Origin: Chloroflexi bacterium OHK40
Lineage (GTDB): Bacteria > Chloroflexota > Chloroflexia > Chloroflexales > Chloroflexaceae
Direction: 5' to 3'
DNA length: 64,000 nt
NCBI GenBank assembly: GCA_004367505.1
Contig: SFCB01000283.1
Coordinates: 1 to 64,000 of the forward strand
Notes under the pieces: generated by a model
What the model was told of the DNA's origin: nothing
Seen by the model: only the letters and a program-made list of their open reading frames with translations
The model's database searches: none
Made by a program: the position numbers and the translations under genes
Shown here: one piece after another, positions 1-64,000 of the stretch
Layout of the letters: each line of letters starts with the position of its first letter
Numbering within the stretch: position 1 is the first letter of the stretch

Positions 1-469
1 CCGGTTTGTCAACCCCTCACGGCTGAACCCAACCCCATCAGCCCAAACTGCGCTGAAACACCGCGCGTCGCTACTCCACGCCGTCCTGTGGTGCTACCGC
101 GCTGGCTCGATCCGGCCCCGGCATGGTCGCGCGGTGCCGCCTGAAGATCGGCGTCTCCACACTATAGCAAGCCTCTCCAGGGTGTGCATGCGGTGGCCTG
201 AACGCACATACAGGAGCGTCATCGAGACGCTTCCATGTGGGCGGGACGCCCGCGATCCCAGGCCGGGCTTCACGACTTGTATGAGATTGCTATCCATACG
301 TACTTTACAGAAATAGTGAGCACACTAACCTGGCTGAGGCTTGATGATCATCCCTTAGCCACTGTTGCACACGCAATAATTTTTCATGTGATCCTTTGTT
401 GGAATCATGTTTGACTGTTCAGCGCATAATGACACTGGCGTTCGACAGCCCCTCCCCCGCGCAGGGTAC
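1..469. other. gene-free left edge
   Basis: No credible protein gene was found here. The open frames are short, on both strands, and have no recognisable product. The only structure seen is the 109-bp repeat copy at 166-274. Bases about 300-420 are clearly AT-richer than the rest of the window. Confidence 0.6.
166..274. repeat. 109-bp direct repeat, copy 1
   Basis: This stretch and 1422-1530 align without gaps over 109 bases, from the shared start AGCAAGCCTCTCCAGGGTGT to the shared end near CCGGGCT-CACG. Differences are scattered substitutions. The copies are in the same orientation and bracket the first RRM gene. The GC-rich core has the look of a dispersed intergenic repeat. No transposase or terminal inverted repeat was seen. 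Confidence 0.85.
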
Positions 470-498
470 TTCTCAAATGATGCGCGCTATGGTACACT
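470..498 (+). promoter_or_regulatory. sigma-70-like promoter of first RRM gene
   Basis: TTCTCA at 470-475 and TACACT at 493-498 are separated by 17 bp. Transcription would start near 505, which gives a leader of about 234 nt before the ATG at 739. The boxes are only moderately close to consensus. Confidence 0.45.
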
Positions 499-738
499 GC
501 GAGATGTCACACAGCGTCACGTTGCCGCGAGAGTTTCCCCTGTCTCACGACGGTCTCCCCGGCCCGCACGACCTCCACGCCCGAGGAACAGCACGAGACG
601 TTGTGCATCGCCGCACACAGGGCGAGGCGTACTGTGGGCGGCGCGCCGCAAGGCGTGGCCTGGAGTGAGGAGCGCAGGGAGTGAGTCCCTGCCGACGCAG
701 TGCCATGGCGCGTGCCTGGCACGCAGGAGTTGGACCGC

Positions 739-1035
739 ATGCACGTGAAGCTCTTTGTCGGCAACCTGGCCTGGAGCATCGACGACCAGCAGTTGGAGCA
801 GGTCTTCCGTCAGCACGGCGATGTCCAGAGCGCCCGCGTCATCCACGATCGCGACACCGGCCGCTCACGCGGGTTCGGGTTTGTCGAGATGGACGTCGAC
901 GATGTGTCGTCCGTCATCCGCGCGACCGACGGCCTCGAGGTGGGCGGACGGCCCATCCGGGTCAATGAGGCCGAGGATAAGGGCCGCGCCCCCCGTCGAG
1001 ACTCCGGCGGCTACGGCGGCGGCCGGCCGTACTAG
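739..1035 (+). CDS. RRM-domain RNA-binding protein, paralogue 1
   Basis: A 98-residue single-RRM protein of the glycine-rich bacterial RNA-binding type known from cyanobacteria and other phyla. RNP2 (LFVGNL) is at residues 5-10 and RNP1 (RGFGFVEM) at 44-51, so the RNA-facing aromatics are intact. A short Arg/Gly-rich tail follows from about residue 80. The ATG at 739 is chosen because the RRM begins directly after it and AGGAG lies at 725-729. Relatives are often cold-induced and bind single-stranded RNA. That role is inferred here from the family and from the long leader. A close paralogue lies at 44701-45003. The stop codon is followed after 1 nt by an 84-bp repeat. Confidence 0.93.
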   Translation: MHVKLFVGNLAWSIDDQQLEQVFRQHGDVQSARVIHDRDTGRSRGFGFVEMDVDDVSSVIRATDGLEVGGRPIRVNEAEDKGRAPRRDSGGYGGGRPY

Positions 1036-1036
1036 C

Positions 1037-1120
1037 TGGAACCACGTTGCTCGTCTGGTACCTCGTAGGCGCAGCATACGTCGTCCCTGCGCATGCGACC
1101 GAGCGATGGTTGTGGTTCCA
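1037..1120. repeat. 84-bp repeat with inverted GGAACC/GGTTCC ends, copy 1
   Basis: The element begins TGGAACCACGTTGC and ends GGTTGTGGTTCCA, so its ends form an imperfect inverted repeat. A second 84-base copy lies at 43271-43354 in opposite orientation in the window. Both sit 1-2 nt beyond the stop codon of the gene upstream and point the same way relative to that gene. This could be a mobile MITE-like element or a 3' mRNA structure. Confidence 0.75.
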
Positions 1121-1796
1121 TAAACGCACGAACCGAGCACCAGGAACCGGCGAACTCTAAACGGATGATGTCCTGACACGTTCCAGCCCTCCGCTTCGAG
1201 CGCACCCGTTCCGAGCAATGCTCTAGCCCTGCCCCAGCTGGCCTACGCCTCGGCCGGCTCGATCCATTCCGCACCCTGGCCCTCTGTCGTACGACAGGGG
1301 GCTTCTTGCTTGTGGCGATGAGCGCGCTCCCAGCACCAATCCCGCGCCGGTGCATCTCGGGGCGCCACACCCGCTGATGCGCGCACGACGGGTGTGAGAT
1401 ACTGTCTGCTATCCTTCTGACAGCAAGCCTCTCCAGGGTGTGCGTGCGGTGGAGTGAACGCACACACGGGAGGGCCATCGAGACGCGTCCAGGCAGGCGG
1501 GGCGCCCGCGCTCCCAGGCCGGGCTGCACGGAAAGTCTTCACGTAGACCTGGCATTTCAGGTAGGCACAGAGGTCGGGGCGTGCCGTGCGGGCGCCCTCC
1601 GGGTGTATGCACTGCACACCCGCTTCCATGAGCTCTCGCGTCCCTTCCCTGCGCAGAGGTGCGGCCCCATGCAGGAGCGCGCACCGCGATCCCGTGGCCC
1701 ACAGGGCGCCGGAGGGGGCCAGCAACCGCCCGGCATTCCGCCGCGTCACGCGGTACAATAGAATGGCGGCGACCAACCCCCGACCGAAGTCAGCCC
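1121..1796. other. intergenic region with repeats
   Basis: No convincing gene was found between the RRM gene and the exonuclease gene. It contains a short tract (about 1125-1150) resembling the start of the 60-bp repeat family seen at 53886 and 56551. It also contains the second 109-bp repeat copy (1422-1530). TACAAT at 1753-1758 is a possible -10 box for the exonuclease gene, without a clear -35. Open frames across this stretch are on both strands and match nothing recognised. Confidence 0.55.
1422..1530. repeat. 109-bp direct repeat, copy 2
   Basis: Second copy of the repeat at 166-274, same length and orientation. It carries the shared blocks AGCAAGCCTCTCCAGGGTGT at its left end and GGGCGCCCGCG with CCCAGGCCGGGCT towards its right end. 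The two copies are 1,256 bp apart. Confidence 0.85.
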
Positions 1797-2831
1797 ATGG
1801 ATCTTATCCAGCTCAGCGAGCGCGGCCTCTACTGCCCCGCCGGTGACTTTTACATCGACCCGTGGGCCCCGGTGGAACGCGCGGTGATCACGCACGCCCA
1901 TAGCGACCACGCCCGCCCCGGCTCACAGGCCTACCTGACGACCAGCGACGGCGAGCGCGTGCTGCGGACGCGCCTCGGGCAGGGCGCACCGATCCGCGCC
2001 CTGCCCTACGGTACGACGATCCGCATCGGCGATGTCGAGATCTCGCTGCACCCCGCCGGGCACATCCTCGGCTCGGCCCAGGTGCGCGTTGCCCACCGCG
2101 GCGAAGTCTGGTGCGTCTCCGGCGACTACAAGACCGACGTGGACCCGACCTGCGCACCTTTTGAGCCGGTGCGCTGCCACACTTTCGTGAGTGAGGCCAC
2201 CTTCGCCTTGCCGATCTACCGCTGGCAGCCCCAGGCCGAGGTCTTCGCGGCGATCAACGCCTGGTGGCGGGCCAACCAGGCCGCCGGCCGGGCCAGCCTG
2301 CTGCTCGGCTACGCCCTTGGCAAGGCCCAGCGCCTCCTGGCCGGGCTCGACGCAAGTATCGGTCCCATCCTCTGTCATGGCGCCGTAGAACGCCTCAACG
2401 CCGACTACCGCGCCGGCGGGGTGGCCCTCCCACCCACCCGGCACAGCAGCGCCGTGGAGCGTGGCTTCGACTGGAGCAAGGCGCTGATCATAGCCCCGCC
2501 CTCGGCCCACGGCACCCCCTGGACGCGGCGCTTCGGCGAACTATCGGCCAGCCTCGCATCGGGCTGGATGCGCATCCGGGGCGCCCGCCGCCGCCGGGCC
2601 GTCGATCGGGGCTTCGTGCTCTCCGATCACGCCGACTGGCCCGGCTTGCTGGCGGCCATCGCCGCCACCGGTGCCGAGCGCGTCTGGGCAACCCACGGCT
2701 ACAGCGCCGTCCTGGCCCGCTGGCTACAGGAGCAGGGGCTGGAGGCCATAGCCGTGCCAACCCGCTTCGAGGGCGAGCCAGCCGCCGAAGCGATGGCGGA
2801 AGAGCCCCCACCCTTGCCGGAGACGCCATAA
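1797..2831 (+). CDS. ligase-associated DNA exonuclease (MBL fold)
   Basis: A 344-residue metallo-beta-lactamase-fold nuclease of the family found beside bacterial ATP-dependent DNA ligases (mRNA 3'-end processing factor-like, SNM1/CPSF relatives). The metal-binding motif HAHSDHA lies at residues 33-39, with GHILGSAQ near 85 and a late SDHADW motif in the beta-CASP-like part. Family members are thought to trim DNA ends during repair. The ATG at 1797 puts the conserved N-terminus (DLIQLSERGLYCPAGDFYID) directly after the start. The ligase itself follows at 5384, but a restriction-modification gene separates the two here. Family assignment is firm; the exact polarity of nuclease activity is not visible from sequence. 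Confidence 0.9.
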   Translation: MDLIQLSERGLYCPAGDFYIDPWAPVERAVITHAHSDHARPGSQAYLTTSDGERVLRTRLGQGAPIRALPYGTTIRIGDVEISLHPAGHILGSAQVRVAHRGEVWCVSGDYKTDVDPTCAPFEPVRCHTFVSEATFALPIYRWQPQAEVFAAINAWWRANQAAGRASLLLGYALGKAQRLLAGLDASIGPILCHGAVERLNADYRAGGVALPPTRHSSAVERGFDWSKALIIAPPSAHGTPWTRRFGELSASLASGWMRIRGARRRRAVDRGFVLSDHADWPGLLAAIAATGAERVWATHGYSAVLARWLQEQGLEAIAVPTRFEGEPAAEAMAEEPPPLPETP

Positions 2832-2842
2832 TGAGCTATAAT
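2814..2842 (+). promoter_or_regulatory. sigma-70-like promoter of the R-M gene
   Basis: TTGCCG at 2814-2819 and TATAAT at 2837-2842 are 17 bp apart. The -35 box lies inside the last codons of the exonuclease gene. Expected transcription start is near 2849, about 23 nt before the R-M start codon. The R-M gene, and possibly the ligase after it, can therefore be transcribed independently of the exonuclease. Confidence 0.75.
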
Positions 2843-2871
2843 CGAACACACGTTTCCGTTTAGCCGTAGCG

Positions 2872-5367
2872 ATGATGCAGACTCACCCGGGCGTCCCAAC
2901 CCTTGTCGAACAGGTCGATCTCCTGGGCCACCATGCCGCAGGCCACCGAGACGCGGCCCGTCGAGGGGAGCTGGGCCAGTTTTTCACCCCGGCGCCCCTG
3001 GCCCGGCTCATGGGGGCAATGCTACCTACCGGCCAGCGCTATGTGTCCCTGCTCGACGCTGGGGCTGGCGTCGGTACGCTGTTCAGTGCCGGCGTTGAGG
3101 CCCTCGTCGTGTCGCCGACCCCACCCCAGACGATCGATGTCACAGCCTACGAGATCGACCAGAAGCTGTTGCCATATCTCCGTGAGACGATGCAGCTCTG
3201 CCAGCAGCTGTGTGAAGCGCGGCAAATAGACTTTCGTGGTCATATCATCGAGCACGACTTTATTGTCCACGCCGTCGAGCAACTCCGCATGCCTCTCTTC
3301 TCAGAGAGGCCGTCCATTTACACAGCGGCCATTCTGAACCCGCCATACAAGAAAATCCGCAGCGACTCAACCCATCGCCGGTTGCTCAGCAGCGTGGGCA
3401 TTGAGACATCGAACCTCTACACCGCGTTTCTAGCATTAACAATCAAGCTGCTCGCGCAACGAGGACATTTAATAGCAATTACCCCTCGCAGCTTCTGCAA
3501 CGGACCGTACTTCCGACCCTTTCGGGAGCTCTTGCTCCGCGAGATGGCCCTGCAGAACCTGCAGATCTTTGAATCCCGGGAGCAAGCCTTTCAAGAAGAC
3601 AATGTACTCCAGGAGAACATCATCCTCGGCGCCGAAAAAGGTGTTCCATCGCCCGATACAGTAACAATCGTCATTCGCCACTCACCGGACGATGAATTAC
3701 CTCAGGCCCACGAGGTACCCTACGAGCACGTCGTTGTTCCGGGTGATCCCGAACGGTTTATCCGCTTTGTGGCCGATTCGTCGGGACAAGCGGTTGCCAT
3801 GCAGATTGCAGGGCTCGCCTGTTCACTCGCCGAGTTGGGGCTCTCCGTTTCGACAGGACGTGTGATTGACTTCCGAGCGGCCCCATTCTTGCGGCAGCTG
3901 CCTGAACCAGGCACAACCGCGTTGATCTACCCAACCCATCTGCGGAATGGCGCCGTCATATGGCCCAGACCTGAGAGCAAGAAACCAAACGCGATCATCG
4001 ATAGCACGGACGTACAGGACTTGCTCGTCCCCAATGGATGGTACGTGCTGGTAAAGCGCTTTTCGGCCAAGGAGGAACGCCGACGGGTGACAGCGGCAGT
4101 GTACGATCCAGGTATTGTAGCAACGCATTACGTGGGTTTTGAGAACCATTTGAACTATTATCACGTGGCCGGGCAAGGCATGGATGAGACATTGGCTCGC
4201 GGCCTTGCGGCATTTCTCAATTCAACTCTGGTAGACCTGTATGTGCGTCAGTTCAACGGCCATACCCAGGTGAACGCCACCGATCTGCGTGCCTTGCGCT
4301 ACCCACATCGCCAGCAACTCCTGGCCATCGGCGCACGTGTTGGTCGGAGGCTTCCCACTCAGAGTGAGCTCGATACGATCATCCGCGAGGAACTTCTTGT
4401 GACAACCTCGGCTGCTGGCGATCCGCTCCGGATACAACAACGCCTGGGCGAAGCACTGGCTGTGCTACGCGACCTGGGGTTTCCCCGCGCCCAGCTCAAC
4501 GAGCGATCGGCGCTCACACTCCTGGCGCTTCTGGATCTGAAACCTGGCGATCCATGGTCGGCGGCGAGCAACCCACTCTGCGGTATCACACCGATGATGG
4601 GGTTTTTTTTCCAGCACTATGGCAAACTCTACAAGCCGAACACCCGTGAGACAGTACGTCGCCTGACTGTTCATCAATTTCTTGATGCAGGTCTGATCAT
4701 CGCTAACCCGGACAACCCTACTCGGCCGATCAATAGTCCGAAAGCGGTGTATCAGATCGCCCCTGAGGCCCTTACCTTGTTGCGGACATACACTACATCG
4801 GAATGGCCCCGGCAGCTGCAGGCCTACCTGGCTCGTGTGGTCAGTCTGCGGGAGCGCTATGCCCAGGAGCGTGCGATGAGCCGCATACCGGTGCAACTCG
4901 CTACCGGTGAACTCATCTCCCTTTCACCGGGCGGGCAAAATACGCTGATTGAGCAGATTATCAAAGAGTTCGCACCACGCTTTACCCCGGCCTGCGAGGT
5001 GTTGTATGTCGGTGATGCCGCTGAAAAGTTCGCCTACTTCGCACGGGAGCGTGCACGCGAACTCGGGATCAATGTCGACGCCCACGGGAAGATGCCGGAC
5101 GTCGTGCTGTACTATGGCAAGAAGGATTGGCTTCTCCTGATAGAGGCGGTCACCTCACACGGTCCGATCGATGCGAAGCGCCGAAGCGATCTAGCTCGAC
5201 TCTTTCAGGAAGCCCGGCCTGGACTGGTGTATGTCACGGCATTCCTTACACGCCAGGCCATGCGTGAATACGTATCGGTGATTTCGTGGGAGACGGAGGT
5301 ATGGATCGCCGAGTCGCCATCTCATCTGATCCACTTTAACGGCGAGCGGTTCCTTGGCCCCCACTGA
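2872..5367 (+). CDS. fused adenine methyltransferase / BsuBI-PstI-type restriction endonuclease
   Basis: An 831-residue single-chain restriction-modification protein. The N-terminal half is an N6-adenine methyltransferase: an SAM-binding DAGAGVG at residues 62-68 and the catalytic NPPY at 156-159. A middle region (about 250-650) probably holds target recognition and a helical linker. The last 140 residues (about 694-831) match the BsuBI/PstI endonuclease family: MPDVVLYYGKKDWLLLIEAV, VTSHGP, SWETEVW and the closing PSHLIHFNGERFLGP. Classical BsuBI and PstI systems encode the two activities as separate proteins and cut CTGCAG. The specificity here is unknown. Several stretches are AT-richer than neighbouring genes, suggesting acquisition by transfer. 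Either ATG of the initial MM could start; no clear SD was seen. Confidence 0.92.
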   Translation: MMQTHPGVPTLVEQVDLLGHHAAGHRDAARRGELGQFFTPAPLARLMGAMLPTGQRYVSLLDAGAGVGTLFSAGVEALVVSPTPPQTIDVTAYEIDQKLLPYLRETMQLCQQLCEARQIDFRGHIIEHDFIVHAVEQLRMPLFSERPSIYTAAILNPPYKKIRSDSTHRRLLSSVGIETSNLYTAFLALTIKLLAQRGHLIAITPRSFCNGPYFRPFRELLLREMALQNLQIFESREQAFQEDNVLQENIILGAEKGVPSPDTVTIVIRHSPDDELPQAHEVPYEHVVVPGDPERFIRFVADSSGQAVAMQIAGLACSLAELGLSVSTGRVIDFRAAPFLRQLPEPGTTALIYPTHLRNGAVIWPRPESKKPNAIIDSTDVQDLLVPNGWYVLVKRFSAKEERRRVTAAVYDPGIVATHYVGFENHLNYYHVAGQGMDETLARGLAAFLNSTLVDLYVRQFNGHTQVNATDLRALRYPHRQQLLAIGARVGRRLPTQSELDTIIREELLVTTSAAGDPLRIQQRLGEALAVLRDLGFPRAQLNERSALTLLALLDLKPGDPWSAASNPLCGITPMMGFFFQHYGKLYKPNTRETVRRLTVHQFLDAGLIIANPDNPTRPINSPKAVYQIAPEALTLLRTYTTSEWPRQLQAYLARVVSLRERYAQERAMSRIPVQLATGELISLSPGGQNTLIEQIIKEFAPRFTPACEVLYVGDAAEKFAYFARERARELGINVDAHGKMPDVVLYYGKKDWLLLIEAVTSHGPIDAKRRSDLARLFQEARPGLVYVTAFLTRQAMREYVSVISWETEVWIAESPSHLIHFNGERFLGPH

Positions 5368-5383
5368 GCCGTTTCTAACGCTT

Positions 5384-7084
5384 ATGCGTGCCTTTGCCGA
5401 ACTCTACGCCGCCCTCGATGAGACGACCCGCACCAGCGAGAAGGTGGCCGCGCTGGCGCGCTACTTCGCCGGGGCTCCGCCCGCCGACGCGGCATGGGCA
5501 CTCTACTTCCTCAGTGGGCGCAAGCCGCGCCAGGTGATCAGTACGCGCCGCCTCAGCGAGTGGGCAATCGCCGCTGCCGGCATCCAGCCATGGCTCTTCA
5601 GCGAGTGCTACGACGCCGTGGGCGACTTCGCCGAGACGGTGGGCTTGCTCTTGCCCGACTCTGCCATCGGGGAAGGTAGCGACGCGAGGGCTCCTGACGG
5701 CGCCGGTCGATTGTCTGTTGCTCCCGGCGTACCCGGCGCGGGTGGCGATTCGCATGGCTCACTGGCATCCTGGATTGAGGGGCGGCTGCTGCCGCTACAA
5801 GGCGCCGACGAGGCCACCCAGCGGGCCGCACTGCTGCGGGCCTGGGCGGAACTAGATGGCCCGGGCCGCTTCCTCTGGAACAAGCTGATCACCGGCGGCC
5901 TGCGGGTGGGCGTCTCTCAGCGCCTCGTTACCAGGGCGCTCGCGCAGGTGAGCGGCGTAGACGATGCTGTGATCGCACACCGGATGATGGGCGCCTGGGA
6001 GCCTGGCGCCGATTGGTACCGCCAGCTGCTCGCACCAGAGACGAGTGACGCCGATGTGAGCCAGCCCTACCCGTTCTGCCTGGCCCACCCGCTTGAAGCT
6101 AGCCCGGAGAGCCTGGGCGACCCGGGCGAGTGGCAGGCCGAATGGAAATGGGACGGGATCCGCGCCCAGCTGATCCGCCGGTCCGGCCAGGTCTTCCTGT
6201 GGTCACGCGGGGAGGAGTTGATCACCGAGCGCTTCCCGGAGCTAGCCGCAGTGGGCGCGCAGCTGCCAGACGGCACTGTGATCGATGGCGAGCTTGTGCC
6301 GTACCGGGATGGGCTGGTGCTCCCCTTTGCCCAGTTGCAGCGCCGGATCGGTCGTAAGACCCTGGGCAAGAAGCTCCTGGCCGAGGTGCCGGTGGCGCTC
6401 TTCGCCTACGATCTGCTGGAACATGGCAGCCTCGACGTGCGCGAGCTGCCCCTGGTCGAGCGGCGCGAGCGCCTGGAGGCCCTGGTGGCGGCCCATGGGG
6501 GCCGCCCGGCCCCATCCTCCGGCGCTCCCCCGGGCACCTTGCTCCTCTCACCCATCGCTCCTGGCGCCACCTGGGAGGCGCTGGCGGCCCAGCGCGATCG
6601 CAGCCGCGAACTGAGCGCCGAAGGGCTCATGCTCAAGCGCCGCTCGTCGCCTTACCGCGTGGGCCGCGTGCGAGGCGACTGGTGGAAGTGGAAGGTGGAA
6701 CCCTATAGCGTGGACGCGGTGTTGATCTACGCCCAGCGCGGCAGTGGCAAGCGGGCCAGCCTCTACACCGATTACACCTTCGGGGTGTGGGACGGCGAGA
6801 CCCTTGTGCCCTTCGCCAAAGCCTACTCCGGCCTCACCGACGCCGAGATTCGCCAGGTGGATGCCTTTGTGAGGCGCAACACCGTTGAGCAGTTCGGCCC
6901 GGTCCGCACCGTGAAGCCCGAGCTGGTCTTCGAGCTGGCCTTCGAGGGCATCCAGCGCTCGTCGCGCCACAAGTCGGGCGTGGCGGTACGCTTCCCACGC
7001 ATGCTACGCTGGCGGCGCGACAAACCCGCCCGCGAGGCCGACAGCATCGAGACGGTCCGCGCGCTGCTGGATGCGGCACCGTGA
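5384..7084 (+). CDS. ATP-dependent DNA ligase (bacterial LigB/LigC-like group)
   Basis: A 566-residue ATP-dependent DNA ligase that seals nicks through a lysine-adenylate. The adenylation motif EWKWDGIRAQ contains the nucleophile at Lys255. Later motifs VIDGELVPY and EGLMLKRRSSPYRVG fit motifs III-IV, and WWKWKVEPYSVDAVL fits motif V. The N-terminal DNA-binding domain precedes the adenylation domain. An insertion of about 30 low-complexity Gly/Ala/Asp residues (about 95-125) interrupts this N-terminal domain. The ATG at 5384 is preferred over an upstream TTG at 5354 because family members begin MRAFAELY. That leaves 16 bp after the R-M stop, so the two genes are probably co-transcribed. Such ligases usually sit next to the exonuclease that is displaced here to 1797. 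Confidence 0.93.
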   Translation: MRAFAELYAALDETTRTSEKVAALARYFAGAPPADAAWALYFLSGRKPRQVISTRRLSEWAIAAAGIQPWLFSECYDAVGDFAETVGLLLPDSAIGEGSDARAPDGAGRLSVAPGVPGAGGDSHGSLASWIEGRLLPLQGADEATQRAALLRAWAELDGPGRFLWNKLITGGLRVGVSQRLVTRALAQVSGVDDAVIAHRMMGAWEPGADWYRQLLAPETSDADVSQPYPFCLAHPLEASPESLGDPGEWQAEWKWDGIRAQLIRRSGQVFLWSRGEELITERFPELAAVGAQLPDGTVIDGELVPYRDGLVLPFAQLQRRIGRKTLGKKLLAEVPVALFAYDLLEHGSLDVRELPLVERRERLEALVAAHGGRPAPSSGAPPGTLLLSPIAPGATWEALAAQRDRSRELSAEGLMLKRRSSPYRVGRVRGDWWKWKVEPYSVDAVLIYAQRGSGKRASLYTDYTFGVWDGETLVPFAKAYSGLTDAEIRQVDAFVRRNTVEQFGPVRTVKPELVFELAFEGIQRSSRHKSGVAVRFPRMLRWRRDKPAREADSIETVRALLDAAP

Positions 7085-7208
7085 GGGCCACGCCCGGCGG
7101 GAACGGCATAGCGCCGTGGTTGGGGCACTCCAGAGGGCTAGCAGGTAGGCCGCCAGGGGCCGTGGATGGCAGGCCCCGGTTGTGTAGACCGTCCGGATGA
7201 GCCGGGTA

Positions 7209-7643
7209 CTAGTGGCTGAGCACGTCGCGCACAGCCTCGGCCAGCGCAGTAGGGGTAAAGGGTTTGCGGAGCACCGTTACAGGCTCGCGCGTTTCGAGCA
7301 GCACATCGGCGTAGCCGGTCATATAGATCACCCGCTCGGCCCGGCCGTCGCGCAACAGACGCGCGGCGAGCTCGGGGCCGTTCAGTTCGGGCATGACGAC
7401 ATCGGTGAGCAAGAGCTGGCAGGGCTCCTCGAACGTCGCCGCAATCTCGAGCGCCTCAGCGCCGTTGGCCGCCTCGACCACGGTGTAACCTCTGGCTCGC
7501 AGCACCCGGGCTAGCAGTGAGCGGACAGACGGATCGTCCTCCGCAATGAGGATCAGCGCACTTTCTTCGGCGCTGACGGGGATGCCTGGCTGAACGTGGA
7601 GCTCAGCGCGGACATGGCGCTGAGACCAGGAGATGAGCTGCAT
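7209..7643 (-). CDS. single-domain response regulator
   Basis: A 144-residue CheY-like receiver without an output domain. Acidic residues EDD (35-37), the phospho-acceptor Asp81 in LLLTDVVMPELNG and Lys127 in LRKPF are all present, so phosphorylation should be possible. An N-terminal extension of about 28 residues has no recognised domain. The start at 7643 is chosen because a possible -10 box (TATACT read on the minus strand, 7704-7699) would put transcription near 7692, downstream of earlier in-frame starts. No histidine kinase lies next to it. The architecture resembles receivers that pair with hybrid kinases, but the partner cannot be named. Confidence 0.85.
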   Translation of the reverse strand: MQLISWSQRHVRAELHVQPGIPVSAEESALILIAEDDPSVRSLLARVLRARGYTVVEAANGAEALEIAATFEEPCQLLLTDVVMPELNGPELAARLLRDGRAERVIYMTGYADVLLETREPVTVLRKPFTPTALAEAVRDVLSH

Positions 7644-7791
7644 GAGGGTTCGCTCCGCGACGTACAGGATCACCAGGCGAGACTTTCTGCCCGCCCTCAG
7701 TATAGCGCACATCCCCCTACTACCGCTAGCCGTAGGTTTGGTTCTTTCACAGCGGTGGTCAACGGGGAGACCTGGTTCCAGCGCCAATCAT

Positions 7792-10002
7792 CTACGGCGC
7801 ACCGGCTGATTCTCCATCGCGCGGCGTGACGGACTCAAGCAGGAGCTCGGCGAGATCGCGGCGCTTAAGGGACTCGTCACGACCAGTGTTCTTGGCAGCG
7901 TCCTCGAACATGACCATACAGAACGGGCAACCCACGGCGAGCGTCGCGGGCTGATTGGCCGTGAGCTGCTGCAGGCGGATCACATTGACACCCTGCTTGC
8001 CCCAGCCTTCCATCCAGACATTGCCGCCGCCACCACCGCAGCACATCGCCCGCTCGCGGTTGCGCTCGGGGGCCTCAACCAGCTCCAGGCCAGGGAGGCT
8101 CGCCAGGAGCTGGCGGGGCGGATCGTAGATCTCGTTGTAGCGCCCGATGTAGCAGGGGTCGTGGTACACAACGCGCTCGTCCACCGGTGTGACGGGGCGG
8201 AGCCTGCCGGCGGCCACGAGCTCGGCAAGAAACTCACTGTGATGCAGCACCTGGTAATCGACCCCGGCGGTGCCGCCGAGCTGGGGGTACTCGTGCTTGA
8301 TCGTGTTGAAGCAATGGGCGCAGGTTGTGACGACGCGCCGGAAGCGGTACTGCTTGAAGGTCTCGAGGTTCTGCTGGGCCTGGGCCTGAAAGAGCAACTC
8401 CTCGCCCATGCGGCGGGCCGGGTCGCCGGTGCATGTCTCCTCGTCGCCGAGGATCGCGAAATCAACCCCGGCGCGCTGCATCAACTGGACCATCGCGCGG
8501 GCCACGCGCTTACTGCGCTCATCGTAGCTAGGGGCGCAGCCGACCCAGTAGAGCACCTCCACCTCGCCCTTCTCGGCGAGGGTTGGTACATCGAGGCCGG
8601 CAGCCCAGCCAGCGCGCTCGCGGGCGGGCAGGCGCCAGGGATTGCCGGCCCGCTCCACACCTTCGAGCACTCGCTTCACGCCCTGGGGCACCTCGCTGGC
8701 GATCATCGTCAGGTGGCGTCGCACGCCGACAATGTCGTCCACGTGCTCGATCATCGCCGGGCACTCGTAGACGCAGGCGTAACAGGTGGTGCAGCTCCAC
8801 AGCTCGTTCTCGCTGAAGAGGTTCTCATAGAGCGGGATCGTCTCGACATCGGGGGCCTGCGCGCCAGCCGGCCCTGTGCCGTTCGAGTGGCCGCCATCGA
8901 GCTCGGTAGCGAGCTTCACGGTGCCATCCTTAAAGCGGATCGGCTCCTGGCGCATGAGGTCGTGGAGCTTGGTGATGATGTACTTTGGCGAGAGCTCAGC
9001 GCCAGCGGTGTGCGCCGGGCAGGCGGCCTGGCAGCGGCCACAGCGCATGCAGGCATCGAGATCAAGCCGGTGCTTCCAGCCGAGATCGGCGAGGGTCGCG
9101 ATCCCGAGGCGGGGTTCATCCTTCTCGATCTCGGCCTCAAGGGCGGGGATGGCATCGAGGGCGCCAGCGGGGGTGGTATCGCGAAAAAAGGTGTTGAGCG
9201 GAGTATAGAAGAGGTGCTTAAACTTACTGAACGGCAGCGAGCCGATAAAGGCAAAGGTAGCCAGCGCGTGGGTGAACCAGAGCACCTGGTGGATGGCGAG
9301 AGCGGCGGGGCTGCCATCGCCCAGCCCCACGGCGCGGAAGAGCAGCGCCAGGCTGTAGCCTACGTAGGCTAGGGGAGCCCAACTCTGGGTATAGGTGAAG
9401 ACCCGGCAGTCGGCCTGGCTGGGCCAGCACTGGTTGGCGATGCGCAGGCCCTCGATCAGGAAGCCGCCCACGCCGAGGAAGAGCATCACCCCGAGAACCC
9501 ACCCATCGGTGCGACGGTTGTCGAGGCGCGGCTCCCGCGCCTGGTAGCGGCGCACGGCAGCCCAGGTGAGACCTATGACGAAGACGAGCCCGAGGGTATC
9601 GAGGATCAGCTCATAGCTCTGGTAGAACGAACCGACCAGGATCTTTCCCGCGTCGGGACCCATCAGGGGCAGGGTGAAGTCTTCCTCAACCGCAATAATA
9701 TCGGTCCCGATGAAGAGCGCCAGGAACCCGAAGAAGATCAGGGCGTGCATCGAGCCCGCCCGCCTGTCGCGCAGGACGCGCTTCTGCCCGAAGAGCTGGG
9801 CGAGAAACTCAGCCGCCCGGGCGGGCAGCTGGTCCAGCCGGGGTTCGGGGCGCCCCTTGCGCCAGCGGGCAATATCGCGCAGGATGCCCCATGTCATGAC
9901 CGCCGTGGTCACGATCGCCAGGGTGTAGAGAACGAGCGAGCCGAGCGGCTGGGGAATGTTCCAGTAGATCTCGCGGAGGGCGATGAGCTGCTCTTGCTGC
10001 AT
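7792..10002 (-). CDS. membrane-anchored Fe-S oxidoreductase (HdrD/GlcF-like with NarI-like anchor)
   Basis: A 736-residue electron-transfer protein. The first 250 residues hold several membrane helices resembling the respiratory nitrate reductase gamma-type anchor. Two [4Fe-4S] motifs follow near residues 319 (CMRCGRCQAACP) and 404 (CTTCYACVYECP). The C-terminal half has the two CCG-type cysteine domains seen in heterodisulfide reductase and glycolate oxidase subunits (CAHCFNTIKHEYP near 560, CCGGGGGN near 654, GCPFC near 689). Such fusions typically pass electrons between a soluble donor, often ETF or an acyl-CoA/lactate dehydrogenase, and membrane quinone. The partner is not adjacent, so the substrate is unknown. 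The ATG at 10002 follows an AAAGGTG site. Confidence 0.88.
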   Translation of the reverse strand: MQQEQLIALREIYWNIPQPLGSLVLYTLAIVTTAVMTWGILRDIARWRKGRPEPRLDQLPARAAEFLAQLFGQKRVLRDRRAGSMHALIFFGFLALFIGTDIIAVEEDFTLPLMGPDAGKILVGSFYQSYELILDTLGLVFVIGLTWAAVRRYQAREPRLDNRRTDGWVLGVMLFLGVGGFLIEGLRIANQCWPSQADCRVFTYTQSWAPLAYVGYSLALLFRAVGLGDGSPAALAIHQVLWFTHALATFAFIGSLPFSKFKHLFYTPLNTFFRDTTPAGALDAIPALEAEIEKDEPRLGIATLADLGWKHRLDLDACMRCGRCQAACPAHTAGAELSPKYIITKLHDLMRQEPIRFKDGTVKLATELDGGHSNGTGPAGAQAPDVETIPLYENLFSENELWSCTTCYACVYECPAMIEHVDDIVGVRRHLTMIASEVPQGVKRVLEGVERAGNPWRLPARERAGWAAGLDVPTLAEKGEVEVLYWVGCAPSYDERSKRVARAMVQLMQRAGVDFAILGDEETCTGDPARRMGEELLFQAQAQQNLETFKQYRFRRVVTTCAHCFNTIKHEYPQLGGTAGVDYQVLHHSEFLAELVAAGRLRPVTPVDERVVYHDPCYIGRYNEIYDPPRQLLASLPGLELVEAPERNRERAMCCGGGGGNVWMEGWGKQGVNVIRLQQLTANQPATLAVGCPFCMVMFEDAAKNTGRDESLKRRDLAELLLESVTPRDGESAGAP

Positions 10003-10047
10003 GGTGCAGGCGCACCTTTCTAGGCGTCAGAGCGCGGCATTTTGCAT

Positions 10048-10076
10048 ATCATAGCATCGGTGACGTACCACGTCAA
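10048..10076 (-). promoter_or_regulatory. strong promoter of the Fe-S oxidoreductase gene
   Basis: On the minus strand TTGACG (10076-10071) and TATGAT (10053-10048) are 17 bp apart. The expected start is near 10041, leaving a leader of about 40 nt. Confidence 0.75.
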
Positions 10077-10112
10077 TTATGGCCAACTGGTATCGTAGCG
10101 CCGCAAATCCGC

Positions 10113-10118
10113 TATAAT
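10113..10118 (+). promoter_or_regulatory. TATAAT -10 box directly before lysK
   Basis: A perfect TATAAT ends 8 nt before the lysK ATG at 10127. Transcription would then start at or within a base or two of the start codon, so the mRNA would be leaderless or nearly so. The -35 region is poor. Confidence 0.55.
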
Positions 10119-10126
10119 CGGCACCC

Positions 10127-11203
10127 ATGGACGACATCAGCCTGCTTGAAGAGCTGCTCCGCATTCCCTCGCTCTCCGGCCAGGAGGGTGCTGCGGCAGC
10201 CTTCCTTGTCGAGCGCATGGCCGCCTTCGGCTGGAACGCTTTTATCGACGAGGCCGGGAACGCGGTCGGCCTGCTGGGCAGCGAAGGCCCGCTGGTGGTG
10301 CTGCTCGGCCACATCGACACGGTACCGGGCGCGATACCGGTGCGCGTGGAGGGCGGCCGGCTCTACGGCCGTGGCGCCGTGGACGCCAAGGGCCCCTTCG
10401 CCGCCTTTGTGGCCGCCGCGCGGCGTGCCGAGCTCGCTGGCCAGCGGTCCGGGCACCCGCTCCGCTGCCGCCTCGCGCTGATCGGCGCCACCGAGGAGGA
10501 GGCCGCCAGCTCCCGGGGCGCCCACTACGCCCGCGATCGCTACGCCCCCGATTTCTGCGTGATCGGCGAGCCCAGCGGGTGGGATCGGGTGACGCTGGGG
10601 TACAAGGGCCGGCTGCTGGCGCACTACCGCCACGAGCAGCCCGCCGCACACAGTGCCGGCGAACTCCCCGCCGCACCCGAGGCGCTCGTCGCTTTCTGGC
10701 GCGCCGTCGAGCAGCACTGCGCCCGGCACAACGCGGGCCGCGAGCGGCTTTTTGAGCAACTCAGCCCCTCGCTGCGCCGTGTTGCCAGCGGAGGCGACGG
10801 CCTCACCGACTGGGCGGAGGCCACGGTGGGCCTGCGCCTCCCCGAAGGGGTGGACCCGGCGGCCCTGGCCGAGGAGCTCCGCGCTCTCGCCGCCCCCGCC
10901 CGGCTCCGCTTCGAGGGAGGCTGCCCCGCCTTCCGGAGCCCGCGCACTACCGCCCTCGCCGGCGCCTTCGTGCGGGCCATCCGCGCCGAGGGTGGCCAGC
11001 CCGGCTTTCTCCATAAAACCGGAACCGCCGATATGAACGTCGTCGGCCCCGCCTGGGGCTGCCCGATCGTCGCCTATGGCCCCGGCGACTCGCGCCTCGA
11101 CCATACCCCCGACGAGCACGTCGAGCTCGCCGAGTACCAGCGCGCGATCGTCGTGCTCGCCCACGTGCTCGGCCAGCTTGGCGCGCGGGCGCCGCATTGT
11201 TGA
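10127..11203 (+). CDS. lysK: [LysW]-lysine / N-acetyl-lysine (ornithine) hydrolase
   Basis: A 358-residue M20-family zinc peptidase that releases lysine (or ornithine) from its carrier-bound or acetylated form in the amino-adipate (LysW) pathway. Metal-site motifs are GHIDTVPG near residue 65, [10 protein letters not shown] near 83 and the catalytic ATEEEAASS near 124. [15 protein letters not shown] and the closing HTPDEHVEL are also typical. The short loop [21 protein letters not shown] is characteristic of the LysK branch rather than of DapE or ArgE. No other lys genes are nearby, so the pathway must be encoded elsewhere. The start is ATG 10127, just after a TATAAT box. Confidence 0.85.
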
Positions 11204-11361
11204 TACCGTGGTTGGCCTTACGTGGGCCAGCCAGCCAGGTTGCTGTTGGAGAGCTCGTTGCGTGTTCTCGCCGCACGCCGGCGCCCGTACACGCAGGCCA
11301 GTACGGCATCCCGGACCCTCGGCGGGGCGTAGTGTTAGACCCATACGAAGCCAGGACCCTC

Positions 11362-12021
11362 ATGCGCACCAGCGTCTGGCTCATCCGCCACGGCCAAACC
11401 CGCGCCAACCTCGAACGGCGCTACCAGAGCCGTAGCGATAGCCCCCTCACAGCCTACGGGCAACTCCAGACAATCGCGCTCGCCGAGCGGCTGCGCCGCA
11501 TCCCCTTCGATGCCGCCTACGTGAGCCCCGCCGAACGTACCCGCCTGGCTGCCGGAGCCGTGCTCGCCGGCCGTCCCCGTATCGTGGTGCACCTGAGCCC
11601 CGCCTGGGCCGAGACCAACCACGGCCGCTGGGAGGGCCTGACCTACCGTGAGGTACTGGCCCGCTTCCCCGATGAGGCCCAGGCACGCTGGGCAGCGGGC
11701 ATCCACGGGCGGCCCACCGGCGGCGAGAGCCTCGCCGATGTCCATGCCCGGGTCGTCGAGGCCTGGGATCAACTCCTGGCCACGCATCGCGGCGGGCGTG
11801 TGCTGGTCGCCACCCACGCTACGCCCATTCAGCTCGTGCTCTGCGCCTGCTTCCGGCTCGACCCCGGCGACCACTGGCACTGGCGTGTGGACCTTGGGAG
11901 TGTCACATGCCTCGATCTCTACCCGTCGGGCCCGATCGTGCGGATGGTCAATAGCGTTCCCCCTCTGCCCAGCGTCACGGGTCCCACCCGGACGGAAGGA
12001 AGCCCAAGCGATGAACGATAA
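11362..12021 (+). CDS. cobC: histidine phosphatase, probable alpha-ribazole phosphatase
   Basis: A 219-residue phosphoglycerate-mutase-superfamily phosphatase. The phospho-histidine motif RHGQT lies at residues 9-13, and the second histidine falls in VATHATPIQ. The substrate is inferred from context: the gene overlaps cobT by 11 nt and cobS follows, so it probably dephosphorylates alpha-ribazole-5'-phosphate in cobalamin nucleotide-loop assembly. The family is functionally broad, and without the neighbours it could only be called a histidine phosphatase. The ATG at 11362 puts the RHG motif at the usual distance from the N-terminus; in-frame upstream sequence has no domain. Confidence 0.8.
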   Translation: MRTSVWLIRHGQTRANLERRYQSRSDSPLTAYGQLQTIALAERLRRIPFDAAYVSPAERTRLAAGAVLAGRPRIVVHLSPAWAETNHGRWEGLTYREVLARFPDEAQARWAAGIHGRPTGGESLADVHARVVEAWDQLLATHRGGRVLVATHATPIQLVLCACFRLDPGDHWHWRVDLGSVTCLDLYPSGPIVRMVNSVPPLPSVTGPTRTEGSPSDER

Positions 12022-13117
12022 CACCCCCAACGCTGGCCTGCGCGGCGAGCTCGCCACCCTGTGCGCGTCCGTGCCCCCCGCCGATACCAGCGCCGCCGCC
12101 GCGGCTCGCGCGCGCCTGGACCGGCTCACCAAGCCTCGCGGCAGCCTCGGACAGATCGAGGCACTCCTGGAGCGTCTCGCGGGCGCAACGGGCCATGTCT
12201 GCCCCACAATCGCGCGCCCGGTTGTCCTGCTTGCGGCGGCCGATCACGGTGTCGCAGCCGAGGGCGTGAGCGCCTACCCACGGGAGGTCACCGCGCAGAT
12301 GGTTCACAACTACCTGGCGGGTGGCGCAGCGATCAACGCCCTGGCCGCCAACGCCGGTGCGCGGCTCGTCGTACTCGACGCCGGTGTCGATGCCGATTTG
12401 CCCGAGGGACCCGATCTGCCGCGCCTCGGGATCAGGCGGGGCAGCGGCAACATCGCTCGGGAGCCGGCCATGACCGATGATGAGGCCCTGCGCGCCTTGC
12501 TGGGCGGGGCCGCCCGGGCCGGCGAACTGGCCGACGCGGGCGCCGACCTGCTGGCCCTCGGCGAGATGGGGATCGGCAATACGACCCCGGCGGCCGCGAT
12601 CACCAGCGCCGTCACGGGCGCCCCACCGGACTACACCGTGGGGCGTGGCACCGGGATCGACGATGCCACCCTGGCGCGCAAAGTGGCGGTGGTGGCGGCG
12701 GCCCTCGCCCGCTGGCGATCGGTCGGGGCGCCAGCCGATGGCGTCGGACTCCTGGCACAGCTCGGGGGCCTGGAGATCGCCACGCTGGCCGGGGCCACCC
12801 TTGGCGCCGCGGCCCGGCGCGTGCCCATTCTGCTCGACGGATACATCACCGCCGCCGCCGCGCTGGCCGCCGTTGCACTGGCCCCAACCGTGCGCGACCA
12901 CCTGATCGCCGCTCACTGCTCAGCCGAGCCCGGGCACGCCATCGCGCTTGAGCACCTCGGCCTCAGCGAAGCTCACGGCGCAGGCCCGCTGCTGCGGCTC
13001 GGGCTGCGCCTCGGTGAGGGCAGTGGCGCGGCCCTGGCCATCCCACTCATCACCGGCGCCACGCGCCTGATGCGCGAGATGGCCACCTTCGACGAGGCCG
13101 GAGTCGCCGAGGGCTAG
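12011..13117 (+). CDS. cobT: nicotinate-nucleotide--dimethylbenzimidazole phosphoribosyltransferase
   Basis: A 368-residue CobT, which transfers ribose phosphate from nicotinate mononucleotide to dimethylbenzimidazole to make alpha-ribazole phosphate. Family signatures include LDRLTKPRGSLGQIE near residue 37, AADHGVAAEGVSAYP near 77 and the GEMGIGNTTPAAAI loop near 182, which belongs to the active site. RHC-type C-terminal features (AHCSAEPGHAIALEHLGL) are present. It overlaps cobC by 11 nt, indicating translational coupling. The stop is followed by a 40-bp gap to cobS. Confidence 0.95.
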   Translation: MNDNTPNAGLRGELATLCASVPPADTSAAAAARARLDRLTKPRGSLGQIEALLERLAGATGHVCPTIARPVVLLAAADHGVAAEGVSAYPREVTAQMVHNYLAGGAAINALAANAGARLVVLDAGVDADLPEGPDLPRLGIRRGSGNIAREPAMTDDEALRALLGGAARAGELADAGADLLALGEMGIGNTTPAAAITSAVTGAPPDYTVGRGTGIDDATLARKVAVVAAALARWRSVGAPADGVGLLAQLGGLEIATLAGATLGAAARRVPILLDGYITAAAALAAVALAPTVRDHLIAAHCSAEPGHAIALEHLGLSEAHGAGPLLRLGLRLGEGSGAALAIPLITGATRLMREMATFDEAGVAEG

Positions 13118-13157
13118 CGCTATCCTGGCACCGGCACGGAGGAGCGACACGCGCACC

Positions 13158-13931
13158 ATGGACGAACGGCACGAGCAGGGCGGCATTCTGAGGCGGCTGG
13201 TGTTGCAACTCGGCGAGGCGCTGCGCTTTTTGACGATCATCCCGATGCCCTGGCTACCGCCGATGGGCGAACGCGCGATGATCGCCGCCATCCCCTGGTT
13301 CCCGGCCGCCGGCCTGCTGATCGGCGCCCTGCTGCTCCCGGTCGGCTGGCTCGCATCCCTCGCCTGGGGCGATCTGACCCGCGCGGCGCTGGTAGTGGTG
13401 GCGTGGGGGGTGATCACGGGCGGCCTGCACCTCGATGGCCTGAGCGACACCTTCGACGCCGTGATGAGCTGGCGCAGCCGCGAGCGCAAGCTCGAGATCA
13501 TGAAGGATAGCCGCATCGGGGCCATGGGCGCCATCGCGCTGGTTGCCGTGCTGCTGCTCAAGGTGGCCTTAGTTGCGGAGGCAGGCCCGGCCTGGTGGCA
13601 GGCCGTCCTGCTCGCGCCAGCGCTCGGCCGCTGGGCCGACTGTTACGGGATCTTCTGGTTTCCCGCGGCCACCGAGGGTGGCCTGGGCCGGGCCTTCCAC
13701 GACCGGGTGCGCCGCCCGGACTTCGTTGCCGCCAGCGCCACGGTCGGCCTGGCAGCGCTGCTGGTGGCCGGCGCAGGGGGGCTCGTAGCGCTCGTCTTCG
13801 TCTGGGGCGCCGCCCACCTGCTGGCGCGCTGGTGGACGCGGGAGCTCGGTGGGCTCACCGGCGACACCTACGGCGCACTCTGTGAGCTCGGCGAAGTGGT
13901 GGCCCTGGCTGCGCTCGCCGCAGGATTGTGA
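13158..13931 (+). CDS. cobS: adenosylcobinamide-GDP ribazoletransferase
   Basis: A 257-residue integral membrane enzyme that joins adenosylcobinamide-GDP to alpha-ribazole (phosphate), the final step of cobalamin assembly. The signatures ALRFLTIIPMPW near residue 22, GGLHLDGLSDTFDA near 92 and KDSRIGAMGAIALV near 115 are all present, with several hydrophobic helices after them. The start is ATG 13158, preceded by GGAGGAGCGAC. It is the last gene of the cobC-cobT-cobS set. cobU is not in the window. Confidence 0.95.
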   Translation: MDERHEQGGILRRLVLQLGEALRFLTIIPMPWLPPMGERAMIAAIPWFPAAGLLIGALLLPVGWLASLAWGDLTRAALVVVAWGVITGGLHLDGLSDTFDAVMSWRSRERKLEIMKDSRIGAMGAIALVAVLLLKVALVAEAGPAWWQAVLLAPALGRWADCYGIFWFPAATEGGLGRAFHDRVRRPDFVAASATVGLAALLVAGAGGLVALVFVWGAAHLLARWWTRELGGLTGDTYGALCELGEVVALAALAAGL

Positions 13932-14160
13932 TCGGTGGGGAGGATGCCGCACCAGGGGCGGGTGTGCCGGAACGTGCCGCACGCTGTAGGCGTCAACGCC
14001 ACGGCGTGCGCAGGGCGCAGGCCACCGATGGTAGCTCTGGGAACCCACACAGGCGAGCGGCGCGGACCCGTCGCCCCATGCTCGCCACGGCACGCGGGGG
14101 CATGAGCATTCGGTACAATCGCCAGGGACCGCGCCGGCATGAAGCGGTATCGAGATCGCG

Positions 14161-14166
14161 TATACT
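14161..14166 (+). promoter_or_regulatory. TATACT -10 box directly before tsaD
   Basis: TATACT ends 6 nt before the tsaD ATG. As with lysK, this predicts a transcript starting at or next to the start codon. The -35 region is weak. A second candidate, TACAAT, lies at 14113-14118. Confidence 0.4.
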
Positions 14167-14172
14167 GAACGC

Positions 14173-15333
14173 ATGACGCAGCTACCGAACGACTTTACGA
14201 TCCTCGCCCTGGAGACCTCCTGCGACGAGACGGCCGCAGCCATCGTACGAGGTGGGCGCGAGGTGGTCGCCAATATTGTTGCCTCGCAGATGGACATGCA
14301 CCGGCGCTACGGCGGTGTGGTGCCAGAGGTCGCCTCGCGCCAGCATATTGTGAGCCTGGCCCCGGTGATCGAGGAGGCTCTGGGCGCGCTCCCCAACGGC
14401 TGGGAGAGCCTGCACGCCGTCGCGGCGACGTACGGCCCCGGCCTGAGCGGCGCACTGCTCACCGGCCTCAACGCGGCCAAGGCCATCGCCTGGCAGCGCG
14501 GCCTGCCCTTCGTGGGCGTGAATCATCTGGAAGCCCATATCTACGCGAACTGGCTGGGCACCGGAAACGAGCACGCGAGCGCTTCCGGCAGACCATCCCC
14601 GTCGCGCCGGCCCCCCGATCCCCCCGCCCCGCAGTTCCCGCTCGTGGCCCTGGTGGTGAGCGGGGGCCACACCCTGCTGGCACTCCTACGGGGGCATGGG
14701 GCATACGAACTGCTCGGCCAGACGCGCGACGATGCCGTGGGCGAGGCCTTCGACAAGGTGGCGCGCATCCTGGGCCTTGGCTACCCCGGTGGCCCGGCGA
14801 TCCAGCGCGCTGCGGCGGGCGTCACGGGGGCGGGAATGCTGCCGAGGGCCTGGCTGCGCGACAGCTACGACTTCTCGTTCAGCGGCTTGAAGACGGCCGT
14901 GCTTCATAAGGCTCAGGAGCGCCAGGAGCTCGCTGCCCGCCTGCCAAAGCCCCAGGCACCCAGGCGATCGGCCAGAGGTGGCGAGCATGCCACGCCGCCA
15001 GCCACCGGCACGGCACCGCTCGACGGGCAGTTCGTCGGCCAGATTGCCCACGCCTTCCAGGAATCGGTGGTCGATGTGCTGGTGACGAAGGCCGTGGATG
15101 CGGCGCAGCGCTTCGGCGCGACCGAGATACTGCTCGCGGGCGGCGTGGCCGCCAACACCCGCCTGCGGGAAGAGCTCACCCGCCGCGCCCCGGTGCCGGT
15201 GCGCTACCCACCCCTGGCCCTTTGCACCGACAACGCGGCCATGGTTGCCGCCGCGGCTTTCTTCCGCTTCGAGGCGGGCGTGCAGAGCGGCTGGGATCTG
15301 GACGTGGTGCCCGGCCTGCGCCTGGGGGCATAG
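14173..15333 (+). CDS. tsaD: tRNA threonylcarbamoyladenosine transferase
   Basis: A 386-residue Kae1/Qri7/TsaD protein, which transfers threonylcarbamoyl from TC-AMP to A37 of ANN-decoding tRNAs. Conserved blocks are LALETSCDETAAAIV at 11-25, the metal site HLEAHIYAN near 118, VSGGHTLLAL near 163, YPGGPAI and the late GGVAANTRLREEL. At 386 residues it is longer than the usual 330-350. Two lineage-specific inserts explain this: a Ser/Pro/Arg-rich one (about 136-152) and a second (about 254-280) between the LAARLPKPQ and DGQFVGQIAH blocks. Both lie between core elements and keep the frame. The stop TAG is the first bases of a dispersed repeat tract. Confidence 0.95.
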   Translation: MTQLPNDFTILALETSCDETAAAIVRGGREVVANIVASQMDMHRRYGGVVPEVASRQHIVSLAPVIEEALGALPNGWESLHAVAATYGPGLSGALLTGLNAAKAIAWQRGLPFVGVNHLEAHIYANWLGTGNEHASASGRPSPSRRPPDPPAPQFPLVALVVSGGHTLLALLRGHGAYELLGQTRDDAVGEAFDKVARILGLGYPGGPAIQRAAAGVTGAGMLPRAWLRDSYDFSFSGLKTAVLHKAQERQELAARLPKPQAPRRSARGGEHATPPATGTAPLDGQFVGQIAHAFQESVVDVLVTKAVDAAQRFGATEILLAGGVAANTRLREELTRRAPVPVRYPPLALCTDNAAMVAAAAFFRFEAGVQSGWDLDVVPGLRLGA

Positions 15334-15400
15334 CGCCAGAACCGAGCACCACGGATCGCAGAAGGGCGAGCGGCGTCCCGCTGCGCGACTCTTCAACCAG
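15331..15400. repeat. diverged copy of the TAGCGC repeat family
   Basis: The stop codon of tsaD opens a tract TAGCGCCAGAACC followed by GAGCACCACGG. It resembles the starts of the copies at 31544 and 53884. The right half is more diverged. The match was found by eye and the boundaries are approximate. Confidence 0.45.
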
Positions 15401-15416
15401 GTGGCAGCCCCACCCG

Positions 15417-17609
15417 CTAGCGAACCACCGCCGGCGTATAGTCCACGCGCGGGTGGTAGATCGACTGGAGGCTGGTGACAAAGGCCTGCCTGATCAACGC
15501 CAGCTCATGCATCGTGAGGGGCGCCTCATCAAGCTCTCCCTCACGCACCCGCGCCTCGATGATCGTCTGGACCAACTCCTCCAGGGTCTGGGCGCCCCCA
15601 GGGCCAACCTGGCGGGTGGCCCCATCGCTGCGGGAGGCGGCGAGCTTGCCATTCTGCGCCTTCGAGCGCACCGTCGCCTCCACCGAGTCGGCGAGCATCA
15701 GAATGGCCTGTTCGCGGGTTCGCGGGCGGGGGCCGGGGTAGCGATAGTCGGCCTCGCGCACCGCATCCTCGTTCTGCAGCGCCTGCTGGTAGAAGTGCTT
15801 GATCAGCCCGGTGCCGTGGTGCGTTGAGATAAAATCAACGATCTGGTCGGGCAGGCCAGCGGCGCGGGCCATCTTCACCCCCTCGCGTACGTGATCGATA
15901 ATGATCTGCGCGCTGGTGAAGGGGTCAAGATCGTTGTGCACATTCTCGCGGCCCATCTGATTATCGGTAAAGAAGTAGGGCCGGATCGTCTTGCCGATAT
16001 CGTGGTAGTAGGCGGCCACCCGGAGCAACAGCGCATCGGCATCAACGGCCTCGGCGGCGGCCTCGGCCAGATTGCCCACCGCCACGCTATGGTAGTAGGT
16101 GCCTGGCGCCTCGCGGATCAGCTTGCGCAGCAGCGGCCGGGAGGGATGCGCCAACTCCATCAGCTGTAGAGGCGTCACCTGGCCGGCGGCCCGGCTCACC
16201 AGGTTAAACACGCCCAGTGAAAGAATCGTCGCGAGGCCGCCATGCATGCCGGCGAAGAGCAGTGTTGTGAGCAACACCCCGGAGACAGCGCCTTCCGCGA
16301 AGTCGGGCTGGTCGATCAACCGGAAGGCGAGCTGGGCGGCACTCACCGCGACGGCGGCGCCGAGGCCGGCGAATACAAAGGTGAGCATCCGGTCAGCGCT
16401 GCGCGCGGCCAGGACCGCCACCACACAGGCGGCAAACATGGTCAGCGCGAGCGGCAGCGCGTTGTTCTCCATCACGCCGATCACGCAACTCATGAGCAGG
16501 GAGGCGGCGAGGCTGAGGCGCCCGTTGAAGACCACGGCGAAGATGATTGCCACCGTTGCCAGAGGAAAGGCGAAGGGCCACTGCCCGGCAGCGGGGAGCA
16601 GCAGGCGGGCCGCGAGTAGCGTGGCCACAATGACGCTGATCACCACAAGCAGCGAGCGGGGCTTCAGGCTAACTCGCCGCTCGAAGGTGAGCGCGTAGGC
16701 CATAAAGCCAACGGCCATCAGCCCCGCCAGCACGCCACGGCCAACGATGCCCGGCCAACTCAGCGGGCGCGGCATGGCGCCGGTGCGCTGGAGCTTCTCG
16801 ATCGTCTCGGGGGTGACGATCTCACCCACCCGTACGATGCTCTCCCCAGCCAGCACCCGCACCTGCTGGGGCGGTACGCTGTCGCGGGCCCGCTGGCGCC
16901 GCTCGGTGGTCGCCGCCTCGTCCAGGGTGCGGTTCACCCGCAGAAAAGACTCCGTGAAGAACCTGGCGAGTTCGCGCTGGGTTGGCGAGAGGCTGGTAGT
17001 GGCCAGCCAGTAGCTGAGCCAGCGCTCGCGGAGCTGGATCAGCGCTCGCTCATCGAGCGCGTAGTCGTAGCGCTCGATCGCCCGGTCGTAGAGCGCCAGC
17101 GTCTGGCCGCGCAACTGCTCCCAGCGCTCATCATCCAGCGAGAGGATATCATCGGCCTGCGCCTCATTGATTTGTAGTGTCGCGTTGGGGAGCGCTACAA
17201 GTTGGGCCAGCTTGTCGGCCCGCGACGCCGCAGGGTTCTCCCGCACGCCGCTAATCGTATCGAGTAGGGCGGCGAGGGCCTGCCGCTGCTGCACCGGGAT
17301 CTGGGGGTCGTAGAGATAGACAAGGTTATCGGGGCTATTCTCGGCCTGGGCCTGCCGCTCAGCCGTCAGCACCTCGCTCGTGTACACCACCTCTTCGGGC
17401 GCCCAGATACTGAGCGGGCTGGGCTGGCCCACTTCGAAGCGGCCGTACTCGCCGGGGAGGCTAAGGGTGAGCGCCGCCCAGATGCCGACAAAGAGGAGCA
17501 GCCCCTCCAGGAGCAACGTCGTGCGCAGGCGACTGGAGACAGCCTGGAGCGGGCGCAGCGGGCGAAGGCGAGGGATGCTGGCGAGCCAGCGTCGGCGCGT
17601 CATGTTCAT
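15417..17609 (-). CDS. 7TM-HD membrane phosphohydrolase (PgpH-like)
   Basis: A 730-residue membrane protein. One N-terminal helix is followed by a large extracellular domain of the 7TMR-HDED type (starting SIWAPEEVVYTSEVLTAERQ), then about seven transmembrane helices (about residues 285-470), then a cytoplasmic HDIG-type HD domain. Catalytic metal motifs are YYHSVAVGNLAEAAA near 506 and YYHDIGK near 536, with a later HHGTGLIKHFY. Members of this family in Firmicutes (PgpH) hydrolyse cyclic di-AMP; that activity is inferred here by homology only. The start is one of two adjacent ATGs (17609 or 17603). It precedes no obvious partner in an operon. Confidence 0.88.
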   Translation of the reverse strand: MNMTRRRWLASIPRLRPLRPLQAVSSRLRTTLLLEGLLLFVGIWAALTLSLPGEYGRFEVGQPSPLSIWAPEEVVYTSEVLTAERQAQAENSPDNLVYLYDPQIPVQQRQALAALLDTISGVRENPAASRADKLAQLVALPNATLQINEAQADDILSLDDERWEQLRGQTLALYDRAIERYDYALDERALIQLRERWLSYWLATTSLSPTQRELARFFTESFLRVNRTLDEAATTERRQRARDSVPPQQVRVLAGESIVRVGEIVTPETIEKLQRTGAMPRPLSWPGIVGRGVLAGLMAVGFMAYALTFERRVSLKPRSLLVVISVIVATLLAARLLLPAAGQWPFAFPLATVAIIFAVVFNGRLSLAASLLMSCVIGVMENNALPLALTMFAACVVAVLAARSADRMLTFVFAGLGAAVAVSAAQLAFRLIDQPDFAEGAVSGVLLTTLLFAGMHGGLATILSLGVFNLVSRAAGQVTPLQLMELAHPSRPLLRKLIREAPGTYYHSVAVGNLAEAAAEAVDADALLLRVAAYYHDIGKTIRPYFFTDNQMGRENVHNDLDPFTSAQIIIDHVREGVKMARAAGLPDQIVDFISTHHGTGLIKHFYQQALQNEDAVREADYRYPGPRPRTREQAILMLADSVEATVRSKAQNGKLAASRSDGATRQVGPGGAQTLEELVQTIIEARVREGELDEAPLTMHELALIRQAFVTSLQSIYHPRVDYTPAVVR

Positions 17610-17684
17610 GTTCCCATGGCTCCGTCTCGGACGGAGAGGAGGCTCTCCGCAGAGTGACGGCCCCGGCAGCCCGAGGACGTGGCG

Positions 17685-18236
17685 CTATGCGCCGGATAGC
17701 AACTCGCGTGCCACCTGGCTGAGGGTGCGGCTGTCGGCCCGGCCCTTAAAGCGCTCGATCAGGGCGGGCATGGCCTTGCCCATGGCGCCGGGGCCGCTCA
17801 GGCCAAGCTCGGCCAGCAGGGCAGCGGCTTCGGGGCGCAACTCCTCGGCGCTGAGCATCTTCGGCAGGTAACTCTGGAGCACCGCGATCTCGGCTTCTTC
17901 CTGGGCGGCCAGTTCCATTCGCCCGCCCTTGCGGTACAGCTCGGCGGCCTCCTGGCGGCGCTTGATCTCTTTGGCCAGCACCGCCTCCTCCGTCGCCTGG
18001 TCCAACTCGACATGGGAGTCGGCGCTGATGGCGGCCAGAGCGGCTTCGCGGGCGGCGCTATCCCCGGCGAACCGGGCCTCGATTGCGCGAGCGGCGGCGT
18101 CGTACTTCTGTTTGGCCGCCTCGATCCGGGCGTTTTGCAGGGCCGCACGGGCCGCGCGGATCGCTTCCACGCGCCCCTTGTCGCCAGCCCGCATCGCCTC
18201 CTTCAGATCGGTCGTAAGCCGCTCGCTGATCGTCAT
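17685..18236 (-). CDS. GatB/YqeY-domain protein
   Basis: A 183-residue YqeY-like protein with the tRNA-binding fold shared with the C-terminus of GatB. The conserved opening ISERLTTDLKEAMRAGDKGRVEAIRA, the EEIKRRQEAAELYRKGGR block (as AKEIKRRQEAAELYRKGGR) and LQSYLPKMLSAEEL are all present. An insert of about 35 charged, Ala-rich residues (43-75) replaces the usual short loop. The function in bacteria is uncertain; an amidotransferase accessory role is often suggested. The start is ATG 18236 with CAGGAGTGGGAAG just before it. Confidence 0.88.
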   Translation of the reverse strand: MTISERLTTDLKEAMRAGDKGRVEAIRAARAALQNARIEAAKQKYDAAARAIEARFAGDSAAREAALAAISADSHVELDQATEEAVLAKEIKRRQEAAELYRKGGRMELAAQEEAEIAVLQSYLPKMLSAEELRPEAAALLAELGLSGPGAMGKAMPALIERFKGRADSRTLSQVARELLSGA

Positions 18237-18501
18237 CTTCCCACTCCTGAGCTGATCGCGCCTTGCGCCGGCACCACCAGTGCCGTGATACCCGGTCAGG
18301 GTTACCGTCCAGGCGTACTGCTCCCGCCAGCCGGCCCACACCGCTCCGCCCTGGCAGGCAGGCGCCACCTCGTTCCCGGCATTCCAGGGCCGTCGGGTGG
18401 CCCGGCAAACGGCCTGTCTCGCTGATAGCGCCAGATGGTGGCGTCGGGGCGCCCCTGGTGGGCTTCCTCCCGACCCTCCCGCGCCATCACCGTGGTCGCT
18501 C

Positions 18502-19143
18502 CTAGAGCCGCACCTGGCGCGGGAAGACCCGTTGCTTCTCGGCGGTGATGATCGCGCGGATCTCGCCTACCGCCTCATCGAGCCGATCCTCACGGTTCAG
18601 CACAACGTAGTCGAAGTGTACCACCTGTTCCATCTCGTGTGCGGCAACCGCGAGACGCCGGTCGATCTCCGCCGGCGTCTCGGTGCGGCGCAGGGCCAGC
18701 CTCCGGCGCAACTCCTCGGGTGAGGCGGGCGCCAGGAAGATAAACACCGCCTCGGGCGCCATCCGCTTCAGCGTGGCCGCCCCATCGACATTGATCCGCA
18801 GCACCACGTCGCGGCCACTCGCCATCGCCTGCCGCACCTCGAACTTGGGGATACCCTTGTACTGGCCGTAAACGACCGCCCACTCCAGCAACTCCTCCTC
18901 GCGGACCATCTGCTCAAATCGCTCGGTGCTCACGAAGTGGTAGTCGTACCCGTCGGTCTCGCCAGGGCGGATGGGCCGGCTCGTCGCCGTGACGACGAAG
19001 TGGAAAGGGAAGGCCAGTTCACGCATCCGCGTCAGCACCGAGTCTTTGCCGACGCCCGAAGGGCCGGAGATCACGACGAGCAGCGGCTCCGGGGGCTTAC
19101 CTTCGAGCAACGGGTTCAGCGTGGAACTGGGCATAGCCTGCAA
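18502..19143 (-). CDS. gmk: guanylate kinase
   Basis: A 213-residue guanylate kinase that phosphorylates GMP to GDP with ATP. The P-loop GPSGVGKDS lies at about residues 27-35. The GMP-binding region TATSRPIRPGETDGYDYHFVS and the VYGQYKGIP segment follow. The lid region contains the usual run of arginines (EELRRRLALRRTET). The P-loop serine after GK is replaced by the Asp-Ser pair GKDS, which is seen in other GMP kinases. The start may be 19143 or the second Met at 19134. It lies divergently from rqcH. Confidence 0.95.
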   Translation of the reverse strand: MQAMPSSTLNPLLEGKPPEPLLVVISGPSGVGKDSVLTRMRELAFPFHFVVTATSRPIRPGETDGYDYHFVSTERFEQMVREEELLEWAVVYGQYKGIPKFEVRQAMASGRDVVLRINVDGAATLKRMAPEAVFIFLAPASPEELRRRLALRRTETPAEIDRRLAVAAHEMEQVVHFDYVVLNREDRLDEAVGEIRAIITAEKQRVFPRQVRL

Positions 19144-19199
19144 CGCTCTCCCTCACGTAACGCCAGGTGGCAGCCGGGCTCGGGGCTCCAGTGCACTGG

Positions 19200-19228
19200 T
19201 TGCGCTTTTCCTGCACCTGCGCTATAAA
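19200..19228 (+). promoter_or_regulatory. promoter of rqcH
   Basis: TTGCGC at 19200-19205 and TATAAA at 19223-19228 are 17 bp apart. Transcription would start near 19235, leaving a leader of about 37 nt before the ATG at 19272. Confidence 0.65.
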
Positions 19229-19271
19229 CACCCAACGGCCTCCACCGATCGACCTGCCACCTGACCACTCT

Positions 19272-21146
19272 ATGTATTTTGACGCCCTGACGCTGGCTGC
19301 GGTAACCGATGAGCTGCGAACGACGATCCTCGGCGGGCGCGTGCAGCGTGTGCTCCTCACCGGCCCGCTGAGCCTCGGGCTCGAGATCTACGCCCGGGGC
19401 CAGCGCTACCAACTACTCGCCTCGGCCCACCCGCAGTATGCCCGCGTCCACTTCGTGCGCAGTCGCCTGACACGGGGCGTAGAGCAGGACACGCCATTGC
19501 TCCTGCTGCTGCGGAAATACGTGCTTGGCGGGCGTATCGTTGCCGTCGAACAGCCGCCGCTTGAGCGCTTGGTTCTGCTTAGTATAGTCAAACCCCTGAA
19601 GATGCGCAACCGCGCCGCGGATGACGAACGGGAATGGAGCGCCAACGGCCCCGCGCCAGACGACGCGGCGCTCGACGATCCAGCGCTCGACGATGGCGCA
19701 GTATTGCCGGATGCGAGCGGGCCGCATCACCCCGGCGAGCCGTACGCTCCGATGGTGGCCGCAGAGATCGCGGGCGAAGACGCGGAGGTGCCTGTGCTGC
19801 GCTGTGAGTTGGTGATCGAGCCCCAGGACCGGCGCAGCAACATTATCCTGGTGGACGACGACAACCGTATTCTCGACAGCATCAAGCGGGTAACGCCCCG
19901 AATGAGCAGCCGGGTGATCATGCCCCGCTTTGTCTACGAACTGCCACCCTCACCCAGCAAGCGCGACCCGGCCCTGGCCACTGCGGCGGGGATTGAAGCG
20001 CTTACCGGTGGCACCGAGCGCGACCTGGTGAAGGCCCTCGTGGCCGCCTACCGCGGCGTTTCTCCCCAGGTGGCCCGCGAGGCTAGCTTCCGCGCCCTGG
20101 GCCGTACCGGGGCGCGGGTCGATGAGCCCCTCCCGCACTACATCCTGGCCACCCGCTTGCGCGAGCTCTTCACCGAGCCGGCCCGGCCATGCCTCGTTCC
20201 AGGCGACGACGGCCCGGCGGCATTCGCACCATATCTGATCACGCATCTACCCGGCGCCGAACCGGCACCAGGCATGAGCGCGGCGCTGGAGGCCTACTAC
20301 GAGGCCCGCGAGCGGCTCACCAGCCACAGCCAGCGCCGCGAGGCCCTCGCCCAGCAACTCGCGGCGGCCCGCGAGCGCCTGGCCCGCCAGCGTGAACAGA
20401 TCGCGGCCGAGCTCGCCAGGGCCCGGGATCTGGAACGGCTGCGCTGGGAGGGCGAGATGATCTTCGCCTTCCTCCACGAGCTCCGCCCCGGCCAGACACT
20501 GCTAGAGGTGGAGGGCCGGCCCATCACCCTGGATGCGCGCCGCAGCGCCGTGGAGCAGGCCCAGGAGCGCTTCCGCCAGTACGACAAGGCCAGAAGCGCG
20601 ATCGCCGGGCTACCCGAGCGTCTCGCTACCGCCGAAGCGCGCCTGCAAGGCCTCGATGAGCTCGCCGCTCTGCTGCAGATCAGCGACGAGTACGCCCAGA
20701 TCGAACTCCTGGCCCGCGAGGCCGAGGAGCTTGGCTACCTGCGCGAGCACCCCGACCCGGCGACACGGCGGCGTGGAAAGCCTCCTGCATCACGCCCGCT
20801 CCACCTCGTCTCCCCTGACGGGATCGACATCTTCGTTGGTCGTAGCGCTCGCCAGAACGAGGAGGTCACCTTCCGGATCGGTCGCCCGGACGACCTGTGG
20901 GTTCACGTGCGCACGATCCACGGCGCCCATGTGATCGTGCGCGGCGCCGGACGCATGGTGCCCGAGCCGACCATCGAGGCGGCCGCCGGCCTGGCCGCCC
21001 ACTTCAGCCAGGCCCGCGATGAGCTCGCGGTCGATGTTGATATCTGCCGGCGGGCCCTGGTGCGCAAGGTGCCCGGTGGCCCGCCCGGCCTGGTGACCTA
21101 CCGCGCCGAGCGTACGCTGCGGGTGGCCCCCCGGCCACCGTGGTGA
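19272..21146 (+). CDS. rqcH: Rqc2/RqcH-type ribosome quality control protein (NFACT family)
   Basis: A 624-residue NFACT protein. RqcH binds obstructed 50S subunits and recruits tRNA-Ala to add C-terminal alanine tails. The NFACT-N domain starts directly at the ATG (YFDALTLAAVTDELRTTILGGRVQRV). A coiled-coil region is evident at about 335-490 (heptad-like, Arg/Glu-rich). The NFACT-R domain ends the protein (RPDDLWVHVRTIHGAHVIVRG near 540). An acidic insert of about 55 residues (about 115-170) contains the near-repeat units DDAALDD, DPALDD and DDGAV and is not part of the usual fold. The start at 19272 follows a good promoter. Confidence 0.92.
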   Translation: MYFDALTLAAVTDELRTTILGGRVQRVLLTGPLSLGLEIYARGQRYQLLASAHPQYARVHFVRSRLTRGVEQDTPLLLLLRKYVLGGRIVAVEQPPLERLVLLSIVKPLKMRNRAADDEREWSANGPAPDDAALDDPALDDGAVLPDASGPHHPGEPYAPMVAAEIAGEDAEVPVLRCELVIEPQDRRSNIILVDDDNRILDSIKRVTPRMSSRVIMPRFVYELPPSPSKRDPALATAAGIEALTGGTERDLVKALVAAYRGVSPQVAREASFRALGRTGARVDEPLPHYILATRLRELFTEPARPCLVPGDDGPAAFAPYLITHLPGAEPAPGMSAALEAYYEARERLTSHSQRREALAQQLAAARERLARQREQIAAELARARDLERLRWEGEMIFAFLHELRPGQTLLEVEGRPITLDARRSAVEQAQERFRQYDKARSAIAGLPERLATAEARLQGLDELAALLQISDEYAQIELLAREAEELGYLREHPDPATRRRGKPPASRPLHLVSPDGIDIFVGRSARQNEEVTFRIGRPDDLWVHVRTIHGAHVIVRGAGRMVPEPTIEAAAGLAAHFSQARDELAVDVDICRRALVRKVPGGPPGLVTYRAERTLRVAPRPPW

Positions 21147-21282
21147 GTGCCTGCGGCCCATTCGCGCCGCCCCGCCGATACACGCCATCGCGCTCGTTCT
21201 GGACAGGATCGGAGCCAGCGCGCAACCCCCATGCGCGGACGGCTCAAGCCCTTGCCAAGCCATGCCTCAGGAGGTGCGTTCC

Positions 21283-21528
21283 ATGCCCGACAAGCCCCGG
21301 CCCGACGAGCGGTCCACCTGGCGGCGCCAGATAGAGGCGATCATCGAGACGCAGATCGCCCGTTCACCTTTCCTCGTGCAGATGCGGGCAGTGCTGCGCC
21401 AGTTGCGCTACGAGCGGGAGAACTGGCCACTGCTCATCCCCTTCCTGCTCGCCTGGTTCTTTTTCGTCTACCGCCGCGAGCGCGGCCGGCTCCTCGCCCT
21501 GCAGCGCCGACTGGAGGAGGACGACTAA
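21283..21528 (+). CDS. small single-pass membrane protein, unknown function
   Basis: An 81-residue protein with a charged N-terminus, one hydrophobic segment (WPLLIPFLLAWFFFVYR, about residues 49-65) and a charged C-terminus. The start at 21283 is supported by a strong SD (AGGAGG at 21269-21274, 8 nt away). An in-frame ATG at 21262 would place that SD inside the gene. It lies 136 bp after rqcH in the same direction. No family was recognised. Confidence 0.75.
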   Translation: MPDKPRPDERSTWRRQIEAIIETQIARSPFLVQMRAVLRQLRYERENWPLLIPFLLAWFFFVYRRERGRLLALQRRLEEDD

Positions 21529-21540
21529 CGCGGGGCCGTT

Positions 21541-21567
21541 CCTCCCGGCGCGAAAGTTGCCGGGAGG
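21541..21567 (+). terminator. hairpin after the small membrane protein gene
   Basis: CCTCCCGGC at 21541-21549 pairs with GCCGGGAGG at 21559-21567 around a 9-base loop. The stem is perfect, but no T-run follows. It may therefore be a weak terminator or only a 3' stabilising structure. It starts 12 bp after the stop codon. Confidence 0.5.
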
Positions 21568-21719
21568 AGCGCCCTGAAGGGTAACCACCCGTGATCGCGT
21601 GCTCGATGTGAGCGTGTGCAGGATGGTTTTCTGCGCAGGGGCCTGCGGCGCCCCTCGCTACGGCCTTCGCCCTCCTCCGGATGCATGACGGTGGGCCGCG
21701 CGCATACGCTACCGGCGCT

Positions 21720-23948
21720 CTACGGCCCTGTACGGGGCTGGGGCAGCGGGTAGGGTAACGCCGCGACGGTGAGCTCCACCCGGGCCTGGGCGCGAATAGC
21801 GCCCGTGCCGTTGTCGGTATCGGCGATGATCACGATGATCGTCCCACCCTGGGGCGGCTCGGCGAAGGTGATCGACGCCACGAAGGGCGTCCGGGCGGTA
21901 TCTGCTGGGATGGGCACGGTGAAGCTCCCGCTCCCGAGCACCGTGCCCGCCGGATCGATCACCTGGTAGTCGAGCTCGCCGTTAAGGGGCGGAAGGGTCG
22001 TGCGACCGGTGATTACCACCGGGCTGCCCACCACCGTGCCTGGCGGCGGCGTCTCGATAAAGAGTTCCTGGCGGCCAACCTGCCCGCCGCCGGTGGGTGC
22101 CGTTGGCGTGGGCGGGTTACGGGGGTTCACCTGGAGCTGCACAATGGCGCTGGCGATGATCTGGCCCACCGCGTCGCGGTCGTAGATCTCGACGACGATC
22201 GCACCGCCCTGGGGGGGCTCGGCAAAGGTGAGCGAGGCCACGAAGGGGATGTCCGCGCTCTGGCCCGGGCGCACGGCCACCGGGAAGCTGCCCTGGCCGA
22301 GGGTCTCGCGGGTGAGTGTACGCACTACGTAGAAGAGCTCGCTGGTGCGGGGCGGCAGGGTGGTGCGGCCAGTGATCACCACCGGGCTCCCCACCACCGT
22401 GCCCTGGGGCGGCGTATCGATCGTGATCGCCTGGCTGGAGGGGAGCGGTGTGAGGGTAGCGGTTGGCGGTGGGCCGGCCACCTGCAGGGCCAGGGTGGCG
22501 CTGGTGCGCACCTGGCCGTTGGCAGGGTCGATCTCGAGCAACTCCACGGTGATCGGTCCGCCCCCCGGCGGCAGGGTGAAGAGCACCTGGGCATTGAAGC
22601 GCGCGCCGCCATCCTGGGAGCCGACCACGCCAAACTGGCCCTGGCCGATCTGCTGCCCGTTGCGGTCGCGCACGCGGTAGGTGAGTGCGCCACCGGCCGG
22701 CAGGCGTACCACGCGGCCGGTGATCGTCATCGGGCTGCCGACTACGGTGTTGGCCGGCGGCGTCTCGATGATGATCGCTTGCTGGGGTGGGGCCACATTG
22801 AGCTCGATCCGCGCGGCGGCGGCGATCTGGCTGTTAGCGGCGTTCTGGTCGAAGATCTCGACGGTGATGCGACCGCCACTGGGCGGCAGGCTAAAGTTGA
22901 TCGAGGCGTTGAAGCTCGCCGGGCCGCCCTGGGCGCCGGCCACGGGGAAGGTGCCGAGGCCGAGCTGGCGTCCGCTGGCGTCGAGCACACGGTAGCCGAG
23001 GTTGCCCTGGAAGGGGAAGCGGGCCGTGCGCCCGGTGATGACTACCGGGCTGCCAACCGTGGTGCCCGGCGGTGGCGAGTCGATCAGGATGGCCTGAGGC
23101 GGGGCCACTTGCATCGCCAGGGTGGCGCTGGCCAGCGGAGGCGCGCCGGGCTGGCCCGGCTCGAAGAGCTCGAGCACGATCCCACCGCCGTTCGGTGGGA
23201 GATTGAACGTGAGTGAGGCGTTGAAGCTGCCGGTATCGCCGGCTGCCATCGACACGGGGAACGTCCCACTTCCGAGAACGCCGCCGGCGGCATCACGCAT
23301 GGTATAGCTCAGGCTGTTGCCGGCCGGCTGGCGCACCGTGCGCCCGGTGATCACCACCGGGCTCCCCACCACCGTGCCTGGCGGCGGCGAGTCGATGAAG
23401 ATCTGCTGCTGGGCGGATGGTGGCGGCGGTGGCAGCGCCGTGGGCGTGGGGGCGCCGGGAAGGGCCGTGGCCGGCGGGGCCTGGCCCGGGCCCAGCGTCA
23501 GGTTGACGGAGGCAATCGCGCGGATCGATCCGTCGGCGGCGCTGAATTCGATCACCTCCAACCGCCCGGGCCCCGTAGCGCCAAGCGTGTAGGGCACCTC
23601 GCCGGCGAAAACACCCGGCCCCCCGAGCTCGCCCTGGGTCGTAAAGAATCCCTCGGCCAGCAGCGCCCCGTCGAGACCGAAGAGCCGGTAGTTCAAGGTG
23701 TTCTCGAAGGGCGACACCGCTGTCGTGCCGTTCACCAGGATCGGGCTGGTGACGGTGGCGCCCGACGAAGGCGCGGTGATGACAATCTGCTGGCCGCTGG
23801 CCGCCGGCGTGGGTGTGGCGCTGGCCCCAGGCCCGAGGCCACACCCGCCGCCGAAGAAGCCACAGCCGCCGAGGACGAGCATCACGAGCACAAAGAGTAC
23901 GACACGCCATCGTGTCGCCGGGGCCGCCGGGGGTACTGGCTGGCACAT
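21720..23948 (-). CDS. lipoprotein with six tandem Gmad2-like Ig domains
   Basis: A 742-residue predicted lipoprotein: a hydrophobic segment and lipobox LGGC with Cys29, then a Gly/Pro/Thr spacer. Six repeated domains of about 105-115 residues follow. Each opens with a strand such as IFIDSPPPGTVVGSPVVITG and contains the tail motif GSFNASLTF. These match the Gmad2 domain known from spore-germination proteins and from secreted Chloroflexota proteins. The first copy (residues about 54-150) is the most diverged, reading TVTSPILVNG. Low-complexity Pro/Thr linkers join the domains. It is 29 bp downstream of the S9 peptidase gene in the same direction, suggesting one operon. The ligand of the domains is unknown. 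Confidence 0.85.
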   Translation of the reverse strand: MCQPVPPAAPATRWRVVLFVLVMLVLGGCGFFGGGCGLGPGASATPTPAASGQQIVITAPSSGATVTSPILVNGTTAVSPFENTLNYRLFGLDGALLAEGFFTTQGELGGPGVFAGEVPYTLGATGPGRLEVIEFSAADGSIRAIASVNLTLGPGQAPPATALPGAPTPTALPPPPPSAQQQIFIDSPPPGTVVGSPVVITGRTVRQPAGNSLSYTMRDAAGGVLGSGTFPVSMAAGDTGSFNASLTFNLPPNGGGIVLELFEPGQPGAPPLASATLAMQVAPPQAILIDSPPPGTTVGSPVVITGRTARFPFQGNLGYRVLDASGRQLGLGTFPVAGAQGGPASFNASINFSLPPSGGRITVEIFDQNAANSQIAAAARIELNVAPPQQAIIIETPPANTVVGSPMTITGRVVRLPAGGALTYRVRDRNGQQIGQGQFGVVGSQDGGARFNAQVLFTLPPGGGPITVELLEIDPANGQVRTSATLALQVAGPPPTATLTPLPSSQAITIDTPPQGTVVGSPVVITGRTTLPPRTSELFYVVRTLTRETLGQGSFPVAVRPGQSADIPFVASLTFAEPPQGGAIVVEIYDRDAVGQIIASAIVQLQVNPRNPPTPTAPTGGGQVGRQELFIETPPPGTVVGSPVVITGRTTLPPLNGELDYQVIDPAGTVLGSGSFTVPIPADTARTPFVASITFAEPPQGGTIIVIIADTDNGTGAIRAQARVELTVAALPYPLPQPRTGP

Positions 23949-23977
23949 ACAAGGTACCTCGTGCTACAGGGCGTCGG

Positions 23978-26320
23978 CTACTCGTCGAGATGCTGGCGGA
24001 ACCAGGCGAGCTGCTCCTGGGCCGCGTAGAGCTGATTCGCCGGGTCGGCCAGGCCATGGCCCTCGCCGACGAATTTGACCATGCGCGCCGGAACGCCACG
24101 ATTCACCAACTGGAGGTGCAGGTTCTCGTTCTGGACGATCGGCAGAAAGTCCTCGCTGCCGTGGAAGGTAAGCACCGCCGCCGTGATGGCGTTGGCAGAG
24201 TAGGCCGGCGAGTCGCGCCGGTATTCGGCGAGGTTGTTGTAGGGCGGCAGTCCTTCGAGGTAGGGCGTCAGCCGGTCGTAGTTGCGGGTCCACTCGGTGA
24301 TCATGTCCACCAGACCGCACTGCGGGTTGCCGGCCGCGTAGAGATCGGGGTAGCGCACCAGGCTCTGCAACACGAAGTAGCCACCGTACGAGCAGCCAGT
24401 GATGCCCACCTTGCCCGGACTCGTCCAGCCTCGCTGGATCATCTGGCGCACGATCTCGGCCTGCTCGTCGATGTCGATCTGCCCGTAGTTGCCGCCATCC
24501 GCCAGGGCATTGAAGGTCGCGGCGCTATAGCCCGGCCGCCCGGCAAGAGGCGTTATCAGCAGCGGCACGCCCATGCCCGGGAGCAGGGCGTAGGGGTCTT
24601 CCACATTGGCGAGCCAGCGGTTGATCATGGCTACGCCAGGGCCGCCCTGCTGCCAGACAACCACCCGTCCATCCTGCGGGGGGAAGGGCGCGTCGGCGGG
24701 CTGGATCAGCACACCCACCCGCACCTGGCCATTGCGCAGCGTGAAGCGTACCGGGTCCTGCCGTAGATTGGCGAAGAGCCGTAGTTCCTCATTCAGCCAG
24801 GTGAGCCGCACCAGGCCCCGGCCATCCCAACCCATCCGGTAGATATCCGGCGGCTCGGTGTAGGAGTTGTACATAAAGACGACCTGCCGGCTCTGGTTGG
24901 TGGCGTAGACGTTGTAGTAGGAGCCGGCCCGATCGGCCATGTTGCGGAGCTCACCGCTGACCCGGTTGTAGTAGTAGGGGTGGCGATCGCTGCCCTTGAC
25001 AGCGCGGAAGATAATCTCGTCAGGCGAGACGAACTCGGCCACAGCGCTGGCGAAGGCTGCGCCGCTGAAGAGATCGCTCTCCAGGCGGCCCACCTCGTTG
25101 AGGTCACGATCGTAAAAGCGGTAGGAGCTGCGCTCGGTAAACTGTGGTGTGTAGATGGGGTAGGTGCGCCCCTTGAGCCGCGCCGGGTGCCAGGCTTTCA
25201 CCAGCAGGGTGCGATGATCGGTCGACCAGGAAGCGGCCGAGAGGAGTGGCGGGTTGTCACCGCCAGGCCGCAGCACCTGCGTCGCGCCGCTGGCGAAATC
25301 CACCACATAGGTATTATTGTTCTGCAGAATCGGATTGATGCTCGGGGGCAGATTGCCCGTCGCGTCGCGGTAGACCTCCTCAGAGAGCAGGGCGCCGTCG
25401 TAAAAGGGGCGCGACCGTTCTGGATCCGCCAGGCCGTAGAACGAGGCGGCCAGGTGCGAGGAGTCGCGCGTCCAGACGCTACCAAAGGCCACCGAGGCCT
25501 CGGGGATGGTTGTTACGTAGCGCAGTTCGCTCCCGCCACGGGCATAGAGCACCAGGTCGAGGGTCGTGGGCGTGGCCTGGATCGTCTCGCTCTCGGCGCC
25601 TTCCTGTAGCATCCACACCCGGCTCATCGCCGGGCTGGCAAGGGCGCGATCAACGCGACGCTGGAGCGCGGGTGGCAGGGGGATGCGCTCGGCGCGAGCC
25701 ACGCCGGGGGCGTTGCGGGTGACGGGCACCTGGATAGGCCGGCCCACGGCCTCACCGTTGTCCTGCTCGGAGGGCGGCAACATCACAAGCAGGAAAAAGT
25801 CGAGATTAGGGGCCACAGAGACGATCCCGGTATTCTCAGGGAGCGGCACCGGCTCCGCGTTGATCGCCAGCGTCTCGCGGTCAATACGCAGCTTGACGAT
25901 CGCGTTGGCCTGCTCCTCGGCCGCGAAGTCCACCGCCAGGGCACCGATGGTGCGCTCGTCCAGCCAGCTGAAGCTGGAGAAGCCGGCGAGGGGCAGAGGC
26001 GAGTAGTTGCCCAAGGACTCGGGGTTGATCACGCTGGTGCTGCCGTCGTCGAGGCTCAGGAAGGCAAGCTCCTCACCAGAAGTGACGAGCACGGTCCGAT
26101 CGTCGGGGCTCACCGGGCTGATGGGCAGGCTGAAGACCGCTTCGTTCTGCAGGCGGTCCAGGCGATCGACCTCCTCCTCACTCAGGAGATCCGGCGGCGG
26201 CTCGGGCTTCTGGGTATCGACGACGAGGATGTTGTTCGGCTGCTCCTGGGCCTGCACGGGCACGATCGCGCCAGGTAGGGCTAGCAACAGCAGAACGGGC
26301 AGCCACCAGTGGGGGCGCAT
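23978..26320 (-). CDS. secreted S9-family (prolyl oligopeptidase-like) peptidase
   Basis: A 780-residue alpha/beta-hydrolase peptidase. A Sec signal peptide (MRPHWWLPVLLLLALPG, cut near VQAQ) precedes a long beta-propeller-like region. The C-terminal catalytic domain carries the nucleophile in GCSYGGYF (about residue 640), an Asp in the FHGSEDFLPI region (about 720) and the His in GEGHGLADP (about 755). The family removes dipeptides or acyl-amino acids from peptides. The protein should act outside the cytoplasmic membrane. The Gmad2 lipoprotein gene follows after 29 bp. The start is ATG 26320. Confidence 0.88.
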   Translation of the reverse strand: MRPHWWLPVLLLLALPGAIVPVQAQEQPNNILVVDTQKPEPPPDLLSEEEVDRLDRLQNEAVFSLPISPVSPDDRTVLVTSGEELAFLSLDDGSTSVINPESLGNYSPLPLAGFSSFSWLDERTIGALAVDFAAEEQANAIVKLRIDRETLAINAEPVPLPENTGIVSVAPNLDFFLLVMLPPSEQDNGEAVGRPIQVPVTRNAPGVARAERIPLPPALQRRVDRALASPAMSRVWMLQEGAESETIQATPTTLDLVLYARGGSELRYVTTIPEASVAFGSVWTRDSSHLAASFYGLADPERSRPFYDGALLSEEVYRDATGNLPPSINPILQNNNTYVVDFASGATQVLRPGGDNPPLLSAASWSTDHRTLLVKAWHPARLKGRTYPIYTPQFTERSSYRFYDRDLNEVGRLESDLFSGAAFASAVAEFVSPDEIIFRAVKGSDRHPYYYNRVSGELRNMADRAGSYYNVYATNQSRQVVFMYNSYTEPPDIYRMGWDGRGLVRLTWLNEELRLFANLRQDPVRFTLRNGQVRVGVLIQPADAPFPPQDGRVVVWQQGGPGVAMINRWLANVEDPYALLPGMGVPLLITPLAGRPGYSAATFNALADGGNYGQIDIDEQAEIVRQMIQRGWTSPGKVGITGCSYGGYFVLQSLVRYPDLYAAGNPQCGLVDMITEWTRNYDRLTPYLEGLPPYNNLAEYRRDSPAYSANAITAAVLTFHGSEDFLPIVQNENLHLQLVNRGVPARMVKFVGEGHGLADPANQLYAAQEQLAWFRQHLDE

Positions 26321-26421
26321 GCAGATGCTCCTTCAGGGGGCCGGGCAGGTGATTGGCCGGCCGGGGGGGGTGGGTATCGCTGCGTATCGGCGGAATTGTG
26401 TAAAGTGGAAACGCGATAATG

Positions 26422-26451
26422 ATACCAAACTTTTGGGGAAAATGGTATACT
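26422..26451 (+). promoter_or_regulatory. -10 box with overlapping inverted repeat before the LCP gene
   Basis: TATACT at 26446-26451 is a plausible -10 for the gene at 26544. It overlaps the right arm of an inverted repeat, ATACCA (26422-26427) and TGGTAT (26443-26448). The arms could be an operator in this AT-rich divergent gap. No good -35 was seen. Confidence 0.35.
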
Positions 26452-26543
26452 AGAACCTGATTAGTCTTTACGCTTTCCCGACAACATGGGTGAGACGGCC
26501 TCCGGGCAGTTCTCGTCACGCTGGCACAGACGGCATCAGCACT

Positions 26544-28016
26544 ATGGATTGCGCCGAGGCACGACGGCTCATCGACGCGGGAATCACGCCGGGCTCCACC
26601 GACCCACGGCGGGCGGCACTGGGGTTCCACCTGGGGCGCTGCGCGGGCTGCCGCGCCTACCGGGCTAATCCGGGCGACACGGGGCTCCTGGCGGCGCTCC
26701 TGGAGGAGGCGCCACCGGCACCAGTTCCCACCACGCCTCGGCCCGTCCGGGTGGCCAGCCGCCCCGGGGCGCTGCGCCCCCTGCGGCGCGGCGAACGAGC
26801 ACCCTGGTGGCGCTACGCCCTTCTCGGCGGGCTAGCCCTGCTGGTGGCCGGCCTGGGTATGCTGGTAGGCCGGGTAGCCATGGCTGCCTATACCATCCGC
26901 GACAATCTGGCGGCTATGCAGGTCACGGCGGCGCCCTCAATCGTGCCCACCCCGGCGCTCGTGGTCCCCACCGGCCCACCGGCGACCGCGCCAACCACGT
27001 CGATCACGACGGCCCTCCCAGCCGCAGGGGTGATCGACACGCCGCCCGATAGCGGCCTGCCTGCGGGCGAGCCGCCTGCCGCCGCGCCCGTTGGGGCGCC
27101 CTCGCCAGCGCCGCTCGCGAGTGTGACGCCAGTGCGCCTGCCTGCCGTGGGCGGGCCCGCGCCCATCCCCACCCTGATGGCCACGGTCGGCGTGCTCCCG
27201 GCGGTAGCCAGCGGCAAACCGGTGAACATCCTGCTCCTCGGCAGCGACCGGCGCCCCGGTGAGAGCTGGCAGACACGATCCGACGCGATCATGGTCGTAC
27301 GGTTGGAACCGGCACGCCAGCGCGTGGCGCTGCTCTCGCTCCCCCGTGATCTGATCGTCGCCATCCCCGGCGTGGGCCAGGCGCGCATCAACGCCGCCAC
27401 CGTCTACGGCGAGATGTACCCGGAGCTCGGCGGTGGCGCGGAGTTGGCCCGCCAGACGGTGAGCGATCTGCTCGGCATCCCGATCGACCACGTCGTCCGC
27501 GCCGACTTTCACGCCTTCATCGCGGCGGTGGACACGATTGGCGGTATCGAGATCGTAGTGGAGCAGGAGCTCTACGACCCTCAGTATCCGACGATGGACT
27601 ACGGGTATATGGTCGCCCACTTCCTCCCCGGCCCTCAGCATATGGACGGCGAGACGGCCCTGATCTACAGCCGTATCCGCCACATGGACAGCGACTACGC
27701 CCGCGCCAGGCGCCAGCAGCAGGTGATCCTGGCCATTCTCGAGCGGGTGCGCAAGGAGAATGTGCTGGGCCAGGTGCAGATGCTCGCCGACCTCTCCAGC
27801 GCCCTGCGTGACGATATTCAGACCGACCTGAGCCTCGATCAGATGATTGGCCTGGCCTGGGCGTTCCGGAGCTTCTCGCCCGACCAGGTCGAGCGCTACG
27901 CCCTCGACGAGAATCTCGTGTACCCCGGCGGCATCCCCGGCGACCCCTACGCCACCCTGCCGGCCGCCGGAGCGCTGCAGCTGGTGACCAGCCAGCTGCT
28001 CAACGGCGCGCAGTAG
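26544..28016 (+). CDS. LytR-CpsA-Psr (LCP) family transferase with N-terminal Cys/His motif
   Basis: A 490-residue membrane protein. The first 40 residues contain C3, then H29-x3-C33-x2-C36, the pattern of the anti-sigma (ZAS/zf-HC2) zinc finger. A transmembrane helix lies at about 95-115, then a long Pro/Ala/Thr linker. The LCP domain occupies about 224-420, with VNILLLGSDRRPGESWQTRSDAIMVV and LSLPRDLIVAIPG. LCP enzymes attach undecaprenyl-linked polymers to peptidoglycan or other acceptors. The N-terminal zinc-finger-like motif is unusual for the family and might tether a regulator. The start at 26544 is chosen because the Cys/His motif begins directly after it. Confidence 0.85.
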   Translation: MDCAEARRLIDAGITPGSTDPRRAALGFHLGRCAGCRAYRANPGDTGLLAALLEEAPPAPVPTTPRPVRVASRPGALRPLRRGERAPWWRYALLGGLALLVAGLGMLVGRVAMAAYTIRDNLAAMQVTAAPSIVPTPALVVPTGPPATAPTTSITTALPAAGVIDTPPDSGLPAGEPPAAAPVGAPSPAPLASVTPVRLPAVGGPAPIPTLMATVGVLPAVASGKPVNILLLGSDRRPGESWQTRSDAIMVVRLEPARQRVALLSLPRDLIVAIPGVGQARINAATVYGEMYPELGGGAELARQTVSDLLGIPIDHVVRADFHAFIAAVDTIGGIEIVVEQELYDPQYPTMDYGYMVAHFLPGPQHMDGETALIYSRIRHMDSDYARARRQQQVILAILERVRKENVLGQVQMLADLSSALRDDIQTDLSLDQMIGLAWAFRSFSPDQVERYALDENLVYPGGIPGDPYATLPAAGALQLVTSQLLNGAQ

Positions 28017-28126
28017 GCGCGCGGGCGCCTCTGCTACGGTCGAGCCGCCGTCTTTCCCGGATAGACATCACGAAGCCCGCAATCGGGGAGATGACAGCCG
28101 GACGCGCCTCGTGCCTGTTGGGCGCG

Positions 28127-29194
28127 TCAGCGCCGCAGGTAGACTGCAAGCGCGTCGGGGACGGGGCGCTGCTGGCGTTGCCAGAGGGGCTGGCCACGCC
28201 AGACGGCCTGGGTCGAGGTGTCGTCGTCGCCACCGAGGGCGCTGTGGCAGCCCATGTCGCGCAGGGCCTGGGCAAACGCTACGCCCACCACCCCACTCGA
28301 GTTGGCGAGCACCAGGAAGGAACGGCCATCGGGCAACTCACCCACGCACACGGCCGTCTTGGGGTAGCCACCACTGTAGACCTTGATCCGCCAATCGAGT
28401 TGCACGAAGTCCTCGCCGAGAGGATTGAAGGGGATGAACTCGCCGCTGGGGGCGACCACCTCCGGGTTGGCCACCTTCCCCTCCCAGAGGATCACCGGGC
28501 CGCCGCCAATCGCCTGCTGGCAGCCCGCGAGCTGCTCGGCGCTGAACAGCCCGATGCTGGCGCGCTGGCTCGGGTCGATACAGAGAGCGGCGCGGCCGGC
28601 GTTCACCCGGTAGACCACCCCATCGATCACCACGCTGCCCTCGTTGGAGGTGCGCACCGCGCCGTGGAAGCCAAAGGCCATGGCCCAGAGCAACTCCATC
28701 CCCTCGCGGACGGCGTAGGGGGCAGCGGCCATCTCGGCTACGGGAGCCAGATGCTGCTGCCCATCCGTCCAGATCGTATCGCCGGTGGCATCGCTGCCGG
28801 GGGTGGCCCCGTCGGCGTTGATCACCGCCACCTGAACGGCCTCGTCCAACCGCGCGACGGCGTAGACAAGCTCGCCGCCACCGGGCATCCCCCGGCGGTA
28901 CAGTTCCACGCGGCCCCCACCGGCGCTCTCCTGGAGGGCGCTGGCGGCGTTGAAGGCGGCGAGCCGTTCGGCGGCAGGTGGGGCGGCAGGCGTCTGCGGC
29001 TGCATGGCGCCTACCAGCGGCTCGACCGCCCCCCGCAACCCCTCACCGCCCCTGGAAACCTGGGCGATCGCTGCCGGCAGCGACCAGCGCGAAGGCACGG
29101 TAGCCGGCGTCTGCACAAACTGCACGACGAGATAGACCACGGCGAAGATCGCCAGGCCCCCGAGGACAAGGTTGTACGCCGGTCGCAGGAACAT
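28127..29194 (-). CDS. membrane-anchored phosphodiester glycosidase (NAGPA-like)
   Basis: A 355-residue protein with one N-terminal membrane helix (about 8-25), a Pro/Ala linker and a C-terminal domain. The blocks VVIDGVVYRVNAG, LPDGRSFLVLANSSGVVGVAFAQALRDMGC and GGDDDTSTQ resemble the phosphodiester glycosidase family (N-acetylglucosamine-1-phosphodiester alpha-N-acetylglucosaminidase). Bacterial members act on exopolysaccharide or wall polymers outside the cell. It is convergent with the LCP gene and next to other envelope genes. Assignment rests on the C-terminal motifs only. Confidence 0.65.
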   Translation of the reverse strand: MFLRPAYNLVLGGLAIFAVVYLVVQFVQTPATVPSRWSLPAAIAQVSRGGEGLRGAVEPLVGAMQPQTPAAPPAAERLAAFNAASALQESAGGGRVELYRRGMPGGGELVYAVARLDEAVQVAVINADGATPGSDATGDTIWTDGQQHLAPVAEMAAAPYAVREGMELLWAMAFGFHGAVRTSNEGSVVIDGVVYRVNAGRAALCIDPSQRASIGLFSAEQLAGCQQAIGGGPVILWEGKVANPEVVAPSGEFIPFNPLGEDFVQLDWRIKVYSGGYPKTAVCVGELPDGRSFLVLANSSGVVGVAFAQALRDMGCHSALGGDDDTSTQAVWRGQPLWQRQQRPVPDALAVYLRR

Positions 29195-29273
29195 CGGGGC
29201 CCACGCCTCAGATCAGCCACACCGGGGAGGGCACGCTCCGCCGCCATTCTACACTCTTTTGGAGTCCGGTGGT

Positions 29274-29301
29274 AGTATAGCACATATGTTCGTATTCGCA
29301 A
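29274..29301 (-). promoter_or_regulatory. promoter of the phosphodiester glycosidase gene
   Basis: On the minus strand TTGCGA (29301-29296) and TATACT (29279-29274) are 16 bp apart. It overlaps a plus-strand candidate, TTCGCA at 29295-29300 and TATAAT at 29319-29324 (18-bp spacer), which would serve the CapA-like gene. The two divergent promoters share -35 bases. Confidence 0.5.
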
Positions 29302-29477
29302 CCCGGGCGCCAGGCCGGTATAATCGTCGCATCCAGCGCGCTCACGCACTCCCGCTGGTAGGCAGCTGCCACGGATCACTTCGCCGCCCGATCGGCGTGG
29401 GTCGCCGTTCATTCATCTCAGGACGCCTGACCCTCACCCATGCGCCGAAGGCGCGTTAGCCCCACGTGGAGGCTTCT

Positions 29478-31817
29478 ATGCCCCGCCTCGCCCTGCTGAT
29501 CGTGCTCGTTGCCGTGCTGCTGGCCGCTCCGCCTCCGGCTCTGGCCCAGCGCCCTGATGGCCTCGACCAGCCGCTCACAACTCTCAATAGGTGTGGTGCG
29601 AGCGAGGCCGGCGAGGACCACTTCACCATCGCGGCCACCGGCGACACCTTTCCCCACGAGAATATTCAGGCCGTCGGCGAGGCTCAGGGCTACGATGTGC
29701 TCTTCGACTACGTTCGCCCGTTCCTCCAGGCAGCCGACCTGGCCTACACCAACTTCGACGGCGCGATGCTCGAGGGCGCCGGCTATAGCGGCTACCCGAA
29801 CTTTAACTTTAACCCGGCCCTCGCCACTGCCCTCAAGCAGGCCGGGATCGACGTCGTTTCCACGGCCAACAACCACATCCTCGACCGGGGTCCCGAGGGG
29901 CTCGACGCCACCCTGCGGGTGCTGGAGGCCAACGGCATTCTCCAGCACGGCGCCGTGTTGAGCAGCGCCACCGAGCGCCCACCCTACACCCGCATTACCC
30001 TCAGCCGTGGCGACGCCAGTCTCAGCGTCGGGTTCATCTCCGCCACCTGGGGCACCAACGGCATCGCCGACCCGTACAACCAGGTGAATCTGCTCTACGA
30101 GTCGAACAGCTACGGCAGCCAGGGCGGTGTGCGCGCCAGTGTGCTCGAGGCGATCGCCCAGGCTGACCGCGAGACAGAGCTCGTGGTGGTGGCGGCCCAC
30201 TTCGGCTACGAGTACCAGTTCTACCCCGACCAGAGCCAGATCGACGCGGCCCGGCGCATGGCCGAGGCCGGCGCCGACGTGATCCTTGGCGCCCAGGCCC
30301 ATACCTTGCAGCCAGTAGACCTGATCGACATGGGGAGTCGCAAGAGCCTGGTGATCTACTCGCTCGCCAACTTCCTCGCCTCTCAGGGTGCCTTCCAGGC
30401 CCAATCCTACGCTGCTACCGCCACCATCTTCTACGTGGGCGTGGCCCGTAGCCCCGACGGCCAGGTGCGCGTGACCGGCTATCGCTATCTGCCCACCATC
30501 CACGTGGATGGCGACACGCGCCCCGCGCCGATCCTCCCCGGCACTGCCGACGAGGTGATCGCCCACGTGCGCACGATCCTGCGCGACCCGTCTGGCTCGC
30601 GCCAGCTCCCCCCCGATCCTCCGCCGCCCGGCACCATTGTGGCTGTCTGCGCGCCGCTCACCCTTCCAGAGGCACCCGGGCAACCCATCCCCGGCGACTT
30701 CGCCCAGCACTACGCCTCGCTCGGCGGCTTTACGCCCCGCCCCCTCACCGACGCCATCGCCGTCTTGGGCCTGCCCCTGGCGCCACCGGCCGCCGAGCCC
30801 GCCGGTGATTGCGCCACGCCGGTGCCCGTGCTCTACACCGAGCGCCAGCGCCTGGAACTGCACACCGAGCAGCCCTGGCCCTACCGCGTTACCGGCACAC
30901 AGCTTGGCGCCCATGCGTTTGGCCTGCGCTACCCCGGTGTCGAGACCACGCGCCGCACCGATCTCGCCGCAGCCGACGCCTTCGCCGATACGCGATTCCG
31001 TACGTTCTACGAGCAGTACGGCGGCCTCGATATCTTCGGCTACCCGATCTCCGGCGCCCTGAGCGAAGACCACCCGGAGACGGGGGTGCCGACGACGGTG
31101 CAGTACTTCGAGCGCGCCCGCTTCGAACTGGCCCCCGATGCTCAACCCGGCGCGCCGCTCACCGACCAGGTACGCCTGGGACTGCTGGGCCGCGAGTTGC
31201 GCGAGGCGGGCGGTGCGGCGGCACTCTGCGGCGCGGCGGCTAGCTCCGTCGCCGCCGAGACGATGGGCGTGGGAAGCCCGGACAACACCCGGCCCACGTC
31301 CGTCCCCAGCGATGACCTGGCGCTGGTAGCCGATCTGCTCGCCCAGGCAGCCGGCGGGGTGGCGTGGTGGATTCCCACCCTGGCCGTGGTGGCCCTGGTC
31401 ATTGCCATCCTGGCCCTTTTGAGCTTCGCCGTGGCCGACTGGCGCGCCTACCAGCGGCGCGGCAGCCGCCGGGGCTACCGGCGCCGCCGGACGGCCTACG
31501 AGCGCTTCGGTGGGGCGCCTGTTCCCGGCTCGGGCGCCAGGGAGCTAGCGCGAGAACCAGGCACGACGAACCGGAGCACCACAAGCGAACGGCGTGCTGA
31601 CGCGCTCAATCCCTCGCCTGACGAGCCGTTCGTTCCGGACCATGCGCTGGAAGAGCGTGGGAACGGGGCGACGCGGAGCGGAGGGTCGGCCCGCCGGGTG
31701 CCGGAGTCCGAGCGCGGGATGGCGGGCGATGGGGCACCCGGGCCGCAGGGCGGGGGAGCGGGCCAGGCAGGCGCCGACGACGATGATGAGCTGCTGCGGA
31801 TTCTCCTCGGGCAGTGA
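29478..31817 (+). CDS. CapA-family (poly-gamma-glutamate synthesis-like) protein with C-terminal membrane anchor
   Basis: A 779-residue secreted protein. A signal peptide ([19 protein letters not shown]) precedes a PGA_cap metallophosphatase-like domain (about 45-310): [49 protein letters not shown] and [17 protein letters not shown] second region (about 470-580) contains [19 protein letters not shown] and [10 protein letters not shown], a repeat domain common in secreted Chloroflexota proteins. A transmembrane helix (about 630-655) and a basic, disordered tail follow. The tail contains a dispersed repeat (31544-31609) read in frame. CapA is linked to poly-gamma-glutamate export or capsule; the substrate here is unknown. 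The start at 29478 follows GGAGG. Confidence 0.85.
31544..31609. repeat. TAGCGC repeat family member inside a coding region
   Basis: The tract begins CTAGCGCGAGAACC and contains GGAGCACC, GGCGTGCTGACGCGCTCAA. It matches the 60-bp repeat at 53886-53945 in order and orientation. Here it lies in the disordered C-terminal tail of the CapA-like gene and is read in frame, with its TAG out of frame. Boundaries are approximate. Confidence 0.55.
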
Positions 31818-31890
31818 GCCGGGCCTTTGCGACGGGCCAGGGTTGGCGGAGGTTCCGGGAGGCCCTGTGGTCCCTACAAGCCCCCGGCGC

Positions 31891-33996
31891 CTACCGCAGC
31901 GCCTCGCCGAGCGTGGTGGGGGTAAGCCCCATGGCGGCAAGCTGATCGAGGTAGCCGGGGAGAGCCTCAACAGTCGCCTGGCGCGCGTGGAGCAGGAGGA
32001 TCCCGCCCTGTGCCGCAGCGGGATCGGCGGCGGCCCGGGCCAGCCAGGCGGGCGCGGCGTAGTCATCGGCGCTCCAGTGGGCGGCCAGGTAGCCGCTCCG
32101 CGCCGCAAGCTCCACCAGTTCGGGCGTGAAGTCGCCGTAGGGGAAGCGGAAGAAGGGGCGCGGGCTGCGGCCGGCGGCGCTGGCGATGGCCTGCTCGGCG
32201 CGGGCGATCTCTTCGATCGCCCCCTCGGCGCTCAGCCCCGAAAAGGCCGGGTGAGTCTGGGACAGGTTACCGATCTCGTGGCCAGCGGCCAGGATCGCCT
32301 GGACGGCCTGAGGATACTGCTCGGCCCAACTCCCGGTGATGAAGAACGTCGCCTGCGTGGATCGCTCGGCCAGGAGATCGAGGATGGCGTAGACCGGCGC
32401 CTCATCGCCATTGATGTCGAAGGTGAGGGCGACCGCCGGCCGGGCAGGGTTCGCGCGCTCAATCAGCTGCGCCGGGGGGAGGGCCTCACCGTCGCTGTAG
32501 AGCGGCACCACCAGCGGGCGGCCCGGCCACAGCGGCGCGCCGGGCGGCAGCGCGTTCACGGCAGCAAGCGCCTCGGCGTCGCTGCCGGCCCGATCAGCAA
32601 TTGCGGCGAGCGTATCGCCGGCCTGGGCAACGTAGGTGGTGTAGCTCCGAGGGCGGGGAATAGAGGCACTGGCTGGCGCCGGAGCGGCTTCGAGCGTCAG
32701 CTCCACCTCGTCCACGGGTGGTGGCGCCTCACCGGGGAGCACCCGGCTGACCATCACGGCCAGCACGAGCAGGGCAACCCCGAGGGCGATCAGCTTCGGG
32801 CGCGCCACGCCCGTGGGCGTAGCCAGCCGCGCACGCAGCGCCGGAGCGCCCACAGTGGTTGTGGCGACCACAAAGGAGCGGGCGGTAGCCAGGGCCCTGG
32901 CTGCGCGGTCGCTCGTGGCCTGCCGTGGGCGCAGCGGCGTCCCGACGGGCAGGGGGGGGCCAGGCTCATCCCCCTGCTCTGGCAGAGAGCCGGCCCGAAC
33001 AGCGCCGGAAGCGGGCCGCAGCGCAAAGAGTTGTTCGCCGCCGGGCGCCAGCCAGACGCAGGGCGCGCCCCAGGAGCCATTGGCGCCGGCCAGGGCGGCG
33101 CGCCCGTCAGTAGCGGCGAGATCGACCGGATCGCCCTGAGCGATAGCGCTGTAGCACGGCCCGCTAAAGGCCGCCGCCAGCGCCGCATCGAGCCCGCCGA
33201 GGGCCACGGTGGCAAGGCCGAGGCGCCCATGGACGGTAGCCGCCACATCGACCACTGCGGCTGCGTCGGCCTCGAGCCCGGCGGCGATCGTCACGAAGCG
33301 CAGGGCGGGCGCCTCGGCGAGGATACCGGCGAGGCCGGCGCCATCGAGGCGCTAGCCGAGCAAGAGGCGCGCCGCCGAAGCAGCACCGCTCGCATCGGCG
33401 GCCACGAGGTGCAGCAAGTGGCAGGGCTCCTCGGCGAGGGCCTCGCGCAGGGCCAGCGGGTCGGCGTCGCGGAGGAGATCGACCACCAGGCTCCCTTCAC
33501 GCACAAGCGGGCCGAGAGCGCGGCCGAGGGGCTCAGCGGCGTCGGCAGCACCGGGAGCGCAGGCGATCAGCAGGCGCAGCGGGCCTGCCACAGCCAGCGG
33601 CGGGGCCGGGGCCACCCGCCCGGCCCGCACCAGGGTGTAGTCCTCGCGGATGGCGGGGCGCCAGGGTGACTCACGGCCCAGAGTCGCCAGTTCCCAGGGC
33701 AGGTTGGCCAACTCGGGCGGCGCCACCTCCAGCTGGATCTGCACCCGGGCGCCGGCCTCGTCGGCGCCACGGGCCACATCGATCAGGAGCTGGCGCACCG
33801 GCGCGGGGAAGAGCGCCCGGCCCAGCGCCAGCCCAAGGGCTTCGGGCGCGCCAGGCAGCGGAGGCAACTCCAGGGCAGCCTCGGCGCTGCGCCCGGCCGC
33901 CACCGCGCGCAGCGCATAGCCGGCGCTCCCGCGCCCGCCCACACTCAGCTGAAACGGCACCACCGCTGCCCGCATAAACTCCTGACGCATGCCCAT
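31891..33996 (-). pseudogene. CHAT-like / LysM / polysaccharide deacetylase protein split by an in-frame TAG
   Basis: Two frame-matched open frames (33996-33352 and 33351-31891) are separated only by a TAG at 33354-33352. Together they encode about 700 residues. The N-terminus looks like a CHAT (caspase-like) domain: ELANLPWELATLGRESPWRP, LRLLIACAPGAADAAEPL, CHLLHLVAA before the stop, and WGAPCVWLAPGGEQLF after it. The usual catalytic His (HxGHG) reads HLVAAD and the usual Cys position reads AAG, so protease activity is doubtful. A membrane helix, a LysM domain (YVAQAGDTLAAIADRAGSD) and a NodB deacetylase domain follow. In the deacetylase, TFDDG reads TFDING and the first metal-site His is Leu. 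It could be a pseudogene, a readthrough product or an assembly error. An internal start at GTG 33294 would give a 467-residue LysM-deacetylase alone. Confidence 0.75.
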
Positions 33997-34020
33997 GCTA
34001 GTTGGCGACGGTTTCCCGCC

Positions 34021-34049
34021 ACTATAGCACGGTGGCGGCCCCATGTCCA
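34021..34049 (-). promoter_or_regulatory. promoter of the CHAT/LysM/deacetylase gene
   Basis: On the minus strand TGGACA (34049-34044) and TATAGT (34026-34021) are 17 bp apart. The expected start near 34014 lies downstream of an earlier ATG at 34044, which supports translation from 33996 or 33990. Confidence 0.65.
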
Positions 34050-34068
34050 GAGCTGACGTGTGTAATTG

Positions 34069-36573
34069 TCAGGAGTTTTGCGGGGCAACCAGCACCGGTT
34101 CCGATCGATCCTCGATCGCTAGCCAGAGACCCGGCAGCAGTTCCCGCATTCCCTTGCGCGGCCCGGACTCCCAGGCCAGGGTTGTGGCCCGGCTCACCGA
34201 GAGGATATCGGCCGCTGCGGCTTCCAGCATGGCCCGCAGCCCCCCGTCGGCACAGGCGATGGTGAGGCCGGCCAGGGGCGCGCCGAGCGAGCGGCCCCGT
34301 GCCGTCTTGTGGCGGCGCACGGCGCCCGCGAGGGCCAGCAGCGCCGCGCCCGCCGCCTCGGCCCCGCTCTCGCGCAGCGCTGGCTCAGGCTGCGGCCAGT
34401 CCGCCCGATGGATCGAGCCGCGCCCGGGGAAGAGCAGCCCGTAGAGCTCATCGGTGACGTGGGGCAGCACCGGCGCCAGCAGCCGCAGCTGGGCATCCAG
34501 AGCCAGCGCGATCGTGGCTCGCGCCGAATCGCGCGCCGCACCCGCGCCGTCGTAGAGCCGGCCCTTGGCCAATTCCAGGTACTGGTCGCAAAAGATCCCC
34601 CAGAAGAATCGTTCGGCCAGTTCCAGCCCGCCCGCGTAGTCGTAGCTCTGCCAGCGCTCACTAGCCTCGGCGATCACGCCCTGGAGCGCCGAGAGGAGCC
34701 ACCTGTCAGTGGGAACGCTCACCATGCCGTGCAGCAGTTGCGAGGCGTTCTGAGGCGCTTGCGCCGCAGGTTCCAGGTGCGCGGCGCAGAGGCGCGCCGC
34801 GTTCCAGAGCTTCGTCACCAGCCGGCGCCCCTGGCGCATGGTCTCCTCGGTGAGGGGCTGGTCGCCGCCGAGGGTGGCCCGGCAGGCCCAGTAGCGCACG
34901 GCATCGGCTCCGTGGCGCTCGATCAGTTCCAGAGGCAGCACAGGGGCGTTGCCCCTGGATTTGCTCAGCTTGCGCCCGGATGGATCAAGGGCATGGCCGG
35001 AGAGCATCACCGTTTCCCAGGGCACCTCACCGAAGTGAAACAGCGATTTGGCGATGGTGTAGAAGGTCCAGGTCCGGATGATCTCGTGGGCCTGGGGGCG
35101 CAGCTGCATAGGGAAGAGCCGCCGGTAGCGCTCGGGGGCCTCCAGCATGCCAGTGGCAATCTGCGGGCTCATCGAGGAGGTGGCCCAGGTGTCCATCACA
35201 TCCTCGTCGGGCCGCAGGTCGCTCGATCCGCAGGCGCATGCCCGTGGTGGCACGTCGCTGAGCGGGTCCACCGGTAGCTGGGTTTCATCGGCGAGTACCG
35301 TCGCGCCGCAGCGGGCGCAGTGCCAGGCGGGAAAGGGCACGCCGTAGAAGCGCTGGCGCGAGATACACCAGTCGTAGCTCAGGCCGTTCACCCATTGCTC
35401 GTAGCGGGCGCGCATATGGGCCGGGCGCCACTGGATGCGCCGGCCCGCCTCAAGCAGCGCCTCCCTGGCATCGAGGATGCGCACGAACCACTGGCGCGTC
35501 TCCAGAACCTCCAGGGGCGTGCCGCAGCGCTCATGGACGCGAACGGTCTGCTCGGCAAGGTACTGGCCGGTGAGCGCGCCAGCCGCCCGTAGATCGTCCA
35601 GAATGCGTGCCCGTGCCGTGGCCAGGCTCATCCCCGCATAGGGCCCGCCGGCCTCGCTGAGCTGGCCCTGGCGCCCGACGAGGGGGATCAGCGGCAGCTG
35701 GTGATCGCGCCACCACTGCACGTCCGTCGCGTCGCCAAAGGTACAGCACATCACGGCCCCGCTCCCTTTGCGCGGGTCCACCGCTGCATCGGCCAGGATG
35801 GGGACGCGCCGACCGAAGAGAGGCACGCTGGCCAGGGCGCCGATCAGTGCCGTGTAGCGCTCGTCGTCCGGGTGAACGAAGACGGCCACACAGGCCGGGA
35901 GCAACTCGGGGCGGGTAGTGGCGATCGGAAGGACTGGGGGCTGGGGGCCGGGGGCCGTGGAGCTGTCGAGGGCGAAGGCCAGCGTATAGAACGTGGTCTC
36001 ACGCGCGGCGTCCTCCATCTCGGCCTGGGCCACGGCCGTCTCGCACTCGACACACCAGGGGTTGGGAGCCTGAGCGCGGTAGATCCTCCCCTTGCGGTAC
36101 AAATCGAGGAAGGACCACTGGGAGGTGCGCTGAGCGAGGGGGCTGATCGTCGAGTAGCGCTGGCTCCAGTCGACACTCATGCCGAGGCGCCGCCAGAACT
36201 CCTCAAAGCGGGCCTCCACCTCGGCCGAGGTCTCCAGGCACGCCCGAACGAAGGCGGCGCGACCGATGTCGCGGGCCCGGATGCCACGGCTGCGCTCGAC
36301 GTAGCGCTCTGTGGGCAGCCCGTTATCGTCGAAACCGAAGGGGTAAAAGATGCTGCGGCCCTGCATCCGCCAGAAACGGACCATGGCCTCGGCCTGGACG
36401 TAGGAATAGACGTGGCCGATATGGATCTCGCCCGAGACGGTGGGGGGTGGGGTGTCGATCGCGAACACTGGCCGGGGGTCGGCCGGGTCGAAGCGGTAGA
36501 GAGCGGTGGCGGCCCAGGCGGCCTGGAGGCGCGGCTCGGCCTCGGCCGGGTCGAAGCTGCTGGGGAAGCCCAC
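34069..36573 (-). CDS. valS: valyl-tRNA synthetase
   Basis: An 834-residue class I synthetase. The HIGH-type motif occurs in PPPTVSGEIHIGHVYSYVQ (about residues 42-60). DDNGLPTERYVERSRG shows the valine-type active-site loop of the compact (archaeal- and Rickettsia-like) ValRS group. The KMSKS-type loop reads DPSGRKLSKSRGN. A zinc-knuckle-like segment CARCGATVLADE...CACGSSD lies near 415-450. The editing (CP1) domain is between them. The protein lacks the long C-terminal coiled-coil of E. coli-type ValRS and is accordingly shorter than about 950 residues. The start is ATG 36573. Confidence 0.93.
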   Translation of the reverse strand: MGFPSSFDPAEAEPRLQAAWAATALYRFDPADPRPVFAIDTPPPTVSGEIHIGHVYSYVQAEAMVRFWRMQGRSIFYPFGFDDNGLPTERYVERSRGIRARDIGRAAFVRACLETSAEVEARFEEFWRRLGMSVDWSQRYSTISPLAQRTSQWSFLDLYRKGRIYRAQAPNPWCVECETAVAQAEMEDAARETTFYTLAFALDSSTAPGPQPPVLPIATTRPELLPACVAVFVHPDDERYTALIGALASVPLFGRRVPILADAAVDPRKGSGAVMCCTFGDATDVQWWRDHQLPLIPLVGRQGQLSEAGGPYAGMSLATARARILDDLRAAGALTGQYLAEQTVRVHERCGTPLEVLETRQWFVRILDAREALLEAGRRIQWRPAHMRARYEQWVNGLSYDWCISRQRFYGVPFPAWHCARCGATVLADETQLPVDPLSDVPPRACACGSSDLRPDEDVMDTWATSSMSPQIATGMLEAPERYRRLFPMQLRPQAHEIIRTWTFYTIAKSLFHFGEVPWETVMLSGHALDPSGRKLSKSRGNAPVLPLELIERHGADAVRYWACRATLGGDQPLTEETMRQGRRLVTKLWNAARLCAAHLEPAAQAPQNASQLLHGMVSVPTDRWLLSALQGVIAEASERWQSYDYAGGLELAERFFWGIFCDQYLELAKGRLYDGAGAARDSARATIALALDAQLRLLAPVLPHVTDELYGLLFPGRGSIHRADWPQPEPALRESGAEAAGAALLALAGAVRRHKTARGRSLGAPLAGLTIACADGGLRAMLEAAAADILSVSRATTLAWESGPRKGMRELLPGLWLAIEDRSEPVLVAPQNS

Positions 36574-36916
36574 GAGAGTGCTCCTGTCTGCTCAGGAGCT
36601 GCGCGGGTGGCCGCGCCAGGCCTCCCCGCCGTTAGCGAGCGACGGGGGCGCGCGCGACCGGCGCACAGCTCGGATGCTGCGTGCGGCTGCGTACTACACC
36701 TACGTCGTCGCCTACCACGGCGGGTCCTTTCCACTCAGACGCCCTACCGGGCGTCGCCTCATGGCTCGCCTGAAGCTCAGGATACGGTCTGTTTCCCGGC
36801 GTGTCAACCGTCGCTCGACCGATGGCAGGCCTGCTGCACCGTCGCTCGTTCCCCTTCATCCCCGGCCCCGCTCCAACAAGGGGAGCGGGGGCCAGGGCAC
36901 GCCCCGCTTGCGCTGG

Positions 36917-36936
36917 GTTCCCGCTTACGCGGGAAC
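36917..36936. repeat. REP-like palindrome, copy 1
   Basis: GTTCCCGC and GCGGGAAC flank a 4-base spacer, followed by GACAC. A near-identical palindrome lies at 44332-44351 with the same GACACCC flank and similar surroundings. Confidence 0.65.
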
Positions 36937-37013
36937 GACACCCGGGCATGTGTGTGTCACGCCCGCGCCGGCGGGCGTCCAGGGCGGGACACCTGCAGCC
37001 TGCCCGCGCACAA

Positions 37014-37033
37014 ACCCCCGCGAACGCGGGGGT
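37014..37033 (-). terminator. terminator-like hairpin after the phosphoesterase gene
   Basis: ACCCCCGC and GCGGGGGT form a perfect 8-bp stem with a 4-base loop. Read on the minus strand it is followed by TTTG and lies about 80 bp past the stop of the gene at 37111. The T-run is short. Confidence 0.5.
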
Positions 37034-37110
37034 AAGGGCCAGGACATTGCAACAGCCCTGGGACCGATGGAGGTGCCGTGGGTTGCGCCCCAACGGGGGG
37101 ATCATGCTCC

Positions 37111-38238
37111 CTACGCGAGCACAAATTCATCCACCACCTGCTCAGCGCGGGTGATGAAGCGGGCATGGAGCCTGCCGGCGTCGAGGTCGATCAGCATGGC
37201 GCCGTGATCGGCATTGAAGAAGATCTGGCTCCCCTCCACGCCGAGGAAACCTGGCGCATAGCGGGCGCCGCCACCGAGGCCGTTGACGATATAGACGATC
37301 CCATCCCGCAGGACGCGCTCATAATGGTGATCGTGGCCGCCGAGCACGAGGTGCGCGCCCCAGGCGGCGAAGGGCCAGCGCATCCAGTCGGAGGAGCCGT
37401 GGTGGCCGGAGGAGTAGGGCGAGTGGTGCAGGGTGACGATCTTCCAGCGGGCGCTGGAGCCGGCGAGCGCGGACTGTAGCCAGGCAGCCTGGGGCGAGTC
37501 GCTCGTCCAGCCGTCAGGTTCGCCGGGCATGCTGTCGAGGGCGAAGAGCGCCAGGGGCCCTCGTTCCAGATGGTAGTAGCGGCCATTGCCTGGCAGGGTA
37601 AAGTAGCTCAGGTAGGGCTCGGGGTAGCCAACCACCCAGTCGTGATTGCCAAGCACGGGGAAGAAGCGGTTCTCAGCGCTCCCCGGGCCAAACTGTCCGC
37701 GATAGGGCGCGATGAATGCGGCGTAGTACTGGCCCACGTTGCGGTCGATCGTCTCGGCCAGGCCATCGGGATAGTTGTTGTCGCCGGTGGTCAGCACGAG
37801 GTCCGGCGCCCACGAGGCTACCAGGCCGGCCACCGCCGCGGCGGGTTCGCCCTCCATGCCGAAGTCGCCGATCACCGCGAGGCGCAGCCGGGATTCCGCC
37901 GGTGCCGGGAGCTCGGGTGTGGCTGCTGGCGCCGGAGGCGCGGGCGCCTCGGTCGACTGGAAGCTCCCGCTCAGGGGCGGGGGTGAAGCCTGGGCCGCTG
38001 GAGCCTGCTCAGGCAGACGGAGCGGTGGGGTGGGTGAGGGGCGCCACGTGGAGAGACGCCCGGAGATGCTCTCCTGAGGCGGTTCGATGCCACAGGCGGC
38101 GAGGGCCGTGGCGATGGCGGGGAGCGAGAGGCCCAGGGCAAGGCCGCGGCGCAGGAGCTCGCGGCGGTCGAGCCGCCGGGCGAACCCCTCCTCCAGCAGG
38201 CGCGCCAGGCGCTCGATCTGTGCGTGGTCGTCGCGCAT
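37111..38238 (-). CDS. exported metallophosphoesterase (Tat lipoprotein, acid-phosphatase-like)
   Basis: A 375-residue calcineurin-like phosphoesterase. The N-terminus has a twin-arginine-like signal (DRRELLRRGLALGLSLP) ending in a lipobox, LAACG, so a Tat-exported lipoprotein is likely. A Pro/Ala linker leads to the catalytic domain with all metal motifs: VIGDFGMEGE near 141, TTGDNNYPDG near 165, GNHDW near 212, LHHSPYSSGHHG near 268 and GGHDHHYERV near 298. The arrangement resembles tartrate-resistant purple acid phosphatase-type enzymes. The substrate is unknown. It is followed by a hairpin at 37014-37033. Confidence 0.88.
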   Translation of the reverse strand: MRDDHAQIERLARLLEEGFARRLDRRELLRRGLALGLSLPAIATALAACGIEPPQESISGRLSTWRPSPTPPLRLPEQAPAAQASPPPLSGSFQSTEAPAPPAPAATPELPAPAESRLRLAVIGDFGMEGEPAAAVAGLVASWAPDLVLTTGDNNYPDGLAETIDRNVGQYYAAFIAPYRGQFGPGSAENRFFPVLGNHDWVVGYPEPYLSYFTLPGNGRYYHLERGPLALFALDSMPGEPDGWTSDSPQAAWLQSALAGSSARWKIVTLHHSPYSSGHHGSSDWMRWPFAAWGAHLVLGGHDHHYERVLRDGIVYIVNGLGGGARYAPGFLGVEGSQIFFNADHGAMLIDLDAGRLHARFITRAEQVVDEFVLA

Positions 38239-38298
38239 ACGTGCGCATGGTACCGCGAGTGATAGCGCGACGCAAGGGCTCTATAAGCAGCCCCGGCG

Positions 38299-38970
38299 CT
38301 ATCCCTGCCGGTTCCGGTCCGTCTCCTCCAGTGGCACCAGGCGCTCGCGCAGCGCCAGCAGTGCCGCCTGGGTGCGATCCTGGAGGTGTAGCTTGGAGAG
38401 AATATTGGAGACGTGGGTTTTGACCGTACGCTCCCCGATGATCAAGTGATCGGCGATCTCGGCATTGCTCATGCCCCTCGCGATACAGGCAAGCACCTCA
38501 CGCTCGCGCTCGGTGAGCAGGTCCAGGGGCGAACTGCGGCCACCGGTGAGCTCGCTCATCAGGCGGGCCGCGACACTGGGGTGCAGCGTCGCCTCACCAC
38601 GGCGGGCGGCGCGGATGGCCCGCACCAGGTCGTCGGGGCCAACGTCCTTGAGCAGATAGGAGAGCGCGCCAGCCTTGATCGCGGGGAAGATCCGCTCGTC
38701 CTCGCTGTAGCTGGTGAGCACAATCACCTGGGTAGACGGTGAGACCGCCTTGAGCTGGCGGGTAGCCTCGATCCCATCCATCTCGGGCATCACCAGGTCC
38801 ATCAGCACGACGTCGGGCAGCAGCCGGGCTGCCAGGGCCACGCCCTCAGCGCCGCCGCTAGCCTCGCCCACCACTTCAATCTCGGGGTAGGTCTCCAGGT
38901 AAGCACCCAGCCCCTTACGGACGATATTGTGGTCGTCGATCAGCATGACCCGGATCGTCTCGCTGTTCAT
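38299..38970 (-). CDS. NarL/LuxR-type response regulator
   Basis: A 223-residue two-component regulator. The receiver (about 5-125) contains the acidic pair in LIDDHN, phospho-acceptor Asp in VVLMDLVMPEMDG and Lys in YLLKDVGPDDL. The LuxR helix-turn-helix is at about 150-215 (LTEREREVLACIARGMSNAEIADHL with KTHVSNILSKLHL). It lies 14 bp downstream of a sensor kinase gene, so the two almost certainly form a pair. Target genes cannot be inferred. Confidence 0.93.
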   Translation of the reverse strand: MNSETIRVMLIDDHNIVRKGLGAYLETYPEIEVVGEASGGAEGVALAARLLPDVVLMDLVMPEMDGIEATRQLKAVSPSTQVIVLTSYSEDERIFPAIKAGALSYLLKDVGPDDLVRAIRAARRGEATLHPSVAARLMSELTGGRSSPLDLLTEREREVLACIARGMSNAEIADHLIIGERTVKTHVSNILSKLHLQDRTQAALLALRERLVPLEETDRNRQG

Positions 38971-38984
38971 GCTCGCTCCTCAGC

Positions 38985-40538
38985 TCAGATCGGCCGGCTG
39001 ACGGCCTCGGACACGGGGATCTCCACGGCGACGCGCGTACCAGCGCCGGGGGCACTCTCCAGCGTCAGGCTGCCGCCGAGGGCCTCGGCGCGCTCGGCCA
39101 TGCTCCACAGGCCAATCGCGCCGGGGTTGCGATCCGCCCGCGTATCAAAGCCCCGACCCTCGTCACGCACTTCGAGCGCCACCCCATCGTCGTGGTAGCA
39201 CAAGCTCACGCTGGCGGCGCGCACGCCGCTGTGGCGGGCCACGTTGGCCAGGGCCTCCTGCACGATGCGGAAGATCGCCTGCTCGTGCTCCAGGGGGAGG
39301 CGGCGCTCGCCGGTGATCCGCAGATCCACCGCCAGTCCCTGGCGCTCGCGCAGCGCATCCACAAGGTCGCGCAGGGCGGGGGCAAGGCCGCGCCCATCAA
39401 GGGCGGCGGGGCGCAGGGCGAAGATCAGGCTGCGGGTCTCCTCCAGGGCGCGGCGGGCCGACTCCTCGATCTCAGTCAGGCGGGCGGCGGCGAGGTCGGG
39501 GCGGCTTTCAAGCGAGCGGCGGGCGGCAGCGGCAAGCATCGTCAGGCTGAAGAGCTCCTGGCTCACGCTATCGTGGAGCTCGCGGGCCAGGCGGTTGCGC
39601 TCCTCCACGGCGGCGAGCTGGGCAGCCTGTTCGGCGAGTTGGGCGTTCTTGTCGGCCAGCAGCCGCAACGAGCGCAGGCTCGCCGAGAGCTGATCGGCCA
39701 TCTGATTGAACTGACGGCCCAACTGACCGATCTCGTCGGCTGAAGGGTCCTCGATCCGGCGGCTCAGGTCGCCGTCGGCAAGATCGATGCTCGCCTCGGT
39801 GAGACGCACGATGCGCCTGGCGAAGCCACGGCCCACCAGCCAGGAGTAGAGCATGCCAAGGCCGGCGCTGACGATCAGCCAGGGCAGAATGAAGGTGACC
39901 AGAAACGGAGTCAGGCTGGCGAAGAGGATGCCGACGGCGGGGAAGTTGATGAGGCGCAGGTAGATCACACCAGTGACCTCGCCGCCCCTGTCGAACACCG
40001 GGGCCACAGCGATCGGCTGGTGGTCAGGCTGCGTCCAGGCGGAGAGCTCGGCAGTCCGGGTGATCCCATCGAGCGCCCGCTGCACCAACTCGCCAGCAGG
40101 TCTGGGCTCCACGGCGCTAATGCTGAGGCCGGCGGGGTAGTTGAGGGGGCGAGTGCTGGTAATCACGCGGCCCTGGGTATCAAGCAGGGCGATCAGCAAC
40201 TCGTCGGCCCGCGGCTCACTCCTGGAGGTTATCTCGATTCGAGGCCCGTCGGCGGAGGTCGGCGGGGCGTTCGTGCTGGCCGCTTCGAAGCGTCGGAGCA
40301 CCTCGATCAGCTGGCCAGGGCTCCCCTCGGGGTTGGCAAGCTCGGCTGACACCGCGTGGGCCACATCCTTCGCGGAGATGCCGAGGGCCCGAGGGATGAT
40401 CGGCGCGTTGAGGAAATAAAGCACCGTTCCCACGAAGATCCCGATCATCGTGAGCGCCAGCAGCAGCGACACGGCCATAAACGCGCCGGTGAGCTTCCAG
40501 CGGATCGTCGAGAAGCGGTTGATCAGACCTGCCAGCAC
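38985..40538 (-). CDS. sensor histidine kinase (HisKA_3/NarX-LiaS type)
   Basis: A membrane kinase of about 517 residues. There is one N-terminal transmembrane helix, an extracytoplasmic region, a second helix pair (about 190-225), a HAMP domain (RRIVRLTEASIDLADGDLSRRI), a coiled coil and the HisKA_3 H-box EERNRLARELHDSVSQELFSL. The ATPase domain has NVARHSG, VRDEGRGFD and IGLWSMAERAEALGG. A start at GTG 40538 is preferred. The in-frame ATG at 40589 falls on the TATAAT at 40594-40589, which is likely the promoter -10 box. The cognate regulator follows after 14 bp. Confidence 0.88.
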   Translation of the reverse strand: MLAGLINRFSTIRWKLTGAFMAVSLLLALTMIGIFVGTVLYFLNAPIIPRALGISAKDVAHAVSAELANPEGSPGQLIEVLRRFEAASTNAPPTSADGPRIEITSRSEPRADELLIALLDTQGRVITSTRPLNYPAGLSISAVEPRPAGELVQRALDGITRTAELSAWTQPDHQPIAVAPVFDRGGEVTGVIYLRLINFPAVGILFASLTPFLVTFILPWLIVSAGLGMLYSWLVGRGFARRIVRLTEASIDLADGDLSRRIEDPSADEIGQLGRQFNQMADQLSASLRSLRLLADKNAQLAEQAAQLAAVEERNRLARELHDSVSQELFSLTMLAAAARRSLESRPDLAAARLTEIEESARRALEETRSLIFALRPAALDGRGLAPALRDLVDALRERQGLAVDLRITGERRLPLEHEQAIFRIVQEALANVARHSGVRAASVSLCYHDDGVALEVRDEGRGFDTRADRNPGAIGLWSMAERAEALGGSLTLESAPGAGTRVAVEIPVSEAVSRPI

Positions 40539-40588
40539 ATGAACCCCCGAAGACGGACACCGTATCAGATCTTTCGGCCTGCCTGGCA

Positions 40589-40594
40589 TTATAG
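40589..40594 (-). promoter_or_regulatory. TATAAT -10 box before the kinase gene
   Basis: A perfect TATAAT read on the minus strand. It lies about 50 nt before the GTG start at 40538. No good -35 at 16-18 bp was seen. Confidence 0.5.
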
Positions 40595-40726
40595 CCTGTC
40601 AGAGCGGCGCGAGCGCAGGTTGGCAAAGATGGTGACAAGCGGCTCGCGTCTGTCCCTACGGCCGTGGAGGGGAGAGGGCGCCCCTGGCACAATGCAGCCC
40701 CCGATCCTGACTGCCGGACCCAGCCC

Positions 40727-41641
40727 TCAGCCATCGGTTCCGGCGGGGGGTGGCCCCCCGGCCAGCGCGGCGGGCAGGGGCCGCACCTGGCGCACGTGGG
40801 CGCCGGCGTTGACGAGGGCCGACACCAGGCGAGGCGCGACCTCCGGAGGGGCGTCGACATGAAAACGATCCGGGCCGGCCGGGGCGAGCTGTAGACCCAT
40901 GCGCTCGAGCACCACCGCGACGATCGGCCGGGGCTCGGCCTCGACGAGGAGCGTTTGCCGGCCGGCGCGAAGCGCGCTCACCGGACCCTGGGTGAGCAGG
41001 TGGCCCGCGCTGAGCACGGCGGCATGGGTGCAGAGGCGCTCGAGTTCCTGGCGGGAGGGGCTGGCAAGGAGGATGGTGAGGCCGCCGGCGTGGAGGCTAC
41101 GGAGCAACTCGTGAAGCCCCTCGGCCTCGTGCGGGCCGAGCCCCAGGGTGGGCTCGTCGAGGAGCAGCAACTCGGGGCCCCCAAGAAGGGCCAGGGCCAG
41201 GGCCATGCGCATCCGGGCGCCGGGGGTGAGAGTATGCACGCGCCGGTACTGGAGCTCGGCCAGGCCCACCCGGCGCAGCGCCTCGTCGATCCGGGCGCGG
41301 CGCGGGGCCGGGCCCGCGTAGGCCCGCAGGCGCAGGTTGCCGCGTACCGTCATCAGGGGGTGGAAGATGGGCCGCTCGATCACCCAGCCAATGCGGGGGA
41401 GGTAAGCGGCCCGCTCGCGCAACAGATCGTAGCCGAGCACGCGCCCGCCACCGGCACTGGGGCGCAACCGGCCGGCGATCACCTGCAGGGCAGTGGTCTT
41501 TCCGGCGCCAGCGGGGCCGAGCAGGCCGAAGATGGCACCCTGGGGCACGGCAAGACTCACGGCTTCCAGGGCCCGGGCGGCGCCACGGCGCACACTGATG
41601 GCGTCCGTTTCGATGGCGAGGGGTGTGGGCAGCGGAGGCAT
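40727..41641 (-). CDS. ABC transporter ATP-binding protein (orphan)
   Basis: A 304-residue ABC-type ATPase. Walker A is GPAGAGKTTALQ (about residues 42-53), Walker B is ELLLLDEPTLGLGP (about 155). The signature motif is degenerate: LTPGARMRMALALALL in place of LSGGQ. A C-terminal extension of about 90 residues follows the nucleotide-binding domain, as in ABC-2-type drug or polysaccharide exporters. No permease gene is adjacent on either side, so the substrate is unknown. The gene starts at ATG 41641 and a palindrome (CCTCCAC and GTGGAGG, 41675-41690) lies just upstream. Confidence 0.8.
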   Translation of the reverse strand: MPPLPTPLAIETDAISVRRGAARALEAVSLAVPQGAIFGLLGPAGAGKTTALQVIAGRLRPSAGGGRVLGYDLLRERAAYLPRIGWVIERPIFHPLMTVRGNLRLRAYAGPAPRRARIDEALRRVGLAELQYRRVHTLTPGARMRMALALALLGGPELLLLDEPTLGLGPHEAEGLHELLRSLHAGGLTILLASPSRQELERLCTHAAVLSAGHLLTQGPVSALRAGRQTLLVEAEPRPIVAVVLERMGLQLAPAGPDRFHVDAPPEVAPRLVSALVNAGAHVRQVRPLPAALAGGPPPAGTDG

Positions 41642-42021
41642 CCTTTCCGCCTATGGCAACGATTCGTGCGTGCTCCTCCACGTGTGGAGGGTCATCTCAT
41701 GGCCAAGTGTAGCGATCCGCCGGGCGCTCCGCGTCGGTGTGGAGCGGGATGGCGGGCGCGCAAAGACGCGCACGCGCGGTCGTACGAAAGGCGGAGAGCT
41801 TATGGGTAGTGGCGAGCCGTGGCTCGCACGCCCGCAGTGGCCGCCAATCGCCAGCAACGGGCCGCCCTGCCGTGCTAGCGTAGGTTGCGCCATCAGCACA
41901 GCGCCGGGTGGAACCAGGCACGTTTTCGAGTAGCCCACGCCGGCATCGCGCCGGCGCTCGGGCGTTTCACGCGCCCGGCGACGCCGGCCTGCGTCGGCTC
42001 GCTCCAGCCCCCCGTGGACGA
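41642..42021. other. intergenic region before ABC ATPase gene
   Basis: No gene was found. It contains a palindrome CCTCCAC-GT-GTGGAGG at 41675-41690, 34 bp upstream of the ABC ATPase start and possibly an operator. GAACCAGGCACG at 41911-41922 recurs at 31553 inside a repeat. Confidence 0.5.
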
Positions 42022-42333
42022 CTAGCCGAGGTTGCGGCGGTTGGCCCGGTCGATCTCACCGTCCCCAAAGGGTCCGTCGGCGACAAACTCCAGATCCTGG
42101 GCGGTCAGGTCAGTCACCGGGCCAAGGGGCCGGAACGTCGCCGGGTTGGTGTCCTGGGCCACCTCGATCGATCCCTGGTAGATCCGGCCGTCGGGCGCGA
42201 TCGCCCAACTCAGCCGGGTGCCTCCCGGCGCGGTCGTGGCGTGTAGCAGCCACCAGCCCAGCCCGGCCCGCTCGGCCACCACCGTACGGTCAACAAGGCG
42301 ATAGCGGGCAGCGGCGCGCAGTTCGATCGCCAC
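42022..42333 (-). CDS. small unknown protein
   Basis: A 103-residue acidic protein of mixed polar and hydrophobic content, no signal peptide or membrane segment. Blocks such as GLGWWLLHATTAPGG and SWAIAPDGRIYQGS suggest a beta-rich fold. Its start is 16 bp after the stop of the gene at 42350, and those two with 42822-43073 appear to form one small operon. An Ala/Glu-rich N-terminus (MAIELRAAARYRLVDRT) gives no family. Function unknown. Confidence 0.7.
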   Translation of the reverse strand: MAIELRAAARYRLVDRTVVAERAGLGWWLLHATTAPGGTRLSWAIAPDGRIYQGSIEVAQDTNPATFRPLGPVTDLTAQDLEFVADGPFGDGEIDRANRRNLG

Positions 42334-42349
42334 TGGTACCCTCCTGGAT

Positions 42350-42820
42350 CTATGCGAGCCGCAGCATGGACAGCGTGGCGGGAGCCTGCCCCCCGCTCAC
42401 GTCGGGAATGATCCGCAACTCGATGGCTGCCACGCCGGCCAGATCCACCCGGTACTCCTCCCGTTCCTCACTGGTACCGGGGGGACTGAAGGTGAACTGC
42501 TGCCGCAGGATATCCTGGTAGCTCTCTCCGCCAGCGACCCGCCAGCGCAGCGCGAACTCCTGAGTGCGCGGGTGGGCCTGCTCAACGAAGACCAGCTTGA
42601 TGCGCCGGATCGGTCGGGGCATATCAAAGCACAGGCGGATCGTCTGGGGGCCGGGGCCACCGGCGCGCCAGCCGCCCGACCCGCCGGAGAGCGCGGCCTC
42701 GATCGGATAGTCGGGCGCCTCCGAGGAGATCTCAACCCGCGCGATCGGCTCCAGGTCGAGCCATGGCCCGCCATCATCCAGGGTCCCCGGGCTGTCTACC
42801 CCTATGATCTGCTTGCGCAT
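42350..42820 (-). CDS. unknown protein with a lectin/F5-8-like beta fold (tentative)
   Basis: A 156-residue soluble protein without a signal sequence. The blocks GWRAGGPGPQTIRLCFDMPRPIRRIKLVFVEQ and IELRIIPDVSGGQAPATLSMLRLA look like the strand pattern of discoidin (F5/8 type C)-like carbohydrate-binding modules. That reading is tentative. The start ATG 42820 has AAGGAGTGTAGG just before it, and this SD lies within the end of the upstream gene. The stop of that gene is 1 nt away, implying coupled translation. Confidence 0.72.
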   Translation of the reverse strand: MRKQIIGVDSPGTLDDGGPWLDLEPIARVEISSEAPDYPIEAALSGGSGGWRAGGPGPQTIRLCFDMPRPIRRIKLVFVEQAHPRTQEFALRWRVAGGESYQDILRQQFTFSPPGTSEEREEYRVDLAGVAAIELRIIPDVSGGQAPATLSMLRLA

Positions 42821-42821
42821 C

Positions 42822-43073
42822 CTACACTCCTTCTCCACGCGCCTGCGGCCCTGCCAGGGGCTCCCCGATCGGGCCGCGAGCCAGCATTGTGCAGAGTTGC
42901 TCACGTACTGCCACAATGCTGCGGCCACGGCAGAGCGGTAGCTCCGGATGATCTTCGATACGCCCGCAGAAGCTGCTTCCGGACTGCCAGATAAAGGCGC
43001 GGTACTCGATGTCGGCCACGCGCAGGTGATAGATCTGTCCCTTGCGCACCGTGCGCTTCGCTGAGTCGGCCAT
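42822..43073 (-). CDS. small unknown protein
   Basis: An 83-residue protein, basic N-terminus (MADSAKRTVRKGQIYHLRV) and a central YRAFIWQSGSSFCGRIEDHPEL motif, ending in a Gly-rich tail. It is the first gene of a three-gene set on the minus strand with near-abutting genes, so co-expression with the two following proteins is likely. No family is recognised. A good SD-like GGAAGAGGAGGAAGG lies just upstream of ATG 43073. Confidence 0.72.
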   Translation of the reverse strand: MADSAKRTVRKGQIYHLRVADIEYRAFIWQSGSSFCGRIEDHPELPLCRGRSIVAVREQLCTMLARGPIGEPLAGPQARGEGV

Positions 43074-43270
43074 GGTCCCTTCCTCCTCTTCCCTCAGGGC
43101 GCAACCGTGGTCGCGCCATTATGGCCTGCCAGGCCGTCTTGTGGATAGATATCGATGGGACAGTGCCATACGCTCGGCACGGCTGCCTCGCTGCGCCTGC
43201 GGCGCGGAGGCTGATTCGTCAGCCGGACAGCGCAAGAGGGTGTACAAACACAGCGTCGCAGGCGACCCCA

Positions 43271-43354
43271 CGGAACCGCAACCATCGTTCGGTCACACGC
43301 GCCGGGAGGCAGCGTGCCGCATCGACGAGGCACCGCAAGCGCAACGGGGTTCCA
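43271..43354. repeat. 84-bp repeat with inverted GGAACC/GGTTCC ends, copy 2
   Basis: Read on the minus strand this begins TGGAACCCCGTTGCGC and ends GGTTGCGGTTCCG, matching the element at 1037-1120 base for base in length (84). Shared interior blocks include CCTCGT and GACCGA-CGATGGTTG. It begins 1 nt after the stop of the minus-strand gene at 43356. Confidence 0.75.
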
Positions 43355-43355
43355 T

Positions 43356-43598
43356 TTAGATCAGCCGCAGCGCGACTTCCTGGCAGCGCTGGCGGAGCGC
43401 CGCGTCGTCGGTACGAATGGGGAGCCCGCCTGCCAGCTGCGCCTGGCGGATCACCTGTTCAAGTGATGGCGTGTAGCTGCGACGGCTCAACACGCCGTTG
43501 GTGTAGGCGACACAGTAGCGGCCATCAGGCATGCGGGTGACGACAAAGTGCGGGCTGGCGACCTCGGGGTGGCCGGTGACGGGCGATTGCTCCTCCAT
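43356..43598 (-). CDS. small unknown protein
   Basis: An 80-residue soluble protein. The middle (HFVVTRMPDGRYCVAYTNGVLSRRSY) looks like a beta hairpin and the C-terminus (LEQVIRQAQLAGGLPIRTDD) like a helix. The start at 43598 is preferred to an earlier in-frame ATG (43610) because GAGGTGTCTT precedes it. It belongs to the same patch of small genes but is separated from 43073 by about 280 bp containing the 84-bp repeat. No family was recognised. Confidence 0.7.
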   Translation of the reverse strand: MEEQSPVTGHPEVASPHFVVTRMPDGRYCVAYTNGVLSRRSYTPSLEQVIRQAQLAGGLPIRTDDAALRQRCQEVALRLI

Positions 43599-43814
43599 AA
43601 GACACCTCAACGCGCGCTGAGCGCAGGGTAAAATGGCATCCGGGGAGGATCACGAGGAAAGACTGCTGGCGGGGGCGGAAGTTCCGGCTAATCTAGCATA
43701 GCATAGATCGGGCGGCTCCGATAGCCACAAAACATAATCAGATCCGTGCTACACTGGCAGGACAGGCGCACCAGGGCAGGCGCCGCACACTGCCCCTGCA
43801 ATCGAGGAGTCCGC

Positions 43815-44057
43815 ATGGCCAGCACAACGCTTTCACTGTACGAGTCGGCCGACTGGGGAGCGCGTACGGCGGGCGTGGCCACAGCGCACAAAGACATGCA
43901 TGGGGCACTGTTCATCGACGATGTACGGGTGGATCGCATCCGCGTGGTTGGCCAGTTCAGTATCCTCGAAGGCGCCGGCGGGCGAGCCTGGGTGGTGCTG
44001 AGCAGCTTCCTCCGCCTCGTCCCGGACCCGCGCAACACCAGCCCTACAGCGGGGTAA
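43815..44057 (+). CDS. small unknown protein
   Basis: An 80-residue protein starting ATG 43815 with GAGGAGTCCGC upstream. The central region ALFIDDVRVDRIRVVGQFSILEG and GRAWVVLSSFLRLVPD is strand-rich. It is divergent from the small gene at 43598; a TACACT at 43750-43755 may be its -10 box. No family was recognised. Confidence 0.65.
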   Translation: MASTTLSLYESADWGARTAGVATAHKDMHGALFIDDVRVDRIRVVGQFSILEGAGGRAWVVLSSFLRLVPDPRNTSPTAG

Positions 44058-44447
44058 GCCCGGCCACACCGCGTGTAGCCACGTATTGTGAACAACCTGT
44101 ACGGGCCGTCCGCTGCTTGCGTTCCGGGACGGGCAGATCCGGCGTGCAGGTAGCGATGTGCCGCATCCTGGCGGGCGACACGCTCCCGCGCAAACGGCGC
44201 CATGCTCCCATCGTAAGGCATGTTTCAGGCCGCCTTACCGTTTGGGCGCATCCAGGGCTTGCTGCTGCCGTGGCCCTGTCCCCTGTCCCCTCGCCCAAGC
44301 GAGGGCGCCTCTCCCGACCAGGCAGGGCCGGGTTCCCACGGACGCGGGAACGACACCCCCAACGTGCGACCGCAGGAGCCCGCACAGGCGGGTTTTGCCC
44401 TCCGTAGCCGCGTGCTTCGCCCCGGCTCGCCCAGCCCACCTAGGGGA
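44058..44447. other. gene-free stretch before the second RRM gene
   Basis: No gene. It contains the second REP-like palindrome (44332-44351). A small hairpin, CCCGC paired with GCGGG and followed by TTTT, lies at about 44380-44396 and could be a weak terminator. Short segments resemble 36860-36960. Confidence 0.5.
44332..44351. repeat. REP-like palindrome, copy 2
   Basis: GTTCCC and GCGGGAAC surround a short spacer, followed by GACACCC, as at 36917-36936. The preceding CCGG/CTGG flank is also shared. Confidence 0.65.
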
Positions 44448-44475
44448 TTGCCAAATGCCGCGGTGGTGCTATACT
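44448..44475 (+). promoter_or_regulatory. promoter of the second RRM gene
   Basis: TTGCCA at 44448-44453 and TATACT at 44470-44475 are 16 bp apart. Transcription would start near 44482, so the leader is about 219 nt, similar to the first RRM gene. Confidence 0.65.
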
Positions 44476-44700
44476 TATATGGTCAGCAACATCATCCGCT
44501 GTGAGATCCCGCCTCCTTCTCCTCTCGCAGATCCCACGGTCAGCACTTCGTCGCTCGAAGCATGTTGTTGTGTCCGCCGGAGCGAGCGCGCCAGGTGTAC
44601 ACCCTGGCCACCGGTCGTTCGAGTCGTCGTTGTCCTGTCCGTGAGCGCAGCGTTGGCTGCGCCGCACATGCTGCGCATTGCGCAGAGGAGAGTTGAGCGT

Positions 44701-45003
44701 ATGCAAGTCAAACTGTTCGTCGGCAATCTTCCCTGGAGCGTCGGCGACGCCGAGCTGATGCAGATCTTCGCCGGTCATGGCGAGGTGCAGAGCGCTCGCG
44801 TCATCAGCGACCGGGATACCGGGCGATCGCGGGGCTTCGGCTTTGTCGAGATGGAGACCAACGATATCGGCGCCCTGATCCGGGCTACCGATGGCTACGA
44901 GGTGGATGGGCGCAACCTGCGGGTCAACCAGGCGGAAGACAAGCCGTCTGGCCCCAGGCGTGGCCCCGGCGGCGGGTTCGGCGGGCGTCGCGACCGCTAC
45001 TGA
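44701..45003 (+). CDS. RRM-domain RNA-binding protein, paralogue 2
   Basis: A 100-residue single-RRM protein about 65-70% identical by eye to the protein at 739-1035. RNP2 is LFVGNL (5-10 region) and RNP1 is RGFGFVEM (about 43-50). The C-terminus is Arg/Gly-rich (GPRRGPGGGFGGRRDRY). The start is ATG 44701, with GAGGAGAG about 10 nt before it. Like its paralogue it has an inferred leader of more than 200 nt. Family members bind RNA and are often induced by cold; that is not shown here. Confidence 0.94.
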   Translation: MQVKLFVGNLPWSVGDAELMQIFAGHGEVQSARVISDRDTGRSRGFGFVEMETNDIGALIRATDGYEVDGRNLRVNQAEDKPSGPRRGPGGGFGGRRDRY

Positions 45004-45195
45004 GCCATTCACCCACGTGCCGGGCACGGGTTGGTGGGCGGTCGCCGCGATCGGGCTCGCTGCTACACCACCCCGCTAACCGTTCCCTTCACGCGATCGC
45101 CTGGAGCTCCACGTCGCCGTTGCCGCGCTTTGTGGAGCAGCCAGCAATGATTGGGCCACGGTAGGCCAGGTTGGCCTATCGCGGCCCGATCGAGC

Positions 45196-45240
45196 CAGGC
45201 GCAACACGCTACACTCGCGTGTTGCGCCTGCTTTGATTCT
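45196..45240 (+). terminator. intrinsic terminator between RRM2 and aminotransferase genes
   Basis: A perfect 13-bp stem (CAGGCGCAACACG at 45196-45208 with CGTGTTGCGCCTG at 45218-45230) has a 9-base loop and is followed by CTTTGATTCTT. It lies between convergent genes. It is about 190 nt after the RRM gene stop. Confidence 0.75.
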
Positions 45241-45298
45241 TACGGTTCGAGGAGATCGCGTGGCAGTTTGCGGCGGGCATGCCACCCGGGCGTACCAC

Positions 45299-46432
45299 TC
45301 AGGCGAGCTCGTCCAGCGCCGCGAAGAGCCGGTCGAGGTCGCCTTCGTCGGTAAAGGGCGCGAGGGAGATGCGGATCGCGCCCAGCTCGGGCACCGCCCG
45401 TACCACTACCTCACGGGCCCAGAGCGCGCGCAGCAGCGCATAGGGATCGGGGAAGCCTGCCACGCGGATGCTCGCCATGGACGAACTGTGCTCCCAGGGC
45501 TGCGGCGTGAGCAGGGTGAGGCGCGGATGGTCGGCCGCGCGGGCCTTGAACGCGGCGGCCATGGTGGCCATATGCGCCTGGAGTGGCAGCATTCCCCGGG
45601 ACTCCCACCAGTCCAGGGTCGCGTTCATCCCCGCCCAGACGGGTAAAGCCCGGGTGCCGAACTCGAAGCGAGCCGCCGTTGGCCGCAGGGTGGGTGGCGT
45701 CACCCCCTCCAGCAGCGAACCGGCGCCCACGTGGGCCGGGCGCAGCTCCTCCAGCCGCTCGGGCCGCACATAGAGCAGCCCGGTACCCTTGGGGCCGAGC
45801 AGCCACTTGTGGCCATTACTCACCAGGTAGTCACAGCCGATCGCCGTCACATCAAGCGGGATCTGGCCGAGGGCCTGGGTGGCGTCCACCAGGATCTGAG
45901 CGCCACGGGCGTGGGCGAGGGCCGTGGCGGCCGCAGCCGGCAGCCGCGCGCCCGTCTGGCTGCTCACGTTGCTGGCGGCCACCAGGCGCGTCTGCGGGGA
46001 GATGGCCGCCTCCAGGTTCGCCAGGCTCTCCTCCGGGTCGGCGCCAATAGCGAAGCGGCGCAGGGTGATCCGGCCAGTACGGGCCAGGTAGCCGAAGGGG
46101 TTCTCGATCGCGGGGTGCTCCTGGTCGCTGATCAGCACCTCGTCGCCAGGTCGCCAGGCGATCCCGGCGGCCACCAGGTTGATACCGTCGTTGGCATTGC
46201 CGGTGAGGGCAATCGCCTCCAGAGGGGCGCCCAGTAGGGCTGCCAGCCGCGCCCGGGCCCGCTCACGCTCGTCCTCCAGCTCGGCGTGGGCGAAGTAGCC
46301 TTCGCGCTCGTAGCGAGCCGTGGCGGCCAGATAGCGCTCCAGGGCCGGCTCGGGCATCAGTCCGTGGGTCCCAAGGTTCAGGTAGGTCATCCTGGTGAGG
46401 GCGGAGAAGTCGGCGCGGACGGGAGAGGGCAT
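45299..46432 (-). CDS. class V aminotransferase (cysteine desulfurase/isopenicillin-N-epimerase-like)
   Basis: A 377-residue PLP enzyme of the class V fold. Typical features are LNLGTHGLMPEP near the N-terminus, ILVDATQALGQIPLDVTAIGCDYLVSNGHKWLLGPKGTGLLYV with the PLP lysine in GHKWL (about residue 210), and a late AIRISLAPFTDEGDLDRLF. Absence of a conserved Cys-containing loop argues against NifS/SufS activity. The family includes isopenicillin-N epimerase-like proteins whose substrates are mostly unknown. The start ATG 46432 is supported by AGGAGCATGCC. Confidence 0.85.
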   Translation of the reverse strand: MPSPVRADFSALTRMTYLNLGTHGLMPEPALERYLAATARYEREGYFAHAELEDERERARARLAALLGAPLEAIALTGNANDGINLVAAGIAWRPGDEVLISDQEHPAIENPFGYLARTGRITLRRFAIGADPEESLANLEAAISPQTRLVAASNVSSQTGARLPAAAATALAHARGAQILVDATQALGQIPLDVTAIGCDYLVSNGHKWLLGPKGTGLLYVRPERLEELRPAHVGAGSLLEGVTPPTLRPTAARFEFGTRALPVWAGMNATLDWWESRGMLPLQAHMATMAAAFKARAADHPRLTLLTPQPWEHSSSMASIRVAGFPDPYALLRALWAREVVVRAVPELGAIRISLAPFTDEGDLDRLFAALDELA

Positions 46433-47090
46433 GGCATGCTCCTGGTGCTGGACAACCGGGGGAGTGACGTATCGCCTTGCACACAAGCCCGGGCTCCGAA
46501 GAGCCCGGCGACGAGCCCACCCCCACGTGGGCGAGGGCAGCCTGTGCAGAAATATACATCACCCCTGCCAGGCGGCTGGTTGTCGGGCGCGATCTAGCTA
46601 CAGGATACTGGATCGCGGCGCATGCGCGGGCCTGGCTCGAATAGCCGGTAAGCTGCGCCATGGCGCAGCGAGGAGCGCCAGGCCACCTGCTCGGAACACC
46701 TTCGGCAGGCCAACGCAGCCGGGCTCCAGCAGCCCGGCCCCGATGGTGTTTCAGGGCTGCCGCCGCGCCAGCCCTCACCTGCAGCGGTGCCGTTCGATCG
46801 GCGCCAGGCGCCACCGCTCACCCCGGCAGCGATGGCATCCCTCACCGGCACGGTGGGTGCGATGGCCAGCCGCACGCTCAAAGGATTCGAGGCGCCCAAC
46901 ATTATCTGCATCGGGCGCGGCGCGATCACCGTGGTGGGCCGCGAGGTCCGCGCGGCGCAGCGAGATCCGCAACGCCCGGCCGCTGCTGGCCCTGCCCGAT
47001 CGTTCGCGGCAACGGCTGGAGCCCTGGCCAGGCATTCGCCGCTGCCGCACGCGCTCAAGCCAATCAAAACCCTTGACACTACGCCCCATG
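46433..47090. other. 658-bp gene-free stretch with hairpins
   Basis: No credible gene was found. A perfect hairpin CCGGGCTC-CGAA-GAGCCCGG lies at 46489-46508. A second GC-rich inverted pair (GGGCT and AGCCC) lies near 46719-46740. Open frames on both strands lack SD sequences and recognisable domains. The right end is the promoter region of the following operon. Confidence 0.55.
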
Positions 47091-47119
47091 TTGACAGCCG
47101 GCTTCAACGGTGGTATAAT
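47091..47119 (+). promoter_or_regulatory. consensus sigma-70 promoter of the HhH-XPB-Bax1 operon
   Basis: A perfect TTGACA at 47091-47096 and a perfect TATAAT at 47114-47119 are 17 bp apart. This is the best promoter in the window. Transcription would start near 47126, leaving a leader of about 76 nt. Confidence 0.88.
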
Positions 47120-47201
47120 CAGAACACTTGTTCGACAATTTCAGGTTTTGCCGCACCATGATGCCATACGCGAAACGAACATCAGACGGAAGGGTGCAGC
47201 G

Positions 47202-47687
47202 ATGGAGAACCGTGCAATCGCGGCGGTACTGTTTAATATTTCGGCCATTCTCAAGGCCCAGGATGGCGCCAACCCCTACCGGGTGCGGGCCTACCGGCGC
47301 GCGGCCCGGGCCCTCCTGCGCATGCGCCAGCCGGTGCGCGAGCGCGTCGCACAGGGCCTTCCACTCGGCATCCCTGGCCTGGGCAAGAGCCTGACGGCAA
47401 AGATCAGCGCCCTGGCCCGCGATGGGCGCTGCGCCTTCTACGACGAACTGATCGACACCCTGCCGCCCGACGAGGCACGCCTGGTACGGGTCCCCGGCAT
47501 CGGCCCCACCATCGCCGCCCGCATCCATCGCGACCTCGGCCCCACCGACGCCACAAGCCTCCAGCGCGCCGCCGCCGAGGGCCGCCTCACCCGGGTCTGG
47601 GGCGTCGGCCCCCGACGCCAGGCCGCCATCCTTGATGCCATCGCCCCCGCGCCACCGCAGCGCGCCGTGCAGACGCGCCTGTTCTAA
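47202..47687 (+). CDS. helix-hairpin-helix protein resembling the PolX N-terminal domain
   Basis: A 161-residue small DNA-binding protein. The N-terminus (NRAIAAVLFNISAILKAQDGANPYRVRAYRRAARALL) matches the 8-kDa-like helical domain of PolX family polymerases. Three helix-hairpin-helix motifs follow: LGIPGLGKSLTAKI, VRVPGIGPTIAARI and RVWGVGPRRQAAIL. No polymerase palm or PHP domain is present, so this is the DNA-binding part alone. It is 10 bp upstream of the XPB gene. The start ATG 47202 follows AAGGGTGCAGCG. A role in DNA-damage recognition with its neighbours is inferred. Confidence 0.85.
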   Translation: MENRAIAAVLFNISAILKAQDGANPYRVRAYRRAARALLRMRQPVRERVAQGLPLGIPGLGKSLTAKISALARDGRCAFYDELIDTLPPDEARLVRVPGIGPTIAARIHRDLGPTDATSLQRAAAEGRLTRVWGVGPRRQAAILDAIAPAPPQRAVQTRLF

Positions 47688-47697
47688 GAAGGTCCCC

Positions 47698-49020
47698 ATG
47701 CTCGCCCACCAGCACGCACTCGACGACCTGTTCGACTCCCTCGACAACGCCGAGGAGGGCCTGCTTGATGCGACGCTCGACGTGGCGGCAGCGCCGCTGG
47801 ACGCGCCCGACGATCTCGACCTGGCGGGCGGCTTCCGCCCGAAGCTGGCGCTCACCCCCCGCAGTTACCAGGCCGAGGCTCTGGCGGCCTGGCTGGCGGC
47901 GGAGGGGCGCGGCACGGTGATCCTCCCCACCGGCGCAGGCAAGACGATGCTGGCGCTCATGGCGATCGAGCGCCTTAAGCTCCGCACCCTGATCGTCGTC
48001 CCGACGATCGAGTTGCTCCACCAGTGGCGGGCCACAGCCGTCGAGCGTCTGGGTCTCGCTCCAGAGAAGGTGGGTGTGGTGGGCGACGGGCGGCGCGAGG
48101 TACGACCGGTCACCATAATCACCTATGCCTCGGCGAGCATGCCCGAAGCACCGATCAGTGGCTTTGGGCTGCTCGTCTGCGACGAGGCCCATCATCTACC
48201 GGCCCCTGGCCACCGCGTGATTGCCGAGCGCAGCGGCGCGCCCTATCGCCTGGGCCTCACCGCCACCCCCGAGCGGGGTGATGGCCAGGAGGCTGAGCTC
48301 TACCGCCTGATTGGCCAGCCCGTCTACCGGCGCGCCCCGGAAGAACTGGCCGCCGAAGGTCACCTGGCCCGCTTCAAAGAGCGGCGCATCTACGTGGACC
48401 TTTCGCCCGACGAGGCCATCCGCTACACCACGTTGATGGGCGAGTGGAAGTGGTTTCTTGCCCGCAAGCGCGGCGCCCTGGCCCGTGGCGGCGACTTCTT
48501 CGGCGAGCTGATCCGTCGCAGCGGCAGCGACCCGGCCGCCCGCAGTGCTCTCCGCGCCCACCACCAGGCCCGCATGATCGCGCTCAACGCCGAGGCCAAG
48601 ATCGCCGAGACGGCCCGCCTGCTCGCCCGTCACCGCGACGAGAAGGTGCTGATCTTCTCCGAGTTCAACCTGCTGGTGGACCGCCTCAGCCGCACCCTGG
48701 CGCTGCCCTCGCTCACCTACCGTACCCCACCCGAGGAGCGCCGCCGTACTCTGGAGCGCTTCCGCGCCGGCAGGTATAGCAAGCTCGCCGCTGGCCGCGT
48801 GCTCAACGAGGGCGTGGACGTGCCCGATGCCAGTGTGGCGATCGTGGTGAGCGGCAATAGCACCGCCCGCGAGCACATCCAGCGTCTCGGTCGCGTCATC
48901 CGCCCCAAGGCCCACGAGGCAGTGCTCTACGAACTCGTGACCCGCTACACCTCGGAAGTGGGGGCCGCCCGCCGCAGACGCAGGACCAGGGACGATCGCT
49001 CGCAGACGCCTACAGGGTGA
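47698..49020 (+). CDS. XPB-type DNA helicase
   Basis: A 440-residue superfamily-2 helicase of the XPB/Rad25 type. Walker A is PTGAGKT at residues 77-83, Walker B is CDEAHH (about 161-166), motif III is LTATPERGDG. The second RecA domain has KVLIFSEFN, the NEGVDVPDA block and a closing RLGRVIRPKAHEA. A thumb-like insert follows the first RecA fold (MGEWKWFLARKRGALARGGDFFGELIRRSG). XPB unwinds DNA 3' to 5' in nucleotide-excision repair. In many archaea and some bacteria it works with the nuclease encoded by the next gene. An acidic N-terminal extension of about 50 residues (many Asp/Glu, to about residue 42) is notable. Confidence 0.92.
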   Translation: MLAHQHALDDLFDSLDNAEEGLLDATLDVAAAPLDAPDDLDLAGGFRPKLALTPRSYQAEALAAWLAAEGRGTVILPTGAGKTMLALMAIERLKLRTLIVVPTIELLHQWRATAVERLGLAPEKVGVVGDGRREVRPVTIITYASASMPEAPISGFGLLVCDEAHHLPAPGHRVIAERSGAPYRLGLTATPERGDGQEAELYRLIGQPVYRRAPEELAAEGHLARFKERRIYVDLSPDEAIRYTTLMGEWKWFLARKRGALARGGDFFGELIRRSGSDPAARSALRAHHQARMIALNAEAKIAETARLLARHRDEKVLIFSEFNLLVDRLSRTLALPSLTYRTPPEERRRTLERFRAGRYSKLAAGRVLNEGVDVPDASVAIVVSGNSTAREHIQRLGRVIRPKAHEAVLYELVTRYTSEVGAARRRRRTRDDRSQTPTG

Positions 49021-49032
49021 CGGGAGGAAGCG

Positions 49033-50640
49033 ATGGCCTTCAAGCTCGCCGACTTCAAGAAGACGGCCCGCGGCAGCGGGGAAGCTCGCCTGCTCTACCC
49101 CCATCAGATCCGCGACGACCGGCACAGCGCCGCGATCAGTTTCGCGATCGGCTATTTTGAGCGCATGGTCGGTCACCGCCGGGCCGAGTTCGAGGCCGAG
49201 GCCCTGCTTGAGTTCTTCGGCGACCCGCGCCTCGCCCGTGGGCTGGTAGCATGCCTGGCCAGCACCTATACCTGGCGTAGCCTGAGCTTCGAAGAGGCCC
49301 TCGGCCCCGAGCCCGCCGCCCTTCTGGAGCGGGCCGGCGTGGCCCGGCCAGCCGAACTGCGTGCGCGCCTCTACACCCTGGCCAACGAGCGCTTCGGCGG
49401 CTTCATCGCCCCTGAAGATCGCCCGTCCGCCCTCGCCGGGCTCTACGAGGAACTGGCGCGGGCCGCCGAGGAGCGCCGCGCCTGGGAGCAGTCCGCGCCC
49501 CCGAGCGCCCCGCCCGCACCTGCCCACGGGGCCGCCGACTGGCTTGAGCGAGCGCTCATCCTCGACGCCGAGGACGAGCAGGTGCTCGTAAAGGCTGGCC
49601 ATGCGCCAGCCCCCGCCGAGGTGATCGAGCGCTACAATTTCCACTCTCTGGAGACGGCCCTCTGCTACGCCGAGGGCGCGCGCCTGCGCCTGCACGGTCA
49701 CGTCTGGACGATCCTGCGCAGTGCCCACAATCTTGCCCGCCGCTACCGGCTCACCTATAGCGTGGGCGACCTCCCGGCCTCGCTCTTCGACAGCCGGCTC
49801 GACCTGACGCTCCACGGCCGCCGCGACGCTCTGGGCGGCTGGGGCCGGGCCGGCCGCCGGCTCGCCCGCGCCCTGCTGCGCCTGCTCGCCGCCCATCCCG
49901 GGTGCGCCGTGGAGGGTGAGGTGCTGACCCACGCGGGTGGCCGCCGCGCCATCCTCCGCCTGGACGCCAGAACGCTGCGTGCCCTCGGGGCGGGGATGGC
50001 TGGCGCTCCCGAAGCCGACGCCTGGGAAGACGAGGCAGCCGACGAACTGCAGCGGGCCTGGGGCCGCGCCATGGTGCGCGGACGCACCGCCGGTTGGCGC
50101 ATGCGCCGCGACCCTGAGCCTCTGGTGGGCGGAGCCAGTATCGTCGTGCCCGACTTCGCCCTTCGTCGCGGCACCACGGGCATCGCGCTCTGCCTCGCCC
50201 CCGGCCGCGCCGCCGCCGAAGCCCTGTCCCGCAGCCTGTCGGGCAGCAACTGCGCCACAGCAGCCGTCGTTCTGGCCCACAGCAGTACCGCCCCGGCCTT
50301 CAAAGGCTGCAAGGCCCTGGTCGTCACCTACGCCGATCAGCCCGCCGATGCCATCCCGCGCCTCGTCGCAGCCCTGGAGCAGGCATGGCCCCGCAGCGTC
50401 CTGCCGATCAAGGCCGACCCCTGGGAAGACCTGGCCGCCCACGTGGCCGCCGAGGGCTTTGTGGACGAGGCGCGGGCCGCCGCGATCCTCGGCTGCGCCA
50501 CCCACGAGCTCCACGCCGTGGTACGCCGCCGCGCCGCCTCAGGGCTCCACGCGGTCTCCGAGCTCGGCATCTGCGACTCCGACACGCTGGCCGAGTTGCG
50601 CGATATGCTCAGCCGCGCCGCCCAGGAGCGGGCCGCCTGA
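49033..50640 (+). CDS. Bax1-type nuclease (DUF790), XPB partner
   Basis: A 535-residue DUF790 protein. Archaeal Bax1 forms a complex with XPB and cuts DNA near bubbles. The conserved start is MAFKLADFKKTARGSGEARLLYPHQIRDDRHSAAISFAIGYFERMVGHRRAEFE. Middle and C-terminal parts include LERALILDAEDEQVLVKAG, FHSLETALCYAEGARLRL and the PDF-containing strand ASIVVPDFALRR, which fits a nuclease core. The stop of XPB is 12 bp before ATG 49033, so both are in one operon with the HhH protein. Which residues are catalytic could not be decided by eye. Confidence 0.88.
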   Translation: MAFKLADFKKTARGSGEARLLYPHQIRDDRHSAAISFAIGYFERMVGHRRAEFEAEALLEFFGDPRLARGLVACLASTYTWRSLSFEEALGPEPAALLERAGVARPAELRARLYTLANERFGGFIAPEDRPSALAGLYEELARAAEERRAWEQSAPPSAPPAPAHGAADWLERALILDAEDEQVLVKAGHAPAPAEVIERYNFHSLETALCYAEGARLRLHGHVWTILRSAHNLARRYRLTYSVGDLPASLFDSRLDLTLHGRRDALGGWGRAGRRLARALLRLLAAHPGCAVEGEVLTHAGGRRAILRLDARTLRALGAGMAGAPEADAWEDEAADELQRAWGRAMVRGRTAGWRMRRDPEPLVGGASIVVPDFALRRGTTGIALCLAPGRAAAEALSRSLSGSNCATAAVVLAHSSTAPAFKGCKALVVTYADQPADAIPRLVAALEQAWPRSVLPIKADPWEDLAAHVAAEGFVDEARAAAILGCATHELHAVVRRRAASGLHAVSELGICDSDTLAELRDMLSRAAQERAA

Positions 50641-50686
50641 GCTGCTTCCTCACTGGCGCCACAGTGATGCTCGCCACGCCGGCCAG

Positions 50687-52417
50687 CTATCGCCGCCCCT
50701 GCGCCGGGTAGCGGAGAAACTCCTCAATCGCCGCCACCACACCGTCCCGAGGCACGCGTGTGGCCTCGCCCTGCCGGGGCTTCAGCTCCACCTCACCGCT
50801 CGCCAGCAGCCGCTCCCCCACAACCAGCCGCAACGGCAGCCCGATCAGGTCGGCGTCGTTGAACTTGACGCCCGCAGTCTCGTCCCGATCGTCCAGCAGC
50901 GGGCGCAAGCCGGCGGCAAGCAACTCCTCGTAGAGCCGCGCAGCCTCTGATCGCGGCGCCTCTCCCTTGCCGAGAGCAACAATGTGCACGTCGGCCGGGG
51001 CCACCGCGACCGGCCAGACGATTCCGCGCTCGTCGTGGTGCTGCTCCAACACTACCTGGAGCAGCCGCTCTACGCCGATGCTGTAGGAGCCCATCACGAT
51101 CGGCCGCGCGGTGCCTTGCTCGTCCAGGTAGGTGGTGCCGAGAACCTCGGTGTAGCGGGTGCCAAGCTTGAAGATATGGCCAAGCTCCACGCCCTGCTCC
51201 AACGCCAGCGGCGCGCCGCAGCGGCCGCAGGGGTCGCCCGCCCGCACCTCCGCGATGTCGGCCACCACGGCGGCCTGCCAGTCACGCCCGAGGAGCACAT
51301 TGCGCAGGTGGTAGCCAGGCCGATTCGCGCCCGCCACAAGCCCGCCCGCCGCCGCCACCGAACGGTCAGCCACCACAAAGACACCCTCCAGGCCCACCGG
51401 CGAAGCATACCCCGCCACCGCTCCCGCCGCCGCAATCTGCTCCGCGCTGGCCGGACGCAGCTCGCTCACCGCCGCCACGGCCCGCAGCTTCGCCTCACTC
51501 ACCGTCAGATCACCCCGGATCACGGCGAAGAGCAGCCCCCGCTCAGGCGTATCGAAGAACACGGCCTTGGCCGTCGCCGACTCGGGAACACCCAGAAAAG
51601 CCGCCAGATCGGCGATCGTGGCAGCACCTGGCGTCGCCACCCCCTCAACCGGTGGCACCGCCCCTCCGCGTTCCTCACGGCCCCCTTCGCCTTCCTCGCG
51701 GCCCACTTCGTAGTACTCCACATTCGCCGCGTAGCCGCACCGCGCACAGATCGCCAGCCTGTCCTCGCCGCCCGGCGACAGCGCCATATACTCGCGCGAC
51801 TCGCGCACACCGATCTCGCCCGTGCCGGCTGCCACCGCCACAAAGCGCACGCCGCAGCGCTCGAAGATGCGCTCGAAGGCTGCGGCCACCCGCGCATACA
51901 CCACGTCCAGGCCAGCATCATCGGCATCGAGCGAGTAGGCATCGAGCATCGTGAACTCGCGCGCGCGCATCAGGCCGCCCCTGGTGCGGATCTCGTCGCG
52001 GTACTTCGTGTGGATCTGGTAGACGAGCGCGGGCAACTGGCGGTAGGAGCCGATCTCGCGGTTGGCCAGCGCGGCGATCGCTTCCTCGTGGGCCGGCGCC
52101 ACCACCAGCGGGCGCTCGCCCCGGTCGGCCAGGCGCAACATCTGCGGGCCATAGTGAACAGAGCGGCCCGACTGCTCCCAGAGCGCGGCAGGCTGCACTA
52201 TCGGTGTGCGCAACTCCTGGGCGCCGATGCGGTTGAGCTCCTCGCGCATGATCGCCTCGATGCGCCGGGCTGCCGCCAGGCCGAGGGGCAGCAGCGCATA
52301 GCTCCCTGGCCCCAGCGCGCGCACCAGCCCCGCCCGCAGGGCAAGCTGATGCGCGATTTGCTCAGCCTCCGCTGGCGCCTCCCGCAGCGTGCGACCGAAC
52401 ATCGTAGCGATACGCAT
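50687..52417 (-). CDS. proS: prolyl-tRNA synthetase
   Basis: A 576-residue class II synthetase of the bacterial type, with an INS editing domain (YbaK-like) in the middle. Motif 1-type region is [48 protein letters not shown]. The editing domain spans about 225-395 ([34 protein letters not shown] and [18 protein letters not shown]). The C-terminal anticodon-binding domain starts at about 465. A Gly/Glu-rich insert ([16 protein letters not shown]) leads into the editing domain. The start 52417 has CGGAGACGCT upstream. It is 59 bp downstream of fabZ in the same direction. Confidence 0.94.
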
Positions 52418-52476
52418 AGCGTCTCCGTTCTCAGCGTGACCCTGCACCACCACCACCGGCACCGCGCAGCAGCCAT

Positions 52477-52905
52477 TCACGCTTCCGTCACCGCGAAGAG
52501 CAGCCCCGCCTCACATGCCAACTGCCCCTCCACGGTGGCCCGGGCGGCGCCCTTCCCGATTCCGCGACGGAACTTCTCCAGACTCACCTCGAGCCGCAGC
52601 GTGTCGCCCGGTCGCACGATCCGCTTGAAGCGGCAGTCGTCGATCCCGGCGAAGACCGCCAGCTTGCCCCTGTGCTCGGGAAGGCTCAACGCGGCCACCG
52701 CGCCGGTCTGGGCCAGCGCCTCGACGATCAGCACGCCAGGCATGATCGGGTTGCCCGGAAAGTGGCCGGTGAACTGGGGCTCGTTCGCCGAGACGAGCTT
52801 CTCGGCCACTGCCCGCACCCCCGGCTCAAGCTCCAGCACCCGGTCGATCAGCAGGAAGGGGTAGCGGTGCGGAATGATGGCCATGATCTCTTGCGCGGTC
52901 AGCAT
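52477..52905 (-). CDS. fabZ: 3-hydroxyacyl-ACP dehydratase
   Basis: A 142-residue hot-dog-fold dehydratase that removes water from 3-hydroxyacyl-ACP during fatty acid elongation. The start-proximal [20 protein letters not shown] and the active-site segment [24 protein letters not shown] contain the catalytic His. Length and motifs fit FabZ rather than FabA. The start at 52905 has AGGAGCGACC upstream. A TATGAT read on the minus strand lies at 53049-53044. Confidence 0.95.
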
Positions 52906-53089
52906 GGTCGCTCCTGATTCTCGATTCTGCTTCCCTCGTAACCACGGGCAACGGACATCCAAAGCACGTCTCTGCGGTGGTGGGGCGAGGGAACGCACTG
53001 CGTACCGGGGGCCCTGCCGCAAGCACCAGCCGCCACGCCGCGCAATCATAGCATATGGCTCTCAGCCCATCACCCGTGCCCATCCCGAC

Positions 53090-53118
53090 TTGACGCCACC
53101 CGGCGCCCCGTGTAAGAT
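53090..53118 (+). promoter_or_regulatory. strong promoter of a leader or small RNA
   Basis: TTGACG at 53090-53095 and TAAGAT at 53113-53118 are 17 bp apart. Transcription would start near 53125. Confidence 0.7.
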
Positions 53119-53124
53119 CTGCAC

Positions 53125-53232
53125 GGGCGCGCCAATCTGTCCACATGCGTACCAGGAGGACGATCAAGCCCGGCCGGTGGCCAGCGCGAACCACGCAGCG
53201 GCCCTTCGCCCCACGGCGGACGGGGCCTTTTT
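53125..53232 (+). ncRNA. candidate small RNA or attenuator leader (about 108 nt)
   Basis: A predicted transcript of about 108 nt runs from the promoter at 53090-53118 to a GC-rich terminator. The terminator stem is GGCCC (53200-53204) with GGGCC (53223-53227), with an inner CGCC/GGCG pairing, followed by five Ts at 53228-53232. It ends only 12 bp before the next gene's ATG. This could be a free small RNA or a conditional terminator controlling 53245. No known riboswitch, SRP RNA or T-box was recognised. Confidence 0.5.
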
Positions 53233-53244
53233 CATTGGAGCACT

Positions 53245-53886
53245 ATGGGTCGATCCATCTCGCGGCCCCGCCCCCGCCGGCGTGGCGCTGGCTGCAGCGG
53301 CGCGCTCTTTGCGATCCTCTTCGTGGGCGCTCTGGCCGCCCTCGTCTACTTGCTCGCGCTGCGCCCGTTCGTCAGCCGTGCCGTCGCCGACCGCATCGCC
53401 GGACCCGCCGCCCCGGTGCCCACCCTGATGCCACCGGCGGGCCCGCAACCCGCCCCGAGCGAGCTCCAGGCCACTGTTGAGCAGCAAGCCAGCGAGGTGC
53501 TTCCCGCCGCCGTTGCCGCACTCCCCCAGGGCGAGCTCCTGGTAAGCGAGGCCGACGTGAACGACTTTCTCGCCGCAAACCCGGCCGCCCTCGCCCCGAT
53601 CGAACGGGCCAGCGTCGATTTCACCGAGGGCCGCGCCCTCGCCTCCATCGGCGCGTACGGCCTTAGCAGCACCGCCGCCGTCAGTCTCGCCGCCCGGGAT
53701 GGGCGTATCGCCGTGACGGCCGCCGAGATCAGCGGCCCCCTCGCCCTCGCGATCTCCGGCGACCAGCTCGCCCGCTCGCTTGCCGAGCGCCTCAACGCTG
53801 AGTTCGCCGCCCAGGGGCGCCGTGTGGATGAACTGCGCATCGAGGAGGATCGACTCGTTCTCGTCACCAGTGGCGCCACACGCTAG
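53245..53886 (+). CDS. membrane-anchored protein of unknown function
   Basis: A 213-residue protein: basic N-terminus, one transmembrane helix (about 18-40), a Pro/Ala-rich linker and a C-terminal globular part (residues 75-213). Blocks in that part, such as QGELLVSEADVNDFLAANPAALAPIERASVDFTEGRA and GPLALAISGDQLARSLAERLNAEF, suggest a lipid- or polymer-interacting beta fold, but no family is claimed. The ATG at 53245 follows GGAG and the terminator hairpin of the leader at 53200-53232. Its stop TAG (53884-53886) opens the 60-bp dispersed repeat. Confidence 0.78.
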   Translation: MGRSISRPRPRRRGAGCSGALFAILFVGALAALVYLLALRPFVSRAVADRIAGPAAPVPTLMPPAGPQPAPSELQATVEQQASEVLPAAVAALPQGELLVSEADVNDFLAANPAALAPIERASVDFTEGRALASIGAYGLSSTAAVSLAARDGRIAVTAAEISGPLALAISGDQLARSLAERLNAEFAAQGRRVDELRIEEDRLVLVTSGATR

Positions 53887-53945
53887 CGCACGAAGCGCGT
53901 ACCGGGAGCCGGAACACCGCCATCGAATGGCGTTCTGACACGCTC
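53886..53945. repeat. 60-bp dispersed repeat, copy 1
   Basis: Starts GCGCACGAAG and ends GGCGTTCTGACACGCTC. A matching 60-base copy in opposite orientation lies at 56551-56610. The CTAGCGC that precedes it is part of the gene's stop codon. Confidence 0.8.
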
Positions 53946-54186
53946 AACCCTTCCGAGAAAGGCTCCGGATTTTCCAGCGATCTCCGTGGCGGCTCGGGAG
54001 CGCGGGCATTGGCTCGCCTCGCGACACAGGGGACTAGAGCATGCTCCTGGAACAGGCCGCAGAGCTCATGTGAGCGATGCCGCACCCCAGGGACGCCACC
54101 CTGCAAGGCGCTATCCACCCTGGTGGTTCCAATCAGTGGCGCCACGCCACGCTATGACCCGTCGCATTGTTACGGAGGCCTCCCCC
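53946..54186. other. thrS leader region, no gene
   Basis: No gene. The tract contains CCACCCTGGTGG (about 54116-54127), a short palindrome followed by TTCC. It could be a fragment of a regulatory leader, but no convincing T-box element was found. Confidence 0.45.
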
Positions 54187-55971
54187 ATGCCCGTCACCCC
54201 CCAGGACGACCCCTACTACCGCATCCGCCATTCGCTGGCCCACGTGATGGCCCAGGCGGTGCTGGAGCTCTTCCCCGAGGGAAAGATCGCGATCGGCCCG
54301 CCGATCGAGAACGGCTTCTACTATGACTTCGATCTGCCCCGCCCGCTGACCCCCGACGATCTGACGGCGATCGAAGCCGGCATGCGCCGGATCATCGCGA
54401 AGGATGTCCCCTTTATCTACCGTGAGGTCAGCCCCGACGAGGCCCGCGCCCTCTTCCGGGACCAGCCCTACAAGCTAGAGCTGATCGACGGCCTCGCCCA
54501 GGGACTCGACGAGTATGGCGAGACCCACCACGGTGATACGGTGATCTCCACCTACCGCCAGGACACCTTCGAGGATCTCTGTCGCGGCCCCCACGTGGAG
54601 CGTACCGGCCAACTCGACCCGGAAGCCTTCAAGCTCACCGGCATCGCCGGGGCCTACTGGCGCGGCAATGAGAAGAACCCCCAACTCCAGCGCATCTACG
54701 GCACCGGCTGGGCCAACAAAGCCGAGCTCGATCACTACCTCTTCCAGCTTGAGGAGGCCCGCCGCCGCGACCACCGTCGACTCGGCAAGGAGCTCGGCCT
54801 CTTCCACTTCTCCGACGATATTGGCCCGGGCTTGCCTCTCTTCACCCCCAGAGGCGAAATCATCCGCCACGAAATGGAGCGCTTCGTCCGCGAGCTACAG
54901 ACGAAGTACGGCTATAGCCATGTCTGGACGGGCAACGTGGTGAAGGAGAGCCTGTACAAGAAGTCCGGCCACTACGATGCCTACCGGGAGAATATGTTCC
55001 CCCCCATGGTCGAGAGCGAGGATCTCGTCTTCCGGCTCAAGCCCATGAACTGCCCCAGCCACATGACCCTCTACAAGGAGATGGGCATCCACTCCTACCG
55101 CGATCTGCCGCTGCGTTTTGCGGAGTTTGCCACCCTCTACCGCTACGAGGATAGCGGCGCACTCCATGGCCTCACCCGCGTGCGCGCCCTCACCCAGGAC
55201 GACTGCCACATCTTCTGCCGGCCCGACCAGATCGAGGCCGAGTTCGGCCTGGCCCTGAATCTGATCCGCGAGGTGCTCGCCACCTACAAGTTCGGCGACT
55301 ACCGGGTGGATCTCTCGCTGCGCGGCGCGAGCGGCAAGTACATCGCCGATGATGAAGCCTGGGATCTGGCCGAGGGCGCCCTCCGCTCCGCCCTCGACCA
55401 CTACGGCGTGCAGTACCGTGAGGCGCCGGGCGAGGCCGCGATCTATGGACCCAAGGCCGATTTCATCGCCCGTGATGTGCTCGGGCGCGAGTGGCAACTC
55501 AGCACCATCCAGGTGGACTTCATCCAGCCCCGGCGCCTGGGCCTGGAGTATATCGGCGAGGACAACCAGCCCCATACGCCCGTGGTCCTCCACCGCGCCG
55601 TCACCGGCACGACCGAGCGCTTCCTCGGCGTGCTGATCGAGCACTTCGCCGGCGCCTTCCCGCTCTGGCTGGCTCCCGTCCAGGCTGTGATTATCCCCAT
55701 CACCGACAAACAGCAGGAGTACGCCGAACAGGTTCGCCGGCGTCTGGCCGAGGCCGGCCTGCGGGTGGAGATCGATACCAGCCGCGACCGTATGCAGGGC
55801 AAGATCCGCCGCGCTCAGTTGCAGAAGATACCCTATATGCTTATAATCGGCGCCAAAGAGCAGGAGGCCGATGCGGTAGCCGTCCGAATGCGCTCCGGCG
55901 AGGATCTCGGCGCGATCCCCGTTGCCGCATTTGTCGAACGTGCCCTTCAGGAAGTGCGCAGCCGCGCGTAA
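54187..55971 (+). CDS. thrS: threonyl-tRNA synthetase without TGS domain
   Basis: A 594-residue class II synthetase. The protein starts almost directly with the N2 editing-type (SAD) domain (YYRIRHSLAHVMAQAVLELFPEGKIAIGPPIENGFYYDFD). The usual N-terminal TGS domain is missing in the chosen start. The catalytic domain contains KPMNCPSHMTLYK (zinc Cys) and later ALHGLTRVRALTQDDCHIFC and LEYIGEDNQPHTPVVLHRAV. The anticodon-binding domain closes the protein. The ATG at 54187 is chosen because GGAGG ends 8 nt before it; an upstream in-frame ATG at 54154 would add only 11 residues. Confidence 0.94.
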   Translation: MPVTPQDDPYYRIRHSLAHVMAQAVLELFPEGKIAIGPPIENGFYYDFDLPRPLTPDDLTAIEAGMRRIIAKDVPFIYREVSPDEARALFRDQPYKLELIDGLAQGLDEYGETHHGDTVISTYRQDTFEDLCRGPHVERTGQLDPEAFKLTGIAGAYWRGNEKNPQLQRIYGTGWANKAELDHYLFQLEEARRRDHRRLGKELGLFHFSDDIGPGLPLFTPRGEIIRHEMERFVRELQTKYGYSHVWTGNVVKESLYKKSGHYDAYRENMFPPMVESEDLVFRLKPMNCPSHMTLYKEMGIHSYRDLPLRFAEFATLYRYEDSGALHGLTRVRALTQDDCHIFCRPDQIEAEFGLALNLIREVLATYKFGDYRVDLSLRGASGKYIADDEAWDLAEGALRSALDHYGVQYREAPGEAAIYGPKADFIARDVLGREWQLSTIQVDFIQPRRLGLEYIGEDNQPHTPVVLHRAVTGTTERFLGVLIEHFAGAFPLWLAPVQAVIIPITDKQQEYAEQVRRRLAEAGLRVEIDTSRDRMQGKIRRAQLQKIPYMLIIGAKEQEADAVAVRMRSGEDLGAIPVAAFVERALQEVRSRA

Positions 55972-55980
55972 GGAACAGGT

Positions 55981-56427
55981 ATGACCTTCGAGACCGATGA
56001 GCTCGCCGAGGCGGCTCTGCGCTTCAGCGAGGCGGTGCGGGCCGAGCGCACCAGCACCCTGGACGCTCTGGCTACGGAGCGTCAGGCAGCGCTGCAGTTG
56101 CTCCAGGCCCTGCGCAAAGAGGGCGCCCGTCGCGCGCAGGCTTCCACCGGCCGCTTCCTCGTGGGTGTGCTGATTGGCGCTGCGGCCGGCGCTGCGGCCG
56201 TCTATTTCATCAACCAGCGCACCAGCGAGGAGGCTCGCCTCGGCCTCACCCGGAGCGCCGAACATGCCGGCGCTTCCCTCAGCGAGCGCCTCAAAGCCGC
56301 GATCGAGGCAGGCCGCCGCGCCGCCACCACTCGCGAGAGCGAGCTCTGGCAGCGCTACCGCGAGCGCATCAGCAAGGCCCGGAGCGCCGAGCGTAACGAT
56401 CAGCTACCGGGCCTCTACGAGCCCTGA
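55981..56427 (+). CDS. YtxH-like membrane protein, unknown
   Basis: A 148-residue protein. An N-terminal helical segment precedes one transmembrane helix (about 59-75, FLVGVLIGAAAGAAAVYFI) followed by a helical, Arg/Glu-rich tail. The pattern resembles YtxH-type stress proteins. It starts 9 bp after the thrS stop and is probably co-transcribed. No enzymatic role is suggested. Confidence 0.65.
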   Translation: MTFETDELAEAALRFSEAVRAERTSTLDALATERQAALQLLQALRKEGARRAQASTGRFLVGVLIGAAAGAAAVYFINQRTSEEARLGLTRSAEHAGASLSERLKAAIEAGRRAATTRESELWQRYRERISKARSAERNDQLPGLYEP

Positions 56428-56550
56428 CCCCGGGCCGCCGGCAGGCGCGCCAGGGCGTTCTGAGGCTCGGGGTTCAGGCGCGGTTCCCGCCGGCTCCGCT
56501 CCACCACCGTAGAGCCTCTTCTGGTACCTTGAGCCGTCCGTGGATGGCTG

Positions 56551-56610
56551 GAGCACGTCAGAACGCCATCCGATGACGGTGCCCCGGCTGCTGGTTCCGG
56601 GTTCGTGCGC
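56551..56610. repeat. 60-bp dispersed repeat, copy 2 (inverted)
   Basis: The reverse complement runs from GCGCACGAAC to GGCGTTCTGACGTGCTC and matches 53886-53945 over the full 60 bases with few substitutions and small gaps. Confidence 0.8.
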
Positions 56611-56614
56611 TCAA

Positions 56615-56690
56615 GGGAACCACGTTGCGCTTTCGGCACTCCTCGACGTAGCCCACTCTGCCCCGGTGCCGATCGATCTCCACTGTGTTC
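56615..56690. repeat. diverged partial copy of the 84-bp element
   Basis: GGGAACCACGTTGCGCTTTC resembles the left end of the elements at 1037 and 43354 (complement). The right end is not recognisable. Confidence 0.4.
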
Positions 56691-56752
56691 TTCCGCCGCC
56701 AGTCTCCCGGATCCGTGCCTCAGGCACCCTCGCTCTATCCCCGCAATAGCAC

Positions 56753-57940
56753 ATGGACGCCGAGATCATCGCCATAGGCTCCGAGATCCTGCTCGGCGCC
56801 ACGATCGACACGAACAGCGCCTACCTGGCGCGCCAGCTCGCCACCGCCGGTGTGAACCTCTTCCGCAAGAGCGTCGTCGGCGACAACACCGAGCGCATCG
56901 CAGCCGCCATCCGCGAGGCCCTCAGCCGCGCCGACCTGGTGATCTGCACCGGTGGCCTCGGCCCCACGCTTGATGATGTTACCCGCGAGGCGGTTGCCCT
57001 GGCCTTCGGTCGCGCCCTCGAGTTCCGCCCCGACCTGCTCGAGCAGATTGCCGCGCGCTTCGCCGCCTTCGGACGACCCATGAGCGAGAGCAACCGCCGC
57101 CAGGCCTTCGTGCCGGCCGGCGCGCGCCCCATCGAGAATCCTCGTGGCACCGCCCCCGCATTCATCGTGGAAGATCCGCTCGGCACCGTGATCGTGCTCC
57201 CTGGCGTGCCCTACGAGATGCGCTTCCTCTTCGAGACGGCGGTAATCCCCTACCTGCGCGACGAGCGGGGTGTCACCGATGTCATCCTTGTAAAAACCCT
57301 CCACGCCACCGGCCTCGGCGAGAGTGTGATCGGCGAGATGATCGCCGACCTGATGCAGCAGTCTAACCCCACCGTCGGCATCTCCGCCAAACAGGCCCGC
57401 TACGAACTGCGCCTCGGCGCCCGCGCCTCATCACGCCCCGAGGCCGAGGCCCTGATCGCCGCCGCCGAAGCCACCATCCGTGAGCGACTTGGCCAGCACC
57501 TCGTGGGCGATGAGGCCCTCGCTGAGACGGTGGCGCGCCTGCTGGCCGAACGCCAACTCTCCCTGGCCCTCTACGAGGGCGCCGCAATCGCCCCGATCTA
57601 CCGCGCCCTCGCCGCTACCACCGGTGGCCTCGATCGCCTGCGCGGCCTGATCGTCCACCCCCTTGACCGCCCCGCCGACGAGTACGCCGCCGCCGCCCTG
57701 GCCCACGCCGGCGCCATCAGCGCCGCCGACCGCTGGCGTAGCGAGCTCGGCCTCGCCGCCCAGGCCGCCTCCGAACCCGACGCCAGCGGTTTCACCGCCG
57801 TGAGCGTCGCCCTGGTCACGCCCGAGGGGAGCCGCCAGGTTACCCGCCGCTACGACCTGCGCCAGCCCGAGGGCTGGGAGTTCGTGGGCACGCTCGCGCT
57901 GGACATGCTGCGCCGCTACTTGCTCGGTGAGCCGGAGTGA
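56753..57940 (+). CDS. cinA: CinA-like protein (MoaB-type domain; degenerate PncC-type C-terminus)
   Basis: A 395-residue CinA. The N-terminal molybdopterin-binding-like domain is complete: EIIAIGSEILLGATIDTNSAYLARQL, VVGDNTERIAAAIREAL, ICTGGLGPTLDDVTREAVA and the RQAFVPAGARPIENPRGTAPAF block. The C-terminal domain normally deamidates NMN through a Ser/Lys/Tyr-type site near TLATAESCTGG. Here that stretch reads SLALYEGAAIAPIYRAL, without the Ser-Cys-Thr-Gly-Gly, so deamidase activity is doubtful. The next gene starts with GTG at 57937, overlapping the stop, and is probably coupled. Confidence 0.9.
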   Translation: MDAEIIAIGSEILLGATIDTNSAYLARQLATAGVNLFRKSVVGDNTERIAAAIREALSRADLVICTGGLGPTLDDVTREAVALAFGRALEFRPDLLEQIAARFAAFGRPMSESNRRQAFVPAGARPIENPRGTAPAFIVEDPLGTVIVLPGVPYEMRFLFETAVIPYLRDERGVTDVILVKTLHATGLGESVIGEMIADLMQQSNPTVGISAKQARYELRLGARASSRPEAEALIAAAEATIRERLGQHLVGDEALAETVARLLAERQLSLALYEGAAIAPIYRALAATTGGLDRLRGLIVHPLDRPADEYAAAALAHAGAISAADRWRSELGLAAQAASEPDASGFTAVSVALVTPEGSRQVTRRYDLRQPEGWEFVGTLALDMLRRYLLGEPE

Positions 57941-58644
57941 GTGAGCTACGCCTGCGCGCCACCATCGCGACGGTGCACCGCGACCCACAGTGGTGGCTCA
58001 AGTGCCTTGGCTACGGCGCCGCCGCAGCTACCGGCCTCGGCCTTCCACTTGCCGCCGGATTCGTGATGGAGAGCCTCGATAATACCCGCCGTGGCTACCC
58101 CACCCCACTCCCCCCGTGGGGCGACCCCTGGCTCCGTTCGCTCACCGGCCTCTTCTGCCTGCTGATCGACTTCGCCTTCTTTGTGCTCCCCCTGCTCCTT
58201 GGGGGCATGGGCGTCTTCTGCGCCAGCATCGTTCTGGTGATCGCCAGCCCCACGGGTAGTGCCACGGTGAACGTCGCCCTGGGCGTGATCCTCACCCTCG
58301 TCGGTCTGGTCATCGCTGCGCTGTTTATCGCCGGCGCATCCCCCGCCGGTCGCCTGATCTTCGCCCGCGAAGGCAAGATCGAAGACGCCATCAGTCTGGC
58401 GGCCCTGCGCCTCACCACCAGTGGCCCCGGGCGTGGCGCCTTCCTGCGAGCCCGCCTTGCCTCGCTCCCCGCCTACATCCCCGCAACCGCCGCTGCCGCC
58501 GTCACCTTCGGCCTGGCCCGCACCAGCTTCCCCGGCCAGATGATCGCCATCGCCGTTGGTATCTGGCTCACCCTTGCTGCCCTGGTGTACGCCCACCTCA
58601 TCGTCGTGCAGCTCTACGTCGCCGCCGAGCGCATGGCCCACTAA
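57937..58644 (+). CDS. DUF4013-like membrane protein
   Basis: A 235-residue polytopic membrane protein. It starts with GTG at 57937, overlapping the cinA stop by 4 nt. Four or five hydrophobic stretches are seen, with a loop rich in Pro (TPLPPWGDPWLRSLTGLFCLLIDFAFF) typical of DUF4013 members. A similar protein is encoded at 58770. Function unknown. Confidence 0.8.
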   Translation: MSELRLRATIATVHRDPQWWLKCLGYGAAAATGLGLPLAAGFVMESLDNTRRGYPTPLPPWGDPWLRSLTGLFCLLIDFAFFVLPLLLGGMGVFCASIVLVIASPTGSATVNVALGVILTLVGLVIAALFIAGASPAGRLIFAREGKIEDAISLAALRLTTSGPGRGAFLRARLASLPAYIPATAAAAVTFGLARTSFPGQMIAIAVGIWLTLAALVYAHLIVVQLYVAAERMAH

Positions 58645-58769
58645 GGCCGCAGCAGGCCGTGCCCCAACCTCAACACGACCCGACCCACCCCTTCGCCCGT
58701 CGCACAGACCACGCAGCCACAGTGTATGATAGAAGCGTCCGCGCGCCCACCCACACAAGGAGCACCTCA

Positions 58770-59447
58770 ATGGACATCGGCAAAGCGTTCGCTTACGTTT
58801 TCGACGACGAGCAGTGGGTCTCGAGTATCCTCATCGCCGGCCTACTGCTGCTCGTACCCTTTCTTGGGACGATCCTGATCATCGGCTACGCGCTCGAGGC
58901 GGCCCGCAACGTAGCGATGGGCAGCCCGCGCCCCCTCCCCAAGTGGGATAACTTCGGCGAGAAGCTCAACCTTGGATTCGTCGGCTTTGTCATCTCGCTG
59001 GTCTACTCGCTGCCGGTCATCCTCATCGGCGGCCTCATCTTCTGCGCCGCGATCGGCTTCGCCGGTGCCTCCGGGAGCGAAGAAAGCGCCGTCATCGCCA
59101 TCTTTGGCTCGCTGGGATGCCTCGTCCCGCTGCTGATCGTGCTGGCACTGGCACTCCAACCACTCATGCTCGCTGCGATGGTCCGCTACCTCCAGATGGG
59201 CAGCCTCGGCGAGGCCTTCAACTTCGGCGCCGTGATCGGGATGGTCCGCCAGGATCTCGGCGGCTGGGTCGTGCTCTGGCTCCTCTCCATCCTGTGCAGC
59301 CTCGTTGGCAGCGTCGGGAGCATCATCGTGGTCGGCTTCATCTTCACCGTGCCCTACGGCCAGGCCGTCTTCGGCCACCTGCTCGGCCAGATGCTCCAAC
59401 GCCTTGGTAGGCCGGGCGGCTTCGAATACGCCCCGCCCGTCGTGTGA
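58770..59447 (+). CDS. DUF4013 membrane protein
   Basis: A 225-residue polytopic membrane protein with the family's signature opening (MDIGKAFAYVFDDEQWVSSIL) and the PRPLPKWDNFGEKLNLGFVGFVISLVY block, followed by three or four more helices. The start 58770 has AAGGAGCACC before it. A TATGAT near 58723 could be its own promoter. It is followed by the phosphatidyltransferase gene after 11 bp. Function unknown. Confidence 0.85.
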   Translation: MDIGKAFAYVFDDEQWVSSILIAGLLLLVPFLGTILIIGYALEAARNVAMGSPRPLPKWDNFGEKLNLGFVGFVISLVYSLPVILIGGLIFCAAIGFAGASGSEESAVIAIFGSLGCLVPLLIVLALALQPLMLAAMVRYLQMGSLGEAFNFGAVIGMVRQDLGGWVVLWLLSILCSLVGSVGSIIVVGFIFTVPYGQAVFGHLLGQMLQRLGRPGGFEYAPPVV

Positions 59448-59458
59448 CAGGGGGGCCT

Positions 59459-60019
59459 ATGCGGCTGCGTGATCTCCCCGCGACGATCGAGCCGCGCGAG
59501 CTGCTCTACCCATCAAACCTGCTGACGCTCAGCCGGCTGCTGCTGGTGGCACCTACCCTCGCGTACCTGCGCCGCCCTGAACGTCGCCGGGCGGCCCTGC
59601 TCTGCCTGGCGCTCGCCATGCTCACCGACGCGGTAGATGGCCCGATCGCCAGGGCCCGGGGCGAGGAGTCGCGCCTCGGCAAGCTACTCGACCCGATCGC
59701 CGATAAGCTGCTGATCGACGGCGCGGCGGTGATCCTCTCGCAGACCCGTGGCTTCCCCTGGTGGGCGACGGGGCTGCTGCTCTTTCGCGACGCGGGGATC
59801 ATCGCGGCGGCCGTGCTCTTACTGCGACGCCGCGCTCAGATCAGCAGCGCTGAACTGACGGGCAAGGCCACCACCGCCCTGCTCACGCTGGCCGCACTGC
59901 TCTACGTCGCCGATGGGCCACGGAGCGGGAAGCCGGCACTCTACGCCGCCCTCGTCCCCTTCGCGCTCTCATTCGTCCAGTACGGCCGCCGTTTCCTTCG
60001 CGCGATCCGCGACCGCTAA
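59459..60019 (+). CDS. CDP-alcohol phosphatidyltransferase
   Basis: A 186-residue membrane enzyme that swaps CMP on a CDP-activated donor for an alcohol such as glycerol-3-phosphate or inositol phosphate. The family motif D-x2-D-G-x2-A-R-x8-G-x3-D-x3-D is complete, beginning at Asp57 (DAVDGPIARARGEESRLGKLLDPIAD). Several helices surround it. The start ATG 59459 has AGGGGGGCCT directly before it. The alcohol acceptor cannot be decided (PgsA or a related activity). Confidence 0.88.
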   Translation: MRLRDLPATIEPRELLYPSNLLTLSRLLLVAPTLAYLRRPERRRAALLCLALAMLTDAVDGPIARARGEESRLGKLLDPIADKLLIDGAAVILSQTRGFPWWATGLLLFRDAGIIAAAVLLLRRRAQISSAELTGKATTALLTLAALLYVADGPRSGKPALYAALVPFALSFVQYGRRFLRAIRDR

Positions 60020-60051
60020 ATGCCCCACGGCCCTCCGCTACGTCCCCGCAC

Positions 60052-60801
60052 CTACTCCTCCTCAGCGGGTGGCCCCTGGCGGATCTCGTTGGGCGTCTCG
60101 ATCCAGCCACGGCGCAGAGCGAAGAGCACCGCCTGGGTACGGTCGTTCAGCGAGAGTTTGCGCAGAATCGAGGAGATGTGGTTCTTCACCGTCTGGGTAC
60201 TGATGCTCAGCGCGTCGGCGATCTCCTTGTTGCTGCCACCAGCCGCGATCCGCTCCAGCACTTCGATCTCGCGCTCGCTCAGCGGCGTGAAGATCGGGAA
60301 GTCCACCGCATCAGGGGCAGTAGTGGTGGCCTGGGGCAAGCTGCGGAACTGCGTGAGCACGCGGCTGGCCACCCGGGGCTCCTCGAGCACCACATCGTTG
60401 ATCACGTACTCGCCGCGAGCCACGCGCCGCAGAATCTCCACCAGCGCCTGGGGCTTCACATCCTTCGAGCGGTAGGCCGCCGCGCCGGCCCGCAGTGCAT
60501 TGAAGGCCTGCTCGTCGCTCTCGTGCATGCTCAGCATCACCACACCCAGGCTCGGGTACTGGCGCCGCACCTGGCGCGTCAGGTCCAGCCCGCTCATCCC
60601 AGGCAGGTTCAGGTCCACCAGCATCACGTTCGGCTCCTGGCTCGATCCGGCACGCTCGAGCCACTCCAGGGCCGCCTCGCCGCTCGCCGCCTCACCAACG
60701 ATGCTGATGTCGTCCTCTGCGGCAAGGGCCCAGCGCACCCCCTGGCGAAAGAGCGGGTGATCATCCACGAGCAGCAGCCTTATGGTCGCGTGGGGGGGCA
60801 T
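60052..60801 (-). CDS. NarL/LuxR-type response regulator
   Basis: A 249-residue regulator. The receiver domain contains LVDDHPLFRQGVRWAL at the start, phospho-acceptor Asp in VMLVDLNLPGMSGLDL and Lys in AYRSKDVKPQ. The LuxR-type HTH is at about 175-235 (LSEREIEVLERIAAGGSNKEIADAL with KNHISSILRKLSL). The chosen start at 60801 overlaps the end of maf by 22 nt, so the two may be coupled. No kinase gene is adjacent. Confidence 0.9.
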   Translation of the reverse strand: MPPHATIRLLLVDDHPLFRQGVRWALAAEDDISIVGEAASGEAALEWLERAGSSQEPNVMLVDLNLPGMSGLDLTRQVRRQYPSLGVVMLSMHESDEQAFNALRAGAAAYRSKDVKPQALVEILRRVARGEYVINDVVLEEPRVASRVLTQFRSLPQATTTAPDAVDFPIFTPLSEREIEVLERIAAGGSNKEIADALSISTQTVKNHISSILRKLSLNDRTQAVLFALRRGWIETPNEIRQGPPAEEE

Positions 60802-61568
60802 GGGAGCGGCTCCTTTCCCTGGCTCTGCAGCCATCGCTGGTAGGTGACGGCGGGGTCGCCGAGCCCGCCCACGCCTGCGGCGCTGAGCAGGCGGTGAACC
60901 TCCGGAAGCGGCAGGCCCACTACGGCGGTGTAGCTACCGTGTACGGCTCGCACCATCGCGCCTCCGAGCCCCTGGAGCCCATACGCCCCCGCTTTGTCCA
61001 GCGGCTCGCCAGTGGCGACATAGGCCGCGATCTGCGCAGGCTCCAACGGGTGAAACGCAACCTCTGCGGCCACGAGCTCCAACCAGATCGTCTGCTCACC
61101 GTACCGCGCGGATGCGGGCGCCGGGTCAGCGCCGTTCGCCGCCCTGATCACGCAAAGCCCGGTGTACACGGTATGGGTGCGCCCGGAGAGTCGCCCGAGC
61201 ATGGCCATGGCCTCGGCTGCGTCGGCCGGTTTGTTCAGCACCGTACCGTCGATCACCACCACTGTGTCGGCCCCGAGCACTACTGCGCCCGGCGCCTGGG
61301 CTGCGGCGGCATGCGCCTTGCGCCACGCGAGCAGGGTTGGGTGGTTGCCAGGAGGGAGCGCGAGGGACGGGAGCGCCGCCGCGACTGGCGCTGGAGTGGG
61401 GAGATCGTGTTCTTCGGCGTCGGTGGCAATGGTCGTGAAGTGGGCGCCGAGGGCCCGCAGTAACTCCTTGCGGCGCGGCGATGCCGAGGCAAGGACAAGT
61501 GGCGGGCCGGGATCTCCCGGCGCTCCCGCCGTCGGCTGGCGCTCCTCGGTTGGTGATCGGCCGATCAC
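60780..61568 (-). CDS. maf: Maf-like nucleoside triphosphate pyrophosphatase
   Basis: A 262-residue Maf family protein, which hydrolyses non-canonical or specific NTPs (dTTP/UTP or m7GTP type) to monophosphates. The signature PPLVLASASPRRKELLRALG is at about 22-41, VVLGADTVVV and LNKPADAAEAMAMLGRLSGRTHTVYTGLCV follow, with IAAYVATGEPLDKAGAYGLQGLG near the end. An N-terminal extension of about 20 residues and an insert near 55-80 (TPAPVAAALPSLALPPG) are extra to the usual fold. The next gene begins before its stop. Confidence 0.9.
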   Translation of the reverse strand: MIGRSPTEERQPTAGAPGDPGPPLVLASASPRRKELLRALGAHFTTIATDAEEHDLPTPAPVAAALPSLALPPGNHPTLLAWRKAHAAAAQAPGAVVLGADTVVVIDGTVLNKPADAAEAMAMLGRLSGRTHTVYTGLCVIRAANGADPAPASARYGEQTIWLELVAAEVAFHPLEPAQIAAYVATGEPLDKAGAYGLQGLGGAMVRAVHGSYTAVVGLPLPEVHRLLSAAGVGGLGDPAVTYQRWLQSQGKEPLPCPPTRP

Positions 61569-62066
61569 AATGTCGTTGCTGCCGTCCGGCGGTGTCTGCG
61601 GCCCCCCAGAAGTGCTGCGATCATAGCACGCGCACCGCTAAACCGCAAGGACGGCGCGGGTCTGCCGGATGGTCCTGCCCCACCGCATGCCGTGGCGCTC
61701 AAGCGCGCGGCCCGCCGGGGGCGCCACCGAGCCACGGAAGCCCGTTTCCACCGGGGTGCTGGGTGCCCACGTACGCTGGGTGCCCGCTTCGGTGGGAATG
61801 CCACCCAGGCGGAGGGTCCACCGGCGCGAGCTTGCGCCCGCACGTCCCTGCAAGACGGTATGCCACACCCGACATCCCACGTCCACCGGCGCTGCTACGC
61901 TCGGGTATAATAACCTTCGGCTGTACGCACAGGGGTCTCGCCCGACAACATCCGGCTGCCTGCGCCTTCACGCTGCGTGTCTAGCCAAGCACGTCGGGCG
62001 GGGCATCCGAAAGCCCCGACACGACCGCCAGGAGCCTTCCCTGGCTCCGAAGAGACAAAGGCCGCC
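61569..62066. other. intergenic region with leader hairpins before the last gene
   Basis: No gene between maf and the edge gene. A TATAAT lies at 61906-61911, about 155 nt upstream of ATG 62067, without a clear -35. Two adjacent hairpins occupy the leader: CGGGGC...GCCCCG (61999-62018) and GGAGCC...GGCTCC (62031-62048). The block GCTGGGTGCCC appears twice near 61755-61785. A role in regulation is possible but unproven. Confidence 0.5.
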
Positions 62067-64000
62067 ATGTCGCACCTCTCCCCCGGGTACGCTGGGGCGG
62101 CGCCCCGCGCCGCCGCTCGCCCCCGCGCGACCCACGAGCTCTTCGCCCGCATCCGGGGTGCCCTGCGCGACTGGCGCCTCCCGCTGATAGTGGCTCTCTG
62201 CATCGCCGGCCTCCTCGCCGTCTACCAGCTGCCCCTGCGCTTCGCTTTCCAGGTTGGCCGCGACGGCGGGTCGGTGACCGATCAGCCCTTCCTGCGCGGC
62301 TTTCGGGCCGCCGAGCTCGTTACCTGGGAGCAAAGCTGGCGCTGGTCGCTGCCCGAGGCCGCCATCGTTGTTCCTGGCGTGGGCCACCGTCCGGTCGCGA
62401 TCAGCTTCGAGGTGGTCTCCCATCGCCAGCTCTGGCTCCCCGACGCGCCGCCCACGGTCGTGGAGCTCGATAGCGGCCTTGGCCCGCCGGCGTCAATCAC
62501 CCTCCGCCGCGAGCCCGCCCACTACCTCATCTACTTGCCCGCCGGGGCCCTGCCCGACGGGACGCTCCGCCTCGCGCTCACGACGAAGGGCTGGCAGAAT
62601 CCCGGCGATGAGCGCGACGAGCTTGGGGTCGCGCTGGGCAACCTGCTCAGCGTGCGGGCCCCTGGCGCGGCTGGAGCTCCGGTCTGGCCAGGCGGCGGCC
62701 TGCTCCTGGCCTATCCGACCGCCCTGGCCCTGCTCTGGATCGCCGCCCGCGCGGCGGGAGTAGCGCCCAACACGGCGCTCGGTATGCTCCTTGCCCTGCT
62801 CGCCGCGATCCTGCTCCTCGCGCTCGGCGCCGCGCCGCGCCTGGCTGCCAGCGCCCGCTGGGCCGTTGAGGCCAGCCTGATCGCGCTGGCGGCCGCACTC
62901 GCCGGCGCCGTACTTATCCCGCCGCTGCTTGCACGCCTTGGGGCGCCCGCCAGCTCCCGGACGATCGCCTGGCTGGCACTGCTCATCGCCGTAAGCTTCG
63001 CGATCAAGTATGGAGGCCAGCTGCACCCCGTGGCCATGCGCGGCGACCTGCAGCTACACATACATCGCTTCAGTCGCACCGTGAGCGGCGAGGTCTTCAT
63101 TCCCGCCCAGCACCGGGGGCTCCCCTTCCCCTTCCCCAGCGGCTGGTACGCCGGGATTGCGCCGCTCACCCTCACCGGGGCGCCGCTGGGCACCCTCTTC
63201 GAGGTTACCGCCGGGCTCTTCGAGGCCAGCGCCGTACTGCTCATCTACCTGCTGCTCGCCCGCGTCACCGGCTCCACCGCAGGCGGGCTGCTCGGCGCGC
63301 TCATCTACACCATCAGCCCGGTCTGGATGCTGAACGTCTGGTGGGGCTTCCACACCCAGGTGGCAAGCCAGTGGTGCCTGCTCGCCCTGGTGACGCTGCT
63401 GGTGCTTCGCTGGCCCGCCTACGACGACCCGCTGGTGGTGGGATGGCTGGCCACGCTCTTCATCCTCGTGTCGCTCACCCATATCGGCTCGTTCATCAAC
63501 ACCGGGCTCGCCGCCGCGATCGCCCTCCCCTGGCTCTGGCTGCGCGCCCGCACTCCCGCCGAGCGGGCTGGCGTCCGCCGCCTGCTCCTGGCTGGCCTCG
63601 CCGCCGCGCTCTTCGTGGGCCTGTTCTACTACAGCGCCTTTGCCGGGCTGATCGCCGAGCAGCTAGCCGGCGTGGCCAGCGAGGGGATGGTCGGCATCAC
63701 CGAGCGGGAGCCGGCCTCGCGGGCCGTGCTGCTCGCCTCGCTCTGGCAGGATGGGCTGGTAGAGCACTACGGCTTCTTCCTTGTCGTCCTCGGGCTAGCC
63801 GGCGCCGCCCTGGTGAGCATCGACCCGCGTACGCGCCACGGGGTGCTACCGCCACTGCTCTGGGCCACCTTTGCCGTCGTCCTGTTCCAGGCCCTGCTGC
63901 CGCTGGTCACCCTCTCGTCGGTAACGACACGCTACCTCACCTTTGGCGGCTGGGCCTTCACCCTCGGCGCCACGGTGGCCACCCTGCGCCTCTGGCACCG
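62067..64000 (+). CDS. large polytopic membrane protein, truncated at the window edge
   Basis: An open frame of 644 codons that runs off the right edge. It starts ATG 62067 (AAAGGCCGCC before it). One N-terminal helix is followed by a soluble segment of about 150 residues, then many transmembrane helices with Leu/Ala-rich runs. A loop with KYGGQLHPVAMRGDLQLHIHRFS resembles the catalytic-region Asp/His pattern of membrane glycosyltransferases or integral polysaccharide-synthesis proteins. That assignment is not secure. The C-terminus and any further domains are outside the window. Confidence 0.75.
   Translation, partial: MSHLSPGYAGAAPRAAARPRATHELFARIRGALRDWRLPLIVALCIAGLLAVYQLPLRFAFQVGRDGGSVTDQPFLRGFRAAELVTWEQSWRWSLPEAAIVVPGVGHRPVAISFEVVSHRQLWLPDAPPTVVELDSGLGPPASITLRREPAHYLIYLPAGALPDGTLRLALTTKGWQNPGDERDELGVALGNLLSVRAPGAAGAPVWPGGGLLLAYPTALALLWIAARAAGVAPNTALGMLLALLAAILLLALGAAPRLAASARWAVEASLIALAAALAGAVLIPPLLARLGAPASSRTIAWLALLIAVSFAIKYGGQLHPVAMRGDLQLHIHRFSRTVSGEVFIPAQHRGLPFPFPSGWYAGIAPLTLTGAPLGTLFEVTAGLFEASAVLLIYLLLARVTGSTAGGLLGALIYTISPVWMLNVWWGFHTQVASQWCLLALVTLLVLRWPAYDDPLVVGWLATLFILVSLTHIGSFINTGLAAAIALPWLWLRARTPAERAGVRRLLLAGLAAALFVGLFYYSAFAGLIAEQLAGVASEGMVGITEREPASRAVLLASLWQDGLVEHYGFFLVVLGLAGAALVSIDPRTRHGVLPPLLWATFAVVLFQALLPLVTLSSVTTRYLTFGGWAFTLGATVATLRLWH

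Follow-up and report, generated by a model that had tools for sequence, protein, structure and literature searches.

CHAT domains are familiar mainly as proteases, of which several belong to defence systems. A solved structure, 8TL0, is that of a SAVED-CHAT protease (PMC11417357). The motifs of the CE4 (NodB) deacetylases have been defined, including the TFDD of motif 1 with its base Asp and metal Asp, and the NodB proteins BA0330 and BA0331 are inactive as deacetylases and bind to the wall, which they stabilise (PMC4505593); Ba0150 (4M1B) is a metal-free NodB protein (PMC6115787, PMC10967932). A literature search returned no report combining a CHAT domain, LysM and a polysaccharide deacetylase, and none linking a CHAT domain with Chloroflexus; a single protein with a CHAT-like domain, a membrane helix (TM), LysM and NodB appears to be undescribed.

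Such a gene, interrupted by one stop codon, is found in Chloroflexi bacterium OHK40, within the 64,000-nucleotide stretch of contig SFCB01000283.1 that was analysed here (the window). Positions 33996-31891 of the minus strand form a single frame of 701 codons plus a terminal stop, interrupted by just one further stop. As about nine stops are expected from base composition in 694 codons of this frame, its being open is not a matter of chance, and the codon-position GC of the halves before and after the stop resembles that of other genes in the window. A preliminary description had reported two frames in register with one TAG between them and a CHAT signature straddling it; translation of the frame bears out the first point and alignment with intact relatives the second. 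The ATG at 33975 is the likely start of the broken CHAT-like gene, as judged by a start scan. In reading order, the features of the frame are:

33979..33983 (-), Shine-Dalgarno sequence AGGAG, 3 nt 5' of the ATG (start scan)
33973..33975 (-), likeliest start codon, ATG (MRAAVVPFQLS...; start scan, relatives begin nearby)
33355..33975 (-), N-terminal part of the CHAT-like domain, pre-stop, 207 aa (sub-cut-off Pfam CHAT, 8TL0 profile match, orthologues)
33352..33354 (-), internal in-frame TAG (translation)
33025..33351 (-), C-terminal part of the CHAT-like domain, post-stop, ending at EQLF (alignment with intact relatives)
32740..32793 (-), single membrane helix LIALGVALLVLAVMVSRV, preceded by basic residues (read from the sequence, position conserved in relatives)
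32503..32634 (-), LysM domain (PF01476, E 1.2e-7)
31894..32451 (-), NodB/CE4 deacetylase-like domain (PF01522, E 5.7e-28, Pfam match 32451-32086)
32410..32424 (-), CE4 motif 1, TFDIN here and TFDIE in relatives (alignment)
32263..32265 (-), Leu codon at the first metal-ligand His of CE4 motif 2, NHSxxH in relatives (H810L, alignment)
31891..31893 (-), terminal stop TAG of the same frame (translation)

The pre-stop part of the CHAT-like domain is up to 74% identical to its orthologues and scores 19.8 bits (E 6e-4) against Pfam CHAT (PF12770), under the cut-off of 24; only 2 of 16 family members match PF12770 at E<=0.01, the best at 4.5e-8. A profile of the relatives' CHAT-like domains matches one solved structure, 8TL0 (E 1.8e-8, positions 130-292). 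Neither the catalytic His nor the catalytic Cys stands at its aligned position in any family member, in the alignment or in the 8TL0 profile, and by its residues the N-terminal domain of the family is CHAT-like and predicted not to be a protease by known chemistry. A single-sequence structure model had a mean pLDDT of 41, too poor for comparison with the caspase-like fold. An anti-phage defence protein was also considered and rejected, as PADLOC gave no match.

Both domains of the tail clear their Pfam cut-offs, LysM with 32 bits against 20.9 and Polysacc_deac_1 (PF01522) with 97.8 against 23.1. The nearest NCBIfam model of the NodB domain is PdaB (TIGR02764) at 125.7 bits, below its equivalog cut-off of 237.4, and the best PDB matches are the putative deacetylases 6HPA, 6HM9 and 7BKF, two of which have a variant motif 1; 4M1B was also matched. 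The metal Asp of motif 1 (TFDD) is Ile in every tail-bearing member, the base Asp being retained, and the relatives also keep both motif-2 His, RFPYG and the motif-5 His. Two changes are private to the OHK40 copy: Leu for the first motif-2 His, and E760N (alignment numbering). The Glu of TFDIE might substitute in metal binding; this residue is Asn in the OHK40 copy. The preliminary description had taken the altered catalytic pair and the altered metal site together. As judged from the alignment, the absent CHAT dyad and the Asp-to-Ile change of motif 1 are family-wide and not damage to the OHK40 copy, and these had not been separated from the private His-to-Leu change of motif 2.

Relatives were sought by whole-genome searches of 40 genomes, in which each half was queried separately, and then in 300 genomes of the phylum. 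It had been suggested that an uninterrupted orthologue be looked for, and that the fusion would be an artefact if the domains stood apart in all relatives. The same uninterrupted frame, of 707-751 aa, is present in eight relatives, G004, G019 and G254 (one genus), G020, G318, G030, G036 and G039, two of which were contributed by the wider search of 300 genomes; the fusion is genuine. In relatives with both halves joined, the position of the stop is occupied by a sense codon. The family is one-copy and is found mainly in families f1 and f4 of the order. A further set of genomes carries the CHAT-like domain and the membrane helix with no tail: G003, G018, G290, G012, G023, G022, G005, G096, G270, G009, G021, G232, G164, G262, G148 and G027. 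Their frames (loci L053-L057, L059-L062, L121-L125, L127 and L128) are of 399-494 aa and terminate in a short proline-rich tail; G011 is also tail-less, but its gene runs into the contig end. Tailed and tail-less forms occur together in genus g6, and at least four gains or losses of the tail are required on the CHAT tree; the tree of the LysM-NodB tail is weakly resolved and groups the same genera. The simplest reading, not proven, would be that the tail is ancestral and was lost several times. It is also worth mentioning two loci of other structure: in L049:5997-8218 (G006:C237), a second interrupted fusion, a frameshift just 5' of the helix cuts LysM-NodB off from the CHAT-like part, and in L063:6498-8009 (G013:C114) a non-CHAT N-terminal part is followed by a LysM-NodB tail that shares about 48% identity with that of OHK40.

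Evolutionary rates on the OHK40 branch (G000) were expressed as ratios to the path of the sister genus, on a fixed topology and with bootstrap. The ratio is 0.54 (0.32-1.05) for the pre-stop CHAT part, 1.13 (0.44-3.05) for the rest of the CHAT-like domain and 2.02 (1.33-3.07) for the LysM-NodB tail. At otherwise invariant columns the OHK40 copy has private changes at 1 of 51 pre-stop positions versus 16 of 89 in the tail (Fisher p 0.006), with the first motif-2 metal His among the tail positions. Compared in this way, G020 and G006 show no significant difference between the two parts (p 1.0 and 0.5). The codon model gave an omega on the OHK40 branch of 0.04 for the pre-stop part and 0.06 for the tail, both far below 1 (for the tail, 2dlnL 28 against omega=1); these figures are rough, the estimate for the C-terminal CHAT part being without sensible convergence (branch length 33). 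Since the omega of the tail on this branch is well below 1, the loss, if any, would be recent. Taken together, the rates, the private changes and the omega values suggest that selection acted on the gene along most of the OHK40 branch, that its tail diverged and that the stop is recent.

With intact orthologues in relatives and a disabling change of its own, the OHK40 copy answers to the description of a pseudogene, and the explanation judged best, and held to be probable, is that it is a recently inactivated version of a conserved transmembrane pseudo-CHAT/LysM-NodB gene. The nonsense TAG inside the CHAT-like domain would end translation at about 207 aa, and because this is before the helix, no membrane-anchored LysM-NodB protein would be made; the 207-residue product would be incomplete, devoid of a membrane anchor and most likely non-functional. 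The loss would be recent, as there is no other stop or frameshift and the codons point to purifying selection over the branch, along which the OHK40 tail evolved faster and lost a metal ligand. Several points weigh against a recent inactivation: the excess of changes in the tail, compared with the tails of G020 and G006 together, reaches only p 0.08; the omega of the OHK40 branch shows no significant rise over background in a codon model whose synonymous sites are near saturation (more than 2 changes per codon); the tail may have diverged faster for functional reasons unconnected to the stop; and the TAG itself could stem from the assembly or be polymorphic.

The codon replaced by the TAG bears on whether the stop is real. 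In every f1 relative read the column is Arg, encoded by CGN, and outside f1 the residue varies. No CGN codon reaches TAG by one change, at least two being needed, so that one miscalled base in the usual codon would not suffice. Rather unlikely as the source of the TAG is a mistake in assembly or sequencing, or a minor strain's allele taken into the consensus, with the gene intact in the living population. Such an origin would suit a lone lesion in an otherwise clean frame, an assembly in 301 contigs with 3.5% contamination, and purifying selection over the OHK40 branch, but not the distance of the f1 codons from TAG, the unbroken alignment of the neighbouring genes, or the faster change of the post-stop tail and its loss of a His that is invariant elsewhere.

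OHK40 uses TAG as a regular stop codon. The genome encodes RF1, above the curated cut-off, 11 of the 22 genes in the window terminate in TAG, the commonest stop there, and none of 46 tRNA matches has the CTA anticodon (CUA); a change of genetic code or suppression of TAG was rejected on these grounds. An internal restart was likewise rejected, the start scan having found no Shine-Dalgarno-led start between the TAG and the membrane helix. That readthrough or restart still yields a full-length protein or a separate membrane LysM-NodB protein, as the 486 open codons after the stop and their omega far below 1 might be taken to suggest, is thus very improbable; no suppressor-type tRNA or suitable start is at hand, and a conserved stop is absent in all the relatives aligned. 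Hardly any credence can be given to two neighbouring genes separate from the outset, of which the many relatives with CHAT-TM alone, without the LysM-NodB tail, might be reminiscent, as the alignment of intact orthologues refutes it: the tail-less relatives still join the CHAT-like domain and the helix in one frame, and no relative is split inside the CHAT domain, whereas the whole fusion is present in eight.

The surroundings of the broken gene are partly shared with relatives. A cell-envelope cluster of LCP, NAGPA-like and PGA_cap genes (26490-31817) adjoins it, consisting of:

29466..31817 (+), convergent neighbour, PGA_cap (CapA-like) protein, syntenic in G004 and G019
28127..29194 (-), NAGPA phosphodiester glycosidase-like protein, syntenic in G004, G019, G254 and G006
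26490..28016 (+), LytR-CpsA-Psr (LCP) protein, syntenic in G004, G019, G254 and G006

The CapA-like, NAGPA-like, LCP and peptidase neighbours are common to the OHK40 window, G004 and G019, and the NAGPA-like, LCP and peptidase neighbours to the OHK40 window, G254 and G006. On the other side, 93 bases upstream and on the same strand, lies a gene for a class I tRNA synthetase (ValS-like, 834 aa, 34069-36573), which is not beside the family gene in the relatives' loci read. No replacement paralogue was found in the OHK40 genome, only distant deacetylases of 244-254 aa and a LysM protein; a scan of genome contigs gave a single distant deacetylase.

In its full form the protein would be a single-pass membrane protein, with its N-terminus inside and its C-terminus outside the cell, since there is no signal peptide and basic residues precede the helix. 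The dyad-less CHAT-like domain would then be cytoplasmic, a binding or scaffold module for a cytoplasmic partner. The LysM peptidoglycan-binding domain and the CE4/NodB domain without the usual motif-1 metal Asp would lie outside, where LysM would fasten the outer part to peptidoglycan. The protein may link a partner within the cell to its wall, or act on the wall glycan. At the level of the family, none of whose members has the CHAT dyad, the scaffold or binding role put forward in the preliminary description is plausible. It does not fit the OHK40 allele, which would stop inside the CHAT-like domain before the helix. A more far-reaching proposal, offered tentatively as a possibility short of an even chance, is that of a transmembrane scaffold in which a dead CHAT-like domain inside is tied to LysM-NodB outside, perhaps signalling between the partner and the wall, with a tail that was lost repeatedly and OHK40 caught in mid-loss. 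The broken copy itself is ordinary. The break in OHK40, the frameshifted G006 and the many tail-less relatives suggest that LysM-NodB is dispensable and that CHAT-TM is retained, and the conservation across the order of a dyad-less CHAT-like domain, fused through one membrane helix to wall modules, hints at a use of the fold that is linked to the envelope and not proteolytic.

In comparison with the CHAT-domain proteases (PF12770; SAVED-CHAT 8TL0), the family shares profile similarity over about 160 positions and retains the hydrophobic HxLHxI core, but has other residues at the catalytic His (GHG) and Cys (NAC); it also differs from proteases such as 8TL0 in being membrane-anchored and without a SAVED or TPR domain. 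With the CE4/NodB deacetylases, PdaB-like (TIGR02764), it has in common a NodB domain recognised by sequence (E 6e-28); it differs from them in having TFDIE in place of TFDD, in falling below the PdaB equivalog cut-off and in combining NodB with LysM, a membrane helix and a CHAT-like domain in one protein, and the OHK40 copy additionally is without the first motif-2 His. The order also has other LysM-NodB proteins, of about 335-390 aa and common in the searched relatives, in which LysM precedes NodB; they are 36-39% identical, but show no CHAT-like match and are separate genes.
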